Shown piece after piece: positions 1-64,000 of a DNA stretch of 64,000 nucleotides. Position 1 is the stretch's first letter. Every line of letters begins with the position of its first letter. The notes under the pieces were generated by a model. The model was not told the origin of the DNA and did not search any database. It saw nothing but the letters and a program-made list of their open reading frames with translations. Source of the DNA: Diacronema lutheri (Eukaryota > Haptophyta > Pavlovophyceae > Pavlovales > Pavlovaceae). The stretch is taken from assembly GCA_019448385.1 (NCBI GenBank), contig JAGTXO010000016.1, positions 372,001 to 436,000 on the forward strand, given 5' to 3'. The translations under genes were made by a program, and so were the position numbers.

Positions 1-116
1 CCAAACGTGTTGGTCACTACCCACGTGCCGCTCGGTGCGCGAAAGAGCGCCTCCTCCAGCCTCAGCTGCCGCACGAGCGGCACGTTCCGCAGCCGAATCC
101 AGCGCACCGGCGCCAT
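1..116 (-). CDS. Lipoate-protein ligase A-like protein, N-terminal fragment (runs off left edge)
   Basis: Only the first 38 codons are present, read leftward from an ATG at 116-114. The peptide begins MAPVRWIRLRNVPLVRQLR, followed by LEEALFR and a W-V-V-T-N stretch. This matches the start of eukaryotic LplA-type lipoate-protein ligases, which open with a 'LRL.G.PIL.QL.LEE.LLR' segment and a 'NWCI.N' strand. The family attaches lipoate to E2/H proteins in mitochondria or plastids. No targeting peptide precedes the conserved segment, so a presequence would need an upstream exon or a different start. The divergent coiled-coil gene starts 73 bp away. Identity rests on a short alignment from memory; catalytic residues lie outside the window. 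Confidence 0.5.
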   Translation of the reverse strand, partial: MAPVRWIRLRNVPLVRQLRLEEALFRAPSGTWVVTNTF

Positions 117-189
117 CGTGCGGTCGGACTGGCATCGGCCGGAAGTGAAACGTGCTCGTCGTTTCGTGCGCGTGTTGCGGTGCGTGGTG

Positions 190-2829
190 ATGCTGCGCCG
201 GCAGCTCAGGGGGCCCAAGGGGATCCTCCATTCGCGGAGGGATGACGCGCACGGCGCGCTCGCCTTCTTTGAGCGCAGTACCAGCGAGCAGGCCCTCGAG
301 AAGGCGGCGATGGCCGAGCTCGAAGCGTGCGCGCGCGTGCGCGCCGCGCGCCGCGCCGCGCTCGGCTCGCGCCGCGCGCCGCTCCTTGCGGGATCGCGGC
401 TGACGCCAGCCCGTCACCTGCGCACGCGCGCAAGAGCAGGATGGACCAGCGTCTGCATGCACTGGAGGCGACGCGCATAAAGGTGGAGCACGCGCTGGGC
501 GAGGCGCGCGCCGCCACGCTCGACACACGCGCAGCGCTCGACGCCTTGACGTCGGTGCAAGTGCCGGCCGCCGGCGCGGACGTGCGCAAAAAGGCGGCGG
601 CGGCGGGCAAGAAGAAGAGCAAATTGGAGCTCGAAGCGGACGCGGCGATACTCGCCACAGCGACCGCCGCGGCCGTCGCTGCCGACGCCGCGTACGCCGC
701 CGCGCGCGCGCGCGCGCACGACGCGGCCGCCGAGCGGTCGGCGCTCGAGCGCGCCAAGGAGAACATCGAACGTACCTACGTGCTCGGGCTCGAGACGCGC
801 GTGTACAAGTTCAACTTTAGCGCCGAGCTTGCAGCGAGCCGCGCCGGCTTGCGCGCCGCGCGTGCGCGCGTTGCCGCGGGCGAGCCGCTCGACGGTTTCC
901 ATCTTGCGAGTCATCAATTACTCGGCCCGGACAGGTTTGCCTCCGAGCGCGAGCCGGACGACGTCGGCGCGAGCTTTCGGCGCGGCAGTGTTGGCAGAAG
1001 CAGCGTGAGCGCGGGCAGCGTAAGCGCTTCCGTCGAGCTCGGCGCCGGCGTGAACGTCTTCGCATCGGCGGCGGAGGTGTGCACGCCCACGCGCGCGCTC
1101 CAGCGTTCGGTGACCAGGCGGCCGTGGCAGCCGGCGGGCAGCGCGCAGCTCGCCGACGCGTACGTCGCAAGCACGCCGCAGACGCCGCACGCAACGTCGC
1201 GCCGGCACCTCGTCACGCCCAACGGCCAGGCCTTCCTCGCGCTCGTCGAGCCCAACCCGTTCTACGCGCCGCCGCACGGCGGCCGGGCGCGCGCGCGCGC
1301 GTCGCCGACGACCCCGTCGGCACGCCGCGCGCCGAGCGACGGCGCGCCCGCGCCGGTGCGGGAGCAACGCCCGGGCGAGGTGGACCTGTGGGTTCGCGAG
1401 CCCTCGCCGTCGTCCAGCCGCGCGCGCACGCCGGACGCTACCACCGGCCGTCCCGGATCCGGATCGCCCGGCCGCAGCCGGACCGACGCGCACGTTTCCG
1501 CACTGGCGCGGCCGAGGACGGCCGGCGCGGGCGCGCCAGCGCGGCCAGCGACCGCGTCGTCGCTCGACGAGGTGTACGCCTCGGGCGTCGGGTACGAGGG
1601 CATGCCGCGCCCGGCGACGGCGTCGTCGCTTTACCGGGCGACCGCGACGCAGCGCGTGCGCGCCGCGTCGCACACCGACCTGCGGAGGCTGCCGTTTGGG
1701 CACGTGGATATTTCCGGAAGCCTCCCCGCGTTCAACACGGCCACTTTCGGCTTCGCGTCGCGCAAGGCAAACCCACCGCCATCGCTGCGGCACCGGCCCG
1801 CCTGGCGCCCGCCCACGCCCTCCCACAGCGTTCTCATCGCTGATGCCGCTCGAGCTGGCGCTGGTGCTGCCGAGAAGGCGCGCGCACCCGTCGCGGCGGG
1901 CGCGAGCGTGTTGAGCGCACGGGTCGACGCCATCGACGCCGCGCTCGCGCACGAGCAGGCGCGCTGCCGCGAGCAGCTGCGCGTCGACGCGCGGCGCAAG
2001 GAGGCGCGCAGCGTGCTCGCCGAACGTGGGATGGAGTTGGACGCGCTGCACGACGCGAGGGCTGGGTGCGCTGCGGCTGTGCGGTGGAGGCGAGCGAGCG
2101 CGCGCGCGCGCGCGCGACCACGCGCGAGCGCCTCAGCCCGGCCGCTAGGCGCCGCTTTCCGCCCTTTCCGCGAGACGCCATACTTTTTTCCTCATGCTTT
2201 CCCACCCTGTGTGTGTGCGCGCATACCTCCGCTTCCTTTGCCCCCTTCGCCCCCTTCGCCCCCTCCGCTCCCTCCGCTCCCTCCCCCCCCCCCCCCCCCC
2301 CCCACCCTCCGCCCCTCTCACGCGCACCCGCTGCCGCAGCGCGCGCGCGTCGTTTGACGCCGCCAACGCCGAGTTCTGCGCGATGCTCGCGAGGCTTGGT
2401 GACTTGGACGCGCAGATCGCCGAGCGCGAGGCGAGCGCGCAGTGTGAGCCCGAGCCGCCGGCCGCCACGCCGGACCCGCGCTCGGCCAAGCCCAAGCTCA
2501 AAGGTTCGTCGCTACGACCCGCGTCGGACAAGGCCAAGGCAGCGCCGGCCACGGCCGACGGCGGCGCGGCCAAGCGCGCGCCGACGGCGAGCAGCAAGGC
2601 TAAAAGCAGCCCCAGCAAAGAGGACGAGCCAGCGTCGTTCGATGTGACCGATGCGGCCGACCAGCTCGCCACCGAGCTCGCCGCCTTCCACATCCTCGCG
2701 CGCGCGCCGGCGGAAGCGTTCAGCGCGAGTGCGAGCGCGGCCCACGCCCGACTCGCCCACGAGATGGACGAATGCCGGCGCGAGCTCGCTGGCTACTCGC
2801 GCGCGCGTGCGAATGGGATGCACCTGTGA
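190..2829 (+). CDS. Coiled-coil protein of unknown function (about 755 aa, three exons)
   Basis: Proposed exons are 190-336, 435-2065 and 2340-2829; they sum to 756 whole codons including the stop. Intron 1 joins LEACAR to SRMDQRLHALEATRIKVEH, and intron 2 (donor GTGCGC, acceptor CCGCAG, containing a poly-C run) joins DARAG to RARASFDAANAEF. Residues about 40-200 are Ala/Glu/Arg-rich and heptad-like, consistent with coiled coil. The middle third is Pro/Ser/Arg-rich with two copies of RPATASSL. Another helical segment closes the protein. The start was chosen as the first ATG in the frame that continues into exon 2; an earlier exon is not excluded. I recognise no catalytic domain. A structural, perhaps cytoskeletal, role is a guess. 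Confidence 0.55.
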
Positions 2830-2902
2830 GCCCAGTCCGCACCCCCACCCCAAAAACCTCGGGCCCTTTTCTTCCTTATTACACCGGGTTTGAAGAATAA
2901 TT

Positions 2903-4291
2903 CTAGCTCTCCACACCGACTGTCGCCCCGCGCTGGCCCTCTCGCGGCGCGCCAGCGCGCACGTCGGCGTAGCCGAGCCGCTCGGCGAGCGCAGCCACGC
3001 GCCGCGCGAGCGTCTCGTCGAGCGCGGCGAGCTGCTGGAGCGTGACGGGCACGTTGCCCACGTTGCGCCGGTTGCGCGCCTTGCGCGGCACGCCGGGTAG
3101 TGAGGCGAATGGCAACGCGCGCACAAAGCCGTCCCAAAAGGTCTGTGCGACGGACGGCGGCGCGGGCGCGCCGCCGCCCGCGCACGCCGCTTCGGCGCGT
3201 GCGCGTGATGACGGGTGCACGCACGCGCGCGCGCCGGGGCTGCCGTCGGCGCCGTCGCGCTCGCCGACGAAACCGCCGAGCCGGGCGATCTGGCAGGCGT
3301 CCGTGTCCTCGACGCGGTACCAACCGCTCAGCGCGTACTCGCCGCCGTCGCCGTCCGCGCTGCCGCCCACACCGGTCGGCGCGGCGCGATCGGCCGTGCG
3401 CTCGGCGGCCTCGAAGTCGAGCGCGCCCACCATCGCTTCGTTGTATAGCAGCCAGTACCAGCCGATGAAGCCGAGGCACGTCCGCGCCGCCTCACCATCC
3501 CACGGGCCCGCGGGTAAGAGCGCGCGCACGACGGTCGCGAACTCGGGCTCGATGGGGCGCGCGAGTGGATCGTCGCACACTTTGGCGGAGAGCGACGCGA
3601 TCGTGACCAGCGGGTGGCGGACCTGGAGGAGGGTGCGCGCGAAGGGCGTGGGGCAGCTGCCGCGAGGGGGCGCACCATCCGCGCGCAGCTCACGCCGCGC
3701 GCATCCCCAGTTGGCGCGCACGATGCGCTCGCACGCGGCCTCGAGGCACGCGTCCCATGCGAACCACCGGCCGAGCCGCCAGGGGAACTCGGGGCACTCG
3801 GCGGGCCAGCGGAAGGTGTCGCGGTAGAAGCCGACGCGCGTAAAGGCACGCGAGCAGAGGCCGCGCACCGACTCGGCCGGCGGCGCCGCGCCGTGCAGCA
3901 GGCGGAGGCCGTGCACCCACGAGACGGTCCCGTCGCGGCATGGCGAGAAGCTCGCGTCCGAATTCTCGTGCGCGACCTCGAGGCCGAGGGCGAAGCGAAG
4001 GGCGTGCGTGGTGCTGGTCGTGCCAGACGACTGCGTGCCCACAATGAGGAGCTGTCGGCAGTCGCCGTCCTCCACGGCCTCGCGCGCGATGCCCGAGCGG
4101 AGCAGCAGCCACGCGTACACGCGCGGGCCCCACACGGGCCAGCCGACAAGCGCGAGCAGGAGAGCAACGAGCGTGGCCGTCGCGCGCGCGCGCGCGCGGC
4201 GCGCGCGGCGCGCGCGCGGGCGCGCGTGCTTCGTCTCGTCGTCCTCCGCGCGCGCGTGCGCGAATCCCGCGTCGGCGCGCCGGGCTCTCAT
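2903..4291 (-). CDS. Type II membrane sulfotransferase-like protein (about 462 aa)
   Basis: A single uninterrupted exon. From the ATG at 4291 the protein has a basic cytosolic N-terminus, one hydrophobic segment (ATLVALLLALVGWPVWG, residues about 40-60) and a lumenal domain: the topology of Golgi sulfotransferases. The P-loop for the PAPS 5'-phosphate is LLIVGTQSSGTTSTTHAL, and the 3'-phosphate motif is LLQVRHPLVTIASLS. Cys-rich blocks between them suggest disulfides in the secretory pathway. The frame stays open upstream to another ATG at 4390, but that adds 33 non-conserved residues before the anchor, so I prefer 4291. The acceptor substrate cannot be read from sequence. It ends 73 bp from the convergent coiled-coil gene. 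Confidence 0.7.
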   Translation of the reverse strand: MRARRADAGFAHARAEDDETKHARPRARRARRARARATATLVALLLALVGWPVWGPRVYAWLLLRSGIAREAVEDGDCRQLLIVGTQSSGTTSTTHALRFALGLEVAHENSDASFSPCRDGTVSWVHGLRLLHGAAPPAESVRGLCSRAFTRVGFYRDTFRWPAECPEFPWRLGRWFAWDACLEAACERIVRANWGCARRELRADGAPPRGSCPTPFARTLLQVRHPLVTIASLSAKVCDDPLARPIEPEFATVVRALLPAGPWDGEAARTCLGFIGWYWLLYNEAMVGALDFEAAERTADRAAPTGVGGSADGDGGEYALSGWYRVEDTDACQIARLGGFVGERDGADGSPGARACVHPSSRARAEAACAGGGAPAPPSVAQTFWDGFVRALPFASLPGVPRKARNRRNVGNVPVTLQQLAALDETLARRVAALAERLGYADVRAGAPREGQRGATVGVES

Positions 4292-4446
4292 GGAGGGCTC
4301 TCCTCTTCCCGACCGGCCATTGCTCGAAAGCGTCTGAAGTCCTCCACGATCGTCCGGGACGATCGTCGACTTGGCGGTCGGCGGTCCCATGAAAACCCCT
4401 CCCCCCCTCCTCTCCAACACACACCCTAGCCACCACTAGCCACCAC

Positions 4447-5191
4447 TCACGAAGAGGATGGCGCGTCGCCGCTGCTCAGCTGCTGCGCGCTGCTGCCGCG
4501 TGCCGACTCTGCCGCGCCAAGAATGGAGCCAACTAGCGCGGCGCCAGTCGCGGACGCAGCCCGCGTCTCCGACGGCACCGACTCGCAGCCGAACGGCTCT
4601 GCGTGACCGCCACCCGCCAGCGACTCTGCCGCGCTGCCCACTTCGGAGACGGCGCTCCGGTCCGAGTCCTCCCGGCGCTGCTCGGCGGGCGGCTTGCCGC
4701 CGGCGCCAAAATGCGCGTCGCGCCGTACGCGCGGCGAGCCGGCGCTCGGCGCGTGCGACACGGTGCCAGAGGGCGTGGGCGGGGCAGCACCAGCGGCTGC
4801 ACCCACGAACGGGTTCACCGCCTCGCCGCGGCATGCGTCAAACGCCGGCGCGGCGGGCGCCAAGCCGGGCGTGCGTGCGGGCGAGAGCGACGGCTCGCGC
4901 GTGGCGCCCGACGGCGCGCGGATCGGCCCGGCCGCGGCGGCAGCGGCGGCCGCGTCGGTCGCAGCGCCCAGCTGCGAGAGCGCGTGCTGCGAGCACGCCA
5001 ACGCGGCCTCCGGCTGCGCGTGCTGCTGCTGCGCGGCCGTGCCGCCGCCGGGAGCATCGGGCGGGCGCGAACCAAACAAGTTTGTGAACGCCGCGCCGCC
5101 TCCTATGAGCGCGCCGCCGAGCGCGCCGCCGAGCGCGCCGCCAAACGCGTCGAGGCGGCTGCTCGCGCGCGGCATTGGCGCCGCCGCGCCC

Positions 5192-5260
<69 letters not shown>

Positions 5261-6739
5261 GCGGCAACCGGCGCGTGCTGCGCGCTCGGCGCCTCTGCCC
5301 ACTGCGCGATGAACTGCGGGAAGAAGCCAATCTGCGGCGCGGGCGTCGGCGTGAGCGGCTCGCCGCCACCGCGCGCGCTCCACCAGCCGCCACCGGCCGC
5401 CGCGCCGGCCCCGCTGTTGCATGGTGTTTGCGGCGAGTCAATGAGGGACGGCTGCCCGAAGCCCCACCCGCCCGGCGCGAATGCGTGCCACGCGCCGTTG
5501 GCGCTCGGCCCGCCCCCGCCCCTGCCCCCGCCCCCGCCCCCGCCCCCGCCGGGCGCGTGCAACCCGCCCGCGCCTCCGCTGCCGCCGTTACAGCCGCCGT
5601 TACAGCCGCCGGCCGCAGGCGCGTGCTTGGGCGCGCGCGCTTCGGACACGCCGCCGCCCTGCGTCTCGAGGTCGCTGCCCGCGCACGCGCCCGCCTCGTC
5701 GCTGATGTCGCGTGTCGGCGTGCAGTCCCCAAGTTCGTGGTCCGTACCCGCACCGCCCGACACCTGCGACCCGCCCATCCCACCGCCGCACCGGCGGCCG
5801 GGCGGACTGGGACTGCGCCCGCGGTTGCGCCCGGCGCTGCCCGGCCGCAGCGACGTGAGCGCCGCCAGCCGCGCGGCGTACGGGTCGATCGATTCGCGCA
5901 GCATGATGTGGTATTTAAAGTTAACCGACGGTTTCGTCGGGTTGAAGCGGTTCATCCGTAACGGCGTCGCGCCGAAGACGTGCGCTCGCGCAGAACGCGC
6001 ATGGCGCTGCCCGCCGGGCATCGTCGACGAGTCCTGCACGTAGTCGAAGATGTTCGGAAAAGCGAGCTGCAGCCTGAGAGCGCGCGCGCGCGCACACACA
6101 CACACGCGCGCAGCGAGTCGTCAGCGCGGCGTGAGCAGGGCGGCATGGCGCCCGCGCTGCGGCAGCACAGCCGCGCGCGCCCTGCGCATCCGCCCGCGCG
6201 GCGGCAGCGCGGGGCGCGGCCGCTGGGCGGCGGACGGCGAGGTGCGGGCGGCAGATGGTCCGCGGGGCGCGGGCGCGGGGCGCGGGGCGCGGGGCGCGCA
6301 GCCGCCGCAGCGCGGGCGGCTGCGCGCGCTGCACAGACCAATCTCCGAGGAGCGCGACGGGTAGTTCGGGGAGCTCGTTGAGAAGCGCGACGACGAGAAG
6401 GACGAGCTCCATCGACTCGACCTCGCCGAGCTGGAGCGCCTTGTGCACGAGCTGCTCAAACTTGGCGACGGCGATCTCCTTGTCCGAGACTGAGTAAAGG
6501 TCGGTGCACAACTGCTGCACCTCGAGAAGGGTCGCCGACGCGCCGTGCTTGCCGAGCGTGCCGACACGGTCGCGCGCCTCTTTTGAAACGAGCAGGTTGA
6601 TGCCGAGGAAGATGACGAGGTACGAGGCGCAGAAGGTGTCCCACTCCGTCACCGTGCGCCACTCCTCCATCACCATGAAACCCGTCGCTGCGACGCGCGT
6701 TGCGCACCGCGGGGGGGCGGGGGGGGGGGGGGGGGGGGT

Positions 6740-6780
<41 letters not shown>

Positions 6781-7996
6781 AGGCAGGGAGGCACCGGGTG
6801 GAGGGGATGGGCCGCAGGCTCCACCGTGCCGTGGCCCTAGCGCGGCGTTGCGCCACGGTCGCGCCCGCGCGCGCGCGCGCGCGCTCCCGCGCCTCGCCGC
6901 CCTTGGCACGCGCGTGCAGCGTAGGCCGCGCGCGTGGCCAGGCGCGCCGCCTCGCCGCCCACCTGCCGAGACGAAGATGGTGAGCATCGTGTTGAGCGGG
7001 ATGAAGACGAGCACGTCGCACGACTTGCAGCCGTACACGTAATACCTGAGCCACGCCGCGCCGCGCCCAGCCACGCGCCACACGCTCGCGCGCGCACGCG
7101 CGAGCGCCCGTCGGTGGCGCGCGCGCGGCGCGCGCGGCGCGCGGGCTCGGCACGCACACGCGCATGACGATTGCGGAGAGGATGAAGACGACGAGCGAGA
7201 TCCAAAAAGTGCCCGACGAGAGGAAGAGCGAGTCCTTCGTGTTCGCCAGCGAGCCCGTGTAGCCCTTGGCCGACAGATCCATGCACGCCGACGACGACGC
7301 GACGACGACGGAGACGAGCGCGGCGCGCAGCATGGGCGACTGGTCGTGGTGGCCCTTGAGGCGGCGCTTGCGCGCGGCGGCCTCACGCTCCACGCGCAGC
7401 TGCTCCGCGCGCGCCTTCTCCACGGCGAAGACCGCGCAGATGCACGTGACGCACGACACGAGGAGAAGGCCACTCCACGAGAGGGACGGCACCGAGACGA
7501 GCAGCCGGATGAAGTCGTCGTCGGTGACGGACGAGTCGGTGGGCGCGACCTTGAAGAGGGCGACGATACCGAGCAGGCAGAGCGCTGTGCCGATCGCGTC
7601 GTTCTTCTTGATCGAGCCCAGCTTGAACGCGCGCGTGAAGAGGACGTTGAAGACGAGGATTGACGACGACCGCACGACGACGACCATCGAGATGGCGCCA
7701 AAGGCGAGGGCGCCGATGGAGAGGACGCCAGGCAGTGTGGCCGAGCCAATCACGCCGGCCACGTTGAGCCGGCGCACCCACAACGCCGACGCCTCGCTCG
7801 CGTCGTACTGGTCGGCCGACTTGTGCTTGGCGCACCACGCGAGCAGGCAGCCAAAAAAGCCCTGGAAGAAGCCGGCGAAGAAGGCGAAGATGAGGCAGAG
7901 CGACGAGGCGAGGATCTCCTCAATGTTCGACTCGGCGATGCGCGAGCTTGTGTCGCCAAGCGTCACGTTCCCCTCCAAGCCGTCCAGCCCCTCCAT
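4447..7996 (-). CDS. NIPA-type magnesium transporter with long polyGln/Gly-rich C-terminal tail (about 965 aa)
   Basis: Exons (transcript order) 7996-7158, 7045-6963, 6687-6339 and 6073-4447 sum to 966 codons. The first three encode a multispanning membrane domain of about 420 residues with the family's order of helices (FAFFAGFFQGFFGC, VLSIGALAFGAISMVVVV, NDAIGTALCLLGIVALF, VYGCKSCDVLVFIPLNTM, FCASYLVIFLGINLLV). NIPA proteins carry Mg2+ across membranes. Junctions restore AIVMRVYYVYG, FVSAGATGF and LLGDWLQLAFPNIFDYV. Exon 4 adds about 540 residues: a conserved-looking stretch (NPTKPSVNFKYHIMLRESID), then Gly-rich sequence, about 22 consecutive Gln and Ala/Ser-rich sequence. The tail is far longer than in usual NIPA proteins (300-450 aa). 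Family assignment is fairly firm; tail function is unknown. Confidence 0.65.
5194..5260. repeat. CTG/CAG trinucleotide repeat in NIPA exon 4
   Basis: About 22 uninterrupted CTG units on the + strand, read as CAG (Gln) in the - strand gene. A pure trinucleotide tract of this length is expected to vary between individuals. Confidence 0.95.
6713..6793. repeat. Poly-G run plus (AGGC)n tetranucleotide repeat in NIPA intron 2
   Basis: A G run of roughly 25 bases is followed by about ten AGGC units and then AGGG variants. Both lie in the intron between exons 2 and 3 of the NIPA gene. On the transcribed strand this is a pyrimidine-rich tract close to the 3' splice site at 6688. Confidence 0.9.
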
Positions 7997-8195
7997 AATC
8001 GCCTGCCCAGCACGACCGCCGGCCGGTCGTCACCGCGCCTTGCGGGGTAAAAGCGGAGAGCGGCTTATTATGTGGAGGGCTCAAAAACGATGGCGAATAC
8101 CGATACGCACAAAAGGAGCCTAAAAAAGGACCGTCGTCCGTTCACGATGGCGGCGGAGTGAACGCCGGCGTGTCGATTCGTTCGACCCTGGCCGG
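7997..8195. promoter_or_regulatory. Shared divergent promoter region, NIPA / giant coiled-coil gene
   Basis: 199 bp separate the two start codons. It holds a locally AT-richer stretch around 8065-8130 (GGCTTATTATGTGG and AAAAACGATGGCG). No TATA box is evident at a convincing position for either gene. Confidence 0.35.
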
Positions 8196-11100
8196 ATGGC
8201 GGACGCGTGGGGGCTGGCCGACCCGGCGATGGTCGAGGAAAGCAGCGAACGGAAGCTGCTCCTTGAGCTCGTCGATTCTCAGCTTGCCACCATCGCAGCC
8301 GACACGGCCACCGCGCAGGCGCACACCGGCGCGCACGATGCGTGCGGCGCGGCGACGCTCGACGACGAGCTAGCGCAACTGACGGACGGCGAGCTCGCGC
8401 GGCGGATCGCGGAGCTGACACGCGTCAATCGCGAGCTCCTCGCCACGGATCAGCGCCGCTCCGCCCGCGCCGGCGCGCCGGACGGCTGGGGTGACGGCGG
8501 CGACGGCGGCGGAGGCGACGATCGCGCTGGCGGCTCGGGCGCGGACGACGACGGCGAGGAGTCGCTCGAGGCGATCGCGCGGCGGCTCGAGAGCATCACT
8601 AAGAAGAGGCGCGTGCACATGGTGCAGCACGTCATCTTCTCGCACGCCGACATCGAGCGCGCGCAGGACCGGGTGCAAGGCCTGCTGTCACATCTCCTCT
8701 CGTCCGTCGGCGACGACGACGACCGTGCGACCGAGCCGGCCGAGCCGGCCGAGCGGCAGGCGCGGCGCCGGCGCGTGCGTCGTGGCGAGCGCGCGTCTGT
8801 GCGCAAGGGCGTTGGCGACTCGGGAGGTGAGGGCGAGGGCGCGGAGGGCGCGCGAGGGGCGCGGTCGCGCGCGCGCGCGGGAGAGCGCTCGAGCGCCGCG
8901 CTGTCGTCGGATGACATGGAGGGGGAGGAAGCGGAGAGTGGCGAGGAGGACGAGCCGTCGGTTGGGGAGGCCCACGAGGTGAACGACGACGCCGCAGCCG
9001 CCGGCGGCGGCGGCAGCGATGGCATCAACGGCAGCCGCGGCGGCGGCGGCAGTGGCGGCGAGCAGGGCGACGCCTCCGCGCTCTCGTCTGCGCAGCTGTA
9101 CGTGCGGCTGCAGGCAAGCTATGCGGCGATGGAACAGCAGATAAGCTCGCTGCGCATGGAGGACACCGAGTCAGCGCTCCTTCGAGTTAAAGTGCGTGAC
9201 ATCCACGCACCCACGCGCGCACACGCGTGCGTGCGTGCGCTCCTTGAGCCTCGCCGCTGCCGCCGCGTGCACCGCGCGCGCCGCGCGGCTCAATCGAAGG
9301 CGCCGAGGGCGGTGCTCACGCGCCCGCCACTTCCGCCGCCGCGCGCACGCCGATGCAGGTGGCGCTTGTCAAGCGCGTGCAGGCGAGCGCGGCGGACGTG
9401 ACCGACGAGGAGAGGCTCGCGCTGCTCGAGGCGGCCGAGGCCTCGGACGAGGCGCGTCTGGCCCGCGGCTGGGGCAGCGGACGCCGAGGCGAAGGCGAAG
9501 GCGGTGGCGGCGGAGGTGGGCCAGCCACACGGCCGGTCACGATGCTCGCGCCCGCGTCCGCGCACGCGGCTGCCGGCACGTCGGCCGCCGACGTCGTCGT
9601 GCGCGGCCGGCGGCCGTCAGCGTCGCGGCCGATGGCCGACACGTCGCTGACGCGCTCCGAGTTGACGCTCGGCTCGGAGGACACGGAGCTCAACCGCGTG
9701 CTCACGCTGGTCGAGGGCGCCGAGCTCCAGTCGGGCCAGATCCTCAGCAATTTCTTCCTACGCATACACGATGCCGCCGAGCTGCACAAGGGCACGATGG
9801 GCGGCGCGCGCGACGGCGCGGGCACGCGCAGCGCGCGCGCTCGGCGCGTGACCGTGCGCGCGCCGTCGCGCGCCGGTGGCGGCGTGGAGGGCGGCGGTGG
9901 CGCGGCGGCGGGCGGCGCGGCGGTGGGGAGCGGCGCGCTCGCCTGGCAGATCGCCACGGGCGGCGCCACCGAGGCAGACGCGCGCGCGGCGGACGCGGCG
10001 GCGGCCGACGCCGTCGTCGTCGCCGCCGCCGACGCGTCGGGCAGCGGCGACCGCGCGACGGCCGTGCCCGCGCAATCCCTCGCCCAGCTGGTGCACGAGC
10101 TCAAGATTGAAATGAGCGCACAGCACGGCACGGCTGCCGGCGCCGCGCAGGTGCAGGTTGGGCTTGCGCTTCTCGACCCGTACGACAGCGCCATCCCGAC
10201 AGAAGCGCGCGCGCTCGCGCTTCTCGAGCTGCACGCCGGCGCGACCGAGCGCCTTCGCGAGCTCGAAGCTCTCATCGCCGCGGACGGCCGGCGCGTCGCG
10301 CTCGCGCGGCAGCGGCTGAGCGGCGCGCGCGCGCGCGTCGACACGCTCGACCAGCGCGTGCGCTTCTTCGCCTCCGACTTTGAGCGCCTCGCGCACGCGC
10401 GCGCCGAGCGCCGGCGTGGGGCGCTCTACGCTCAGGGGATGGGCGCGCGCGTCGGCGCGGCCGGCGGCGCGGCGGCCGACGCGCGCCGCGCACATGCGGG
10501 CGCGCACGGTGGCGCGCTCGCGGCGCTCGCCGACGCGCGCGGCGCCGCGCTGGCCGGCGAGCCGTCGCCAACGTCGCGTCTCGAGCGCGCGCGCGCCGAA
10601 GCGAGCGCGGCGCGCGCGCGCGCGGCCGAGCTGCGCGCGCGCATTGCGACACTGCGTTCGGCGCTGCTCGTGCATGAGCTTGGCCTCGGTCGAGCGGGCG
10701 GGGGCGGCGAGGGCGATGGAAGCGCGGCTGGCGCCGGCGGAGGCGGAGGCGGAGGCGGGGGCGAGCGCGGGGGCGGGGCCGGGGGCGGAGGCGGAGGCGG
10801 AGGCGAGCGCGGAGGCGGGGGCGGAGGCGGGGGCGGGGGCGGGGCCGGAGGCGGAGGCGGAGGCGGGGGCGGAGGCGGAGTCGGAGGCGGAGACCGAAGC
10901 GGAGACCGAGGCGGAGACCGAGGCGGGGCTATCGAGTTGCTCACGCTGCCGCCATCGTCCGCGTATGGGCCCAACATCATCGCGGGCAAGCCGATCGGCG
11001 CGCTCCTCTCGCAGATCACCACCGCCAGCCGCCTCCTCCGCTCCGTCCGCGTTGCGCTCGACGCGTGCGCGCCGCCGCAACGGTCCGACCCGCCGCGCGC

Positions 11101-14100
11101 TGGCGCAGGCGCCAAATCTAAAGGCGGCGCCGAGGCAAAATCCAAATGCGGCGCCGAGGCACCACGCGCGGCGGATGGCGCGGCGGAGGAGGGCGCGGGC
11201 GGCAACACGCCGCTTCGCAGCGCGAAGGATGCGTCGCGCAAGAGCAGCGCCGACGCGTCCACCCTCGCCAAGCTCGCCGAGCTCTCAAAGCTCGTCGACG
11301 CGATCTCCGAGCAGCTGGGCAAGGCGCGCGCCGAAGTTGAGGCCGCGCGAAAACCCATGCCCTACCCGCCGTCAGGCGCGGCCGGCGCGGCCGGCGCGGA
11401 AGGCAGCGGCGTTTCCGCGGATGAGGGCGAGGGTGGGGCCAAGCTGACTGCGCTCAAGCTTCTCACTGCCCTTGTGCACCGCCTTGCCCTCTCGCCGGCC
11501 TTGCACGTGGCGCGCGCGCGCCTCACGCCCGACGGTGCGCCCACGGCGGCCGAGGCGCGCGCGGCGGCGGCGGCGCTGCGCGCGGCGGCGGACGAGGCGG
11601 AGCGCGAGCGCCGCGCGCTGCGCCGCGAGCTCGCGCGCATGCCGCGCATGCCGCCCGCGCTCGCCGCGCTGGACGCGCCGGCTGAGGCGGCGGGCGCGAG
11701 CGCGGCGGACGCGGCGGACGCGGCGGACGCGGCGGACGCGGCGGACGCGGCGGAGGCGGCGGAGGCGGCGGACGACGCTTCGGACATGGACGCCGTGACG
11801 GTGGCCGCGGACGCCGCCGCGCGCGCGGCGCTTGACGACCCGTCGATGCAGGCGCGGCTGGTTGGGCAGGGGCGCGCGCTGCTCGCGCTGATACGCGGCG
11901 CGCGCGCGCAGCTCGCCACATCTCTGCCGCCCACGGCAGAACTCTTCGCATCGCCGCCACCAGCACCGGGCGAAGCGCCGGCGATCGCACGCTCGGCGGA
12001 CGGCGATGGGCTCGACGCGCACGAGCGCGACGAGCAGGTGGCGGGGGGCGCTCTCGTCGGTGCGGACACCGCCGCGCGCGCGCACGAGTACGTCGTCCGC
12101 ATTGACGAGCAGCACGCGCATGTCGTGTCGCGCGCGCGCGCACGCACCGCCGACGCGGACGCGGAGGCCGCGCTCGTCGGCGCCGAGCTCGAAGCGTTGG
12201 AGCGGACCTACGCGCTCTTGGCACGCGAGCAGTCCGCGGACGCCGGCGGCCGGGCAGCGCGCGCACGCGGCACGAACGCGACGACGGCGGCGGTGGCGAG
12301 GGCGAACAGCAGCAGAGCGTTGCGCGCGCGCGGCTTCGCGTGGAGCACGCCGCCGGTACGGCGGCCGCGGTAACGGCGGGCGCGGTAACGGCGGCCGCGG
12401 TAACGGCGGCGCTCGACGCGCCGCGCGAGCGCGCGCCCGCCGCCGCTCCTGCCGCCGCCGGCGCGCCGCTCGCGAGCGCAGGCCCACGCAGCACCCCGCC
12501 GCGCGCGCCCGCAGCAGCAGAGCGGCACATCGCGCCGGCGTTGGTCGATGACGAACCCCTCGCGGATGCGACCTTGCGCACTGCCGAGTGCGCGCCTGTC
12601 GCGTCCCTGTGCGCGGGCGTGGCCGCTGTGCCCGGCACCGACGCGCCGACGGGCGGCGCGCGAGGCGCGATTGGCGGTGGCTGCGGCGGCGGTGGCGAGG
12701 GCGGTGGCGGCGCCGGCGGCTATGGTGGCGGCAGCGGCGGTGGCGGTGGCGGCTGCGGTGGTAACGAGGGCGGTGGCGGTGGCGTCGGAGAGGGTGGCGA
12801 CGAGCGCGGTGACGAGAGCGGCTTCTCGTCGCCGTCCTCAGCCACCTTGGCTTCGGATTGCGCCCGCTCAGATCACGATGGCGGCGGTGGCGATCGCGAC
12901 GATAGCGACGATGGCGGCGGAAGCGATGGCGGCGGCAGCGCGGCGGGCGCGTGCGCCGATCCCGCGGCGGACGGCGCCGGCGCCACGCCGCCGCCGCGCG
13001 AGCCGCGCTGGCGCTCGGCGCACGCCGCGGCGGATATCGCGCACGACCGCGCGATGTACGCCGCCGAGATCAACGACGAGGATCGCTTCCAGACAGAGCT
13101 GCGCGCCGAGGTCGCGCGGCTCTCCGCTCGGATTGGCGAGTTGGCGCGCGGCGAGGCGGAGGCGCGCGAGGCGCTCGACCGGGCGCGCCGCCGCGCCAAG
13201 CGCGACGAGCGCTTCCTCGCCCTCGCGCTCGACCGGCACGGCGCGCTCGCCGGCATCGACGCCGAGGCGCGCGCCCGCGCCGAGCCGAGCGCGATGGCGA
13301 TGCGCGTGGCGCGGATCCGACTCGCGGGCGACGAGCTGCGCGCGCACATGCGCCGGCATGCGCGCATTTCGTCAAAGTGGAGGCTGCTCTGGTCGGCGAG
13401 GCGGAATGCGCAGATGCGCGCGGCGCGCGACGGCGGCGGAGGCGGCGGCGGCGGAGGCGGCGGCCCGCGCGCGCGCGCCGCCGCCGCCGCCGCCGCGGCC
13501 GCCGCCGCGACCGCCGCCGCGGGCACGGCAGCGGCGAACGCCGACGCGCGCGCCGACGCGCGCGCTGACGCGCGCGCTGGCGCGTGCGCGTACAGCGGCG
13601 GCGGGTTGGGGGGCGTCCCCACGCGCGCGGTTGTCGGCGCGCACGGCGGTGGCCCGGTCTACCGCATGAGCGCGCACGCGCTGCCAACGTGCGTCGCCTC
13701 GCCGTTTGCGACCTCGCCGCCGATGGGCGGCCGCGCGCATGCGATTGCGGCCGCGGCGGCGGCCGCGCGCTTTGAGCACGCGCACCGGCAGCAGCACAAG
13801 CCGCAGCAGCAGATCGCCACGCTGCCGAGCACGGAGCCCACGCGCGGCGCGGCCGGCGACCCCACTGTGCGCGCGCGCGCGCCGGCGACGGGCGTCGTCG
13901 CATCGGTCGGAGAGACGCGCGACCTCCTTGGCGGCGACCTCCTTGCCGTTACTCTTCCCGGCGACCTGCCGCCGGCCCTGCCCGTCGTGCCGCTGCGCGA
14001 GCCGCCGTCGCGCCCGGCGGCACACCAGGCCGCGCCGCCGCGCGGTCCAAGCCCGCCGGCGCAGCAACAGGCCTACGGCGGCGGCGGCGTTGCGTGGGCG

Positions 14101-16571
14101 TGCGACACGGTCGCGGTCGTTCGGCGACTGGCGTCGGAAGGGACCGCCCCGCCGCACGCCGCCGTCGCGCCCTCGCCCCCGCCGCATGCGCCACCCGAAT
14201 GGCTTACGCCGCGCGCGGCAGCGTGCGCGGTGGCCGCGGCAGCTGCTGCGCCGCAGCCGCTGCACGTGCACGCGCAGCCGCAGCCGCTGCCGCCGCGTCC
14301 GCCGCACCCTTCGCCGCAGCAGCCGCCGCCCGCGTTGGCGAACGCCGGCCGCTCGCATATCCCACCGCCACCGGACCACTCGCACATCCCACCGCCACCG
14401 AACCTACCCGAGCGGCCGCCAGCGCGCGCGCCGCACGCCGCGCCGCGCGCGCCAGCGCCCGCGCCCGCGCCCGCGCCTGAGCTTGGGCCCGCTGGCAGCC
14501 GCGTGCGTCGCGCGCTCGGCGTCGAAGGCTTTGGCGGCGGTGGCAGTGGCGGTGGCGGAGGCGGTGGCGGAGGCGGTGGCGGAGGCGGAGGCGGAGGCGC
14601 GGACGGGTGCGCCCCATACGACGCTGACGGCGGCGACGCGAGCGCCGCCGCCGCCGCGCCGCACGCGCGCGCGCGGCGCGCCGGCGGCGCGTGGCGGCTG
14701 CGCGGTGGCATTGGTCTGCCCGCCGCGAACGTTGCCGGGCCGCCCTCCGCGCTCCGCACCGCGCGGCGGCCGCCGGAGGCGGCGGGGCTCGGGCCACACA
14801 GCGGCGCGTCGCTCGGCGCGGGGCGCGACGCGGCCGCGCGCGCCGAGCACGCCAGGCTGGTCGCGTGGTCCGAGGCGCACGGCCATCCTCAGCCGATCGG
14901 TGCGGCGCGGCGCGGCGCGTCGCCGCTGCGCGCGGGCGCACCGCCGGCCGTGCTGACGTCGTGCGAGGCGCTGGCCGCCGCCGCCGCCGCTGGCGCGGGC
15001 ATGCCGGCGTCTGTCGGTTCAACTGGCATCGCGCCGCCCGCGCGCGTCCGGCTGCTCGACCTCGAGACGCTCGCGGCGCGCGCGGCCGCGCGCCGCGACG
15101 ACGCAAGCATGATCGCACTGCGCGCGGCGGCGGCGGCCGAGCTCGCGCTGCTCACACACATCGCGGCGGCGCGCGCGGCGCGCAGCGCGGCGGCTGCCCC
15201 CGTGGCGGCGGGCGGTAGCAACGCCGACCGCGGCGGCACTGGCGGCGGCGGAGGTGGCGCGTCGGAGCGGCGGCCCGCGCCGCCACCCGGCGCGCGCGTG
15301 CGCGCGTCCGCCGCGCCGTTGGCGCCACGCCCCGCGCGCGCGGGCGCGGCCGCGCCGGTGCTCGGGCGCGAGCCCACGCCGAGGGCACAGCTGCCATTGC
15401 TGAGCTCGCCGCCATCGCCGCGCGACACGTGGCCCAAAGCGCCGCCCGCCGCGCCCGCCGCGCCCGCCGCGTTCGCCGCGCCCGCCGCGCCCGCCGCGCC
15501 CGCCGCGCCCGCCGCGCGCGCGGTACCCTCGGTGGTGGTGCGCGCGCCGACGCACGACGCGACGGCGCTGCGCGCGGCCATCTCGGCCGATGCCAACGCC
15601 GACAACGCCGCCGCCGCCGCTGCCGCCGCCGGCGACGCCGGCGGCACCGCGGCGGCCTTCGACTCTGCGCAGCACGCGTCGTCGTCCGTCGCAGAGTCGG
15701 CGTTGCCGCCGCACCGCGCGCCCGCCGTGGTCCGGACGGCCGCGATGGACGACCCACCGGACTCTGTCGCGCGGCGCGGCGCGGCAGTCCACGCGGCGGG
15801 CGCGTTGCCAACCACCGAGCATCAGGCCGAGCGCGCCGCGCAGGACGAGGTCAGTCTGGCGAGCGGTCGGGCCCTGCCCGACGGCGACGGCGCAGAGGCG
15901 CGCGCGCGCGCAGGCGGAGCGGTGGCGGCGGCGGTGGTGGTGGCGGCTGCGGCACGACTCGTGCCGCGTGACCACGCCGCGCCGGCGCTTGCCCTCAGCC
16001 CAGCCACCGCTTCGGGCTCAGTGTCAACGCCGTCGGGCACGAGTGCGCGTGCTTCGCCGAGTGGCGCGTGGACGACGGGGCGCGACGCGCGCGCCTCGCC
16101 GCTCGGCGCGGCGCGCGCGCAGGGCGCGCGGCGGCGCAACTCTCTGCAGCACTTTGAGCTCGCAGAGATCGCCGTGCCGCGCAACCTTTCGCCCGCGTCG
16201 TCGTCCGCCCGCTCGTCACGCCGCAGCTCCGGTGCGCGCGCCGCGCCGCGCGCGCCCGCCTGCACGCGCGCGCACGCGCGCTACGCGAGGCGACCGGCTA
16301 ACTGCGCGCGCGCGCCGCTCTTTGTGCGCCAGGCTCGGAGTCTGCGGCGGCGGTGTCGCAGTCGCGCTCCGAGCCGCCGTCCGCCGTCCGTTCGCCGGTC
16401 CGCCAGTCCGAGCGCGCGCTGGAGCGCGATACGTACCCGGCGCCGACGGTGGCTGCGGATGTGGCCGTCGTGGCCGCGAGGCGCGAGGCGCGCAGCGAGG
16501 CGCCGCCGCCGTCGCCGCCGGTCGTGGCGGGCGTCGAGCGCAGCGGTGGCCGCGGTGGCGAAGGCGACGGC

Positions 16572-16605
<34 letters not shown>

Positions 16606-17249
16606 CGCATGCTGGCGCGCGCTCGCCGCCCGTCGCGCGCTCGGGCGAGCACGGCCTCGAGCTACCCACGCCCACGCAGCGCTCGGTGAACGACGCGTTC
16701 CGGCAGATGCGTGGCTCGCCCGCCCACTCCGACCACTCGCCCGCACGTCCGCGCGGCACCGACGTCGCCGCCACAGGCGCCGGCGCTCGCGGCGCGCGGC
16801 GCGCGGCGCGCGGCTGGGCCGCGTCCGGCGCGCTCACGCACCGGACAGCCGCGCCGGACAAATCACTCTCCCCGCTGGGCGACGTGGAAGGGCGAGGCGC
16901 CCCGCCCCGCGGGACGCGCGTGGCTTCGGGCGCGCGCGCGAGCGACGCGCCGCCGGCGCGTGCCGGCGGCAGCGATGGCGGCAGCGATGGCGGCGGCGCG
17001 AGCCGCTGCGGTGGGAACGATGGCGGACCCGTGCCGTGCGGCGAGCAGCTGCTGACGCCATGCCACGCCAACGCCGCGTGCGCGTCCAGCGGCGCATCGG
17101 CCGCCGCGTCGCCGCTGCGCGCGGGTGGCGTTGGCATTGATGCGCTCACTCTCGCGGCCGCCGCGCTGTCCCTCGACGTCCTTGCCGAGCAGGCCGCGCT
17201 CTCGCCCTTCGTCGCACATCGCCACCGCGCAGGCGGTGGCGGCGGCGGT

Positions 17250-17282
<33 letters not shown>

Positions 17283-17618
17283 GGCGGCAGCGGCGGCGGG
17301 CGCTGGCGCTCGTCGTCTGTGACGGCGTCGCCCTCGCCCACGCGGCTGCGCGCGCTCGGCGTCGGCGCTGGCGGCTCTCGCGCGAGCGCAGGCGCACAGC
17401 TCGGCCGCTCGCCACACCGTCGCCGCGCCGAGCGGCAGCTGAATGCGCTGCTCGAGCGCGACGCGCTCGTTGGGCTGACGAAGGGCTTCCGTCAGCACGA
17501 CGCGCGCGCGCTCGTCGTGCCCGACCTGTCGCCGCGCGGCTCGCCCGGCGAGTGCTCGCCGATGCCGATCCGCGAGGGGTCGGCCGCGGCGGAGGCCGAG
17601 GGCTCGCCGCGCGTGTAG
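8196..17618 (+). CDS. Giant low-complexity/coiled-coil protein, function unknown (about 3,020 aa)
   Basis: Proposed exons: 8196-9191, 9359-12231, 12318-16231 and 16333-17618 (3,023 codons with stop). Introns 1 and 3 are well supported: VK|GTGCGTGAC to GATGCAG|GTG restores LLRVKVALVKRVQAS, and G|GTGCGC to CCAG|GC restores RRSSGSESAAAVSQ. Intron 2 is less sure. The frame must shift between about 12190 and 12340, and 12232-12317 is the best phase-compatible choice, with a weak GTCCGC donor. The N-terminal part has acidic and helical segments (SLEAIARRLESITKKRRVHM). The middle has long Glu/Ala/Arg coiled coils interrupted by Gly and (Ala-Ala-Asp)n repeats. The C-terminal 1,300 residues are Ser/Pro/Gly-rich and end after a basic helix (RRRAERQLNALLERDALVGL). 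No enzymatic domain is recognised; a scaffold role is possible. Two adjacent genes are an alternative. Confidence 0.5.
10735..10930. repeat. Gly-encoding (GGCGGA/GGCGGG)n repeat
   Basis: Imperfect hexanucleotide array inside exon 2 of the giant gene, read as a Gly-rich run of about 60 residues with occasional Glu-Arg. The other + frame reads it as Glu/Ala repeats, which creates a false open frame. Confidence 0.85.
11700..11772. repeat. (GCGGAC)n repeat encoding Ala-Ala-Asp
   Basis: Tandem GCGGACGCG units in the giant gene, giving AADAADAADAADAADAAEAA. The reading frame stays intact through the array. Confidence 0.85.
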
Positions 17619-17689
17619 TCACGCGTGTAGGAGTGAATGGTGGTAAACACCAAGGGGATCTACACATATGATCATACTCTTGGTCCTCA

Positions 17690-19386
17690 TCACACGTCAC
17701 GAGGGCCAATGAAGTACGCAGCCGCCTGACTGCGGCTGAGCAGTTTGGCGACCACGACCTCGGGCACAGGCGCGGCGGCCTTGGTGCCCGGCGGCGGCTT
17801 GAGCGCCAGCACAACTGAGCGCGCGCGCGGCAATACCGGCGCCGCCGCCTCACGCCATGCGGCCATGGGTCCGGAGCGCGTCGGCCGCGGAGAAACGTCG
17901 TCGCTGCCATTGTCGCTTTCATCGGCACGGGCGTGATTGCCAGCCGCGCGCGTCTGATTGCCAACGCGCGCATCGTCCGCGTCGAAGTGCGCCGCGCCGC
18001 CCAACTCCGCCTCCGCGCCACCGTCGCCGTCGTCGTCGCCGTCGCCATCGTTAGGCGTGCTGTCTGCCCCCGCGGGCACGAGGGCCCGCGCGTGCTCGCA
18101 CGCCCAGGCCCACGCGTGCGCGTTGAGCGCGCGCGCGCTCGCGGCCGGCCCTGCGGTCTTGAGCCACCACTCGCCGAAAGGGCCGTTGGGCTGAAGCACG
18201 TGGAACTCGTAATCAACCGCGCCGGCCGCGCCGGCCGCGCCGGCCGCGCCGGCCGCGCCGGCCGCGCCTGCCGCGCCGCCCACGGGCCGGACGGGCGCGC
18301 GCTCAAAGCTGCGCACGTCGTCGTGCACGATCACGCGCGGCGGCGCGTGAAAGGTGCCGCCCGCCTCCGCGCGCCACGCCGCCGCGAGCCACTCGCCGTC
18401 CGCCTGCGCCGATGTGAGCGGCGCCCACGCGGCGATGATGGCGTCAGTCTCCGCCGCCTCGCGCTGCGTGCCCCACGTGCCGTTGACAAAGGCGCGAACG
18501 AGATGGCCAACCTGCTCGCGGCGGTCGACGGTGGGCTGGACGAGCGGCGCCATGCCCGTGTACCCCTGCCAGCGCGTCGAGCGCGCGACCGCGTCCGGAT
18601 CGACGCACGAAAAATGCGTCACGCCGGACAGCAGGGCAAACGCGAGCCTGCGGGCCGCGCCGGAGAGCGGCCGCGCCCGCGGCGCGGCGCGCGGGCGCGG
18701 CGCGAGGCGCGAGATCAGCGTAGACATGAGCTCAGCGCAGCGGCGCGGACGAGCGAGCGAGGCACGCGCATGCGCATACGCGCGCGGCTCGCGCGCGCGC
18801 CCGCGCGCGCGCGCGCGCACCGTTGCGCCCGCTCGGCCCCGTCCGGGAAGCGGTCGGTTGCGCCGCGCGCCTCGCGCACGTAGTCGAGGATGGCGGCGAG
18901 CTGGAGCGAGCCATCGCGCGAATGGAGGTTGGCGCCGCCGAGGATCGAGAAGAAGCGGTACGGCAGCTGCAGGCTCTCGCGGAATGCGCCGCCGAAGAAG
19001 ACGAGCGCGTGCACGTGCTCTGACCAGCGGTCGGCCGCGCGCCTCGCCGTCATCGAGCCGGCCGAGTGGCCGAAGAGGGTGAGGCGGTGGCGAGCGGGAT
19101 CAAAGCGCGCGCGAATCGCCGCGTCCACCAGCTCGTCCTGCTCGATGCTCCGCCGCTCCACGCAGCGCGCGCCGCACGCGCTTGCCGCGCTCCACTCGCG
19201 CAGCGTCTGCGCGTCGTCGAAGAGTGGCAGGTAGAGCGCGTCGGCGCCGAGGCCGGCGGCGTCGACGGTGCCCGAATATGCGGCGGCCGCGCACGCCCAG
19301 CCCGGGAAGACCACGAGCAGGTCGGCGCGCTCCGCCGACGGGGTTCCGGTCGTCCCCAACACCGACATGAGGACGACGCCCGCCAT
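17690..19386 (-). CDS. Alpha/beta-hydrolase fold protein (about 507 aa, two exons)
   Basis: Exons 19386-18821 and 18647-17690, 508 codons in total. The donor GTGCGC and acceptor CCGCAG join GAERAQR to [12 protein letters not shown]. The nucleophile elbow is [16 protein letters not shown] (G-H-S-A-G, Ser about residue 101), preceded by a beta-strand [11 protein letters not shown] and followed by [12 protein letters not shown]. This is the canonical core of serine alpha/beta-hydrolases. The second exon supplies a probable His-bearing half ([13 protein letters not shown]) plus low-complexity insertions, including (Gly-Ala-Ala)n from a GC-only repeat at 18221-18275. The substrate is unknown; lipase, esterase or thioesterase are all possible. 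It starts 36 bp from gyrB, divergently. Confidence 0.6.
18221..18275. repeat. (GCCGGCCGC)n repeat in hydrolase exon 2
   Basis: Nine-base units made only of G and C, read on the - strand as Gly-Ala-Ala repeats (GGAAGAAGAAGAAGA). A likely length polymorphism within coding sequence. Confidence 0.85.
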
Positions 19387-19422
19387 GCTTCAACTCTCTC
19401 GCGCACTTTTCGCCCATCGAAG
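19387..19422. promoter_or_regulatory. 36-bp spacer between divergent start codons (hydrolase / gyrB)
   Basis: The two ATGs lie 36 bp apart, so both 5' leaders and the core promoters must overlap the opposite gene or be extremely short. The spacer is pyrimidine-rich on the + strand (CTTCAACTCTCTCGCGCAC) and has no TATA box. Confidence 0.45.
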
Positions 19423-24907
<5,485 letters not shown>

Positions 24908-25190
24908 GGCGCCTGTGCGCGGGGGCCCAGCACCTCGCCCCCCCCCCCCCCGCCCAGAGGGCAGAACAACCCGGCCGCACGGCGGGGGCCGGGGGCCCAC
25001 AGCCGGTGAAGTTGGCAGCTGCGGCAGACGTGAGCCCGTTTGCACGACGCTGGCGGCCTATGCGTCGGCGGATCGGAGCTCACCCGCTCGCGGCCGCGCG
25101 TCTCAGCACGGGCGCGAGCGAACGGCGAGGGACTGCGCAGCCGGACGAGCGCGCGATGCGCGCGCGCGCGACCCGCAGCAATCTCGGGGC

Positions 25191-25480
25191 TCACGGCCCG
25201 CGTAGCTCGAGGGCATTCTTGTAGATGTTGCGCGCGGCGTTGAAGTCGCGATCAAAGATGGTCCGGCATCACGCGCGGCGCACGAGCGTCTTGACGACGC
25301 AGTTGGTCATCGGGCATGACGAGTCTTGCTTGCGCGCGCGCACCTGCCTACGCGTCTCCGTGGAGGAGTCGCAGCAGCTCTTGCCGTAGCTCTCGTCGAT
25401 GAAGCCAATCGTGTAGCCGCGCGCGCGACAGCGGCGGGGCGCAAAGTGCACTCGCATTTGGGCCTGAGCGCGGCGGCCGC
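25191..25480 (-). pseudogene. Remnant of a Fanzor/TnpB-family RNA-guided nuclease gene (C-terminus)
   Basis: Reading leftward on the - strand, the frame encodes TIGFIDESYGKSCC, then CPMTNC, then an in-frame TGA at 25271-25269. In the same frame it continues CRTIF DRDFNAARNIYKNALELR to a final stop at 25193-25191. The order 'DE.y.SK.C' zinc-ribbon half, Cys pair, then DRD.NAARN is the C-terminal signature of TnpB and its eukaryotic relatives (Fanzor): RuvC-III Asp in DRD plus a zinc ribbon. The internal TGA and loss of some expected Cys indicate decay. Upstream sequence stays open to about 25760 but shows no recognisable RuvC-I/II, so the left boundary is arbitrary. Probably a mobile-element relic; not expected to be functional. 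Confidence 0.6.
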
Positions 25481-25781
25481 CGCGGCGGCCGCGCGGCGGG
25501 TGCTCATCTCGCACGTTGGCACGATGGCCGCGCGAGGCCATGCGCAGCTCATCCTCGCGCGCCTGCGATTCATCGCTCCGCTCGCCGCGCAGCGCGCGTC
25601 CAGTCGCGCGCCCGCGCGCAGTGTCTTCTCCATGCGCTCGCTTGAGGTGGCGCTCATGGCGCAGGGGGCCGGCGGGCGCTGTTTTGGTGGTGCGGTGGCG
25701 GCGTAAGGGGGTTTCGGCTCTCGTGCGGCTTTCAGGCGATGGCGCGACACGTGATACCATGCCGTCCTCACGATCTCAGAC

Positions 25782-26088
25782 TGCACGTTCCAAAGTACTA
25801 ACGACGCTTACAGGCGGGTCAGAAGGGGGGGGGGGGGGGGGGGGGGGCGTGCACGGGGCCAAGGCTGGACAAACGGATCGAGCGAAAGAGAGCACGCAAC
25901 AACGGGCCGAAATCAGGGCGTCGACCCTGTGCACGCCGGCAGCGGGGACGGCCGGGACGGCAAGGACGCGGCTGGACGCGGCATGGGCGGACACGTTTCA
26001 ATATAATAGCGCTTTTAGTATTTAATATACTATACTGCACGTTCCAAAATATATACTAACGACGCTTCCGACGGGTCAGGAAGTGCGG
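25782..26088. repeat. Direct repeat pair flanking a dispersed-repeat copy
   Basis: CTGCACGTTCCAAA...CTAACGACGCTT...GGGTCAG occurs at 25782-25826 and again, slightly diverged, at 26036-26088. The interval contains repeat copy A (25808-25995) and an AT-rich patch with TTTAGTATTTAATATACTAT. This looks like a partial tandem duplication or the edges of a small inserted element. Confidence 0.6.
25808..25995. repeat. Dispersed repeat, copy A
   Basis: Closely resembles 29961-30140. The last 85 bases or so (from CAGGGCGTCGACCC through GGCATGGGCGGACACG) are almost identical, while the first half is more diverged. Copy A carries a long G run after GGGTCAGAAG that copy B lacks. Confidence 0.8.
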
Positions 26089-26516
26089 GGTCAGGAAGTG
26101 CGCAGCGAGGCGCCAGGCGAAGCAGGCCCAAAGGCCCACACGCGCCTAGCCACCGCGCGCCGCCGCCCGCGCGCCGCCGCACCGGTGGCCGCCGTCAACC
26201 ACACCACCGGCCGACCCGCACGCGCACGCCGAGGCCCGAAGATCGTCGACGACGACCGCCACCCCCGAGCCGCCGCCTGCCACGTCGCCAAGCCGCCCGC
26301 CGCCGCTGCAGAGCGCGACGCCCGCCGCCAGCGAGCCGCCGCCCTCCCCGCCGCGTCGCAGCCCCCTGCCACCGCCGCGAAGCGCACCGCCACCCGCCGC
26401 CAGCGTGGCAAGCGCCGGCGGGGAGGGCGGCATATTATTGGTCTCCCTTTCTATTCCATCTCAATATTTCGATTGGCAAGCACTCACGACGCTTTGCTGC
26501 CAAGGGGATAATTATT

Positions 26517-27254
26517 ATGAGCAACGAGGCTGCGCAGCCGTCGGTTCGGGAGCATGTGTCACTCTTTGAGCACATGAGGGACGAGGCTGCGCGGCCGCCG
26601 CTGCTTGCGGCGCCCACGCTGCTCGTGCGCACGCCGCGCATTCGCGAGGGCGGCGAGATTGTCGACAGCGTGCTGCAGCGCGTGCGTGCAACCCGGATCG
26701 ACCTTGACGCCGAGAGCGAGCGCATCGCGCACGACCTGGTGGACGAGCCGTCCTACATCGCCAACAGTCACACCGAGATCAACGGCATGGCCTCGGAGGA
26801 GCGCTGCAGCCTGCTCCGCGCCTTCGCCACCAACACGACCATCCGCACGCTCGAGCTCGCCAATGCGGGCCTCGATTGCGCAGCGGCCACCGTGCTCGCG
26901 CAGCTGCTCACGGCCGGGCCGGGGGCCAACTTAACGCTGACCGCGCTCAATGTGGAGAACAACCGCATCGGCACCAACGGCATCATCGCGCTCGCGCACA
27001 TGCTCCCGCACAACCGCACGTTGCGCGAGCTCAAAATTTACGAGCAACGGCTGGCGATCTCGTCGGCCGCCGAGCGGCTGTTCGCCGAGCAGCTCGAGCG
27101 CAATACGACGCTGCTCAACGTGACGCTGCGCTGCCGTCAGCTGCACGTGCGCATGCAGATTGAGAATTGGCTGATGCGCAATGGCGAGCTCCGCCGGCAG
27201 AGAAGGTTGACGGACGCGGAGCGCGACCACCGGCCCGCGGAACGCGCGCAGTAA
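26517..27254 (+). CDS. Tropomodulin-like leucine-rich-repeat protein (245 aa)
   Basis: Single exon starting at ATG 26517. Residues about 85-205 form LRR units of the tropomodulin/RNase-inhibitor type: TTIRTLELANAGLDCAAATV, then LTALNVENNRIGTNGIIALA, then TLRELKIYEQRL. The last repeat is followed by the tropomodulin-like 'LERNTTLLNVTL' strand and a C-terminal basic helix (QIENWLMRNGELRRQRRL), the position of the actin-pointed-end helix in tropomodulins. In animals this family caps actin filaments. Here an actin role is inference; related LRR proteins exist in many protists. The N-terminal 80 residues contain no recognisable tropomyosin-binding motif. Confidence 0.65.
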   Translation: MSNEAAQPSVREHVSLFEHMRDEAARPPLLAAPTLLVRTPRIREGGEIVDSVLQRVRATRIDLDAESERIAHDLVDEPSYIANSHTEINGMASEERCSLLRAFATNTTIRTLELANAGLDCAAATVLAQLLTAGPGANLTLTALNVENNRIGTNGIIALAHMLPHNRTLRELKIYEQRLAISSAAERLFAEQLERNTTLLNVTLRCRQLHVRMQIENWLMRNGELRRQRRLTDAERDHRPAERAQ

Positions 27255-27455
27255 CCGTCTGACCGCACGCGCGCGCGCACCGGGCACGGTGGAGCACACC
27301 GCGCTGTCGGCTGTCGCCGGGCGCGCCGTTCGGTGCGTGCGCGTGCTGTCTGCCATATGTGCTGTGACTCGCCCCAAAGCTTTTAGTTTTTGCCTTTTGA
27401 GGTTTGTGGCGTCTGGGGGTGGACGTGTTCGCGCGGCGACCCGCCGGCCGCCGAC

Positions 27456-29563
27456 ATGCGCGCGGCGTGGCTGCTCGCGCTCCTCTCGCGCGCGGCGCGC
27501 GCGTTGAACGACGGGCTTGCGCGCACGCCACCAATGGGCTGGCGGTCGTGGAACACGTTTGGCGCCAACGTTGACCAGCAGCTCATGGAGGAGACGATGG
27601 TGCTTGTCGCCGCGCGAGACCGGCGCGTCGACGGCGTGCCCACGTCGCTCTGCGACCTCGGCTACTGCGATGTCGGGCTTGACGACGGCTGGCAGCTATG
27701 CGGAGACTATGGTGCGCGCGCGCCGCGCCTATGATCCCCTTCCCCATCTTGCCCTTCCCCCCCCCCCCCCCCCCTCCTTCCCATTCCCGCGTCGGCGACG
27801 CGCGGCCGCGGGGCGCCAACCGCCGTTATCGCGCGCACGCGTCCGCGCTCCGTCTCGACTGTGCGCGCTTCCCTCCACTGGCGCAGGCCCGAGCCACTTC
27901 ACGTTCCACCAGCCCAGCGGCGCGCCCGTCGTCAACCGCTCGCGCTTCCCGGACTTTGAGGCGATGACGGCGCGCGCGCACGCGCTCGGCCTTACAGCCG
28001 GCTGGTGCGCGCAGGGCGCTCGCACGCGTGCATTCGAGCCGACGCCACGGACGTCCTCTGGCAGCTGTGCTCACGTGCGCAAACGAGCGCGCGCGTCCGA
28101 CGTGCGCAAACGAGCACGCGCGTCCGCTGCGCGCTATAGGTACTTGAACAACTGCATCTGCGCTGACCATTGTTCAGGCCCCGAATGCTACCTGGGTGAC
28201 ATTGTCGCACTGTCTGAGTTTGGATTCGATGCAGTCAAGCTCGACGGCTGCTCCGCCGAGTTTGACGTGGGCGCGTACGCCAAGCTGATCGCAGGCAGCG
28301 GGCGCGGCGTCGTGATCGAAAACTGCCATTGGGGCCGCACGCTCCCAAACTCGAGCTGGTGAGCCGCGCGCGCGCGGCGCGCGGCGGTCGCCTGCGCTGG
28401 TGCGAGCGCACGCAGCGCGCAATCACCGCGCGTGACCTGTTCGCGCCGGCCGCCCGCCGGCCGCCCGCCGGCCGCCCGCCGGCCGCCCGCCCGCCGCCCG
28501 CCCGCCGCCCGCCCGCCGCCCGCCCGCCGCCCGTTCGCCGCCCGCCCGCCGCCCGCCCGCCGCCCGCCCGCCGCCTGCGCGCCACCCGCGCGCCATAAGG
28601 TGTCCGTTCCATTTTTATCGGACGAGCACGGACATCCGCCCGTCGTACGCATCGGTCATCGCCAACTTGCACACCGTCGTGCCGCTCGCGCGCGCCGGAC
28701 TCTCGTCGCCCGGCTGCTGGGCGTACCCGGACATGCTCGAGCTCGGCTGTCCGGACGGTGCGTCCGGCGCGCTCTCAGCCGCCGAGTCACGCGCGCACTT
28801 TGGCGCGTGGTGCGTCTCGTCGTCGCCGCTCGTGCTCTCGCACGACTTGCGCAACGCGACCATCGCCGACGCGCTCTGGCCGCTCATCTCGAACAAAGAG
28901 GCGATCGCGATCAACCAGGCGTGGGCGGGCGGACCGGGCGCCTCCGGACTCCCGTTCGCGCGCGCTGACGAGACGCTCGTCTTGACGGACAAGTTTGCGA
29001 CGGCGGTGCGCGTGCCCGCATGGGAGGGCTGGCACAAGCCGCTTGCGCTCGACGGCTCGCGCGTCGCCGTGCTGCTCGTCAACCACGCGAGCGCGCCCGC
29101 CTCCATTGAACTGCGCTTTGCCGATGTGCCGCGGCTCGGCTGCGCGCCTCGCGCGCGCGGCGCGGAGGGCGGTGGCGCGGAGGGCGGTGGCGCGGAGGAC
29201 GGCGCCGGCGCGCGCGCCGCGGACGGCGCCAGCTGTGCGGTGCGCGTACGCGACGTGTGGGCGCGCAAGGACGCGGGCGTCTTCCGCGATCGCTACGTGG
29301 TCAAATGGCTCGCGGCGCACGATGCGGCGTTCCTTGAGCTCTCGCGCGTGCCGGCGAGCGACGCGGCGGGCGCAGGCGCGCTTGTGGCGAGCGCGCAGCA
29401 CGGCTTGCTCGGCAGCGCGCTCCCGCTGCTCGTGCGGCTGCGCGGCGGCGTGGTCGAGCCCAGCAGCCACGGGCATGGGCTGCGGGCGCTGTGCGCGTCG
29501 CTCGCGGCCGCGGCGCGCGGCGTCGCGCGGTCGGCGCGCGCGCTGATGGCGCACGCGGCGTGA
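27456..29563 (+). CDS. Alpha-galactosidase, glycoside hydrolase family 27 (about 518 aa)
   Basis: Exons 27456-27711, 27887-28004, 28140-28358 and 28600-29563; 519 codons including stop. All three donors are GTGCGC or GTGAGC, and the junctions restore GDYGPSHF, LTAGWYLNNCICADHC and PNSSWCPFHFYRTSTDIRPS. The protein begins with a secretory signal (MRAAWLLALLSRAARALNDG) and the GH27 opening PPMGWRSWNTFG. The catalytic nucleophile is Asp160 in AVKLDGCS and the acid/base is Asp242 in CWAYPDMLELG. Disulfide Cys pairs of the family are present. It hydrolyses terminal alpha-1,6-galactosyl residues and is probably lysosomal/vacuolar or secreted. A C-terminal beta-domain and an Ala-rich, possibly hydrophobic, tail follow. 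Confidence 0.88.
28441..28590. repeat. (GCCGCCCGCC)n array in alpha-galactosidase intron 3
   Basis: Fourteen or so imperfect 10-12-bp units of C and G only, first GCCCGCCGGCC type then GCCCGCCGCC type. They occupy most of intron 3 (28359-28599). Confidence 0.85.
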
Positions 29564-29960
29564 GCGCCTGTGGCTTGTGGGATTGGGAATTTGGGACCGT
29601 CAAGCATGGGGCATGGTCGGCGGCCGGCGAGGGGCGGCCGCTTGCATGTGCACGCGCGCGCGCGCACATGCGCCGGCGCTCCGCGCACAGTGGGCAGTGG
29701 GCGCTCGCGGGCAGCTGCGATGGCGTGCTGGCGCACGGTGAGCCCACGCTCCAATCTCGTACCCTTGGGCGCAGCGCTCGCCCTTTCAGTCTGTCATGAA
29801 AGTCTGAGGCCCCGCCGCCGAAAAGTGAGCCGCCCGGCGAGCCGCCGCCCTCCACGCGGCCGTGCAGCCCAACGCCGCCAACGAGCGCGCCGCCGCCCGT
29901 CACCAGCGAGCCGCCGCCTTGCTCGTCGCCCGAACACTCCCACCGACCGTCTTTTTTTGA

Positions 29961-30140
29961 GGCGCTTACAGGCGGGTCAGCAGGAGGGGCGTGCACGGGG
30001 CCGAGGCGTGACGAACGGAGCGAGCGAAAAGGGCGCACGCAACGTCGGGCCGAAGTCAGGGCGTCGACCCCGTGCACGCCGGCAGCGGGGACGGCCGGGA
30101 CGGCAAGGACGCGGCTGGACGTGGCATGGGCGGACACGCA
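29961..30140. repeat. Dispersed repeat, copy B
   Basis: Second copy of the element at 25808-25995, same orientation. It shares GCTTACAGGCGGGTCAG at its left end and the near-identical 85-base right end, then continues into CACACACGCCTAGCCACC, a string also seen downstream of copy A near 26136. Confidence 0.8.
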
Positions 30141-30295
30141 CACACGCCTAGCCACCCCTCGCCGGCCCCCGCCGGCCGCCGCCGCCGTCGCCGCGCCGGA
30201 AGCAGACGCCGTGCACACCGCCGCAGGCGTCCACATCCGCCTGGACGCCGTGAGCCGCGTGGCGGTGCGGCGGCGCCTGTCCTGCGGCGAGCTGG

Positions 30296-30364
30296 ATGAT
30301 GAGTGATGACCAGCACAGTCCTGCTGGATGATGACCAGCACAGTCCTGCTCATCACGTGATGAG
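30296..30364. repeat. Tandem duplication and 16-bp palindrome
   Basis: GATGACCAGCACAGTCCTGCT occurs twice in direct repeat. It is followed immediately by the perfect palindrome CTCATCACGTGATGAG at 30349-30364, whose centre CACGTG is an E-box/G-box core. It could bind a bHLH or bZIP factor upstream of the kinase gene; this is inference only. Confidence 0.6.
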
Positions 30365-30647
30365 CGGCGTGGCGGCGCTTTAAGGCACACCCACTTCTGT
30401 TTTCCTCCTTTGGTCACAGTCTTTTCATCGTATGCTCGAATATAACCACGAAACTGCCCCCGGGTTGTCTCCCCGAGGGAGGGTGTCTCCCCCGGATGAG
30501 CGCGAGACGTGAGCTCTCGCCACGCGTAGCCGAGCCGCGGTTGCCCATTCGACGGCTCACGCGCTCAGCACGCGAACCTCGCTCCCGCGATTGCGCCCCT
30601 CCCCGCCCGCAGCCGCCTTAGGGGTGGCGACCGGCTCGTACGATGCG

Positions 30648-33600
30648 ATGCCGCCGAACGCACTCGTCACGGCGTACATCCCTTTGGAGAGCGTCCGCCG
30701 CTCATTCGTCGACGGGATGGCGGAGGTGCAGGTGAAGCGTGGCGAGATCATCATGCGGCAAGGTGAGTGCGCTTTGCCCAAGCCGCAACGCGCGCGCGGA
30801 CGCGAGCGCCACGCGCGCGCGGGCCGCGCTCGGCGTTGCCGCGCGCAAAGGGTCACGCGGGTGAGGCGCGTGTTTGCCGGCGCGCGGCGCGTGCCCGTGC
30901 GTGCGTGTCGCGCAGGCGATCGCGGCAACAACTTCTACCTGCTCAAGGATGGGCAGTGCGAGGTCGTCGTCGAGGGCAAGGATGGCAAGGCGAGCGTCGT
31001 GCGCCGGCTCGCCGCGGGCTCGAGCTGCGGCGAGCTCGCCATTCTAGAGAACGCGCCGCGCTCCGCGACGGTCACGGTGGGCGCGAGGCTCGCGCACGGG
31101 CACGCCGCGCGCACGTCGCGTCCGTCTCGTGCAGCGCGCGCGCCGGAGCGAGCCACGCGCCGTGGGTGTGCGGCGCACCGCAGCTATGGGTGGCTCGCGT
31201 GTGTGCGCATGGCGCCCGTCGGCATGCGCCAGCTCCTGTTGGCGCTTGGCGCGAGCGCGTGTGGTGGCGCGCGCCGCGTCCACCCAACGCGATCGCCGCC
31301 CTCCCGCGCGCGCGGCGGCGGCCATACGTGCGCCGCGCCCTTCGGCGCCGTCGCCGTCGCCATCGCCATCGTCCGCGTTCGTCTTCGCCACGGCACCCGC
31401 CGCGCCGCGCGGCGCGCGCGCACGCCCACGCGCGCGCGCGCGCGCCCGCCCGCTCGCCGCGCGCGCGCGCACAGGCTGTGAGCGCAACCGTCACCGTCCT
31501 TATCGTCAACCGACGTACATTCCTCGATGTGCTCGGCAACGCCTGCGCCGCCAAGCGCAAGAAGTACGCGCCGATTTTAAACTCGGTCGACGTCCTTGGT
31601 GCGCGCGCCCGCGCGAGCGCGGCGCGAGCCGTGCCGGCGCCGCGCCGCGCCGCGCCCCGTGCGGGCCGCTCGATCGCCGCTTTGCGATCTCGCGCGGCGC
31701 TCGCCGGGCGAGCGCCGCGCGCCCGTCGCGCGTGACGCGCACGGCGCCGCGCGAGCGCCTCGCGCCCGCGCTCCGCGCTCGGCCGCGCGCTCCGCGCAGG
31801 CAACTGCACCAACTACGACAAGCAGCTGATTGCGGACGTGCTGATCCCGCGCACCTTCGCCGACGGCGAGACCGTCCTCCGCCGCGACGTCGCCAACGAT
31901 CGCTTCTGGATCGTCACCGAAGGCGAGATCGTATCGGACCATCCCGAGGCCGTCTATCGGACAGGCGACTACTTTGGCGAGGTTGAGCTCTTCACAGCGC
32001 AGCGGACGGTCTCGACATTCACAGCCAAGGGGGCGTGCCAGATCGTGTGCATGACGCGCGAGCATTTCATGGCGCACGTGCCGCTCACCGGCTTCGTGTC
32101 CGACGGACACGCGCGCACGCTGACGGGCACGAGCGCGGTCACCGCGAACGACGACGACGACGACGACGGCGGCGCGAACCGGAAGCCGCGCGCGCGACGG
32201 ATGGGCCAGGCGGCCGAGCCGACCACCGGCGTGGTCGGCGGCGCGGATGACGGACCCGTCGTGCCCGCGCAGCGCAAGCCCGAGGAGACGCGCGCGCGGA
32301 TCAAGCGGGCGGTCAAGGCGCACATCCTCTTCAACCGCCTTGAGCCCGAGCAGTTCGACCTGCTCGTCGACGTGATGACGGAGCACGCGGTGCCGGCGGG
32401 CACGGTGGTGATCCGGGAGGGCGAGAAAGGCAACCACTTCTACGTTGTCGATCAGGGCGAGTGCGATGCCTTCTCCTCCGCCGTCCTGGCGAACGGCGGG
32501 CTCGTCAAATCCTTCCGCCCGGGCGATTCGTTTGGCGAGCTCGCGCTCATGTACAACTGCCCGCGTACCGCAACGATCTCGGCGCGCACGGACTGCGTGC
32601 TCTGGTCGCTCGACCGCACCTCCTTTCGGCGCATCCTCCTCAAGGAGAACGCGCGCAAGGCGCGCCTCTACGAGCAGTTCTTGGAGAAGGCGCGCGGCAC
32701 CGCGCCTCACGCGCAGCCGCGTCGCGCGCGCGCCGCGACGGCGCGTGCGCGCGCTGATGCTCGAGCGTGCGGCGTGCGGGCTGGCGCTGCCGTGCGCTGC
32801 CCTGTTGTGCGCAGGTGCCTCTGCTCCAGCCGCTCTCAAAGGCGCAGCGCAACAAGATGGTGGACGCGCTCGAGGGGCTCTCCGTCGCGCGCGGCGAGGT
32901 CGTCATCTCGCAGGGCGCGGAAGGAACTCACTTCTTCGTCATCGAGGCAGGCGAGGTGATTGTCTCCAACCGCGAGAGCGGACACCTCGCCACGCGAGGG
33001 CCGGGCGACTATTTTGGCGAGGCCTCGCTACGAACGGGCGCGCCGACGATCGCGACGGTCACCGCGCACACGGCGTGCAAGCTCGTCCGGATGGACCGGG
33101 GCGCGTTCCAGCGGCTGCTCGGGCCCGTCGACTCGCTGCTGAAGATGCGAAAGTACAATGCCGGGGGGCAGGAGGTCGCCGACGACCTGCGCGCCGGCGC
33201 AGCCGACGGGCTCGTCGCGCGCGCCGACGGCGACGGCGCGCCGTCCACGGTCAAGCGGAAGAAGGTGACGATGACGCTTGCAGACTTCAACCTGTCGCGC
33301 AAAGTGCTTGGCGAGGGTGCGTTTGGCAAGGTGCGCGCCGCGGCGTGCAGCGCGCGGCGCGCCGTACGTTGCGTCGGGACGCGTGCGGGACGCTCGTGGG
33401 AGGGGGGTGGGGGGGGGGTGTAAGTGCAGAGGTCAGTGGATCAGAGCAATGTGTGCATGCGCGCAAAGTGGAGGATCGCGTCTGCCATTTTTGTGCATGA
33501 TGCGCATATCGGGGCCGTGTACGACGCGCGCTGACCCTGCCGCCTCGCCTGCCCTTCCCGGCGCGCACACACACCCGCATGCACACATGCATGCACGGAT

Positions 33601-35418
33601 GCATGCATGCATGCATGCATGCAGGTGCGACGCGCGCACGTCAAGGCGAGCGGCGAGCTCTACGCGATCAAGGAGATGGCCAAGGCGGAAATCCTCGCGT
33701 CGGGGCAGGTGGAGCATATCTTGCAGGAGAGCGAGGTGCTTGACGAGCTCGACCACCCGTGCATTGCCAACAAGGTGGCCGCTTTTCAAACGATCTCCCA
33801 CCTCTACCTCGTGAGCGCATCTGCGCCTGCGCCTGCCCCCCCCTCCCCCCGCCCCCTCCCCCTTCCCCGTTCCAAACCCTGTGCGGGGCGATGTCGCGCA
33901 TTGACGCCTGTGCGGCTATCACCCTCACCATCCTCCCGTGCGAGCCCTTTCGCTTTGCTGCGCAAGGTTCTCGAGTTCGCGCCAGGAGGCGACCTGTACG
34001 ACAAGCTGCAGACGGCGCGGCAGTTCCCGCTTGACGACGCGCGCATGTGCGCCGCGCCGCCATGCACACTGCGCAACGAGCCTAGGCGCGACCTTGCCCC
34101 CCTCCCCCTTCCCACCCCTCCCTTCATTTTTGTGGGCCAGCGGCTCGCTTCGAGCGTCCGCCTCACGACCGCCCGCCCCCCCCCCCCCCTACCCCCGCTT
34201 ATCCCCCACCCCACGCGCCCTCCGCCTCCGCCCACCGCAGCTACATCGCGCAGGTCCTCCTCGCGCTCGAGCACATGCACGACAAATCCTTCGTCCATCG
34301 CGACCTCAAGCTTGAGAACCTTCTCATCACGCACGATGGCGCGATCAAGCTGACCGATTTTGGCTTCGCCAAGAAGGTGCTCTACCGCACTTGGACGCTC
34401 TGCGGCACGCCCGAGTACCTCGCGCCTGAGATTGTGCTCGAGAAGGGGCACAACAAAGCCGCAGACTATTGGGCGCTCGGAGTCCTGCTCTACGAGTTTT
34501 TGTCCGGGTGCGTAGCCGCGCCGCGACCCACGGCGGGCGGCGGGCCGCCACCCAGCCTACCGCCACGCTGGCGTACCCGCGCATGGCGTGAGCGTGGTGT
34601 TGCTCGCGCGCGCAGCGCGGAGGCGACGCCTGCTGCCCGCATCGTGGTCGCCGCGCACGCCACGCGGCGCAGTACGGCGCGCTGCGCCATCGCGCCCGCG
34701 CCTCACGCGCGCTCACCAACGGCCGCGCCGCGCCGCGCCGCGCCGCGCCGCGCCGCGCAGCCGCTCGCCGTTCGAGGCGGAGGATCACATGGCGACATAC
34801 AAGAAGATCCTCACGGGCAAGGTCACCTACCCGAAGAGGATGGACGCAAACGGGGTACGCGCCGCGCGCGGAGCGTACGCTGGCTGTTGAGGCCAAGGCG
34901 CAGCTGATCCGATCGCCAGCACCAGACGTGGGCGGCATGGCCGCGTGCGTTTCGTCACGACCTCGCGCGCGCGCCGCAACGCGCGGGCGCGCGCGTGGCG
35001 GCGTGCCGCGCATGCCGCGCGCTGATCCGCGCGCTCGGCCCTTCGCGCGCGCCCGCTGCGCTCGCGCGACACCCTCTGGCGCTCGGCCGATGTGCCCTCG
35101 CGTGGCTGCATGCGTTTCGTCACATGGTCGCGTGTCGTCATGCCTTCGTGCGCGCAGATGAGCTTGATCGGCAGCCTGCTGCAGCGCGACATCACGCGCC
35201 GCTTTGGCAACCTGAAAGATGGGACGGCGGACATCAAAAGCCACGCCTTCTTCAGCGGGTTCAAGTGGGACAAGGCCGTCCATATGCGCAGCAGCTTCTC
35301 GATGGAGGCCGTGAGCGTCGGCAAGTTCACCGACTGGGTGCGGGCCGAGGAGGTCTGCACGCTCGGCAAGCGACTGAGCGCTGAGGAGGAAGGCATCTTC
35401 ACCACGTTCGGCAAGTGA
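30648..35418 (+). CDS. cGMP-dependent protein kinase with four cyclic-nucleotide-binding domains (about 897 aa)
   Basis: Ten exons: 30648-30762, 30916-31076, 31475-31598, 31800-32689, 32815-33330, 33625-33810, 33967-34046, 34241-34507, 34761-34854, 35158-35418; exactly 898 codons. Four CNB domains (about residues 25-125, 140-232, 297-420, 431-545) precede an AGC-type kinase. CNB1 ([16 protein letters not shown]) and CNB3 ([16 protein letters not shown]) have intact phosphate-binding cassettes. CNB2 ([16 protein letters not shown]) is altered, and CNB4 ([16 protein letters not shown]) lacks the Arg. Kinase motifs are GEGAFGK, Lys618 (YAIK), HRDLKLEN (Asp712), DFGFAKK (Asp730) and [13 protein letters not shown]. 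The four-CNB plan resembles alveolate/apicomplexan PKG rather than the animal two-CNB form. The first CNB looks short at its N-terminus, so an upstream exon is possible. Intron 4 appears to start with GC. Confidence 0.85.
33583..33624. repeat. (ATGC)n microsatellite abutting a 3' splice site
   Basis: GCATGCATGC repeats, with related CATGCACACATG at the left end, run directly into the acceptor GCATGCAG|GTGCGACG of kinase intron 5. There is almost no conventional pyrimidine tract. Confidence 0.9.
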
Positions 35419-35530
35419 GCCATGGAAGCCCAAGGGGGGACGCACAGCTGCCGCCAACATAAAAGCGAGCGGCTGGTGCGACCGCGCTGTTCGTGTAGAT
35501 TGGAACGTGCGGGAGTCTTCAGATCTGAGC

Positions 35531-36403
35531 TCAGATCACTGACCAAAGCATCTTTGGCGTCACGCCATCGCGAAGCTTCTCAACTGCCAGACCGAGGTCG
35601 CTGTTGTATACGGGCTCGCGGTCCGACGTCTTGTTCGAGTCGGCGTAGTACGCGGACAGCGTGTCGGTCGCCTCATCCTCCTCGAGGCCGCTCACAATCT
35701 CGACGTCATCGGCGCTCTTCCCAACCGTCACCTGGGCGCGCAAGGCGACAGGGGACGCGTCCGCCGTCGGGCGCGCGCGAGGGCGTATGCATCCACGCCT
35801 GCACCGTCAGCTGGCCGCCAGAGCGGCGAGCGCTGGGCGCCGTGCGCGCAGCGTGGCGCGTACGGCGGCGAGCGGCTCGGGCCTGTCCTCGACGGTGAAG
35901 TCGACTCCAAAGATGGGCGTAACCGAATAGACCTTTGGAACGGGGAGGCAGGCGGATGGTGGCGTGGGCGAGGTGCGTACGAGCGTGCACGCAGCTCTCC
36001 AAAGCGTATACTGCGCTGCTAACGCCCCCCCCCCCCCCGCCCCCCCCCCCCCCCCCCCCCTTCCCTCTCTCCGCCCCCCCCCCCCCCCCCCCCTCTCTCC
36101 CCCCCCCCTTCCCTCTCCCTCATCGCCCCCCTTATTCCCATTCCACCCCATCCCACTCAGACCCCCACCCTCAGAACAAAGCCACAGCCACACTGTGCAG
36201 CTCTCACGCACCTTGTGCAGCGAGAGCAATTCCTTGTACACGTCGTTCAGCCGCTCCGCCGGATCGATCCGGAAGCCGAGGATGTAACCGCCGGATTCGC
36301 GCGAGGTCTCGACCACAAGCGCCGGCCCAAATTTGGAGTCACGGATGCGGATCTGCGGGCGAGGGGATGGGAGGAGAGCGGGAGGGAGGGAAAGGGGGGA
36401 TGA

Positions 36404-36441
<38 letters not shown>

Positions 36442-38134
36442 GGGAAGACGCATGCAGGGGGATAGGGCGAGAGGAGACTCAGGAAGGGGAAGGTAGCCAG
36501 GGGGGGGGGGGGGGGGGGGGGGGGGTAAAGGGAAGACGCATGCAGGGGCATAGGGCGAGAGGAGACTCAGGGTGTGGCGCGCACCATCTTGATCTGGAGG
36601 TAGGGCATCGAGACGTTGAAGTTCTCCGCCAGGTTGGCGTGCCACACGATGCGCACGTTGGTCGCGTAGAAGGTGCCGAGGTTGCCCTGGTCGGACGAGA
36701 GGTTCCAGATGCCAGAGATCTTGTTGTAGACCTGCGACGAGGGGCATCGCCGGGGGGGGGGGGGGGGGGGAGGGGGGGGGGGGGCGCTCGGAGCGGCGCG
36801 GCATGCGGCGTGCGGCGTAGGGGCGCAGAGCGAGCCCCTCCGGTCCGGGTGCGAGCCCCTCCAATCCGGGTGCGAGCCCCTCCGGTCCGGGTGCGAGCCC
36901 CTCCGGTCCGGGCTCCCCTGCCACAGCGGGCAGGCAGCGGGCGGGCGGGCTGGCAACGCAAGCAGCGGCAGGCAGCGCCGCGCCTGCTCTTTGGGCAGGA
37001 GCATGAGCGTCTTGTCCTTGACGATCGCCGCGCGCAGCTTCAAGTCGCGGTACAGCTTGGACGTGTCGTACGCTCGGAACACGGCCTGGCAGGGGGGGGG
37101 GGGGGGGGGGGCGACGGAGGCTCACAAGGTCGCTCAACGAGCAGATCTGCGCGCGGGTGCTGAGGGGAGGACGCGCTGCCTCCGGCACGGGGCGTAACGG
37201 CGCATCCGGTCGCAATACCGGTGTTGCGACCGGTGGTGCACCGAACGGGCGGGCCACTCAGCGGAAGGGCGCCCGACCGCCCACCCGCCCTTCCGCTCGC
37301 GGGATGCACCGAACGGGCGGGCGGGTGAGTGGAAGGGCGGGGGGGGGAGGGGGGGGCAGGCAGGCAGGCAGGCGGGCGGGTAGGCGGGTGGGCCGGGGGG
37401 GGGGGGGGGGGGGGGGGGCGGACCTGCACGGTTGTGAACAGGCGAGGGCTGCCGCGGACGAGGTTCGTGAAGATGAATTCAAACTTGGTCTCCGAGAATT
37501 TGGTCATCACGTAGAGCGCCTGCGTGTTGCCGCGCAGGCGCGACGAGGCCGTCTTCACGTTGATTGAGAGCACGCAGTTGTACCTGCGCGGCGCGGTCGG
37601 CGCAGGCGGCGGCGGACGGCGCGGCGGGCGGCGGACGGCGCGGGCGGCGACGGTCGGCGCGGTTGGCTTTTTCTTTGCGGGCGGCGTAGCGTTGGTCGAG
37701 CGCGGCGCGAATCGAGTGGCGGGATGCGCACGCTCTGCGCGGCGCGCTCTGCGCGGCAGCTCGAGCGCGGCGGAGGCGAGCGCACGGCGACGGCGCACCC
37801 GATTGACAGGTTGGTACGCGTTGACCGTTGCGCGCGCCAGATGAGGCGGAGGTTGGTGATCGAGAGCGAGCCTTTCTCGCCGTTGTTGCCCTTGGTGTCC
37901 TCCACCGCGTTGATCGAGTCAATCTCCAACTCGCCTGCGCACGCGAAATGGCGCGCGGATGGTCGCGCTCAGCGCGTGCGGCGCGCAGCGCCGCGCGGCC
38001 GACCGGCCGCGCACGCGCGTGGCGGGCGCGAGGCGCGCACCGCTGCGCATATCGAGGTGCGACGGGTGCACGTCAAACCGGATCTCGCGGTCCTGCCATA
38101 CCGCGGACGCCTCCTCCTTGCCATCGATCGCCAT
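35531..38134 (-). CDS. BBS5: Bardet-Biedl syndrome 5 protein (BBSome subunit), 349 aa
   Basis: Exons in transcript order: 38134-38041, 37934-37799, 37583-37424, 37085-36984, 36731-36585, 36352-36212, 35932-35864, 35731-35531; 350 codons with stop, against 341 residues in human BBS5. BBS5 is a two-PH-domain subunit of the BBSome, which moves membrane proteins in cilia and binds phosphoinositides. Diagnostic stretches are [85 protein letters not shown] and [20 protein letters not shown]. All eight exons join in phase. The intron between exons 4 and 5 starts GCGCGG after CAG, so it is a GC-AG intron (KEQ|VYNKI). Introns carry long G/C runs. Very secure assignment. Confidence 0.93.
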
Positions 38135-38203
38135 GAAGCTCTCCACCGCGCGCACGCTGACGAGGGGTTCAACGGCAATCCGAACCGGCCATCGTGCAGC
38201 ACG
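38135..38203. promoter_or_regulatory. 69-bp spacer between divergent BBS5 and phosphatase-like starts
   Basis: Only 69 bp lie between the two ATGs, so promoter elements must be shared or overlap 5' coding sequence. No TATA box is visible. Confidence 0.4.
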
Positions 38204-38878
38204 ATGGGCGACCTCGTCCCGCCGGAGCGGTTCGGCGTGATCGAGACCGGGCTGTTCCGGTCCAACTACCCGATGGAGGTGAACTTCCGCTTCCTGCGCA
38301 CGCTCGGACTGCGCACGGCCGTCAATTTGACGCAGGAGCGGCTCGTCCGCTCGGCGCTGGCCTTCTTTGCCGAGCAGCGCATCACGCTCCGCCAACTGGG
38401 CGAGCAGTCGTCGGGTGGGATTGCGAGCGGCGTGGCGAGCGAGGAGCTGATCAAGCAGGCGCTCGAGATCGCGCTTGACGGCCGCAACTACCCACTCCTC
38501 CTTATGAGCTCATCGGGCAACCATGGCGTCGGCCTGATCGTCGGCTGCTTGCGCCGGCTGCAGCGTTGGTCGATCAGCTCCGCGCTCGACGAGTACCGCT
38601 CGTTTGCCGCGCCCGCAGCGCGGTACATGACGGAGCAGGCGATCGAGGTGTTCGATCTGCAACTTGTCGACGCGCCCAGCGACGTGCCTCCGTGGTACGC
38701 CAGCCTCACCGCCGCAGATGAGGCGGAGGAGGCATGGCACGCGGAGGCGTGCGCGAGGCTGCGCGAGGAGGGGCGGCCGATTCCCGCCTACCTCGAGCGC
38801 TTCTTTGGCGGGTACGGGCTGCTTGCAGCCGACGAGGCCGCGGCTCAGCGCGTCCTCAACGAATCGGACGACGACTGA
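38204..38878 (+). CDS. SIW14/OCA-type (PFA-DSP) phosphatase-like protein with degenerate active site (224 aa)
   Basis: Single exon. The protein opens with PPERFGVIETGLFRSNYPME and FLRTLGLRTAVNLTQE, the conserved start of plant/fungal atypical dual-specificity phosphatases (SIW14, OCA1, PFA-DSP). It later carries VGCLRRLQRWSISSALDEYR followed by FAAPAARYMTEQAIEVFD. The family's P-loop normally reads H-C-x-x-G-K-H-R-T-G. Here the aligned segment is LLMSSSGNHGVG: Ser102 sits where the catalytic Cys should be and Gly108 where the Arg should be. The fold is likely kept but Cys-dependent phosphatase activity should be absent, making it a pseudophosphatase. Inactive OCA paralogues are known in yeast. 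A C-terminal acidic tail ends NESDDD. Confidence 0.75.
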   Translation: MGDLVPPERFGVIETGLFRSNYPMEVNFRFLRTLGLRTAVNLTQERLVRSALAFFAEQRITLRQLGEQSSGGIASGVASEELIKQALEIALDGRNYPLLLMSSSGNHGVGLIVGCLRRLQRWSISSALDEYRSFAAPAARYMTEQAIEVFDLQLVDAPSDVPPWYASLTAADEAEEAWHAEACARLREEGRPIPAYLERFFGGYGLLAADEAAAQRVLNESDDD

Positions 38879-38974
38879 CCAGGCGCCACCATCTAACTAG
38901 CTTGCGCCGAAGCTAGTTTCGGCCACAATTTTGTCTCGCACGTCGTCGGCACCGTCGGCCCGCCCGTGCGGGCG

Positions 38975-39556
38975 TCAGTTCCGCGTCGTCATTGCAAAAT
39001 TCTTGGTGAGGAGCTTGCCGCCAAACCCGCGGCCGACCAGTTGGACGTTGCAGCGCGCCCTGCTCTCCATGCCAGCGAGCTCACCTTGCTCGGGAGGCAG
39101 CGGCGCGCACAACGCGCGGCCAACCAGGTCGCTCGAATCGCGTGTCGCGGCCTGCCCGTCTGCGTCCAGCCGCGCGGAGAGGACCAGCTGCCTCTGTGCC
39201 CACCACCGCGCGGGCTCGGCCGCGCCCTCGGGGGTGAGGTTGGCCGAGTTGAGCTCGAAGGTGAGCGGGAACTCGAGTGGCGGAGCGAGGCGTACGGCGG
39301 CGATCGGCGGCGGCTTGCCACGCGTGCCAGAGAGGACCGCGCGTGGCACATCGTCGCCGACGTTTGGGCGCGCCGTCAGGTAGAGCGCGGCGGACGCCGG
39401 CGCATCGAGGCCGTCGGCGACCGAGACCTGACCGCTCAAGATCGCAGAGCCCACCGCCGGCGACATTGGGAGCATCGTGAGTGCCACGGACGCGACAACC
39501 GGAGGAAGCCACGAGGGGATGACCGTAGCTCGAACCCATCCCGAGGCGCGGACCAT
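38975..39556 (-). CDS. Membrane-anchored protein with CcmI-like C-terminal domain (193 aa)
   Basis: Single exon from the ATG at 39556. An N-terminal hydrophobic segment (VIPSWLPPVVASVALTMLPM) is followed by a beta-rich domain: ILSGQVSVADGLDAPASAAL, YLTARP, then PPPIAAVRLAPPLEFPLTFE, LNSANLTPEG and QRQLVLSARLDADGQAA. The order 'G.V.l......a.Lyv.AR......P.Aa.R......P..F.L.....m......l.v.ARld..G.a' matches the C-terminal periplasmic domain of CcmI/CcmH-type cytochrome c maturation factors. Their TPR portion is absent here. A role in a membrane-bounded compartment such as the plastid is inference. It starts 39 bp from the FKBP gene, divergently. Confidence 0.5.
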   Translation of the reverse strand: MVRASGWVRATVIPSWLPPVVASVALTMLPMSPAVGSAILSGQVSVADGLDAPASAALYLTARPNVGDDVPRAVLSGTRGKPPPIAAVRLAPPLEFPLTFELNSANLTPEGAAEPARWWAQRQLVLSARLDADGQAATRDSSDLVGRALCAPLPPEQGELAGMESRARCNVQLVGRGFGGKLLTKNFAMTTRN

Positions 39557-39595
39557 CGTGCGAAACGGAAAGACCACCTGGTCAACCGAGCGGCG
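39557..39595. promoter_or_regulatory. 39-bp spacer between divergent CcmI-like and FKBP starts
   Basis: Shortest but one of the head-to-head spacers in the window. It has no TATA box; transcription start sites must lie inside it or inside the opposite coding region. Confidence 0.4.
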
Positions 39596-40015
39596 ATGGC
39601 CAATGTCTTCCCCGACTCCGGCTCGGTACTCGAGAAGGTCGAACTGCAGCCAGGCCTGACCAAGGAGATCGTGCGCCGCGGAGAGGCCAGCGGCGCCTCA
39701 CCGACCGTCGGCGCGGAGGTGCGTTGCCACTATACGGGCAAGCTCCTCACGGGTGAGCAATTCGACTCGTCGCGCTCGCGCGGCAAGCCCTTCGTGTTCA
39801 AGATCGGCGTCGGGATGGTCATCCGCGGCTGGGATGTGGGGATCGCATCGATGCTGCCGGGTGAGCGCGCGATTCTTACGTGCAGCCCCGACTTTGGGTA
39901 CGGCGCCGCCGGGGCAGGCGGCGTGATCCCGCCCAATGCGACGCTCGCGTTCGACGTCGAGCTGCTCGCGCCGGGCGCGGGTGGCGGTTCCAGTTCGTGG
40001 TGCACGATCGCCTGA
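39596..40015 (+). CDS. FKBP-type peptidyl-prolyl cis-trans isomerase (139 aa)
   Basis: Single exon. A complete FKBP domain spans residues about 20-128: VGAEVRCHYTGKLLTGEQFD, FDSSRSRGKPFVFKIGVGMV, IRGWDVGIASMLPGERAILT, PDFGYGAAGAGGVIPPNATL and AFDVELL. These match the FK506-binding pocket signature (Y, F, D, V-I, W, Y) and the 'YG..G...IPPNA.L.FDVEL' closing motif. It isomerises Xaa-Pro bonds. No leader peptide is visible, so a cytosolic/nuclear FKBP12-like enzyme is likely. It ends with Gly/Ser residues and WCTIA, a possible C-terminal CaaX-like ending (C-T-I-A) whose prenylation is speculative. Confidence 0.88.
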   Translation: MANVFPDSGSVLEKVELQPGLTKEIVRRGEASGASPTVGAEVRCHYTGKLLTGEQFDSSRSRGKPFVFKIGVGMVIRGWDVGIASMLPGERAILTCSPDFGYGAAGAGGVIPPNATLAFDVELLAPGAGGGSSSWCTIA

Positions 40016-40194
40016 GCTGGGGTCACAGCCCGGCTTGCCCGTTGTGCGCGGAGAACTGTGCGCACCTGCTGCGTTCACTGTCGACGCGTCGCAACTGGCG
40101 ACCTGTGATCCTTCGTACTTCCCGTTTTCGCCGTCGCACGCGCACTACGACCGCCGAACGCAAGCCTCGCCCCGCCGCCGCGGCCCGCGCCAGC

Positions 40195-41714
40195 TCAGCG
40201 CGCGAGCGGCAGCCACGCGTAGCTCGCATAAAAAAGCGCCCAGCAGCGCATGTAAAAAGCGTACACCTCGTCCGGCATGTCCACGCGCACCGTCGCCGCG
40301 CGCGCGCGCAGCCAGCCGGCAAACGCGAGCGCGATGATGCTGCCCGCGATGCGGCGCAGCGCCGTGAGCGCAGCCGTGCCGCCCGCGCCGGCGGACGCGA
40401 AGGCGCCCGCCGCGCCGCCCGCCGCGGCGAGGCCTGAGACCGCCGCCGCGCCGAGCGCGAGCGCGACGGCGGCGTACGCAAGCTGCAGGAGTGCGGTCGC
40501 GACGGCGAACACGCGCGCGCGCCCGAAGCGGAGTGAGTACGTGGCCGTGCCCACCGCGCGGTCGCCCGCAACGTCCGGGATGTCCTTGAGCAGCGCGATC
40601 ACCACGCCGAACAGCAGGAAGAACGCCGTCGCGCACCCGCAGCGGAACGCCGCGGCGGCTGCCGCGGCGGACGACGACGGCGCGCCGAGGCCATAAACGA
40701 CGGAAGCAGCATGCGCGAAAAAGCCCCAATTAACGAGTGCGCCGCGCACGCTCGTGATGCACAGCGACGCGAGCAGCGGGAAGCGCTTGAGTCGGAGCGG
40801 CGGCATCGAGTAGGCCGTGCCGAGCAGCGTCGAGCCCAGGAGCGTCGCCTTGAGCGGCGCGGACGCGAGGGGCGTCGCGGGCGCAAAGCCGAGGGCGAGG
40901 CCGACGACGAGGCAGGCAACGCAGATCGCGATGCCCTGCTCGCGCGAGAACTCGCCCTTGGCGAGCGGCAGATAGGGCTTGTTGATCTTGTCCGCGCTGA
41001 TGTCGAGCACCTGCGCCCGCGTGTCGCGCGCGCGCGCGCGCGCGACACGCGCATCGCGGCCATATCGCGCGCGCACATCGCGGCCGCAGCCGTTGATGGC
41101 GGCGGCGCGCAGCGTTGGCGCAACGCCCAATGAGAGGTGGGCGAATGCGCACAGTGGCGCGCGCGCGCGCCATCGCGCCGCGTTCGCTTGCCTGATTGAG
41201 GCCAACAATATACACCTGCGAGTGCGCGGGGTGCGGACGCGCATCAGCACGGCGCATCAGGCGCGCTCGGCGCGTGGTGCGCCCACGCCGCGCCGCGCCG
41301 CGCGCCGCGCGCCGCGCCGCGCCGCACGTTGATCAGAAGCGACGGCGCGAGGACAAAGGCGATGGACCGGCCGAGCGCGCTCCACGGGAGCGGGACGCCG
41401 GCGGGCGCGGCGAAGAGGTGGAGCGCAGGGATCGACATCGCCGAGCCGATCAGCGTGTGCGGCCGCGTGAAGTTCCACAGCGCCTCGGCGGCGCGCGCGG
41501 CGCGCGCGAGACGCGCTGGCCGCTCGACGGCGCCGCCCTCGCCATCGCGCGCGCGCTCCGCCGGCGCGGGGCCAACGGTGGGCACGGCGGTCCAAGCGGC
41601 GCGCGTGCGCCATCGCGCCGCGTGCCGCACGTGCGGCGCGGTGCAGCGCGCCGCGCCCTGCGCGCTCGCCGCGAGAAGAGCGCAGAGCCCGAGCGCTCGC
41701 GGAGCCGCACGCAT
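40195..41714 (-). CDS. UbiA prenyltransferase, homogentisate phytyl/solanesyl-transferase-like (about 408 aa)
   Basis: Exons 41714-41328, 41215-41192 (24 nt) and 41010-40195; 409 codons. A secretory-like leader (MRAAPRALGLCALLAASAQG) and an Arg/Ala-rich stretch precede the UbiA domain. Aspartate motif 1 is NQVLDISADKINKPYLPLAKG (N136, D140, D144) and motif 2 is ALLKDIPDVAGDRAVG. Signature WNFTRPHTLIGSAMSIPALH and LLINVYIVGLNQ match homogentisate prenyltransferases, which condense homogentisate with phytyl or solanesyl diphosphate for tocopherol and plastoquinone in plastids. Eight to nine membrane helices are visible. Exon 2 encodes only VYIVGLNQ, and the second intron starts GCAAGC after CAG (GC-AG). 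The phytyl versus solanesyl choice is not determinable by eye. Confidence 0.85.
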
Positions 41715-41817
41715 CTCGTTTTAACGCGTATGGCGGACGGAGCGAGCCCCAGTGTGGCGTGAGCGCGACACCTGTCCCCTTTGAGGGTACGTCCCCAATA
41801 TTGAATTTTGAACTCTG
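41715..41817. promoter_or_regulatory. 103-bp spacer between divergent prenyltransferase and pyruvate carboxylase starts
   Basis: Contains the only clearly AT-rich stretch among the short spacers (CCAATATTGAATTTTGAAC just before the carboxylase ATG), including a CCAAT-like string. It may serve two plastid-protein genes. Confidence 0.4.
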
Positions 41818-44800
41818 ATGAATTCGTCAGCCTGTATCAGCACGACCTCGTGGATGAGGATGGGCGCGACAGGAGTGGGGGTGCTCGCGGTGCTGCTCGG
41901 CGCCGCGCTCGGCGCGCCGAGGGCCTCCGCCCTCGCGGCGGTCGGCCGCCTGCCGGTCGCGCGCGCTCCGCCGCGCGCCATGGCGGCGGCGCCGCGCGGG
42001 GCGCGCGCGCCGACCACGGCCGCGCGCGTCGCGGCCGCGCGGCGCCGCGCGGCGCCGCGCATGGTCGCGGTGGAGACGCCACCCGGCGGGATCACGCCAT
42101 CGGACCCGTCGAAGCCGCCATTCGACACTGTCCTCGTTGCCAACCGCGGCGAGATCGCCATCCGCATCTGCCGCGCGGTGCACGAGCTCGGCGGGCGCGC
42201 CATCGCCATCTATTCGCGCGAGGACGCGTACGCGAAGCACAGGCGGACGGCGGACGCGGCCTACCTGCTCAACCCGGAGGGCTCGGGGCTCTCGCCCGTC
42301 GGCTCGTACCTAGACATCCCTCGCATCGTCGCCGCCGCCAAGGAGATGGGCGCTCAGGCGATCCACCCGGGCTACGGCTTCCTGTCCGAGAATGCCAAGT
42401 TTGCGCAGGCGTGCGCCGACAACGGGCTCGTCTTCATCGGGCCGACGCCACAGACGATCCAGGAGTTTGGGTCGAAGACCGACGCGCGCAAAATGGCCAT
42501 CGAGGCCGGCCTGCCCGTCATCCCCGGCTCCGCCGCGCTCGCGGACGTCGGCGAGGCGGTCGCGTTTGCCGAGGAAGTGGGCTTTCCGTTGATGGTGAAG
42601 GCGACGATGGGCGGCGGCGGCAAAGGTATGCGGATCGTGCGGGACATGGCGCAGCTGAAGGCCGGCGTGCCCGCCGCCATCTCCGAGGCCCTCGCCGCCT
42701 TTGGCGATGGCACCGTCTTCCTCGAGCGGTACATCGAGCGGCCGCGGCACGTCGAGGTTCAGGTCCTCGGCGACGGCACGGGCGACGTCGTGCACCTTTA
42801 CGAGCGCGACTGCTCGGTGCAGCGGCGGCACCAGAAGGTGGTCGAGATCGCGCCCGCCCTTGGCCTGAGCGACGAGTTGCGCCACGCGCTCTACGCCGAC
42901 GCGGTCAAGATTGCAAAGGCGACCAAGTACCGCGCGGCAGGCACGGTCGAATTCCTCGTCGATCAGAAGGGCCGCCATTACTTTATCGAGGTCAACCCGC
43001 GTACGCGCGCGCGGCGCGTCACCGCTCGGCCCACGCGCCGCGCCGCCATGCGCGCCGCGCGCCGCGCGCGTGGGTCGGGCGTGACGCGCTCGTGCGCGCG
43101 CGTCGTCGCCGTCGTCGTCGCCCGTCGACTGCGTCCGGCTCTGCCCGCGCCGCGCCGGTGGCGTTGGCGGCCTCGTGTCGCCCGCCGGCCGGCGGGAGCG
43201 CAGGCATCCAGGTGGAGCACACGATCACGGAGGAGGTGACGGGCATCGACTTGGTGCAGGCGCAGATCCGAATCGCCGCCGGCGCGACATTGCGTGACCT
43301 CGGCATCTCGCAGGAGCGCATCATGCTGCGAGGCGTCGCGATCCAGTGCCGCATTACGACCGAGGACCCGTGCGACAACTTCCGCCCGGACACGGGCACG
43401 ATCACCATGTACCGCTCGTCGGCCGGTCCGGGGATCCGGCTGGACGGCGTAGGCTACACCGGACTCACCATCTCGCCACATTACGACTCGCTGCTGACTA
43501 AGGTGACGGCGCGGGCGGACTCGTGGGGGGCGGCCGTCTCGCGGATGCGCCGTGCGCTGCAGGAGTTCACGATCGACGGTGTGCAGACCAACATCCCCTT
43601 CTTGCTCGCGATGATGACCGACGAGCTCTTCATCTCGGGCAACGTGGACACGTCGTACATCGAGCAGCGCGGGCCGAGCCTCCTCGAGCGCGCAAAGCTC
43701 GGCGGGCCGGCGGAGACGAGCGGCACGGCGATCAAGGCGTCCGACCAGACGGACCTCATCGCAAAGTACCTCGCGCACGTCGCGGTGAACGGCCAGCCAA
43801 AGTCGCTCGGCGCGCACCCGGGCGTGCGCGCCTCCGTCCGCGCCGTCCCGCCGCCCAAGCTGCCCGACATGCTGCGAGCGGAAAGCGCGCCTGCGGGCTG
43901 GCGGCAGGTGCTCCTGCGCGAGGGGCCCGCCGGTTTTGCGCGCGCCGTGCGCGCGCACAAGGGGCTGCTGCTCACGGACACGACGTGGCGCGACGCGCAC
44001 CAATCGCTGCTCGCGACGCGTATGCGCACGTGCGACATTTTAAAGGCGGCGCCCGCCACGGACGTTGCGCTGCGTAACGCCTTCTCGCTCGAGATGTGGG
44101 GCGGCGCAACGTACGACGTCTCGATGCGCTTCTTGCGCGAGGACCCGTGGGACCGGCTGCGCGCGCTGCGCGCGGCGGCGCCGAGTGTGCCGTTTCAAAT
44201 GTTGTTACGCGGCGCCAACGCCGTCGGGTACACCTCCTACCCGGACAATGTGGTCAAAAAGTTCTGCAAGCTCGCCGTGAAGGACGGGATCGACGTGTTC
44301 CGCATCTTCGACTCGCTCAACTACCTCGAAAACATGAAGCTCGGCATCGACGCGGTCGGCGAGGCGGGCGGTGTAATTGAGGCGACCCTCTGCTACACGG
44401 GCGACCTGTGCGACCCGACCAAGCGAAAGTGGGCGCCGCGGGAGGGAAGGAAGGGGAGGGAGGGGGGAGGAGGGGGGAGGGGGGGGGCTATGCCACCGCG
44501 CGCGGAAGCCGCGGCGCCGCCGCGCCGCCGCGCCGCCGCGCCGCCGCGCGCGCCTCGACCCTTCCGCCCTATTTCCCTACCGCTCTGTTACTGTCTGTTA
44601 CCCGCGTCTCAGATACTCGCTCGAATATTACCTCAACTATGCACGCGAGCTCGTCGCGCTCGGCGTGCACATGCTCGCCGTGAAGGACATGGCGGGCCTG
44701 CTCAAGCCGGCGGCGGCGCAGATGCTCGTCAGCGCGTTGCGCGCGGAGTTCCCCGACCTGCCGATCCACGTGCACACGCACGACACGGCGGGGACGGGCG

Positions 44801-46060
44801 TCGCGTCGATGCTCGCCGCGGCGCACGCGGGCGCGGACGTGGTCGACTGCGCGATCGACGGCCTCTCCGGGATGACGAGCCAGCCGAGCATGGGCGCGCT
44901 CATCGGCGCGACGGCGGGCACGGCGCTCGACACGGGCATCTCGCTGAGGCACACGGAGGGCTTGAACGAGTACTGGGAGCAGGTTCGTCAAATGTACGCG
45001 CCCTTCGAGTCCGGCCAGCTGTCCGGCTCGGCGGACGTCTATTTGAACGAGATTCCGGGCGGGCAGTACACAAACCTCCTCTTCCAGACGCGCCAGCTCG
45101 GCCTTGCCGGCCGCTGGTCGCAGGTGAAACGCGCGTACACGCAGGCCAACCTGCTGCTCGGCGATGTGATCAAGGTGACGCCCTCGTCTAAGGTCGTTGG
45201 CGACCTTGCAAACTTTATGGTGGCGAACAACCTGCGGCCCGACGAGCTCGTCGAGCGAGCTGCCGACCTGGACTTCCCGGACTCTGTCCTGCAGTGCGCG
45301 CACGCGCGCGCGAGCGGGCGCGGCTCGGGGCCGGAGCGGGCGCGGCTCGGGGCCGGAGCGGGCGCGGCTCGGGGCTGGAGCGGGCGCGGCTCGGGGCCGG
45401 AGCGGGCGCGGCTCGGGGCCGGAGCGGGCGCGGCTCGGGGCCGGAGCGGGCGCGCCGCGTGGACGGGGCGGCGGGCGTGACGCTCGGCGTTGCGTGCGTG
45501 TCGCGCATTCCGCCCAACGCCCGCTGTATCGCGCCGCCCCGCCAACCGTTCCCCCCCCCCCCCCCCTCCCCCTTCCCTCCTTCTCCCCCGCCCCTCTCCC
45601 CCGCCCCCCGCCCCCCGCCCAACGTGCGTGCGTCCGGTGGCGTGTCCGGTGGCGTGTCCGCGGTGGCGTGTCGGCGTCAGGTACCTCCGAGGCGAGATCG
45701 GCACACCGCCAGGCGGCTTCCCCGAGCCGCTGCGCACGCGCGCGCTCAAGGGTGCGCGGTCGATCGTCGGCCGCCCCGGCGCGTCGCTCCCGCCCTTCGA
45801 CTTCGACGCCGCGGCGAAGTACCTCGCGGCGCGCTTCAACACGGCCGTCATCTCCGAGGAGGACGTCGTGAGCCACGCGCTCTACCCGACGGTCTTTGAC
45901 GACTTCCTCAACCACCAGGTGCGCACGCAGGCGCGCGCGTGCTCGCGGCGGAGCCCCCCCCCCCCCCCTGCGCCTCCGCCTTCGCCCGCCTCCCTCCACC
46001 CTGTCTTCTCCACCCCGAATACACACCCACCAATCCACCCCGCACACCCACACAATCCTT

Positions 46061-46092
<32 letters not shown>

Positions 46093-48298
46093 ACCCCCAC
46101 CCCCACCCCACCCCCCCCCCCCCTCCCCACTTCCTTTCAAATTCACTTTTTCTTTTCTCCCTCATTCCTTCCTTTTCCCTTTTTTTTTTAATTTTCCCCC
46201 GCTTCTCTTTGCATTTTAGCTCAAATACGGCAACGTGTCGCTCATCCCAACTTCCGCTTTCCTCCATTCCCTCGAGCTTGGCGAGGCGGTGCAGTTCATC
46301 GACAATGCGGGCAAGGAGAGCGAAGTGAAGATGCTCGGTGCGTTGCAGCCCCCGCCTCCCCACCTGATCCCCACCCCTTCCACATCAATGCGTTGCAGCT
46401 ACCCCCAATCCCAACATCCCCCTCCCCCCCCCTCTCCCCCTCCCATGCTGAGCGCAATGGCACCCGAGCATGGCTCGCGCTTCCCGCCCTGTGTGGCAAT
46501 ACGCACGGCCGTTACAAGCGTTGATCGCCCGCCACGTGCCGCGCTGGCCGCGCCGCGCCTCGCCTCGTCCTCGCCAGGCGTCACGCCGCCGCTCGCCAAC
46601 GGCATCTGCTCGGTGCTCCTCGAGATCAACGGCGAGCCGCGCATCGTCTCGGTGCGCGACAGCAAGGTGCGATGCGCCGCCATTGCTGCGCTCCGCTTTG
46701 GCGCGTGCTGCCGCCGCCATTGCTGCGCTGCCGCTTTGGCGCGTGCTGCCGCCGCCATTGCTGCGCTGCCGCTTTGGCGCGTGCTGCCGCCGCCATTGCT
46801 GCGCTCCGCTTTGGCGCGTGCTGCGCGCTGCCGTGCGGCCATGCCCCCGCAGTTGCGGCAGCGGCTAGCCAGCCCTCCCCCTGGGTGCATGCTGCTGCCG
46901 CCATCGCTCCTCGCAGTTGCGGCTAGCCCTCCCCCTGGGTGCATGCTGCTGCCGCCATCGCTCCTCGCAGTTGCGGCTAGCCCTCCCCCTGGGTGCATGC
47001 TGCTGCCGCCATCGCTCCTCGCAGTTGCGGCTAGCCCTCCCCCTGGGTGCATGCTGCTGCCGCCATCGCTCCTCGCAGTTGCGGCTAGCCCTCCCCCTGG
47101 GTGCATGCTGCTGCCGCCATCGCTCCTCGCAGTTGCGGCCAGCCCTCCCCCTGGGTGCATGCTGCTGCCGCCATGGCTCCTCGCAGTTGCGGCTAGCCCT
47201 CTCCCTGGGTGCATGCTGCTGCCGCCATCGCTCCTCGCAGTTGCGGCTAGCCCTCCCCCTGGGTGCATGCTGCTGCCGCCATCGCTCCTCGCAGTTGCGG
47301 CCAGCCCTCCCCCTGGGTGCATGCTGCTGCCGCCATGGCTCCTCGCAGTTGCGGCTAGCCCTCCCCCTGGATGCATGCTGCTGCCGCCATGGCTCCTCGC
47401 AGTTGCGGCCAGCCCTCCCCATGGGTGCATGCTGCTGCCGCCATCGCTCCTCGCAGTTGCGGCTAGCCCTCCCCCTTGGTGCATGCTGCTGCCGCCATGG
47501 CTCCTCGCAGTTGCGGCTAGCCCTCCCCCTGGGTGCATGCTGCTGCCGCCATCTCTCCTCGCAGTTGCGGCCAGCCCTCCCCCTGGGTGCATGCTGCTGC
47601 CGCCATCTCTCCTCGCAGTTGCGGCCAGCCCTCTCCCTGGGTGCATGCTGCTGCCGCCATCTCTCCTCGCAGTTGCGGCCAGCCCTCCCCCTGGGTGCAT
47701 GCTGCTGCCGCCATCGCTCCTCGCAGTTGCGGCTGCGGCCATTGCGCGCAGCGCGCCGTGCCCCCCCCCCCCCCCCCCCCCAGCGCGCAGGCGAACGGCC
47801 CGACGCGCTCACGCGTGCCCGCGCCGCCCTCCGCGCCGTTCGCCGCCCGGCCGCGCGCACCGCCGCCACGGCCCCGTGCGCAGCTCGCCCCGAAATCGGG
47901 CACGAAGGGCGAGAAGGCGGACCCGATTGACGACGGTTCGGTCGGCTCGCCGCTGTCCGGCGTCGTCGTCGCGCTCAAGGTGGACAAGGGGGACACCGTT
48001 GAGAAAGGGCAGCCCATTGCCGTCATGTCGGTACGCGCAGGCAAGGCTGCGCTGGCGCGCGGCCGGCGCCGCGCGCTGCGGCGCGCGGCGCGCGGCGTTC
48101 ACTGTTGCGTCCCCACGCGCGCGCGCGCGCCGTCGGGCACTGCTGCACCAGGCGATGAAGATGGAGACGACTGTGACTGCGCCCATCACGGGCGTGGTGG
48201 AGCGCCTCGCCGTGAGCGCCGGCGCGTCGATCGAAGTGGGCGACCTGATCGTGTACATCAAGGGCGGCGCCGACTTCATAGCGTCCAAGCAAAATTAG
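41818..48298 (+). CDS. Pyruvate carboxylase, probably plastid-targeted (about 1,275 aa)
   Basis: Exons: 41818-43000, 43204-44428, 44613-45293, 45681-45918, 46220-46337, 46578-46666, 47884-48030, 48152-48298; exactly 1,276 codons. The enzyme makes oxaloacetate from pyruvate, bicarbonate and ATP. Domains in order: biotin carboxylase (about 102-545; [23 protein letters not shown]-grasp [25 protein letters not shown]), carboxyltransferase (about 620-940; [29 protein letters not shown] with the carboxylated Lys) and the biotin carrier (about 1190-1275; [14 protein letters not shown], Lys biotinylated). About 100 residues precede the enzyme core and include a signal-like segment ([20 protein letters not shown]) and an Ala/Arg-rich stretch. 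Intron 6 (46667-47883) is mostly a 54-bp minisatellite. The start may instead be one of the Met codons at residues 13 or 15. Confidence 0.92.
46682..46840. repeat. About 38-bp tandem repeat in pyruvate carboxylase intron 6
   Basis: Four imperfect copies of a unit containing CGCTTTGGCGCGTGCTGCCG then CCGCCATTGCTGCGCT, directly upstream of the larger minisatellite. Confidence 0.8.
46868..47735. repeat. 54-bp minisatellite, 16 copies, in pyruvate carboxylase intron 6
   Basis: Sixteen head-to-tail units of 54 bp (AGCCCTCCCCCTGGGTGCAT...CGCTCCTCGCAGTTGCGGCT). A few point variants recur: TGG for TCG, CTCTCC for CTCCCC, CCAT and TTGG variants, and TCTCTCC in the last units. Every unit contains TCGCTCCTCGCAG or a close variant, a 3'-splice-site-like string. 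In one + frame the array is open and reads [18 protein letters not shown] repeated, but spliced pyruvate carboxylase does not include it. Confidence 0.93.
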
Positions 48299-48512
48299 CA
48301 GGTGGTGGATGTGAAAGGTGCAATTTCCTTTCCGCCTCGCCGTAGGAAACGACAGCCCCGAGGGCCGGTGAGTCTCGCGCTGCCACGGCAAGTCGTGCGA
48401 GCCGAGAGGCCGGCAGACGGCAGTGGCAGGCCGCCGGTCGGCCGCCTCATTTGAAAGTTGCATCCAAAACGGAGGGACAAAATGGTGATGGAGCGGCGAC
48501 GAAACGTGTGAA

Positions 48513-51500
48513 ATGGCCCCACAAGGTTTACGCGGGCCGGCACGCGAGCAGCCGAGCCCGCACGCGGCGTTCGCGCATGTCGTGGATCCGCTTCGCCTGA
48601 TCTCGGCCGCTGCATACTCGGGCATCCCGCCGCACCGCCACAACGTGCGCACGACGCTCGCGCATCTGCCCGGCGGCTCGCCGATGGGCAAGCGCCGTTT
48701 CGAGCCGGCGCCCGTGCGCACCTCGGGTGCGGGCCCGCGCGCGGCGGGAATCGGCTCGCCGCCCATTGATGCGCCGCGCCCCCGTGCTGCACCCGCGCCT
48801 GCTGGTCTGCTCCACCCGCGCCCGCACGTGTGCGCGGCCGCGGAGGACGCGAGCGCGCCGCTGCGCATCGTTCCGCGCGCCGCCGCGACGCGGCCGAGCA
48901 CGAGCGCGGGGACGCGCGCAAACGAGGCCCTGCGCTCGCTGCACGTTTCGACCGTCGAGCCGATCACGATCGCGCAGCTCTTCGAGAAGCCGACCGGCGC
49001 GCTTGCGATAATGCGGCAGCCATCGCTCGAGCAGCTGCGCGTCGCGCGCTCGCTGCCCGGCGCGCACCGCGCGGCCGACGAGGCACACACGCTCGCGCCG
49101 ACGGCGCTGCTCGTGGTCCCGCATTTGCCGCTGGCCGCGAGACGCGACCCGACCGGCGCCTCGCTTCCGCGCCCGAGCACGAGCGGCTGGGGCGCGGAGC
49201 CGGGCGCGCGCGCGCACGCGCACGCACACGCGCTCGATACTGGGGGCGGCGCCGGCCATCTTGGCGCAGCGCCGGCGCAGCAGGCGCACTCGCTCGACGT
49301 GCTGCTCGGCGAGCTCGCGAGCGACCGGCCGGACGGCGCTGGCCTGCTCGTTCGCGTGGGCAGAAGCACGTGGGCGAACCCAAACCCACGAGGCGCCACG
49401 TCGCCTTTGACGAAACCGATGGACGCGCCGGCCGTATCGCGCGCGCCGTCGACAGGCGCCGTCAATTCGCCGACTGGCTCGCCGCTGAGCCACTCGCCGC
49501 CGCTTTTCGAATTGTCCGGCCTCGCCCACGCGGCGCCGCAGATTTTGCGCGCCCTTTCCGACCGCGCGCTCGCCGCCAACGCGCACGGTGCGGGCCTGTC
49601 GGAGGCGGCGGGCGCGGTGGGCTCTTCCGCCGACCCGCCGCCGCGTTCGCCCGGCGTGCGCCCGCCGCCATCGTCGCGGCAGCGCGCCAGCGGCGGCGCG
49701 GCCATGGCGTGGAGCGCGCGGCGTTTGGGGGCGCGACGTGCCATGCTTCCTGCTATGGCCGCCTCTCCCAAGGCGGCGGTGGGCGCGCGCCCCGCAAACG
49801 CCGCGCCGGCCGCGTCGGACGGAGCCCCGTCGGTGGCGCAGCCCGCCGCGCGCCCGGCCGACGCCGCCACCGAGCGCACGGACGAGCACGAGCACAACCG
49901 CACCGACTCCACGCGCCGCTCGGCGACGAGCTCGGCGACGTGCTCGGCGACGTGCTCGGCAGTCGCGGCATCGGGCCAGGACGGCGACGCGTGCCGGGCG
50001 CAGGCGGGCGCGTGCGCGCCGCCCGCCCGCCCGTCGGACGAGCGCAAGGCGTCGCGCGACGGCACGGCGCCTGTGGTAGGCCCGGGGCGGCGTGTGTCGG
50101 AGGCGAGTTGCTGCAGTGGGCGACGCGAACCGTCGGAAGCGGGCACAAAGAGCGCGTCGCCATCGAGAGGCTCGTCCGCGCGGTCGGTGCGCTCGGCACA
50201 CCCTGGCGCGGGCAATGGCGGCGGCTGGCCGCTCGGCACGCCGGTCCCGCCGGCGCTGTCAGTGATCTCCTCGAAGAAGTCGAACGAGCGCGTCTGGGAC
50301 GATGGCGACGGCGACGGCGACGGCGCGATGCCCGACGACGAGGCTGAGGCGCGCGAGGCGCGGCGGCTGGCCGCGCGCGACGCGGACGTCGGGTCCTACG
50401 TGGAGGGGTCGGTGTCCGGCGCGGCGCGTGTTGACTGGCGGCGCGGCTTTGGAGGCGCAGCGGCACATTCCATTGACGAACACGATGGCGGCGGCGAAGG
50501 CCGCAGCGAGTGGACGGCGGGCGTCGACACAGATGACGAGAACAAAGGCTTGTCAGACGATGGCGGCGTTGGCGGCGGCGACGGCGGCGACGGCGACGGC
50601 AACGGCGACGGCGGCGGCACATTGGCGCGCGCCGACGCGCGCGGCGGCGGCGGCGGCGGCGGATATGCCAACGCCGACGCCGTCGCGGAGGAAGAGGTGG
50701 CGGAGGCGGAGGCGAAAGCGACGGCGCGCGGCGTGGCGCGTGTAACGGCGGTTGTAACGGGGAGCGGTGACATGCGCCGTTACTCGCTCGCGCCTGGCGC
50801 GTCCATCTCGATCTTCGCGCATGTCGGCGCCGACGGCGGCGCGCACGGCGGAGGCGCGCACGGCGGAGGCGCGTGCGGCAGCGGGCGCGCCTCCTACGTC
50901 GCATTGTCGTCGGTCGTAGCCACGCCGTCCGCGAGCGGCGCGGCCGCGCCCGGCGCGCGGCTGGTGCCCGGCGTGTCCGGTGGCGTGTCCGGCGGCGGGA
51001 CGAACGCGCCTGCCCCTTCGCAGCACGCTGGCGGCGGCGGCGGCCAGCACGCGCCGGGCGCTGACGAGGGCCAGCCCGGCGAACGTCCGCAGGCTTTGTT
51101 GGTTGGACAAGGGTTGCACGACGAGCTACCCATTCTCGGCCGACGGAGCAAGCGTGTCTCGCGGACAGACAAGGTCTTCGGGCACCACGAGGCCGAGGCC
51201 GCTGCGCCGCCCGACGCGCCAGCCGCGCCGCCGCTGCGCGGCGAGCGCCTCGTGCACGCGCTTGTCGAGCGCGCGCAGCTTGTCGTCGACGCGGACATGG
51301 CCCTCGAGGGGGGCGTGGAGGGTGAGGGGGGCGTCGCGCTGTTCGGCGCCACGCATCCACTCGGCGCGCCGGCGCGCCCGACGCGCGGCTCGCTGCGTGC
51401 CCTTCGCCCCTCGCGCGGGAGCAGAGGCGGCGCGCCACAGGGCGCGCCACAGGGCACGCCACAGGGCACGCCACAGGGCGCACCACAGGGCACGCCACAG

Positions 51501-54181
51501 CTGGTCTCGCGGCATTGCTCGCGCGCGTCCGCCTCCGTGGCGCACGCGCCCACCGCGGCGCACGCCGGCGACGGCGCGCACTCGCACGTCGCGCGCGGTG
51601 GCGACGAGGTCTCGGCGCGCGAGCCGCTGGACGAGTGGCTCGCGCCCATGGCAAAGCAGCCGTCCGGGAGGCACACCGCGCCGGGCGCTCCAGTTGACGA
51701 AGCCGTGGAGTCCGGCTGTGCGCGTGCGGATGAGTCCGGACCATCGTCGCCCGTGTGCTCAAGCCTTGACGCGCCGAGCGCTCGCGCGCTTGCGACCGCG
51801 CCCGCCGCCGCGACAAACGGGCGGTGGACGCACGGCGGCGGCCACGCGCGCGACGGCGCCGAGGGGCGCCCACCGCTTGGCTCGCGCGTCGCCTCGAGCG
51901 GCAGCGAGCGCGCGGACGGCGAGGCGCTGAGCGACGCGCGCGCGCAGGCGATCGCGCTCGGCCTCGTGCAGAGGCTCGGCCATGCCGACGGCGGCGCGAG
52001 CGAGGCGGCGGGCGTGGCGGGCGCGGCGGGCTCGGCGGGCTCGGCGGGCTCGGCGGGCTCGGCCGCCTTTGTTGCGCGGGAGCACCGCTCGCGCCGCTCG
52101 GTGACTACAGTCAGTCTGCGCGCCTCAGTCAGTTCGGACTTCGGCGCGGTCGCGAGCGCGTGCGTGCGCTCGGCTCGCGCGAGCGCGGCGGGCGCGCTGG
52201 ACGCGCCGGACTCGACGCGCGCACCGGACTCGACGCGCGCGCCGGACTCGACGGGCGCGCCGGACTCGACGGGTGCGGCGGGCATGGCGTCGCTTGGGCG
52301 TCGCGACGACGCGCACGGTGTGGGCGCCGCGTTGGTCGACGGCACGGCGGATGGCTGGCTCGACCCGATCGTGGAAGGGTGCGTGCACCTGTGCATGGGC
52401 GCCGGCCTCTTTGGCACACGGTGCACGCGCGAGCACGCGCATCGGATTGTTCCGGAACTTTCCATCCGGTCGGTCGAGCGCTACTCGCAGCTGTATCGCG
52501 AGGGGACGGTGGGGCAGCACATGTACCTCGTGCTGCGCGGCGAGCTGCACCTCACGTCCTTCGACGGCGGGCCCGAAGTGCTTGTTCCCGTCGGTGGCTG
52601 CGTCGGAGAGGAGGCGCTCTGGTGCCCCATCGCGCGCAAGCCCGCGCACGCCGCCGCGCACGCCGCCGCGCACGCCGCCGCGGCCGGCGCGGCCGGCGCG
52701 GCCGGCGCGGGCATGTTCGAGCCGCTCGTCCGCCTGGCGACGGCGACGGCGGGCGACATGGGCGCAACGCTCCTTGCGATTCACGCTGCGGTGCGCCGCG
52801 CCGCTGCGCGCGCCCACGGCACGTGAGCGTCGCGCCGCGCCTCGAGCGCGGCGCGCGCGCGCGCCGCGCGCGCGTGGCCCACCGCAAAACTGCGCGCGCC
52901 CACGCCACGCGCGCGCGCCGCTCGGCGTTCGCAGAGCGTGCCGACGCCGCTGCGCGTGGGTGTGCACCGGCGCGTCGCCGCGCGACTGCTCGCCGAGCAC
53001 TCGGGCAAGTTCTTCTCGTCGATCGTCAGGTCGACGCTCGAGGGGCGCGTCGGCCCGTCGGGCGCGACGTTGCTTGAAACGGCGGGAGGACTCTTCCAGT
53101 TTGTGAGCATCAACACGGACGCGGTCATCTGCAAGCAGGGCGCCGATGCGGACATATTCTTCATCATGCTCCGCGGATCTGCGCGCGTGCGTGACGCGCG
53201 TCACGCGCACCGCGCCGCAATCCGTGACGCGTGCCAGCGCGTGACGCGTTGTAACTCGCGTGCCAACTCGTGACGCGTGCCAGCGCGTGACGCGTGACAG
53301 CGCGTGACGCGTGACAGCGCGTGACGTGTGACAGCGCGTGACGCGTGACAGCGCGTGACGCATGCCAGCGCGAGCACACGCGCGCAGGCGCGCCCCGCCT
53401 GCGCCGCCACCCGCGCTCGTGCTGGCGCAAGAGCCCACCCTTGCCAATCCGCCCGCCCGCCCGCTTGCCCGCCCGCTCGCCCGCCCGCCCGCCCACTCTT
53501 GCCCGCCCTTGCCCGCCCTTGCCCGCCCGCCCTTGCCCACCCACCCTTGCCCGCCCGCCCTTGCCCACCCACCCTTGCCCGCCCGCCCTTGCCCACCCAC
53601 CCTTGCCCGTCCTTGCCCGCTCGCCCGCCCGCCCGCCCACCCGCAGGCGCTCGTCTGGCTGCCGACTGTGCCCCGCCAAGCCATTCACGTCGGCAACATC
53701 CGTGCGACGGAAGGCGGACGTGAGCCTTCGCGTTACTTTGGCGAATCGGGCCTACTCGCCGTTTCCAAAAATTCCGAGCGGATTCCGCTCCGTACCGCCT
53801 CCATCGTGGCGGACGAGCCGTGCCTCCTCCTCGCCCTTCCGCGCCAGCATTTCCACCCGTTCATTCGCCTCCTCCCCACCATCGAGGAGCACTTTGCCAA
53901 GGCCAAGGCGCGCGGCGCGGCGCGCACCGCCGAGCCGAGCACCACGGCGCTGCGCGCGCGCTGGCGCGCGCGGAGAAGCCCGCGCGGCATACGATGGAGG
54001 GCGGCGGCGCGTGGCTGCGCGCCGCGGGGGCGTGCACGCTTATTATATGCAGTGTGCCGCTCGCCCTTTGCTCTATCTGCTCCCTCCGCCCGCCCCACCT
54101 CTATCCCTCCGCCCGCCCGCCCGCCCGCCCGCTGTCCGCGCGCCGGCGCTTTCCGCCTGCCCGCCGCCCACGATCCACGCA

Positions 54182-54215
<34 letters not shown>

Positions 54216-54516
54216 CCCTTCCCCCAAACAGGCGATGCAGGACGGGCTCAACGCAAAGAAAAGTGCCACTGCGCAGACGGTGGCCAAAATCTTCTCGGTG
54301 GACGCCAGCCAGCCTGCGCGGCCGGTGCGCGACGCGGGCGCGAGCGCGGGTGCGCCGCCCACGCACGAGTTCGGCATGCACAAAAAGTACGAGAGGATGC
54401 GGGAGCAGCGCAAGAAGGAGGCGGCGTCCAAGGCGTCGAGCGCAGCGCACAACCTTCTCCTGTTGAGTGGCCTCGCCGGCTGCGTGCAGGCACCGCAACG
54501 AAGGGACACGTCATGA
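48513..54516 (+). CDS. Large protein with two C-terminal cyclic-nucleotide-binding domains (about 1,691 aa)
   Basis: Exons 48513-52790, 52935-53186, 53647-53907 and 54232-54516; 1,692 codons. The first 1,290 or so residues are low-complexity Ala/Gly/Ser/Arg-rich sequence with short repeats (APDSTRAPDSTRAPDSTGA, PQGAPQGTPQGTPQ) and conserved-looking islands near the start (AFAHVVDPLRLISAAAYSGI). The C-terminal 400 residues hold two CNB-like folds: CNB-A RSVERYSQLYREGTVGQHMY, LVLRGELHL, GGCVGEEALW; CNB-B STLEGRVGPSGATLLETAGG, ADIFFIMLRGSA, SRYFGESGLLAV with ERIPLRTASIVADEPCLLLA. Exon 4 adds a charged helix (HKKYERMREQRKKEAASK). No channel or kinase domain is present. The last intron begins GCGCGC after AAG (GC-AG). 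Ligand binding is uncertain: the cassettes are divergent. Confidence 0.65.
53195..53372. repeat. 17-bp GCGTGACGCGTGACAGC tandem repeat in CNB-gene intron 2
   Basis: About eight to ten imperfect units occupy the left half of intron 2 (53187-53646). The right half (53440-53645) is a separate run of CCCTTGCCCGCC units. Confidence 0.85.
53440..53645. repeat. CCCTTGCCCGCC/CCACCCTTGCCCGCC repeat at the end of CNB-gene intron 2
   Basis: Pyrimidine-only units of 9-20 bp alternate CCCTTGCCCGCC and CCCTTGCCCACC, ending at the acceptor ACCCGCAG|GCGCTC. It acts in effect as a 200-base pyrimidine tract. Confidence 0.85.
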
Positions 54517-54642
54517 CGCATTTACACCGTGCCAGTCTAAAAGCATGCGAGATGCGCGCGCATGGTCCGGCGGAGCGCAGGTAGGGCTGGCGACGGACGA
54601 GCGCGCACGCAGCGACATCAGCAGTAAGGACTCAGGCCGCCT

Positions 54643-55177
54643 CTAACTGCCTCTCGTCGTCAGCGATGCGGTGTGGCGCTGCTCGTCGGCCAGGCGCGCG
54701 CCCACCTGCGGCCTCGAGAGCTCCTCCTCGATCTCGAGCGCCCACGCGCGCGCGTACTCTGCGCACGCGCACGGCTCGCGACCCCTCTTCGGCAGGAAGT
54801 CTGCAAAGTAGCTCGCAATGTCGCGCGCGCTCACCTCCTGCCCGCACACCTGCCGCGCCGCGCGCCCGGGCGAGCGCGCGCGGCGCGCAGTGCGCGCACG
54901 CGCGTGAGCGTGCGGGCGCAGCGCGCGCGCCGCCAGCGCATCGCGCGCGTGCCTGCAGCAGCTGCGCCGCAAACTCGGACGGCGAGAGCGCGAGGTAGGT
55001 CCACGAGCTCGACGTGTCGGGCGGCCACTGAAAGAGGCTGGCATTTTGTCGGCGCAAGACGGGTGGGCGCGGCGCATAGCCAGCGCACGCGGCGACTCGC
55101 CCAAAGTCGCGCGGCGGCAGCTTGCCGCACGACGCCACCGTCGGCTCGTAGAGCGCGGCGTCCAGCGCGACGACCAT
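54643..55177 (-). CDS. Small protein of unknown function (about 143 aa or longer)
   Basis: Exons 55177-54953 and 54849-54643. The intron begins GCACGC after CAG (GC-AG) and joins EFAAQLLQ to VCGQEVSARDIASYFADFLP. Segments look conserved: WMVVALDAALYEPTVASCGK, LPPRDFGRVAACAGYAP, SLFQWPPDTSSSWTYLALSP and CAEYARAWALEIEEELS. I do not recognise the family. The start is uncertain. The frame remains open and protein-like upstream of the first ATG (VKDDSLFKILTFELTRYAR) to a stop at 55240-55238, so translation may begin at a non-ATG codon or in an unseen exon lying antisense to the ankyrin gene. Confidence 0.5.
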
Positions 55178-55243
55178 CCAACGCGCGTATCGGGTCAGCT
55201 CAAAAGTCAAGATTTTGAAAAGCGAGTCGTCCTTGACTTAAGC
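55178..55243. promoter_or_regulatory. 66-bp spacer between divergent small-protein and ankyrin-gene starts
   Basis: AT-richer than its surroundings (GATTTTGAAAAGCGAGTCG, CTTGACTTAAGC). If the small gene starts further upstream the spacer shrinks to almost nothing. Confidence 0.35.
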
Positions 55244-56629
55244 ATGGAGGAGGCACGTGCGAGCAGGCCTATGTGGTGGGCGGTGCAGGACGTGTGCTCC
55301 GCCGTCGTCGCCCTGTGCGCGGAGGACGACATGCTCGCGGTCGCGCTCACATGCCGCGCGCTCTGCAACGCCGCGCGCGCGGCCCGCCCGCGCGGGCTCG
55401 CCACCGCCCGCAGCGCGATCACGAGCTCGCTCGCGCGCCTCGAGTGGGGCCTCACGCTCGGCGCGCCGTTGGACGCGCTCACGTTCGCGGCGGCGGCGCG
55501 CGCGGGGAACACGCGCGTGCTCACGCGGCTGCACGCGGCCGGCGCCGCGCCCGACGCGCGCGCGGTCGCCGCCGCCGCGCGAGCGGGCCACCTCGACGCG
55601 CTCGCGTGGCTCGCGGCGGCTGGCGTGCTCTCACGCGACGAGGGCGCGGCGAGCGCCGCGGCGGACGGCGGGCACGCGCACGTGCTGCAGTGGCTGCGCG
55701 CGAAAGGCTGCGCGTGGAGCGAGGCGACCGCCGCGGCCGCCGCGGGCGGCGGCCACCTCGCCGTGCTCAAGTGGGTCTTCGCCGATCGGCGGGTCGCGGT
55801 TGACGAGCGCGCCGCGGCGCGCGCGGCGGCGGGCGGCCATCTCGACGTGCTCTGCTGGCTGCGCGCGCGTGGCGCGCCGTGGGACGCGAGCGCGCTCGCC
55901 GGCGCGGCCGCCGGCGGCCACCTCGACGTGCTCCGTTGGTTGCGCGGCGCGCAGCCGCCGTGTCCTTGGGACGAGGGCGCGCCAGCGCGCGCCGCGCGCG
56001 CGGGCCACGCGCGCGTCGTGCACTGGCTGCACGACGAGGGCTGCCCGGGCGTGCTGCGCGCGCCGACGCTGGCGGGCGCGGCGGAGAGCGGCGACATCGA
56101 GCTCGTCCTATGGTTGTGCGCGCGTGGCTGCGCGCTGGATGCATCAGCGTGTGCGCGCGCCGCGGGCGCCGGGCATGGCGCGGCACTTGCCGAGCTCCGA
56201 CGCCTCGGGTGCGAGTGGGACTCAGCGACGTGCCGCGAGGCGGCGCGAGGCGGGCACGTGGCAATTCTCGAGTGGGCGCTCGAGCGTGACTGTCCGTGCG
56301 ACTCGCTCGCGTGGGCGCACGCCGCCGCGCGCGGGCACGTCGCGACGCTCGACGTGTTGAGAGCGCGCGGCTGCGCGCGCAGCCCGCGGGCGGCGCTGCT
56401 CGCCGCGCGCGGCGGGCACGTGAACGCGCTGCAGTGGTTGCGCGACGACGGCTTCGCGTGGGACGCGCACATCCTCGCCGCGGCGGCGCTCGGCGGCCAT
56501 CTGGACGCACTCCACTGGCTGCGCGAGCGCGGCTGCCCGTGGGGCCGGCACGCGCGCGCGGCGGCGGCGCGCGGGCCAAACGCGGCCGCCGTGTGCAAGT
56601 GGCTCGACGAGCACGGCTGCCCGGTGTGA
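55244..56629 (+). CDS. Ankyrin-repeat protein (461 aa)
   Basis: Single exon. The first 45 residues (VVALCAEDDMLAVALTCRAL) resemble a short F-box-like helical segment. About a dozen ankyrin-type units of roughly 26-33 residues follow. Each has the 'GHLDALxWLRxxGxPWDxxxxxxAAxGGH' pattern typical of the protist/algal and giant-virus ankyrin family (for example GGHLDVLRWLRGAQPPCPWD, GGHLDALHWLRERGCPWG). These repeats mediate protein-protein interaction. With an F-box the protein would be a substrate receptor of an SCF ubiquitin ligase, which is inference. The units are very alike, implying recent repeat expansion. Confidence 0.8.
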   Translation: MEEARASRPMWWAVQDVCSAVVALCAEDDMLAVALTCRALCNAARAARPRGLATARSAITSSLARLEWGLTLGAPLDALTFAAAARAGNTRVLTRLHAAGAAPDARAVAAAARAGHLDALAWLAAAGVLSRDEGAASAAADGGHAHVLQWLRAKGCAWSEATAAAAAGGGHLAVLKWVFADRRVAVDERAAARAAAGGHLDVLCWLRARGAPWDASALAGAAAGGHLDVLRWLRGAQPPCPWDEGAPARAARAGHARVVHWLHDEGCPGVLRAPTLAGAAESGDIELVLWLCARGCALDASACARAAGAGHGAALAELRRLGCEWDSATCREAARGGHVAILEWALERDCPCDSLAWAHAAARGHVATLDVLRARGCARSPRAALLAARGGHVNALQWLRDDGFAWDAHILAAAALGGHLDALHWLRERGCPWGRHARAAAARGPNAAAVCKWLDEHGCPV

Positions 56630-56779
56630 TCGACCGGTCCTGCTCGAAGGGTCCCAAAAAAAAAAAAGGGGGGGGGGGGGGGCAGGGAGCGTTTCCAGTC
56701 TGCCGTCAACTTACACAGAGAGCGCTGGTGCATCGCCATCGGTTCATGCAAGACATATTCCCTTGTCAGTGTCAAGGCT

Positions 56780-57463
56780 TCAGTCGTTCGCCGCGGCGGC
56801 GCCCGCGCGGCCGCAGAGCGAGCGAAAGCCGGTCAAGCCCGAGCGCATCAGCTGTACGCTGCCCGTCGCGAGCATCAGTGCGCCCGAGCCGAAGAGCAAG
56901 AAGGCGAGGATGAAGACGAGCATGGACGACCTGCCCGTCTTCTCGACCAAGGCCTTCGCGCCCTTGGTACCGACCACCGCGCCGCACACCCCGACCAACC
57001 CGTACCTGCGGTTCAAGGTCGCGTGGGCGCGCGCGCGGACGTGCGGGCGGGCGGGCGGGCGGGCGGGTCGGTTGGTGAACGGGCTGGCGGGTGGCCGGGT
57101 GGTCGAGCGGACCGGGCGGGCCAAGGCGGACGGGCGGGTGGGTCAGCAGGCGGGTGGGCGGGTGGGTGGGCGGGTGGTCGGGTGGGCTATGAGCGGGCGG
57201 ATGGGGCAATCTGGCGGGCGACACGGTGGGTCGCCGTTTTCATCCAGTGGCGATGCGCGTGCAGCTGCCGTTCGCGCGAAGATAGGCGCGCAGTCAAGAC
57301 GAGTGGGCAAGGCGGGCAGTCAGCAGGGGGGCACACTGGCAGCGCGCAGACAGTCAGCAGGGGGGCACACTGGCAGCGCGCAGACAGTCAGCAGGGGGGC
57401 CACACTGTCTGCGCGCAGACAGTCAGCAGGGGGGCCACACTGGCAGCGCGCAGACAGTCAGCA

Positions 57464-57494
<31 letters not shown>

Positions 57495-57706
57495 ACTGGC
57501 AGCGCTCCTACCATGAGGCGAACGATTGGTCGAGCATGCCGAAGATGATGAACTGCGCGATCGTGCAGCTCGCCATCAAGAGCACCATGAACGTGGACGT
57601 CGCCGACGCCACCTGCGCGCGCGAGAGCGTGACCGGGGAGGAGGAGGAGGAGGAGGAGGAGGGGGGGGGGGGGGGGGCGGGTAGAGGTTTGCGGGGAGGG
57701 GGGGGG

Positions 57707-57741
<35 letters not shown>

Positions 57742-58296
57742 GAGGAGGAGGAGGGCGGGTAGAGGTTTGTGGGGGGGGGGGGGGGGGGGGGATTGGGGGA
57801 GGGGTGACACGTGGCTCAGTGCGCGCGCTCTCCGCCCGAGCGGAGTCCGGGGCTGCATGCAGCAGCCACCGGAGTGGTTGCGCGCGCGTCGACTTTGCTT
57901 CCCGCGCTTCCAGCCCGTGCACGCCATGGACGGGGGCGGGGCGGGGGGGGGGGGGGGGGACTGTTGGGAGGAAGTTGGGAGGGGAGTTTCCGCTATAGCA
58001 GCGCGCCGCGGCTGGTGGCGTCCAGCGGCGCGGCGCGCGCGCAGAGTCGACACGCGCACACGCTGCCGCGACTGCCGCCTGCTCGCGCGGCTGGGCGGCG
58101 ACGGCGGCGGCGGCGGTGACGGCGGCGGCGGCGGCGGCAACGTACTTGTGGGTTCAGTTGGAGCTCGAGGAAGATAGGGCCAAGCACCATGCCGCCGCCC
58201 ACGCCAAGGAGGCCCGCGGCAATCGCGGCGACGCCGACGACGGCGCACGAGTGGCGGGCGCGCTCGTGTGTCCAGATCACGTCGCCTTCCGCGTAC
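56780..58296 (-). CDS. TauE/SafE-family membrane transporter, C-terminal half (5' part beyond right edge)
   Basis: Three terminal exons (transcript order): 58296-58146, 57612-57512, 57005-56780; about 159 residues. Upstream exons are not in the window. TauE/SafE proteins are eight-helix exporters linked to sulfite, sulfoacetate and other organic anions. The exon starting at 58296 begins [17 protein letters not shown] and contains the repeat-2 signature [18 protein letters not shown], then [19 protein letters not shown]. The following exons give [38 protein letters not shown] and a last helix [18 protein letters not shown]. All joins are in phase with GT donors. The acceptor at 58297-58298 is the prototype of the minisatellite that fills the upstream intron. 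Confidence 0.82.
57300..57490. repeat. About 36-bp tandem repeat plus poly-G in TauE intron
   Basis: Four to five copies of a unit containing GGCAGCGCGCAGACAGTCAG then CAGGGGGGCACACT, ending in a G run of about 26 bases. It lies in the intron between the last two exons. Confidence 0.85.
57640..57760. repeat. (GGA)n and poly-G tracts in TauE intron
   Basis: Two GGA trinucleotide runs separated by G homopolymers and duplicated GGGCGGGTAGAGGTTTG strings. On the transcribed strand this is a C/T tract upstream of the acceptor at 57613-57614. Confidence 0.85.
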
Positions 58297-61200
58297 CTTG
58301 GCGGAAAGGAGAGAAGAAAGGGGAAGGGGGGGGGGGGGGGGGGATTGGTGACGGCGGGGATGGGGGGGGGGGTCGCCTTCCGCGTACCTTGGCGGAAAGG
58401 AGAGAAGAAAGGGGAAGGGGGGGGGGGGGGGGGGGATTGGTGACGGCGGGGAGGGGGGGGGGGGTCGCCTTCCGCGTACCTTGGCGGAAAGGAGAGAAGA
58501 AAGGGGAAGGGGGGGGGGGGGGGGGATTGGTGACGGCGGGGAGGGGGGGGGGTCGCCTTCCGCGTACCTTGGCGGAAAGGAGAGAAGAAAGGGGAAGGGG
58601 GGGGGGGGGGGGGATTGGTGACGGCGGGGATGGGGGGGGGGGTCGCCTTCCGCGTACCTTGGCGGAAAGGAGAGAAGAAAGGGGAAGGGGGGGGGGGGGG
58701 GGGATTGGTGACGGCGGGGATGGGGGGGGGGTCGCCTTCCGCGTACCTTGGCGGAAAGGAGAGAAGAAAGGGGAAGGGGGGGGGGGGGGGGGGATTGGTG
58801 ACGGCGGGGAGGGGGGGGGGGTCGCCTTCCGCGTACCTTGGCGGAAAGGAGAGAAGAAAGGGGAAGGGGGGGGGGGGGGGGGGATTGGTGACGGCGGGGA
58901 TGGGGGGGGGGGTCGCCTTCCGCGTACCTTGGCGGAAAGGAGAGAAGAAAGGGGAAGGGGGGGGGGGGGGGGATTGGTGACGGCGGGGAGGGGGGGGGGT
59001 CGCCTTCCGCGTACCTTGGCGGAAAGGAGAGAAGAAAGGGGAAGGGGGGGGGGGGGGGGGGGATTGGTGACGGCGGGGAGGGGGGGGGGTCGCCTTCCGC
59101 GTACCTTGGCGGAAAGGAGAGAAGAAAGGGGAAGGGGGGGGGGGGGGGGGATTGGTGACGGCGGGGATGGGGGGGGGGGTCGCCTTCCGCGTACCTTGGC
59201 GGAAAGGAGAGAAGAAAGGGGAAGGGGGGGGGGGGGGGATTGGTGACGGCGGGGATGGGGGGGGGGGTCGCCTTCCGCGTACCTTGGCGGAAAGGAGAGA
59301 AGAAAGGGGAAGGGGGGGGGGGGGGGGGGGGGGATTGGTGACGGCGGGGAGGGGGGGGGGGGGTCGCCTTCCGCGTACCTTGGCGGAAAGGAGAGAAGAA
59401 AGGGGAAGGGGGGGGGGGGGGGGGGGGGGGATTGGTGACGGCGGGGAGGGGGGGGGGTCGCCTTCCGCGTACCTTGGCGGAAAGGAGAGAAGAAAGGGGA
59501 AGGGGGGGGGGGGGGGGGGGGGGATTGGTGACGGCGGGGATGGGGGGGGGGTCGCCTTCCGCGTACCTTGGCGGAAAGGAGAGAAGAAAGGGGAAGGGGG
59601 GGGGGGGGGGGGATTGGTGACGGCGGGGAGGGGGGGGGGGGGTCGCCTTCCGCGTACCTTGGCGGAAAGGAGAGAAGAAAGGGGAAGGGGGGGGGGGGGG
59701 GGGGGGGGATTGGTGACGGCGGGGAGGGGGGGGGGTCGCCTTCCGCGTACCTTGGCGGAAAGGAGAGAAGAAAGGGGAAGGGGGGGGGGGGGGGGGATTG
59801 GTGACGGCGGGGATGGGGGGGGGTCGTCGCCTTCCGCGTACCTTGGCGGAAAGGAGAGAAGAAAGGGGAAGGGGGGGGGGGGGAGGGATTGGTGACGGCG
59901 GGGATGGGGGGGGGGGTCGCCTTCCGCGTACCTTGGCGGAAAGGAGAGAAGAAAGGGGAAGGGGGGGGGGGGGGGGGGGGGATTGGTGACGGCGGGGATG
60001 GGGGGGGGGGTCGCCTTCCGCGTACCTTGGCGGAAAGGAGAGAAGAAAGGGGAAGGGGGGGGGGGGGGGGATTGGTGACGGCGGGGATGGGGGGGGGGGT
60101 CGCCTTCCGCGTACCTTGGCGGAAAGGAGAGAAGAAAGGGGAAGGGGGGGGGGGGGGGGATTGGTGACGGCGGGGAGGGGGGGGGGTCGCCTTCCGCGTA
60201 CCTTGGCGGAAAGGAGAGAAGAAAGGGGAAGGGGGGGGGGGGGGGGGATTGGTGACGGCGGGGAGGGGGGGGGGGGTCGCCTTCCGCGTACCTTGGCGGA
60301 AAGGAGAGAAGAAAGGGGAAGGGGGGGGGGGGGGGGGGGGGGATTGGTGACGGCGGGGATGGGGGGGGGGGTCGCCTTCCGCGTACCTTGGCGGAAAGGA
60401 GAGAAGAAAGGGGAAGGGGGGGGGGGGGGGGATTGGTGACGGCGGGGATGGGGGGGGGGGTCGCCTTCCGCGTACCTTGGCGGAAAGGAGAGAAGAAAGG
60501 GGAAGGGGGGGGGGGGGGGGGGGATTGGTGACGGCGGGGAGGGGGGGGGTCGCCTTCCGCGTACCTTGGCGGAAAGGAGAGAAGAAAGGGGAAGGGGGGG
60601 GGGGGGGGGGGGATTGGTGACGGCGGGGATGGGGGGGGGGGTCGCCTTCCGCGTACCTTGGCGGAAAGGAGAGAAGAAAGGGGAAGGGGGGGGGGGGGGG
60701 GATTGGTGACGGCGGGGAGGGGGGGGGGTCGCCTTCCGCGTACCTTGGCGGAAAGGAGAGAAGAAAGGGGAAGGGGGGGGGGGGGGGGGGGGGGGGGGAT
60801 TGGTGACGGCGGGGATGGGGGGGGGGGGGTCGCCTTCCGCGTACCTTGGCGGAAAGGAGAGAAGAAAGGGGAAGGGGGGGGGGGGGGGGGATTGGTGACG
60901 GCGGGGAGGGGGGGGGGTCGCCTTCCGCGTACCTTGGCGGAAAGGAGAGAAGAAAGGGGAAGGGGGGGGGGGGGGGGGGATTGGTGACGGCGGGGATGGG
61001 GGGGGGGGTCGCCTTCCGCGTACCTTGGCGGAAAGGAGAGAAGAAAGGGGAAGGGGGGGGGGGGGGGGGGATTGGTGACGGCGGGGATGGGGGGGGGGGT
61101 CGCCTTCCGCGTACCTTGGCGGAAAGGAGAGAAGAAAGGGGAAGGGGGGGGGGGGGGGGGGATTGGTGACGGCGGGGAGGGGGGGGGTCGCCTTCCGCGT

Positions 61201-64000
61201 ACCTTGGCGGAAAGGAGAGAAGAAAGGGGAAGGGGGGGGGGGGGGGGGATTGGTGACGGCGGGGATGGGGGGGGGGGTCGCCTTCCGCGTACCTTGGCGG
61301 AAAGGAGAGAAGAAAGGGGAAGGGGGGGGGGGGGGGGGATTGGTGACGGCGGGGAGGGGGGGGGGTCGCCTTCCGCGTACCTTGGCGGAAAGGAGAGAAG
61401 AAAGGGGAAGGGGGGGGGGGGGGGGGGGGGGGATTGGTGACGGCGGGGATGGGGGGGGGGGGTCGCCTTCCGCGTACCTTGGCGGAAAGGAGAGAAGAAA
61501 GGGGAAGGGGGGGGGGGGGGGGGATTGGTGACGGCGGGGAGGGGGGGGGGTCGCCTTCCGCGTACCTTGGCGGAAAGGAGAGAAGAAAGGGGAAGGGGGG
61601 GGGGGGGGGGGGGGGATTGGTGACGGCGGGGATGGGGGGGGGGGTCGCCTTCCGCGTACCTTGGCGGAAAGGAGAGAAGAAAGGGGAAGGGGGGGGGGGG
61701 GGGGATTGGTGACGGCGGGGATGGGGGGGGGGGTCGCCTTCCGCGTACCTTGGCGGAAAGGAGAGAAGAAAGGGGAAGGGGGGGGGGGGGGGGGGGGGGG
61801 GGATTGGTGACGGCGGGGATGGGGGGGGGGGTCGCCTTCCGCGTACCTTGGCGGAAAGGAGAGAAGAAAGGGGAAGGGGGGGGGGGGGGGGGGGGGATTG
61901 GTGACGGCGGGGATGGGGGGGGGGGTCGCCTTCCGCGTACCTTGGCGGAAAGGAGAGAAGAAAGGGGAAGGGGGGGGGGGGGGGGATTGGTGACGGCGGG
62001 GAGGGGGGGGGGTCGCCTTCCGCGTACCTTGGCGGAAAGGAGAGAAGAAAGGGGAAGGGGGGGGGGGGGGGGGATTGGTGACGGCGGGGATGGGGGGGGG
62101 GGTCGCCTTCCGCGTACCTTGGCGGAAAGGAGAGAAGAAAGGGGAAGGGGGGGGGGGGGGGGGGATTGGTGACGGCGGGGAGGGGGGGGGGTCGCCTTCC
62201 GCGTACCTTGGCGGAAAGGAGAGAAGAAAGGGGAAGGGGGGGGGGGGGGGGGGGATTGGTGACGGCGGGGATGGGGGGGGGGGTCGCCTTCCGCGTACCT
62301 TGGCGGAAAGGAGAGAAGAAAGGGGAAGGGGGGGGGGGGGGGGGGATTGGTGACGGCGGGGATGGGGGGGGGGGTCGCCTTCCGCGTACCTTGGCGGAAA
62401 GGAGAGAAGAAAGGGGAAGGGGGGGGGGGGGGGATTGGTGACGGCGGGATGGGGGGGGGGGTCGCCTTCCGCGTACCTTGGCGGAAAGGAGAGAAGAAAG
62501 GGGAAGGGGGGGGGGGGGGGGGATTGGTCACGGCGGGGAGGGGGGGGGGTCGCCTTCCGCGTACCTTGGCGGAAAGGAGAGAAGAAAGGGGAAGGGGGGG
62601 GGGGGGGGGGGGGGGGGGATTGGTGACGGCGGGGATGGGGGGGGGGGTCGCCTTCCGCGTACCTTGGCGGAAAGGAGAGAAGAAAGGGGAAGGGGGGGGG
62701 GGGGGGGGGGGGATTGGTGACGGCGGGGATGGGGGGGGGGGTCGCCTTCCGCGTACCTTGGCGGAAAGGAGAGAAGAAAGGGGAAGGGGGGGGGGGGGGG
62801 GGGGATTGGTGACGGCGGGGATGGGGGGGGGGGTCGCCTTCCGCGTACCTTGGCGGAAAGGAGAGAAGAAAGGGGAAGGGGGGGGGGGGGGGGGGGGGGG
62901 GGATTGGTGACGGCGGGGATGGGGGGGGGGGTCGCCTTCCGCGTACCTTGGCGGAAAGGAGAGAAGAAAGGGGAAGGGGGGGGGGGGGGGGGGGGATTGG
63001 TGACGGCGGGGATGGGGGGGGGGGGTCGCCTTCCGCGTACCTTGGCGGAAAGGAGAGAAGAAAGGGGAAGGGGGGGGGGGGGGGGATTGGTGACGGCGGG
63101 GAGGGGGGGGGGTCGCCTTCCGCGTACCTTGGCGGAAAGGAGAGAAGAAAGGGGAAGGGGGGGGGGGGGGGATTGGTGACGGCGGGGATGGGGGGGGGGG
63201 TCGCCTTCCGCGTACCTTGGCGGAAAGGAGAGAAGAAAGGGGAAGGGGGGGGGGGGGGGGATTGGTGACGGCGGGGAGGGGGGGGGGTCGCCTTCCGCGT
63301 ACCTTGGCGGAAAGGAGAGAAGAAAGGGGAAGGGGGGGGGGGGGGGGGGATTGGTGACGGCGGGGATGGGGGGGGGGGTCGCCTTCCGCGTACCTTGGCG
63401 GAAAGGAGAGAAGAAAGGGGAAGGGGGGGGGGGGGGGGGATTGGTGACGGCGGGGATGGGGGGGGGGGTCGCCTTCCGCGTACCTTGGCGGAAAGGAGAG
63501 AAGAAAGGGGAAGGGGGGGGGGGGGGGGGGGATTGGTGACGGCGGGGAGGGGGGGGGGTCGCCTTCCGCGTACCTTGGCGGAAAGGAGAGAAGAAAGGGG
63601 AAGGGGGGGGGGGGGGGGGGGGATTGGTGACGGCGGGGATGGGGGGGGGGGTCGCCTTCCGCGTACCTTGGCGGAAAGGAGAGAAGAAAGGGGAAGGGGG
63701 GGGGGGGGGGGGGGATTGGTGACGGCGGGGATGGGGGGGGGGGGGTCGCCTTCCGCGTACCTTGCCGGAAAGGAGAGAAGAAAGGGGAAGGGGGGGGGGG
63801 GGGGGGGATTGGTGACGGCGGGGAGGGGGGGGGGTCGCCTTCCGCGTACCTTGGCGGAAAGGAGAGAAGAAAGGGGAAGGGGGGGGGGGGGGGGGATTGG
63901 TGACGGCGGGGAGGGGGGGGGGTCGCCTTCCGCGTACCTTGGCGGAAAGGAGAGAAGAAAGGGGAAGGGGGGGGGGGGGGGGGGGATTGGTGACGGCGGG
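58297..64000. repeat. About 90-bp minisatellite array (60+ copies) filling a TauE intron, open at right edge
   Basis: Each unit reads, on the + strand, GTCGCCTTCCGCGTACCTTG, GCGGAAAGGAGAGAAGAAAG, GGGAAG, a G run of about 13-28, ATTGGTGACGGCGGGGA, an optional T, and a second G run of 8-13. Length varies only through the G runs. The strings flanking the first unit match the end of the intron and the first 17 bases of the TauE exon (58296 leftward), so the unit is a copied intron/exon junction. Rare point variants: GGAGGGATT at 59882, TCGTCGCC at 59824, TGGTCACGG at 62525, CCTTGCCGG at 63763. The array continues past base 64000. Confidence 0.97.

Follow-up and report, generated by a model that had tools for sequence, protein, structure and literature searches.

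Tandem duplication of an intron-exon boundary has several precedents, as boundary minisatellites called mirages are known from lancelets, in Adh3, in the globin genes BflGb6 and BflGb9 (PMC3087553) and in PGBD5 (PMC3902484). In BflGb6, the accessible part of the globin report describes a unit that combines the 3′ end of an intron with the 5′ part of an exon, of which one haplotype has 6 copies and another 3, many of them with AG/GT, and presents RT-PCR results that suggest undisturbed splicing (PMC3087553). Related boundary duplications are known in potato (PMC4974935) and human (PMC10809524), and for potato RdRp the available text describes an intron-exon structure with 3′ splice signals that was likewise copied (PMC4974935). 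The arrangement studied here had been put forward, in the original prediction, as one for which no standard description was known; that is not borne out, as mirages (PMC3087553, PMC3902484) and the tandem AGGT sites of human UBC (PMC10809524) are both on record in the portions of these papers at hand. In the sense of a boundary minisatellite, mirages appeared in lancelets only within the accessible parts of the open literature searched (PMC3087553, PMC3902484, PMC7960049, PMC2812944), which is no proof of absence elsewhere; in the nematode paper among these, as far as its excerpted text goes, the same word names a transposon family (PMC7960049). Our literature search found no earlier report of such an array in the haptophyte lineage.

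The window analysed here is a stretch of 64,000 nucleotides from the haptophyte Diacronema lutheri (C11:372001-436000, where C11 is our contig label). Its minus strand carries a junction array that is very probably a mirage-type minisatellite within an intron of a TauE gene, an intron that would be removed without any change to the mRNA. TRF reported a period of 90, 71.0 copies and a score of 11045 for this array, the highest of 55 non-overlapping arrays (period at least 20, at least 2.5 copies) in 284 kb of the D. lutheri genome, and the array runs 741 bases past the window edge. A genome-wide search (43.49 Mb, 103 contigs) with the probe CTTCTCTCCTTTCCGCCAAGGTACGC, allowing up to 2 mismatches, returned 71 matches (70 exact and 1 with one mismatch), every one of them within C11:430291-436681 and thus inside the array; the probe read backwards, as a control, gave 0 matches genome-wide. 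The structure is far beyond chance. A transposon or introner was rejected as its source, the motif being confined to one locus in the genome. An assembly artefact is conceivable, although the published assembly was built from PacBio reads at about x315, according to the part of its report at hand (PMC8379373), which counts against it. The number of Cs in each C-run is the least certain part of the array sequence.

The host is a TauE membrane-transporter gene of nine exons on the minus strand. The exons were read by hand and then joined by script, giving a 744-aa product without an internal stop. The features are as follows, on the scale of the window, so that positions above 64000 lie beyond its edge.

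58281-64741 (58281..64000 in the window), minus strand: junction minisatellite, from TRF and sequence reading
68832-68428, minus strand: TauE exon 1, hand-read, beyond the window
68128-67872, minus strand: TauE exon 2, hand-read, beyond the window
67504-67392, minus strand: TauE exon 3, hand-read, beyond the window
67196-67093, minus strand: TauE exon 4, hand-read, beyond the window
66541-65858, minus strand: TauE exon 5, hand-read, beyond the window
64995-64802, minus strand: TauE exon 6, hand-read, beyond the window
58297..64000 in the window (6505 nt whole), minus strand: TauE intron 6, with its donor GTGCGT at 64801, beyond the window
58297..58325, minus strand: innermost pyrimidine tract and AAG acceptor, the sole copy with continuing coding sequence, also picked by the self-trained gene model
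58296-58146, minus strand: TauE exon 7, whose first 16 nt form the exon portion of each unit
57612-57512, minus strand: TauE exon 8, hand-read; the self-trained gene model ends this exon at 57524
57005-56780, minus strand: TauE exon 9, hand-read, ending in TGA

The proposal that copies of a junction multiplied within a TauE intron is borne out by the upstream exon, by the open 744-aa frame and by a Pfam TauE match of 55.3 bits against a cut-off of 32.6. The upstream exon, which the original prediction had proposed to search for, lies past the window edge and in frame, so the gene looks intact, and a broken gene was rejected. The donor of intron 6 (GA/gtgcgt, the slash marking the splice boundary here and below) and the innermost AAG/G keep the frame as GGT TAC GA/G TAC GCG GAA, a splice that would link GGTTACGA to GTACGCGGAAGGCGACGTG. 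All eight introns have AG acceptors, and their donors, from intron 1 to intron 8, are GTGCGC, GTGGGC, GTGCGT, GCGCGC, GTGCGT, GTGCGT (the array intron), GTACGT and GTAGGA, that is, GT in 7/8 and GC in 1/8. The Pfam match does not test the join of exons 6 and 7, because its best stretch (604-717) begins after the join residue, 586; on fragments, the version with a shorter splice scored slightly higher (42.3 versus 40.4 bits). An intronless paralog encoded on C69 can be aligned through the junction (query residues 5-208, junction at residue 65; 28% identity, E 3e-12) and has some 13 additional residues close to it. A gene model that was self-trained, from its predictions for C11:1-200000 and 372001-456000 (284 kb) and with the array masked, agrees on the innermost acceptor; it gives intron 6 another donor (exon end 64925, not 64802), ends exon 8 at a slightly different place and makes the gene shorter on its 5′ side, and the alignment of the C69 paralog supports the longer exon 6, which ends at 64802. 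A second minisatellite lies in the preceding TauE intron (65152-65800 on the window scale, period about 199, 3.2 copies).

On the minus strand, each unit runs from a C-run through a pyrimidine tract to CCGCCAAG, the AAG acceptor, and then into GTACGCGGAAGGCGAC. All 70 full units (84-101 bp, mean 90.9) obey this one grammar, and a diverged leader of 140 nt brings the total to 71 AAG/GTACGC junctions. The original prediction, which had seen more than 60 tandem copies of a splice acceptor and exon start, therefore stands in its main lines: 63 copies lie in the window and 71 in all, and the intron end and exon piece are present in 70/70 units, the exon piece being 16 nt and not 17, with a final C that is indistinguishable from the C-run. 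An AG acceptor and a GTACGC donor had been claimed for every copy and occur in 71/71 junctions, with the GT directly abutting the AG rather than following one base later. Only the innermost copy, as had also been proposed, enters coding sequence, running into GTGATCTGG, and all others run into a C-run. The authentic boundary is thus kept at the exon-proximal end, with the extra copies intronic and, as the DNA reads, the upstream exon 6505 nt off with the frame kept.

Variation within the array is slight. With the C-runs collapsed, 63/70 units take one of two forms (35 and 28) that differ by a single A, and the remaining 7 differ slightly; since the units hardly differ from one another except in the C-runs, the constant AG/GT alone shows no selection. 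Unit lengths are mixed modulo 3 (remainder 0 in 23, 1 in 29 and 2 in 18; n = 70), so no coding constraint is visible, and a coding repeat was ruled out on these lengths and on the variable C-runs. G makes up 60% of the plus strand of the array, which holds 142 G-runs of at least 8. Long G/C homopolymer runs plausibly favour instability in such an array. The leader between the donor and the first acceptor consists of a C-run, TCCCGCGCGCCGTGACCAATCCCTGCCC, a second C-run and TTTTTCTTCTCTCCTTTCCGCCAAG, and the upstream-most copy is diverged and presumably the ancestral form (TCCCGCGCGCCGTGACCAATCCCTGCCC, TTTTTCTTC). Its GTGACC recurs in 3/70 units, 2 of which are among the six units nearest the leader. 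The units correspond to a tidied form of the leader to which the 16 exon nt have been added, and they are joined where ...GGCGAC borders a C-run.

This pattern of joins would fit one tandem duplication, from the intronic C-run to base 16 of the exon, followed by amplification. The duplication would have had its left end in the C-run of the intron and its right end 16 nt into the exon, so that the duplicated piece comprised the whole 3′ splice module (presumably branch site, pyrimidine tract and AAG) together with the start of the exon. Unequal exchange or slippage, probably aided by the long C/G homopolymer runs, may then have led to the 71 junctions. Extra copies would fall inside the intron, because the junction at the array end stays joined to the real exon, and the mRNA would be unchanged provided that the net outcome of splicing links the upstream donor with the innermost acceptor. 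Removal as a whole or in several steps would give the same product, because each unit runs GT...AG over 84-101 nt. Most likely, to judge from the sequence, the TauE gene is expressed with the enlarged intron removed. The upstream copy suggests growth of an intron that already existed; the C69 paralog aligns across the intron site, but with an identity (28%) too low to date the intron.

How such an intron might be removed is suggested by the properties of its sites. Two versions of the gene model were used: the first (170 introns, 118 of them GT) admitted GC donors, and the control took GT donors and intron-side positions only (142 introns). GC donors may be common here, at 52/170 in the first version, which may overcount them. 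It is tempting to speculate that splicing from the donor to an early acceptor rebuilds a GTACGC donor, and that repetition of this step lets the 6.5-kb intron leave in pieces of about 90 nt, a possible but on balance doubtful course. The first acceptor lies 140 nt from the donor, against a median of 144.5 nt and a 95th percentile of 441 for the 170 predicted introns, and units of 84-101 nt are inside the predicted range (10th percentile 63.8, 25th 97). Because the units have the size and splice signals of ordinary predicted introns, stepwise removal by way of up to 70 zero-length exons would be possible. Counting exon positions, AAG/GTACGC stands at the 71st percentile of the 118 predicted GT donors and the intron's own donor at the 20th, whereas with intron-side positions only GTACGC drops to the 34.5th percentile, below the 56th of the intron's own GTGCGT; the two versions disagree on the strength of GTACGC, and both percentiles stand. 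The array acceptor falls at the 44th percentile with exon positions, the 29th without them and the 36th in the control. Neither half of the junction scores outside the spread of predicted sites, and the junction would be usable on paper, though not exceptional. Against stepwise removal, the usual predicted acceptor in the control is CAG (117/142) and AAG is rare (9/142), and lancelet mirages are reported as spliced normally, with no recursive intermediates described in the accessible part of that paper (PMC3087553). A GT directly after the acceptor begins the exon at 27/142 predicted introns, compared with 1.4-6.9% GT over the three codon positions in coding sequence, and 5/8 acceptors of the TauE gene are AG/GT. 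Perhaps the spliceosome clears the intron in many short steps at up to 70 near-identical, dual-specific AG/GT sites (zero-length exons), and splice-transparent lengthening of introns has been reused by the genome at donors and at this acceptor. If so, the array could grow freely, because all routes to the innermost acceptor give one mRNA. We regard this fuller version as rather unlikely.

Use of alternative acceptors, with part of the array kept in the mRNA as proline-rich inserts or broken frames, seems improbable. The three sense-strand frames of the 6505-nt intron hold only 4 stops, and 21/70 possible tails preserve the frame as far as the normal stop; set against this, 49/70 tails shift the frame, with stops in the tail (8), in the downstream exons (15) or beyond the normal stop (26), and the mixed unit lengths show no coding constraint. 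That the array blocks splicing, leaving the TauE gene dying or silent, is very improbable, for although intron 6 (6505 nt) far exceeds the longest other intron predicted in the 284-kb sample (2639 nt), the nine hand-read exons keep the frame with GT or GC donors and AG acceptors throughout, and array-bearing introns seem to be tolerated, because a 34-copy, 74-bp array also sits in the predicted intron of another gene, 21 nt before a predicted exon.

Several further junction arrays appear to be present in this genome. Searches for three AG/GTRCGY or AG/GTGCGY at repeat spacing gave 49 matches versus 0 in a mirrored control, 29 versus 11 and 43 versus 2, many of them within one array and some probably due to chance. 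Eight loci were read in sequence, a count that leaves out matches on C36, C69, C78, C101 and C19 (273927), and four of these read as donor-side junction arrays.

C97:205600-208100 (copies from 206001 to about 207690), plus strand: 42-bp unit, about 41 copies by match spacing; 17 exon nt in 2/2 extra copies measured
C43:3800-5500, minus strand: 12 donors GAG/GTGCGT at a spacing of 78-124, with long G-runs; 30 nt identical to the exon end in 10/11 extra copies and 15 nt in one
C48:850-1800, minus strand: GDP-mannose 4,6-dehydratase gene, with 6 donors in the stretch read; 14 exon nt in 5/5 extra copies
C59:47900-48400, plus strand: AAG/GTGCGCTGGGGGG units, 5 donors; 3 exon nt (AAG only) in 4/4 extra copies

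A 1995 paper (NAR 23:1854, as cited in PMC2572611) reportedly describes a minisatellite that supplies several splice donors to a transcript induced by interferon; it would share splice sites within a minisatellite with the TauE array, but on the donor side. The C48 exon, which ends ...TFVTRK, matches 11 PDB sequences, 10 of them along its full 38 residues and one along residues 2-38, and is the only one of the four with PDB support; the other three depend on open frames or a motif. At C97 and C43 the exons were judged by an open, protein-like frame, and the C59 exon (FVCQVSGCGK) is one that we take to be zinc-finger-like. The length of the C97 unit is divisible by 3 and, at the upstream end read, the exon frame runs open through it, so that its copies could stay in the mRNA. 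Among the loci read in sequence, the TauE array is the sole acceptor-side case. AGGT arrays on C8, on C74 and at 203.5 kb on C43 were set aside for want of a clear exon, and so was a 24-bp repeat on C19 for reading as coding sequence; none of these four loci showed a clear junction. GCAGGT arrays, considered as further acceptor-type cases, were too noisy (289 matches versus 109 mirrored).

Within the 284-kb sample, 39 arrays (period at least 14, at least 2.5 copies, at least 85% match) were found, 20 of them mostly in predicted introns; the TauE array overlaps a predicted exon by 16 nt, and the array at C11:88106-88236 is ambiguous. Junction arrays are a minority of the intronic arrays here. 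The 34-copy array mentioned above (C11:33953-36526), which ends just short of its exon, has a pyrimidine-rich unit without a splice junction, and adjacent minisatellites of 38 bp x 4.2 and 54 bp x 16 lie in a predicted intron on the plus strand of the window (46675-47734).

An acceptor array of 71 junctions and four donor-side-like arrays in a compact haptophyte genome suggest that mirages form a wider and potentially large class. Such arrays, in which dozens of acceptors or donors of nearly equal quality follow one another, amount to natural experiments in splice-site competition, and RNA reads alone would reveal whether the spliceosome chooses the nearest site, the outermost site or every site successively. 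They also provide intermediate stages, both for introns that lengthen and for introns gained through tandem duplication.

Several known systems share features with the TauE array. Drosophila ratchet points, as presented in the accessible text, likewise juxtapose acceptor and donor as AG/GT, but lie in long introns and involve a cryptic exon with its own donor (PMC8605326), whereas the TauE array has 70 near-identical putative sites, at intervals of about 91 nt, ahead of the final one. Human UBC shares tandem AGGT sites that are usable as donor or acceptor; its units, according to the portion of the report at hand, are coding, 228 nt long, in frame and variable in number in the mRNA (PMC10809524), whereas the TauE units are intronic and mixed modulo 3 (23/29/18), and the in-frame 42-bp array on C97 is nearer to UBC. 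The AGGT model of intron gain (Rogers and Hellsten), as outlined in the available part of PMC4974935, also starts from a duplicated segment with AGGT and a pyrimidine tract, each unit of which is a potential intron; here, in contrast, an old intron probably grew, with no new exon or intron position seen. The mirages are closest. As the DNA reads, the TauE array fits the structural definition of a mirage minisatellite: an intron-exon boundary is duplicated in tandem in the manner of a minisatellite, at the 3′ side of the intron as in BflGb6 (lancelet mirages also occur on the donor side), and in the accessible part of the lancelet report AG/GT is likewise found in many units and edge units escape homogenisation (PMC3087553). 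It differs from the BflGb6 haplotypes, described there with 6 and 3 units, in its haptophyte host and its 71 junctions, and in that every unit keeps AG/GT and is rich in C homopolymers. What emerges is an unusually long array of the known mirage kind, whose recursive removal would be an attractive, if tentative, hypothesis.
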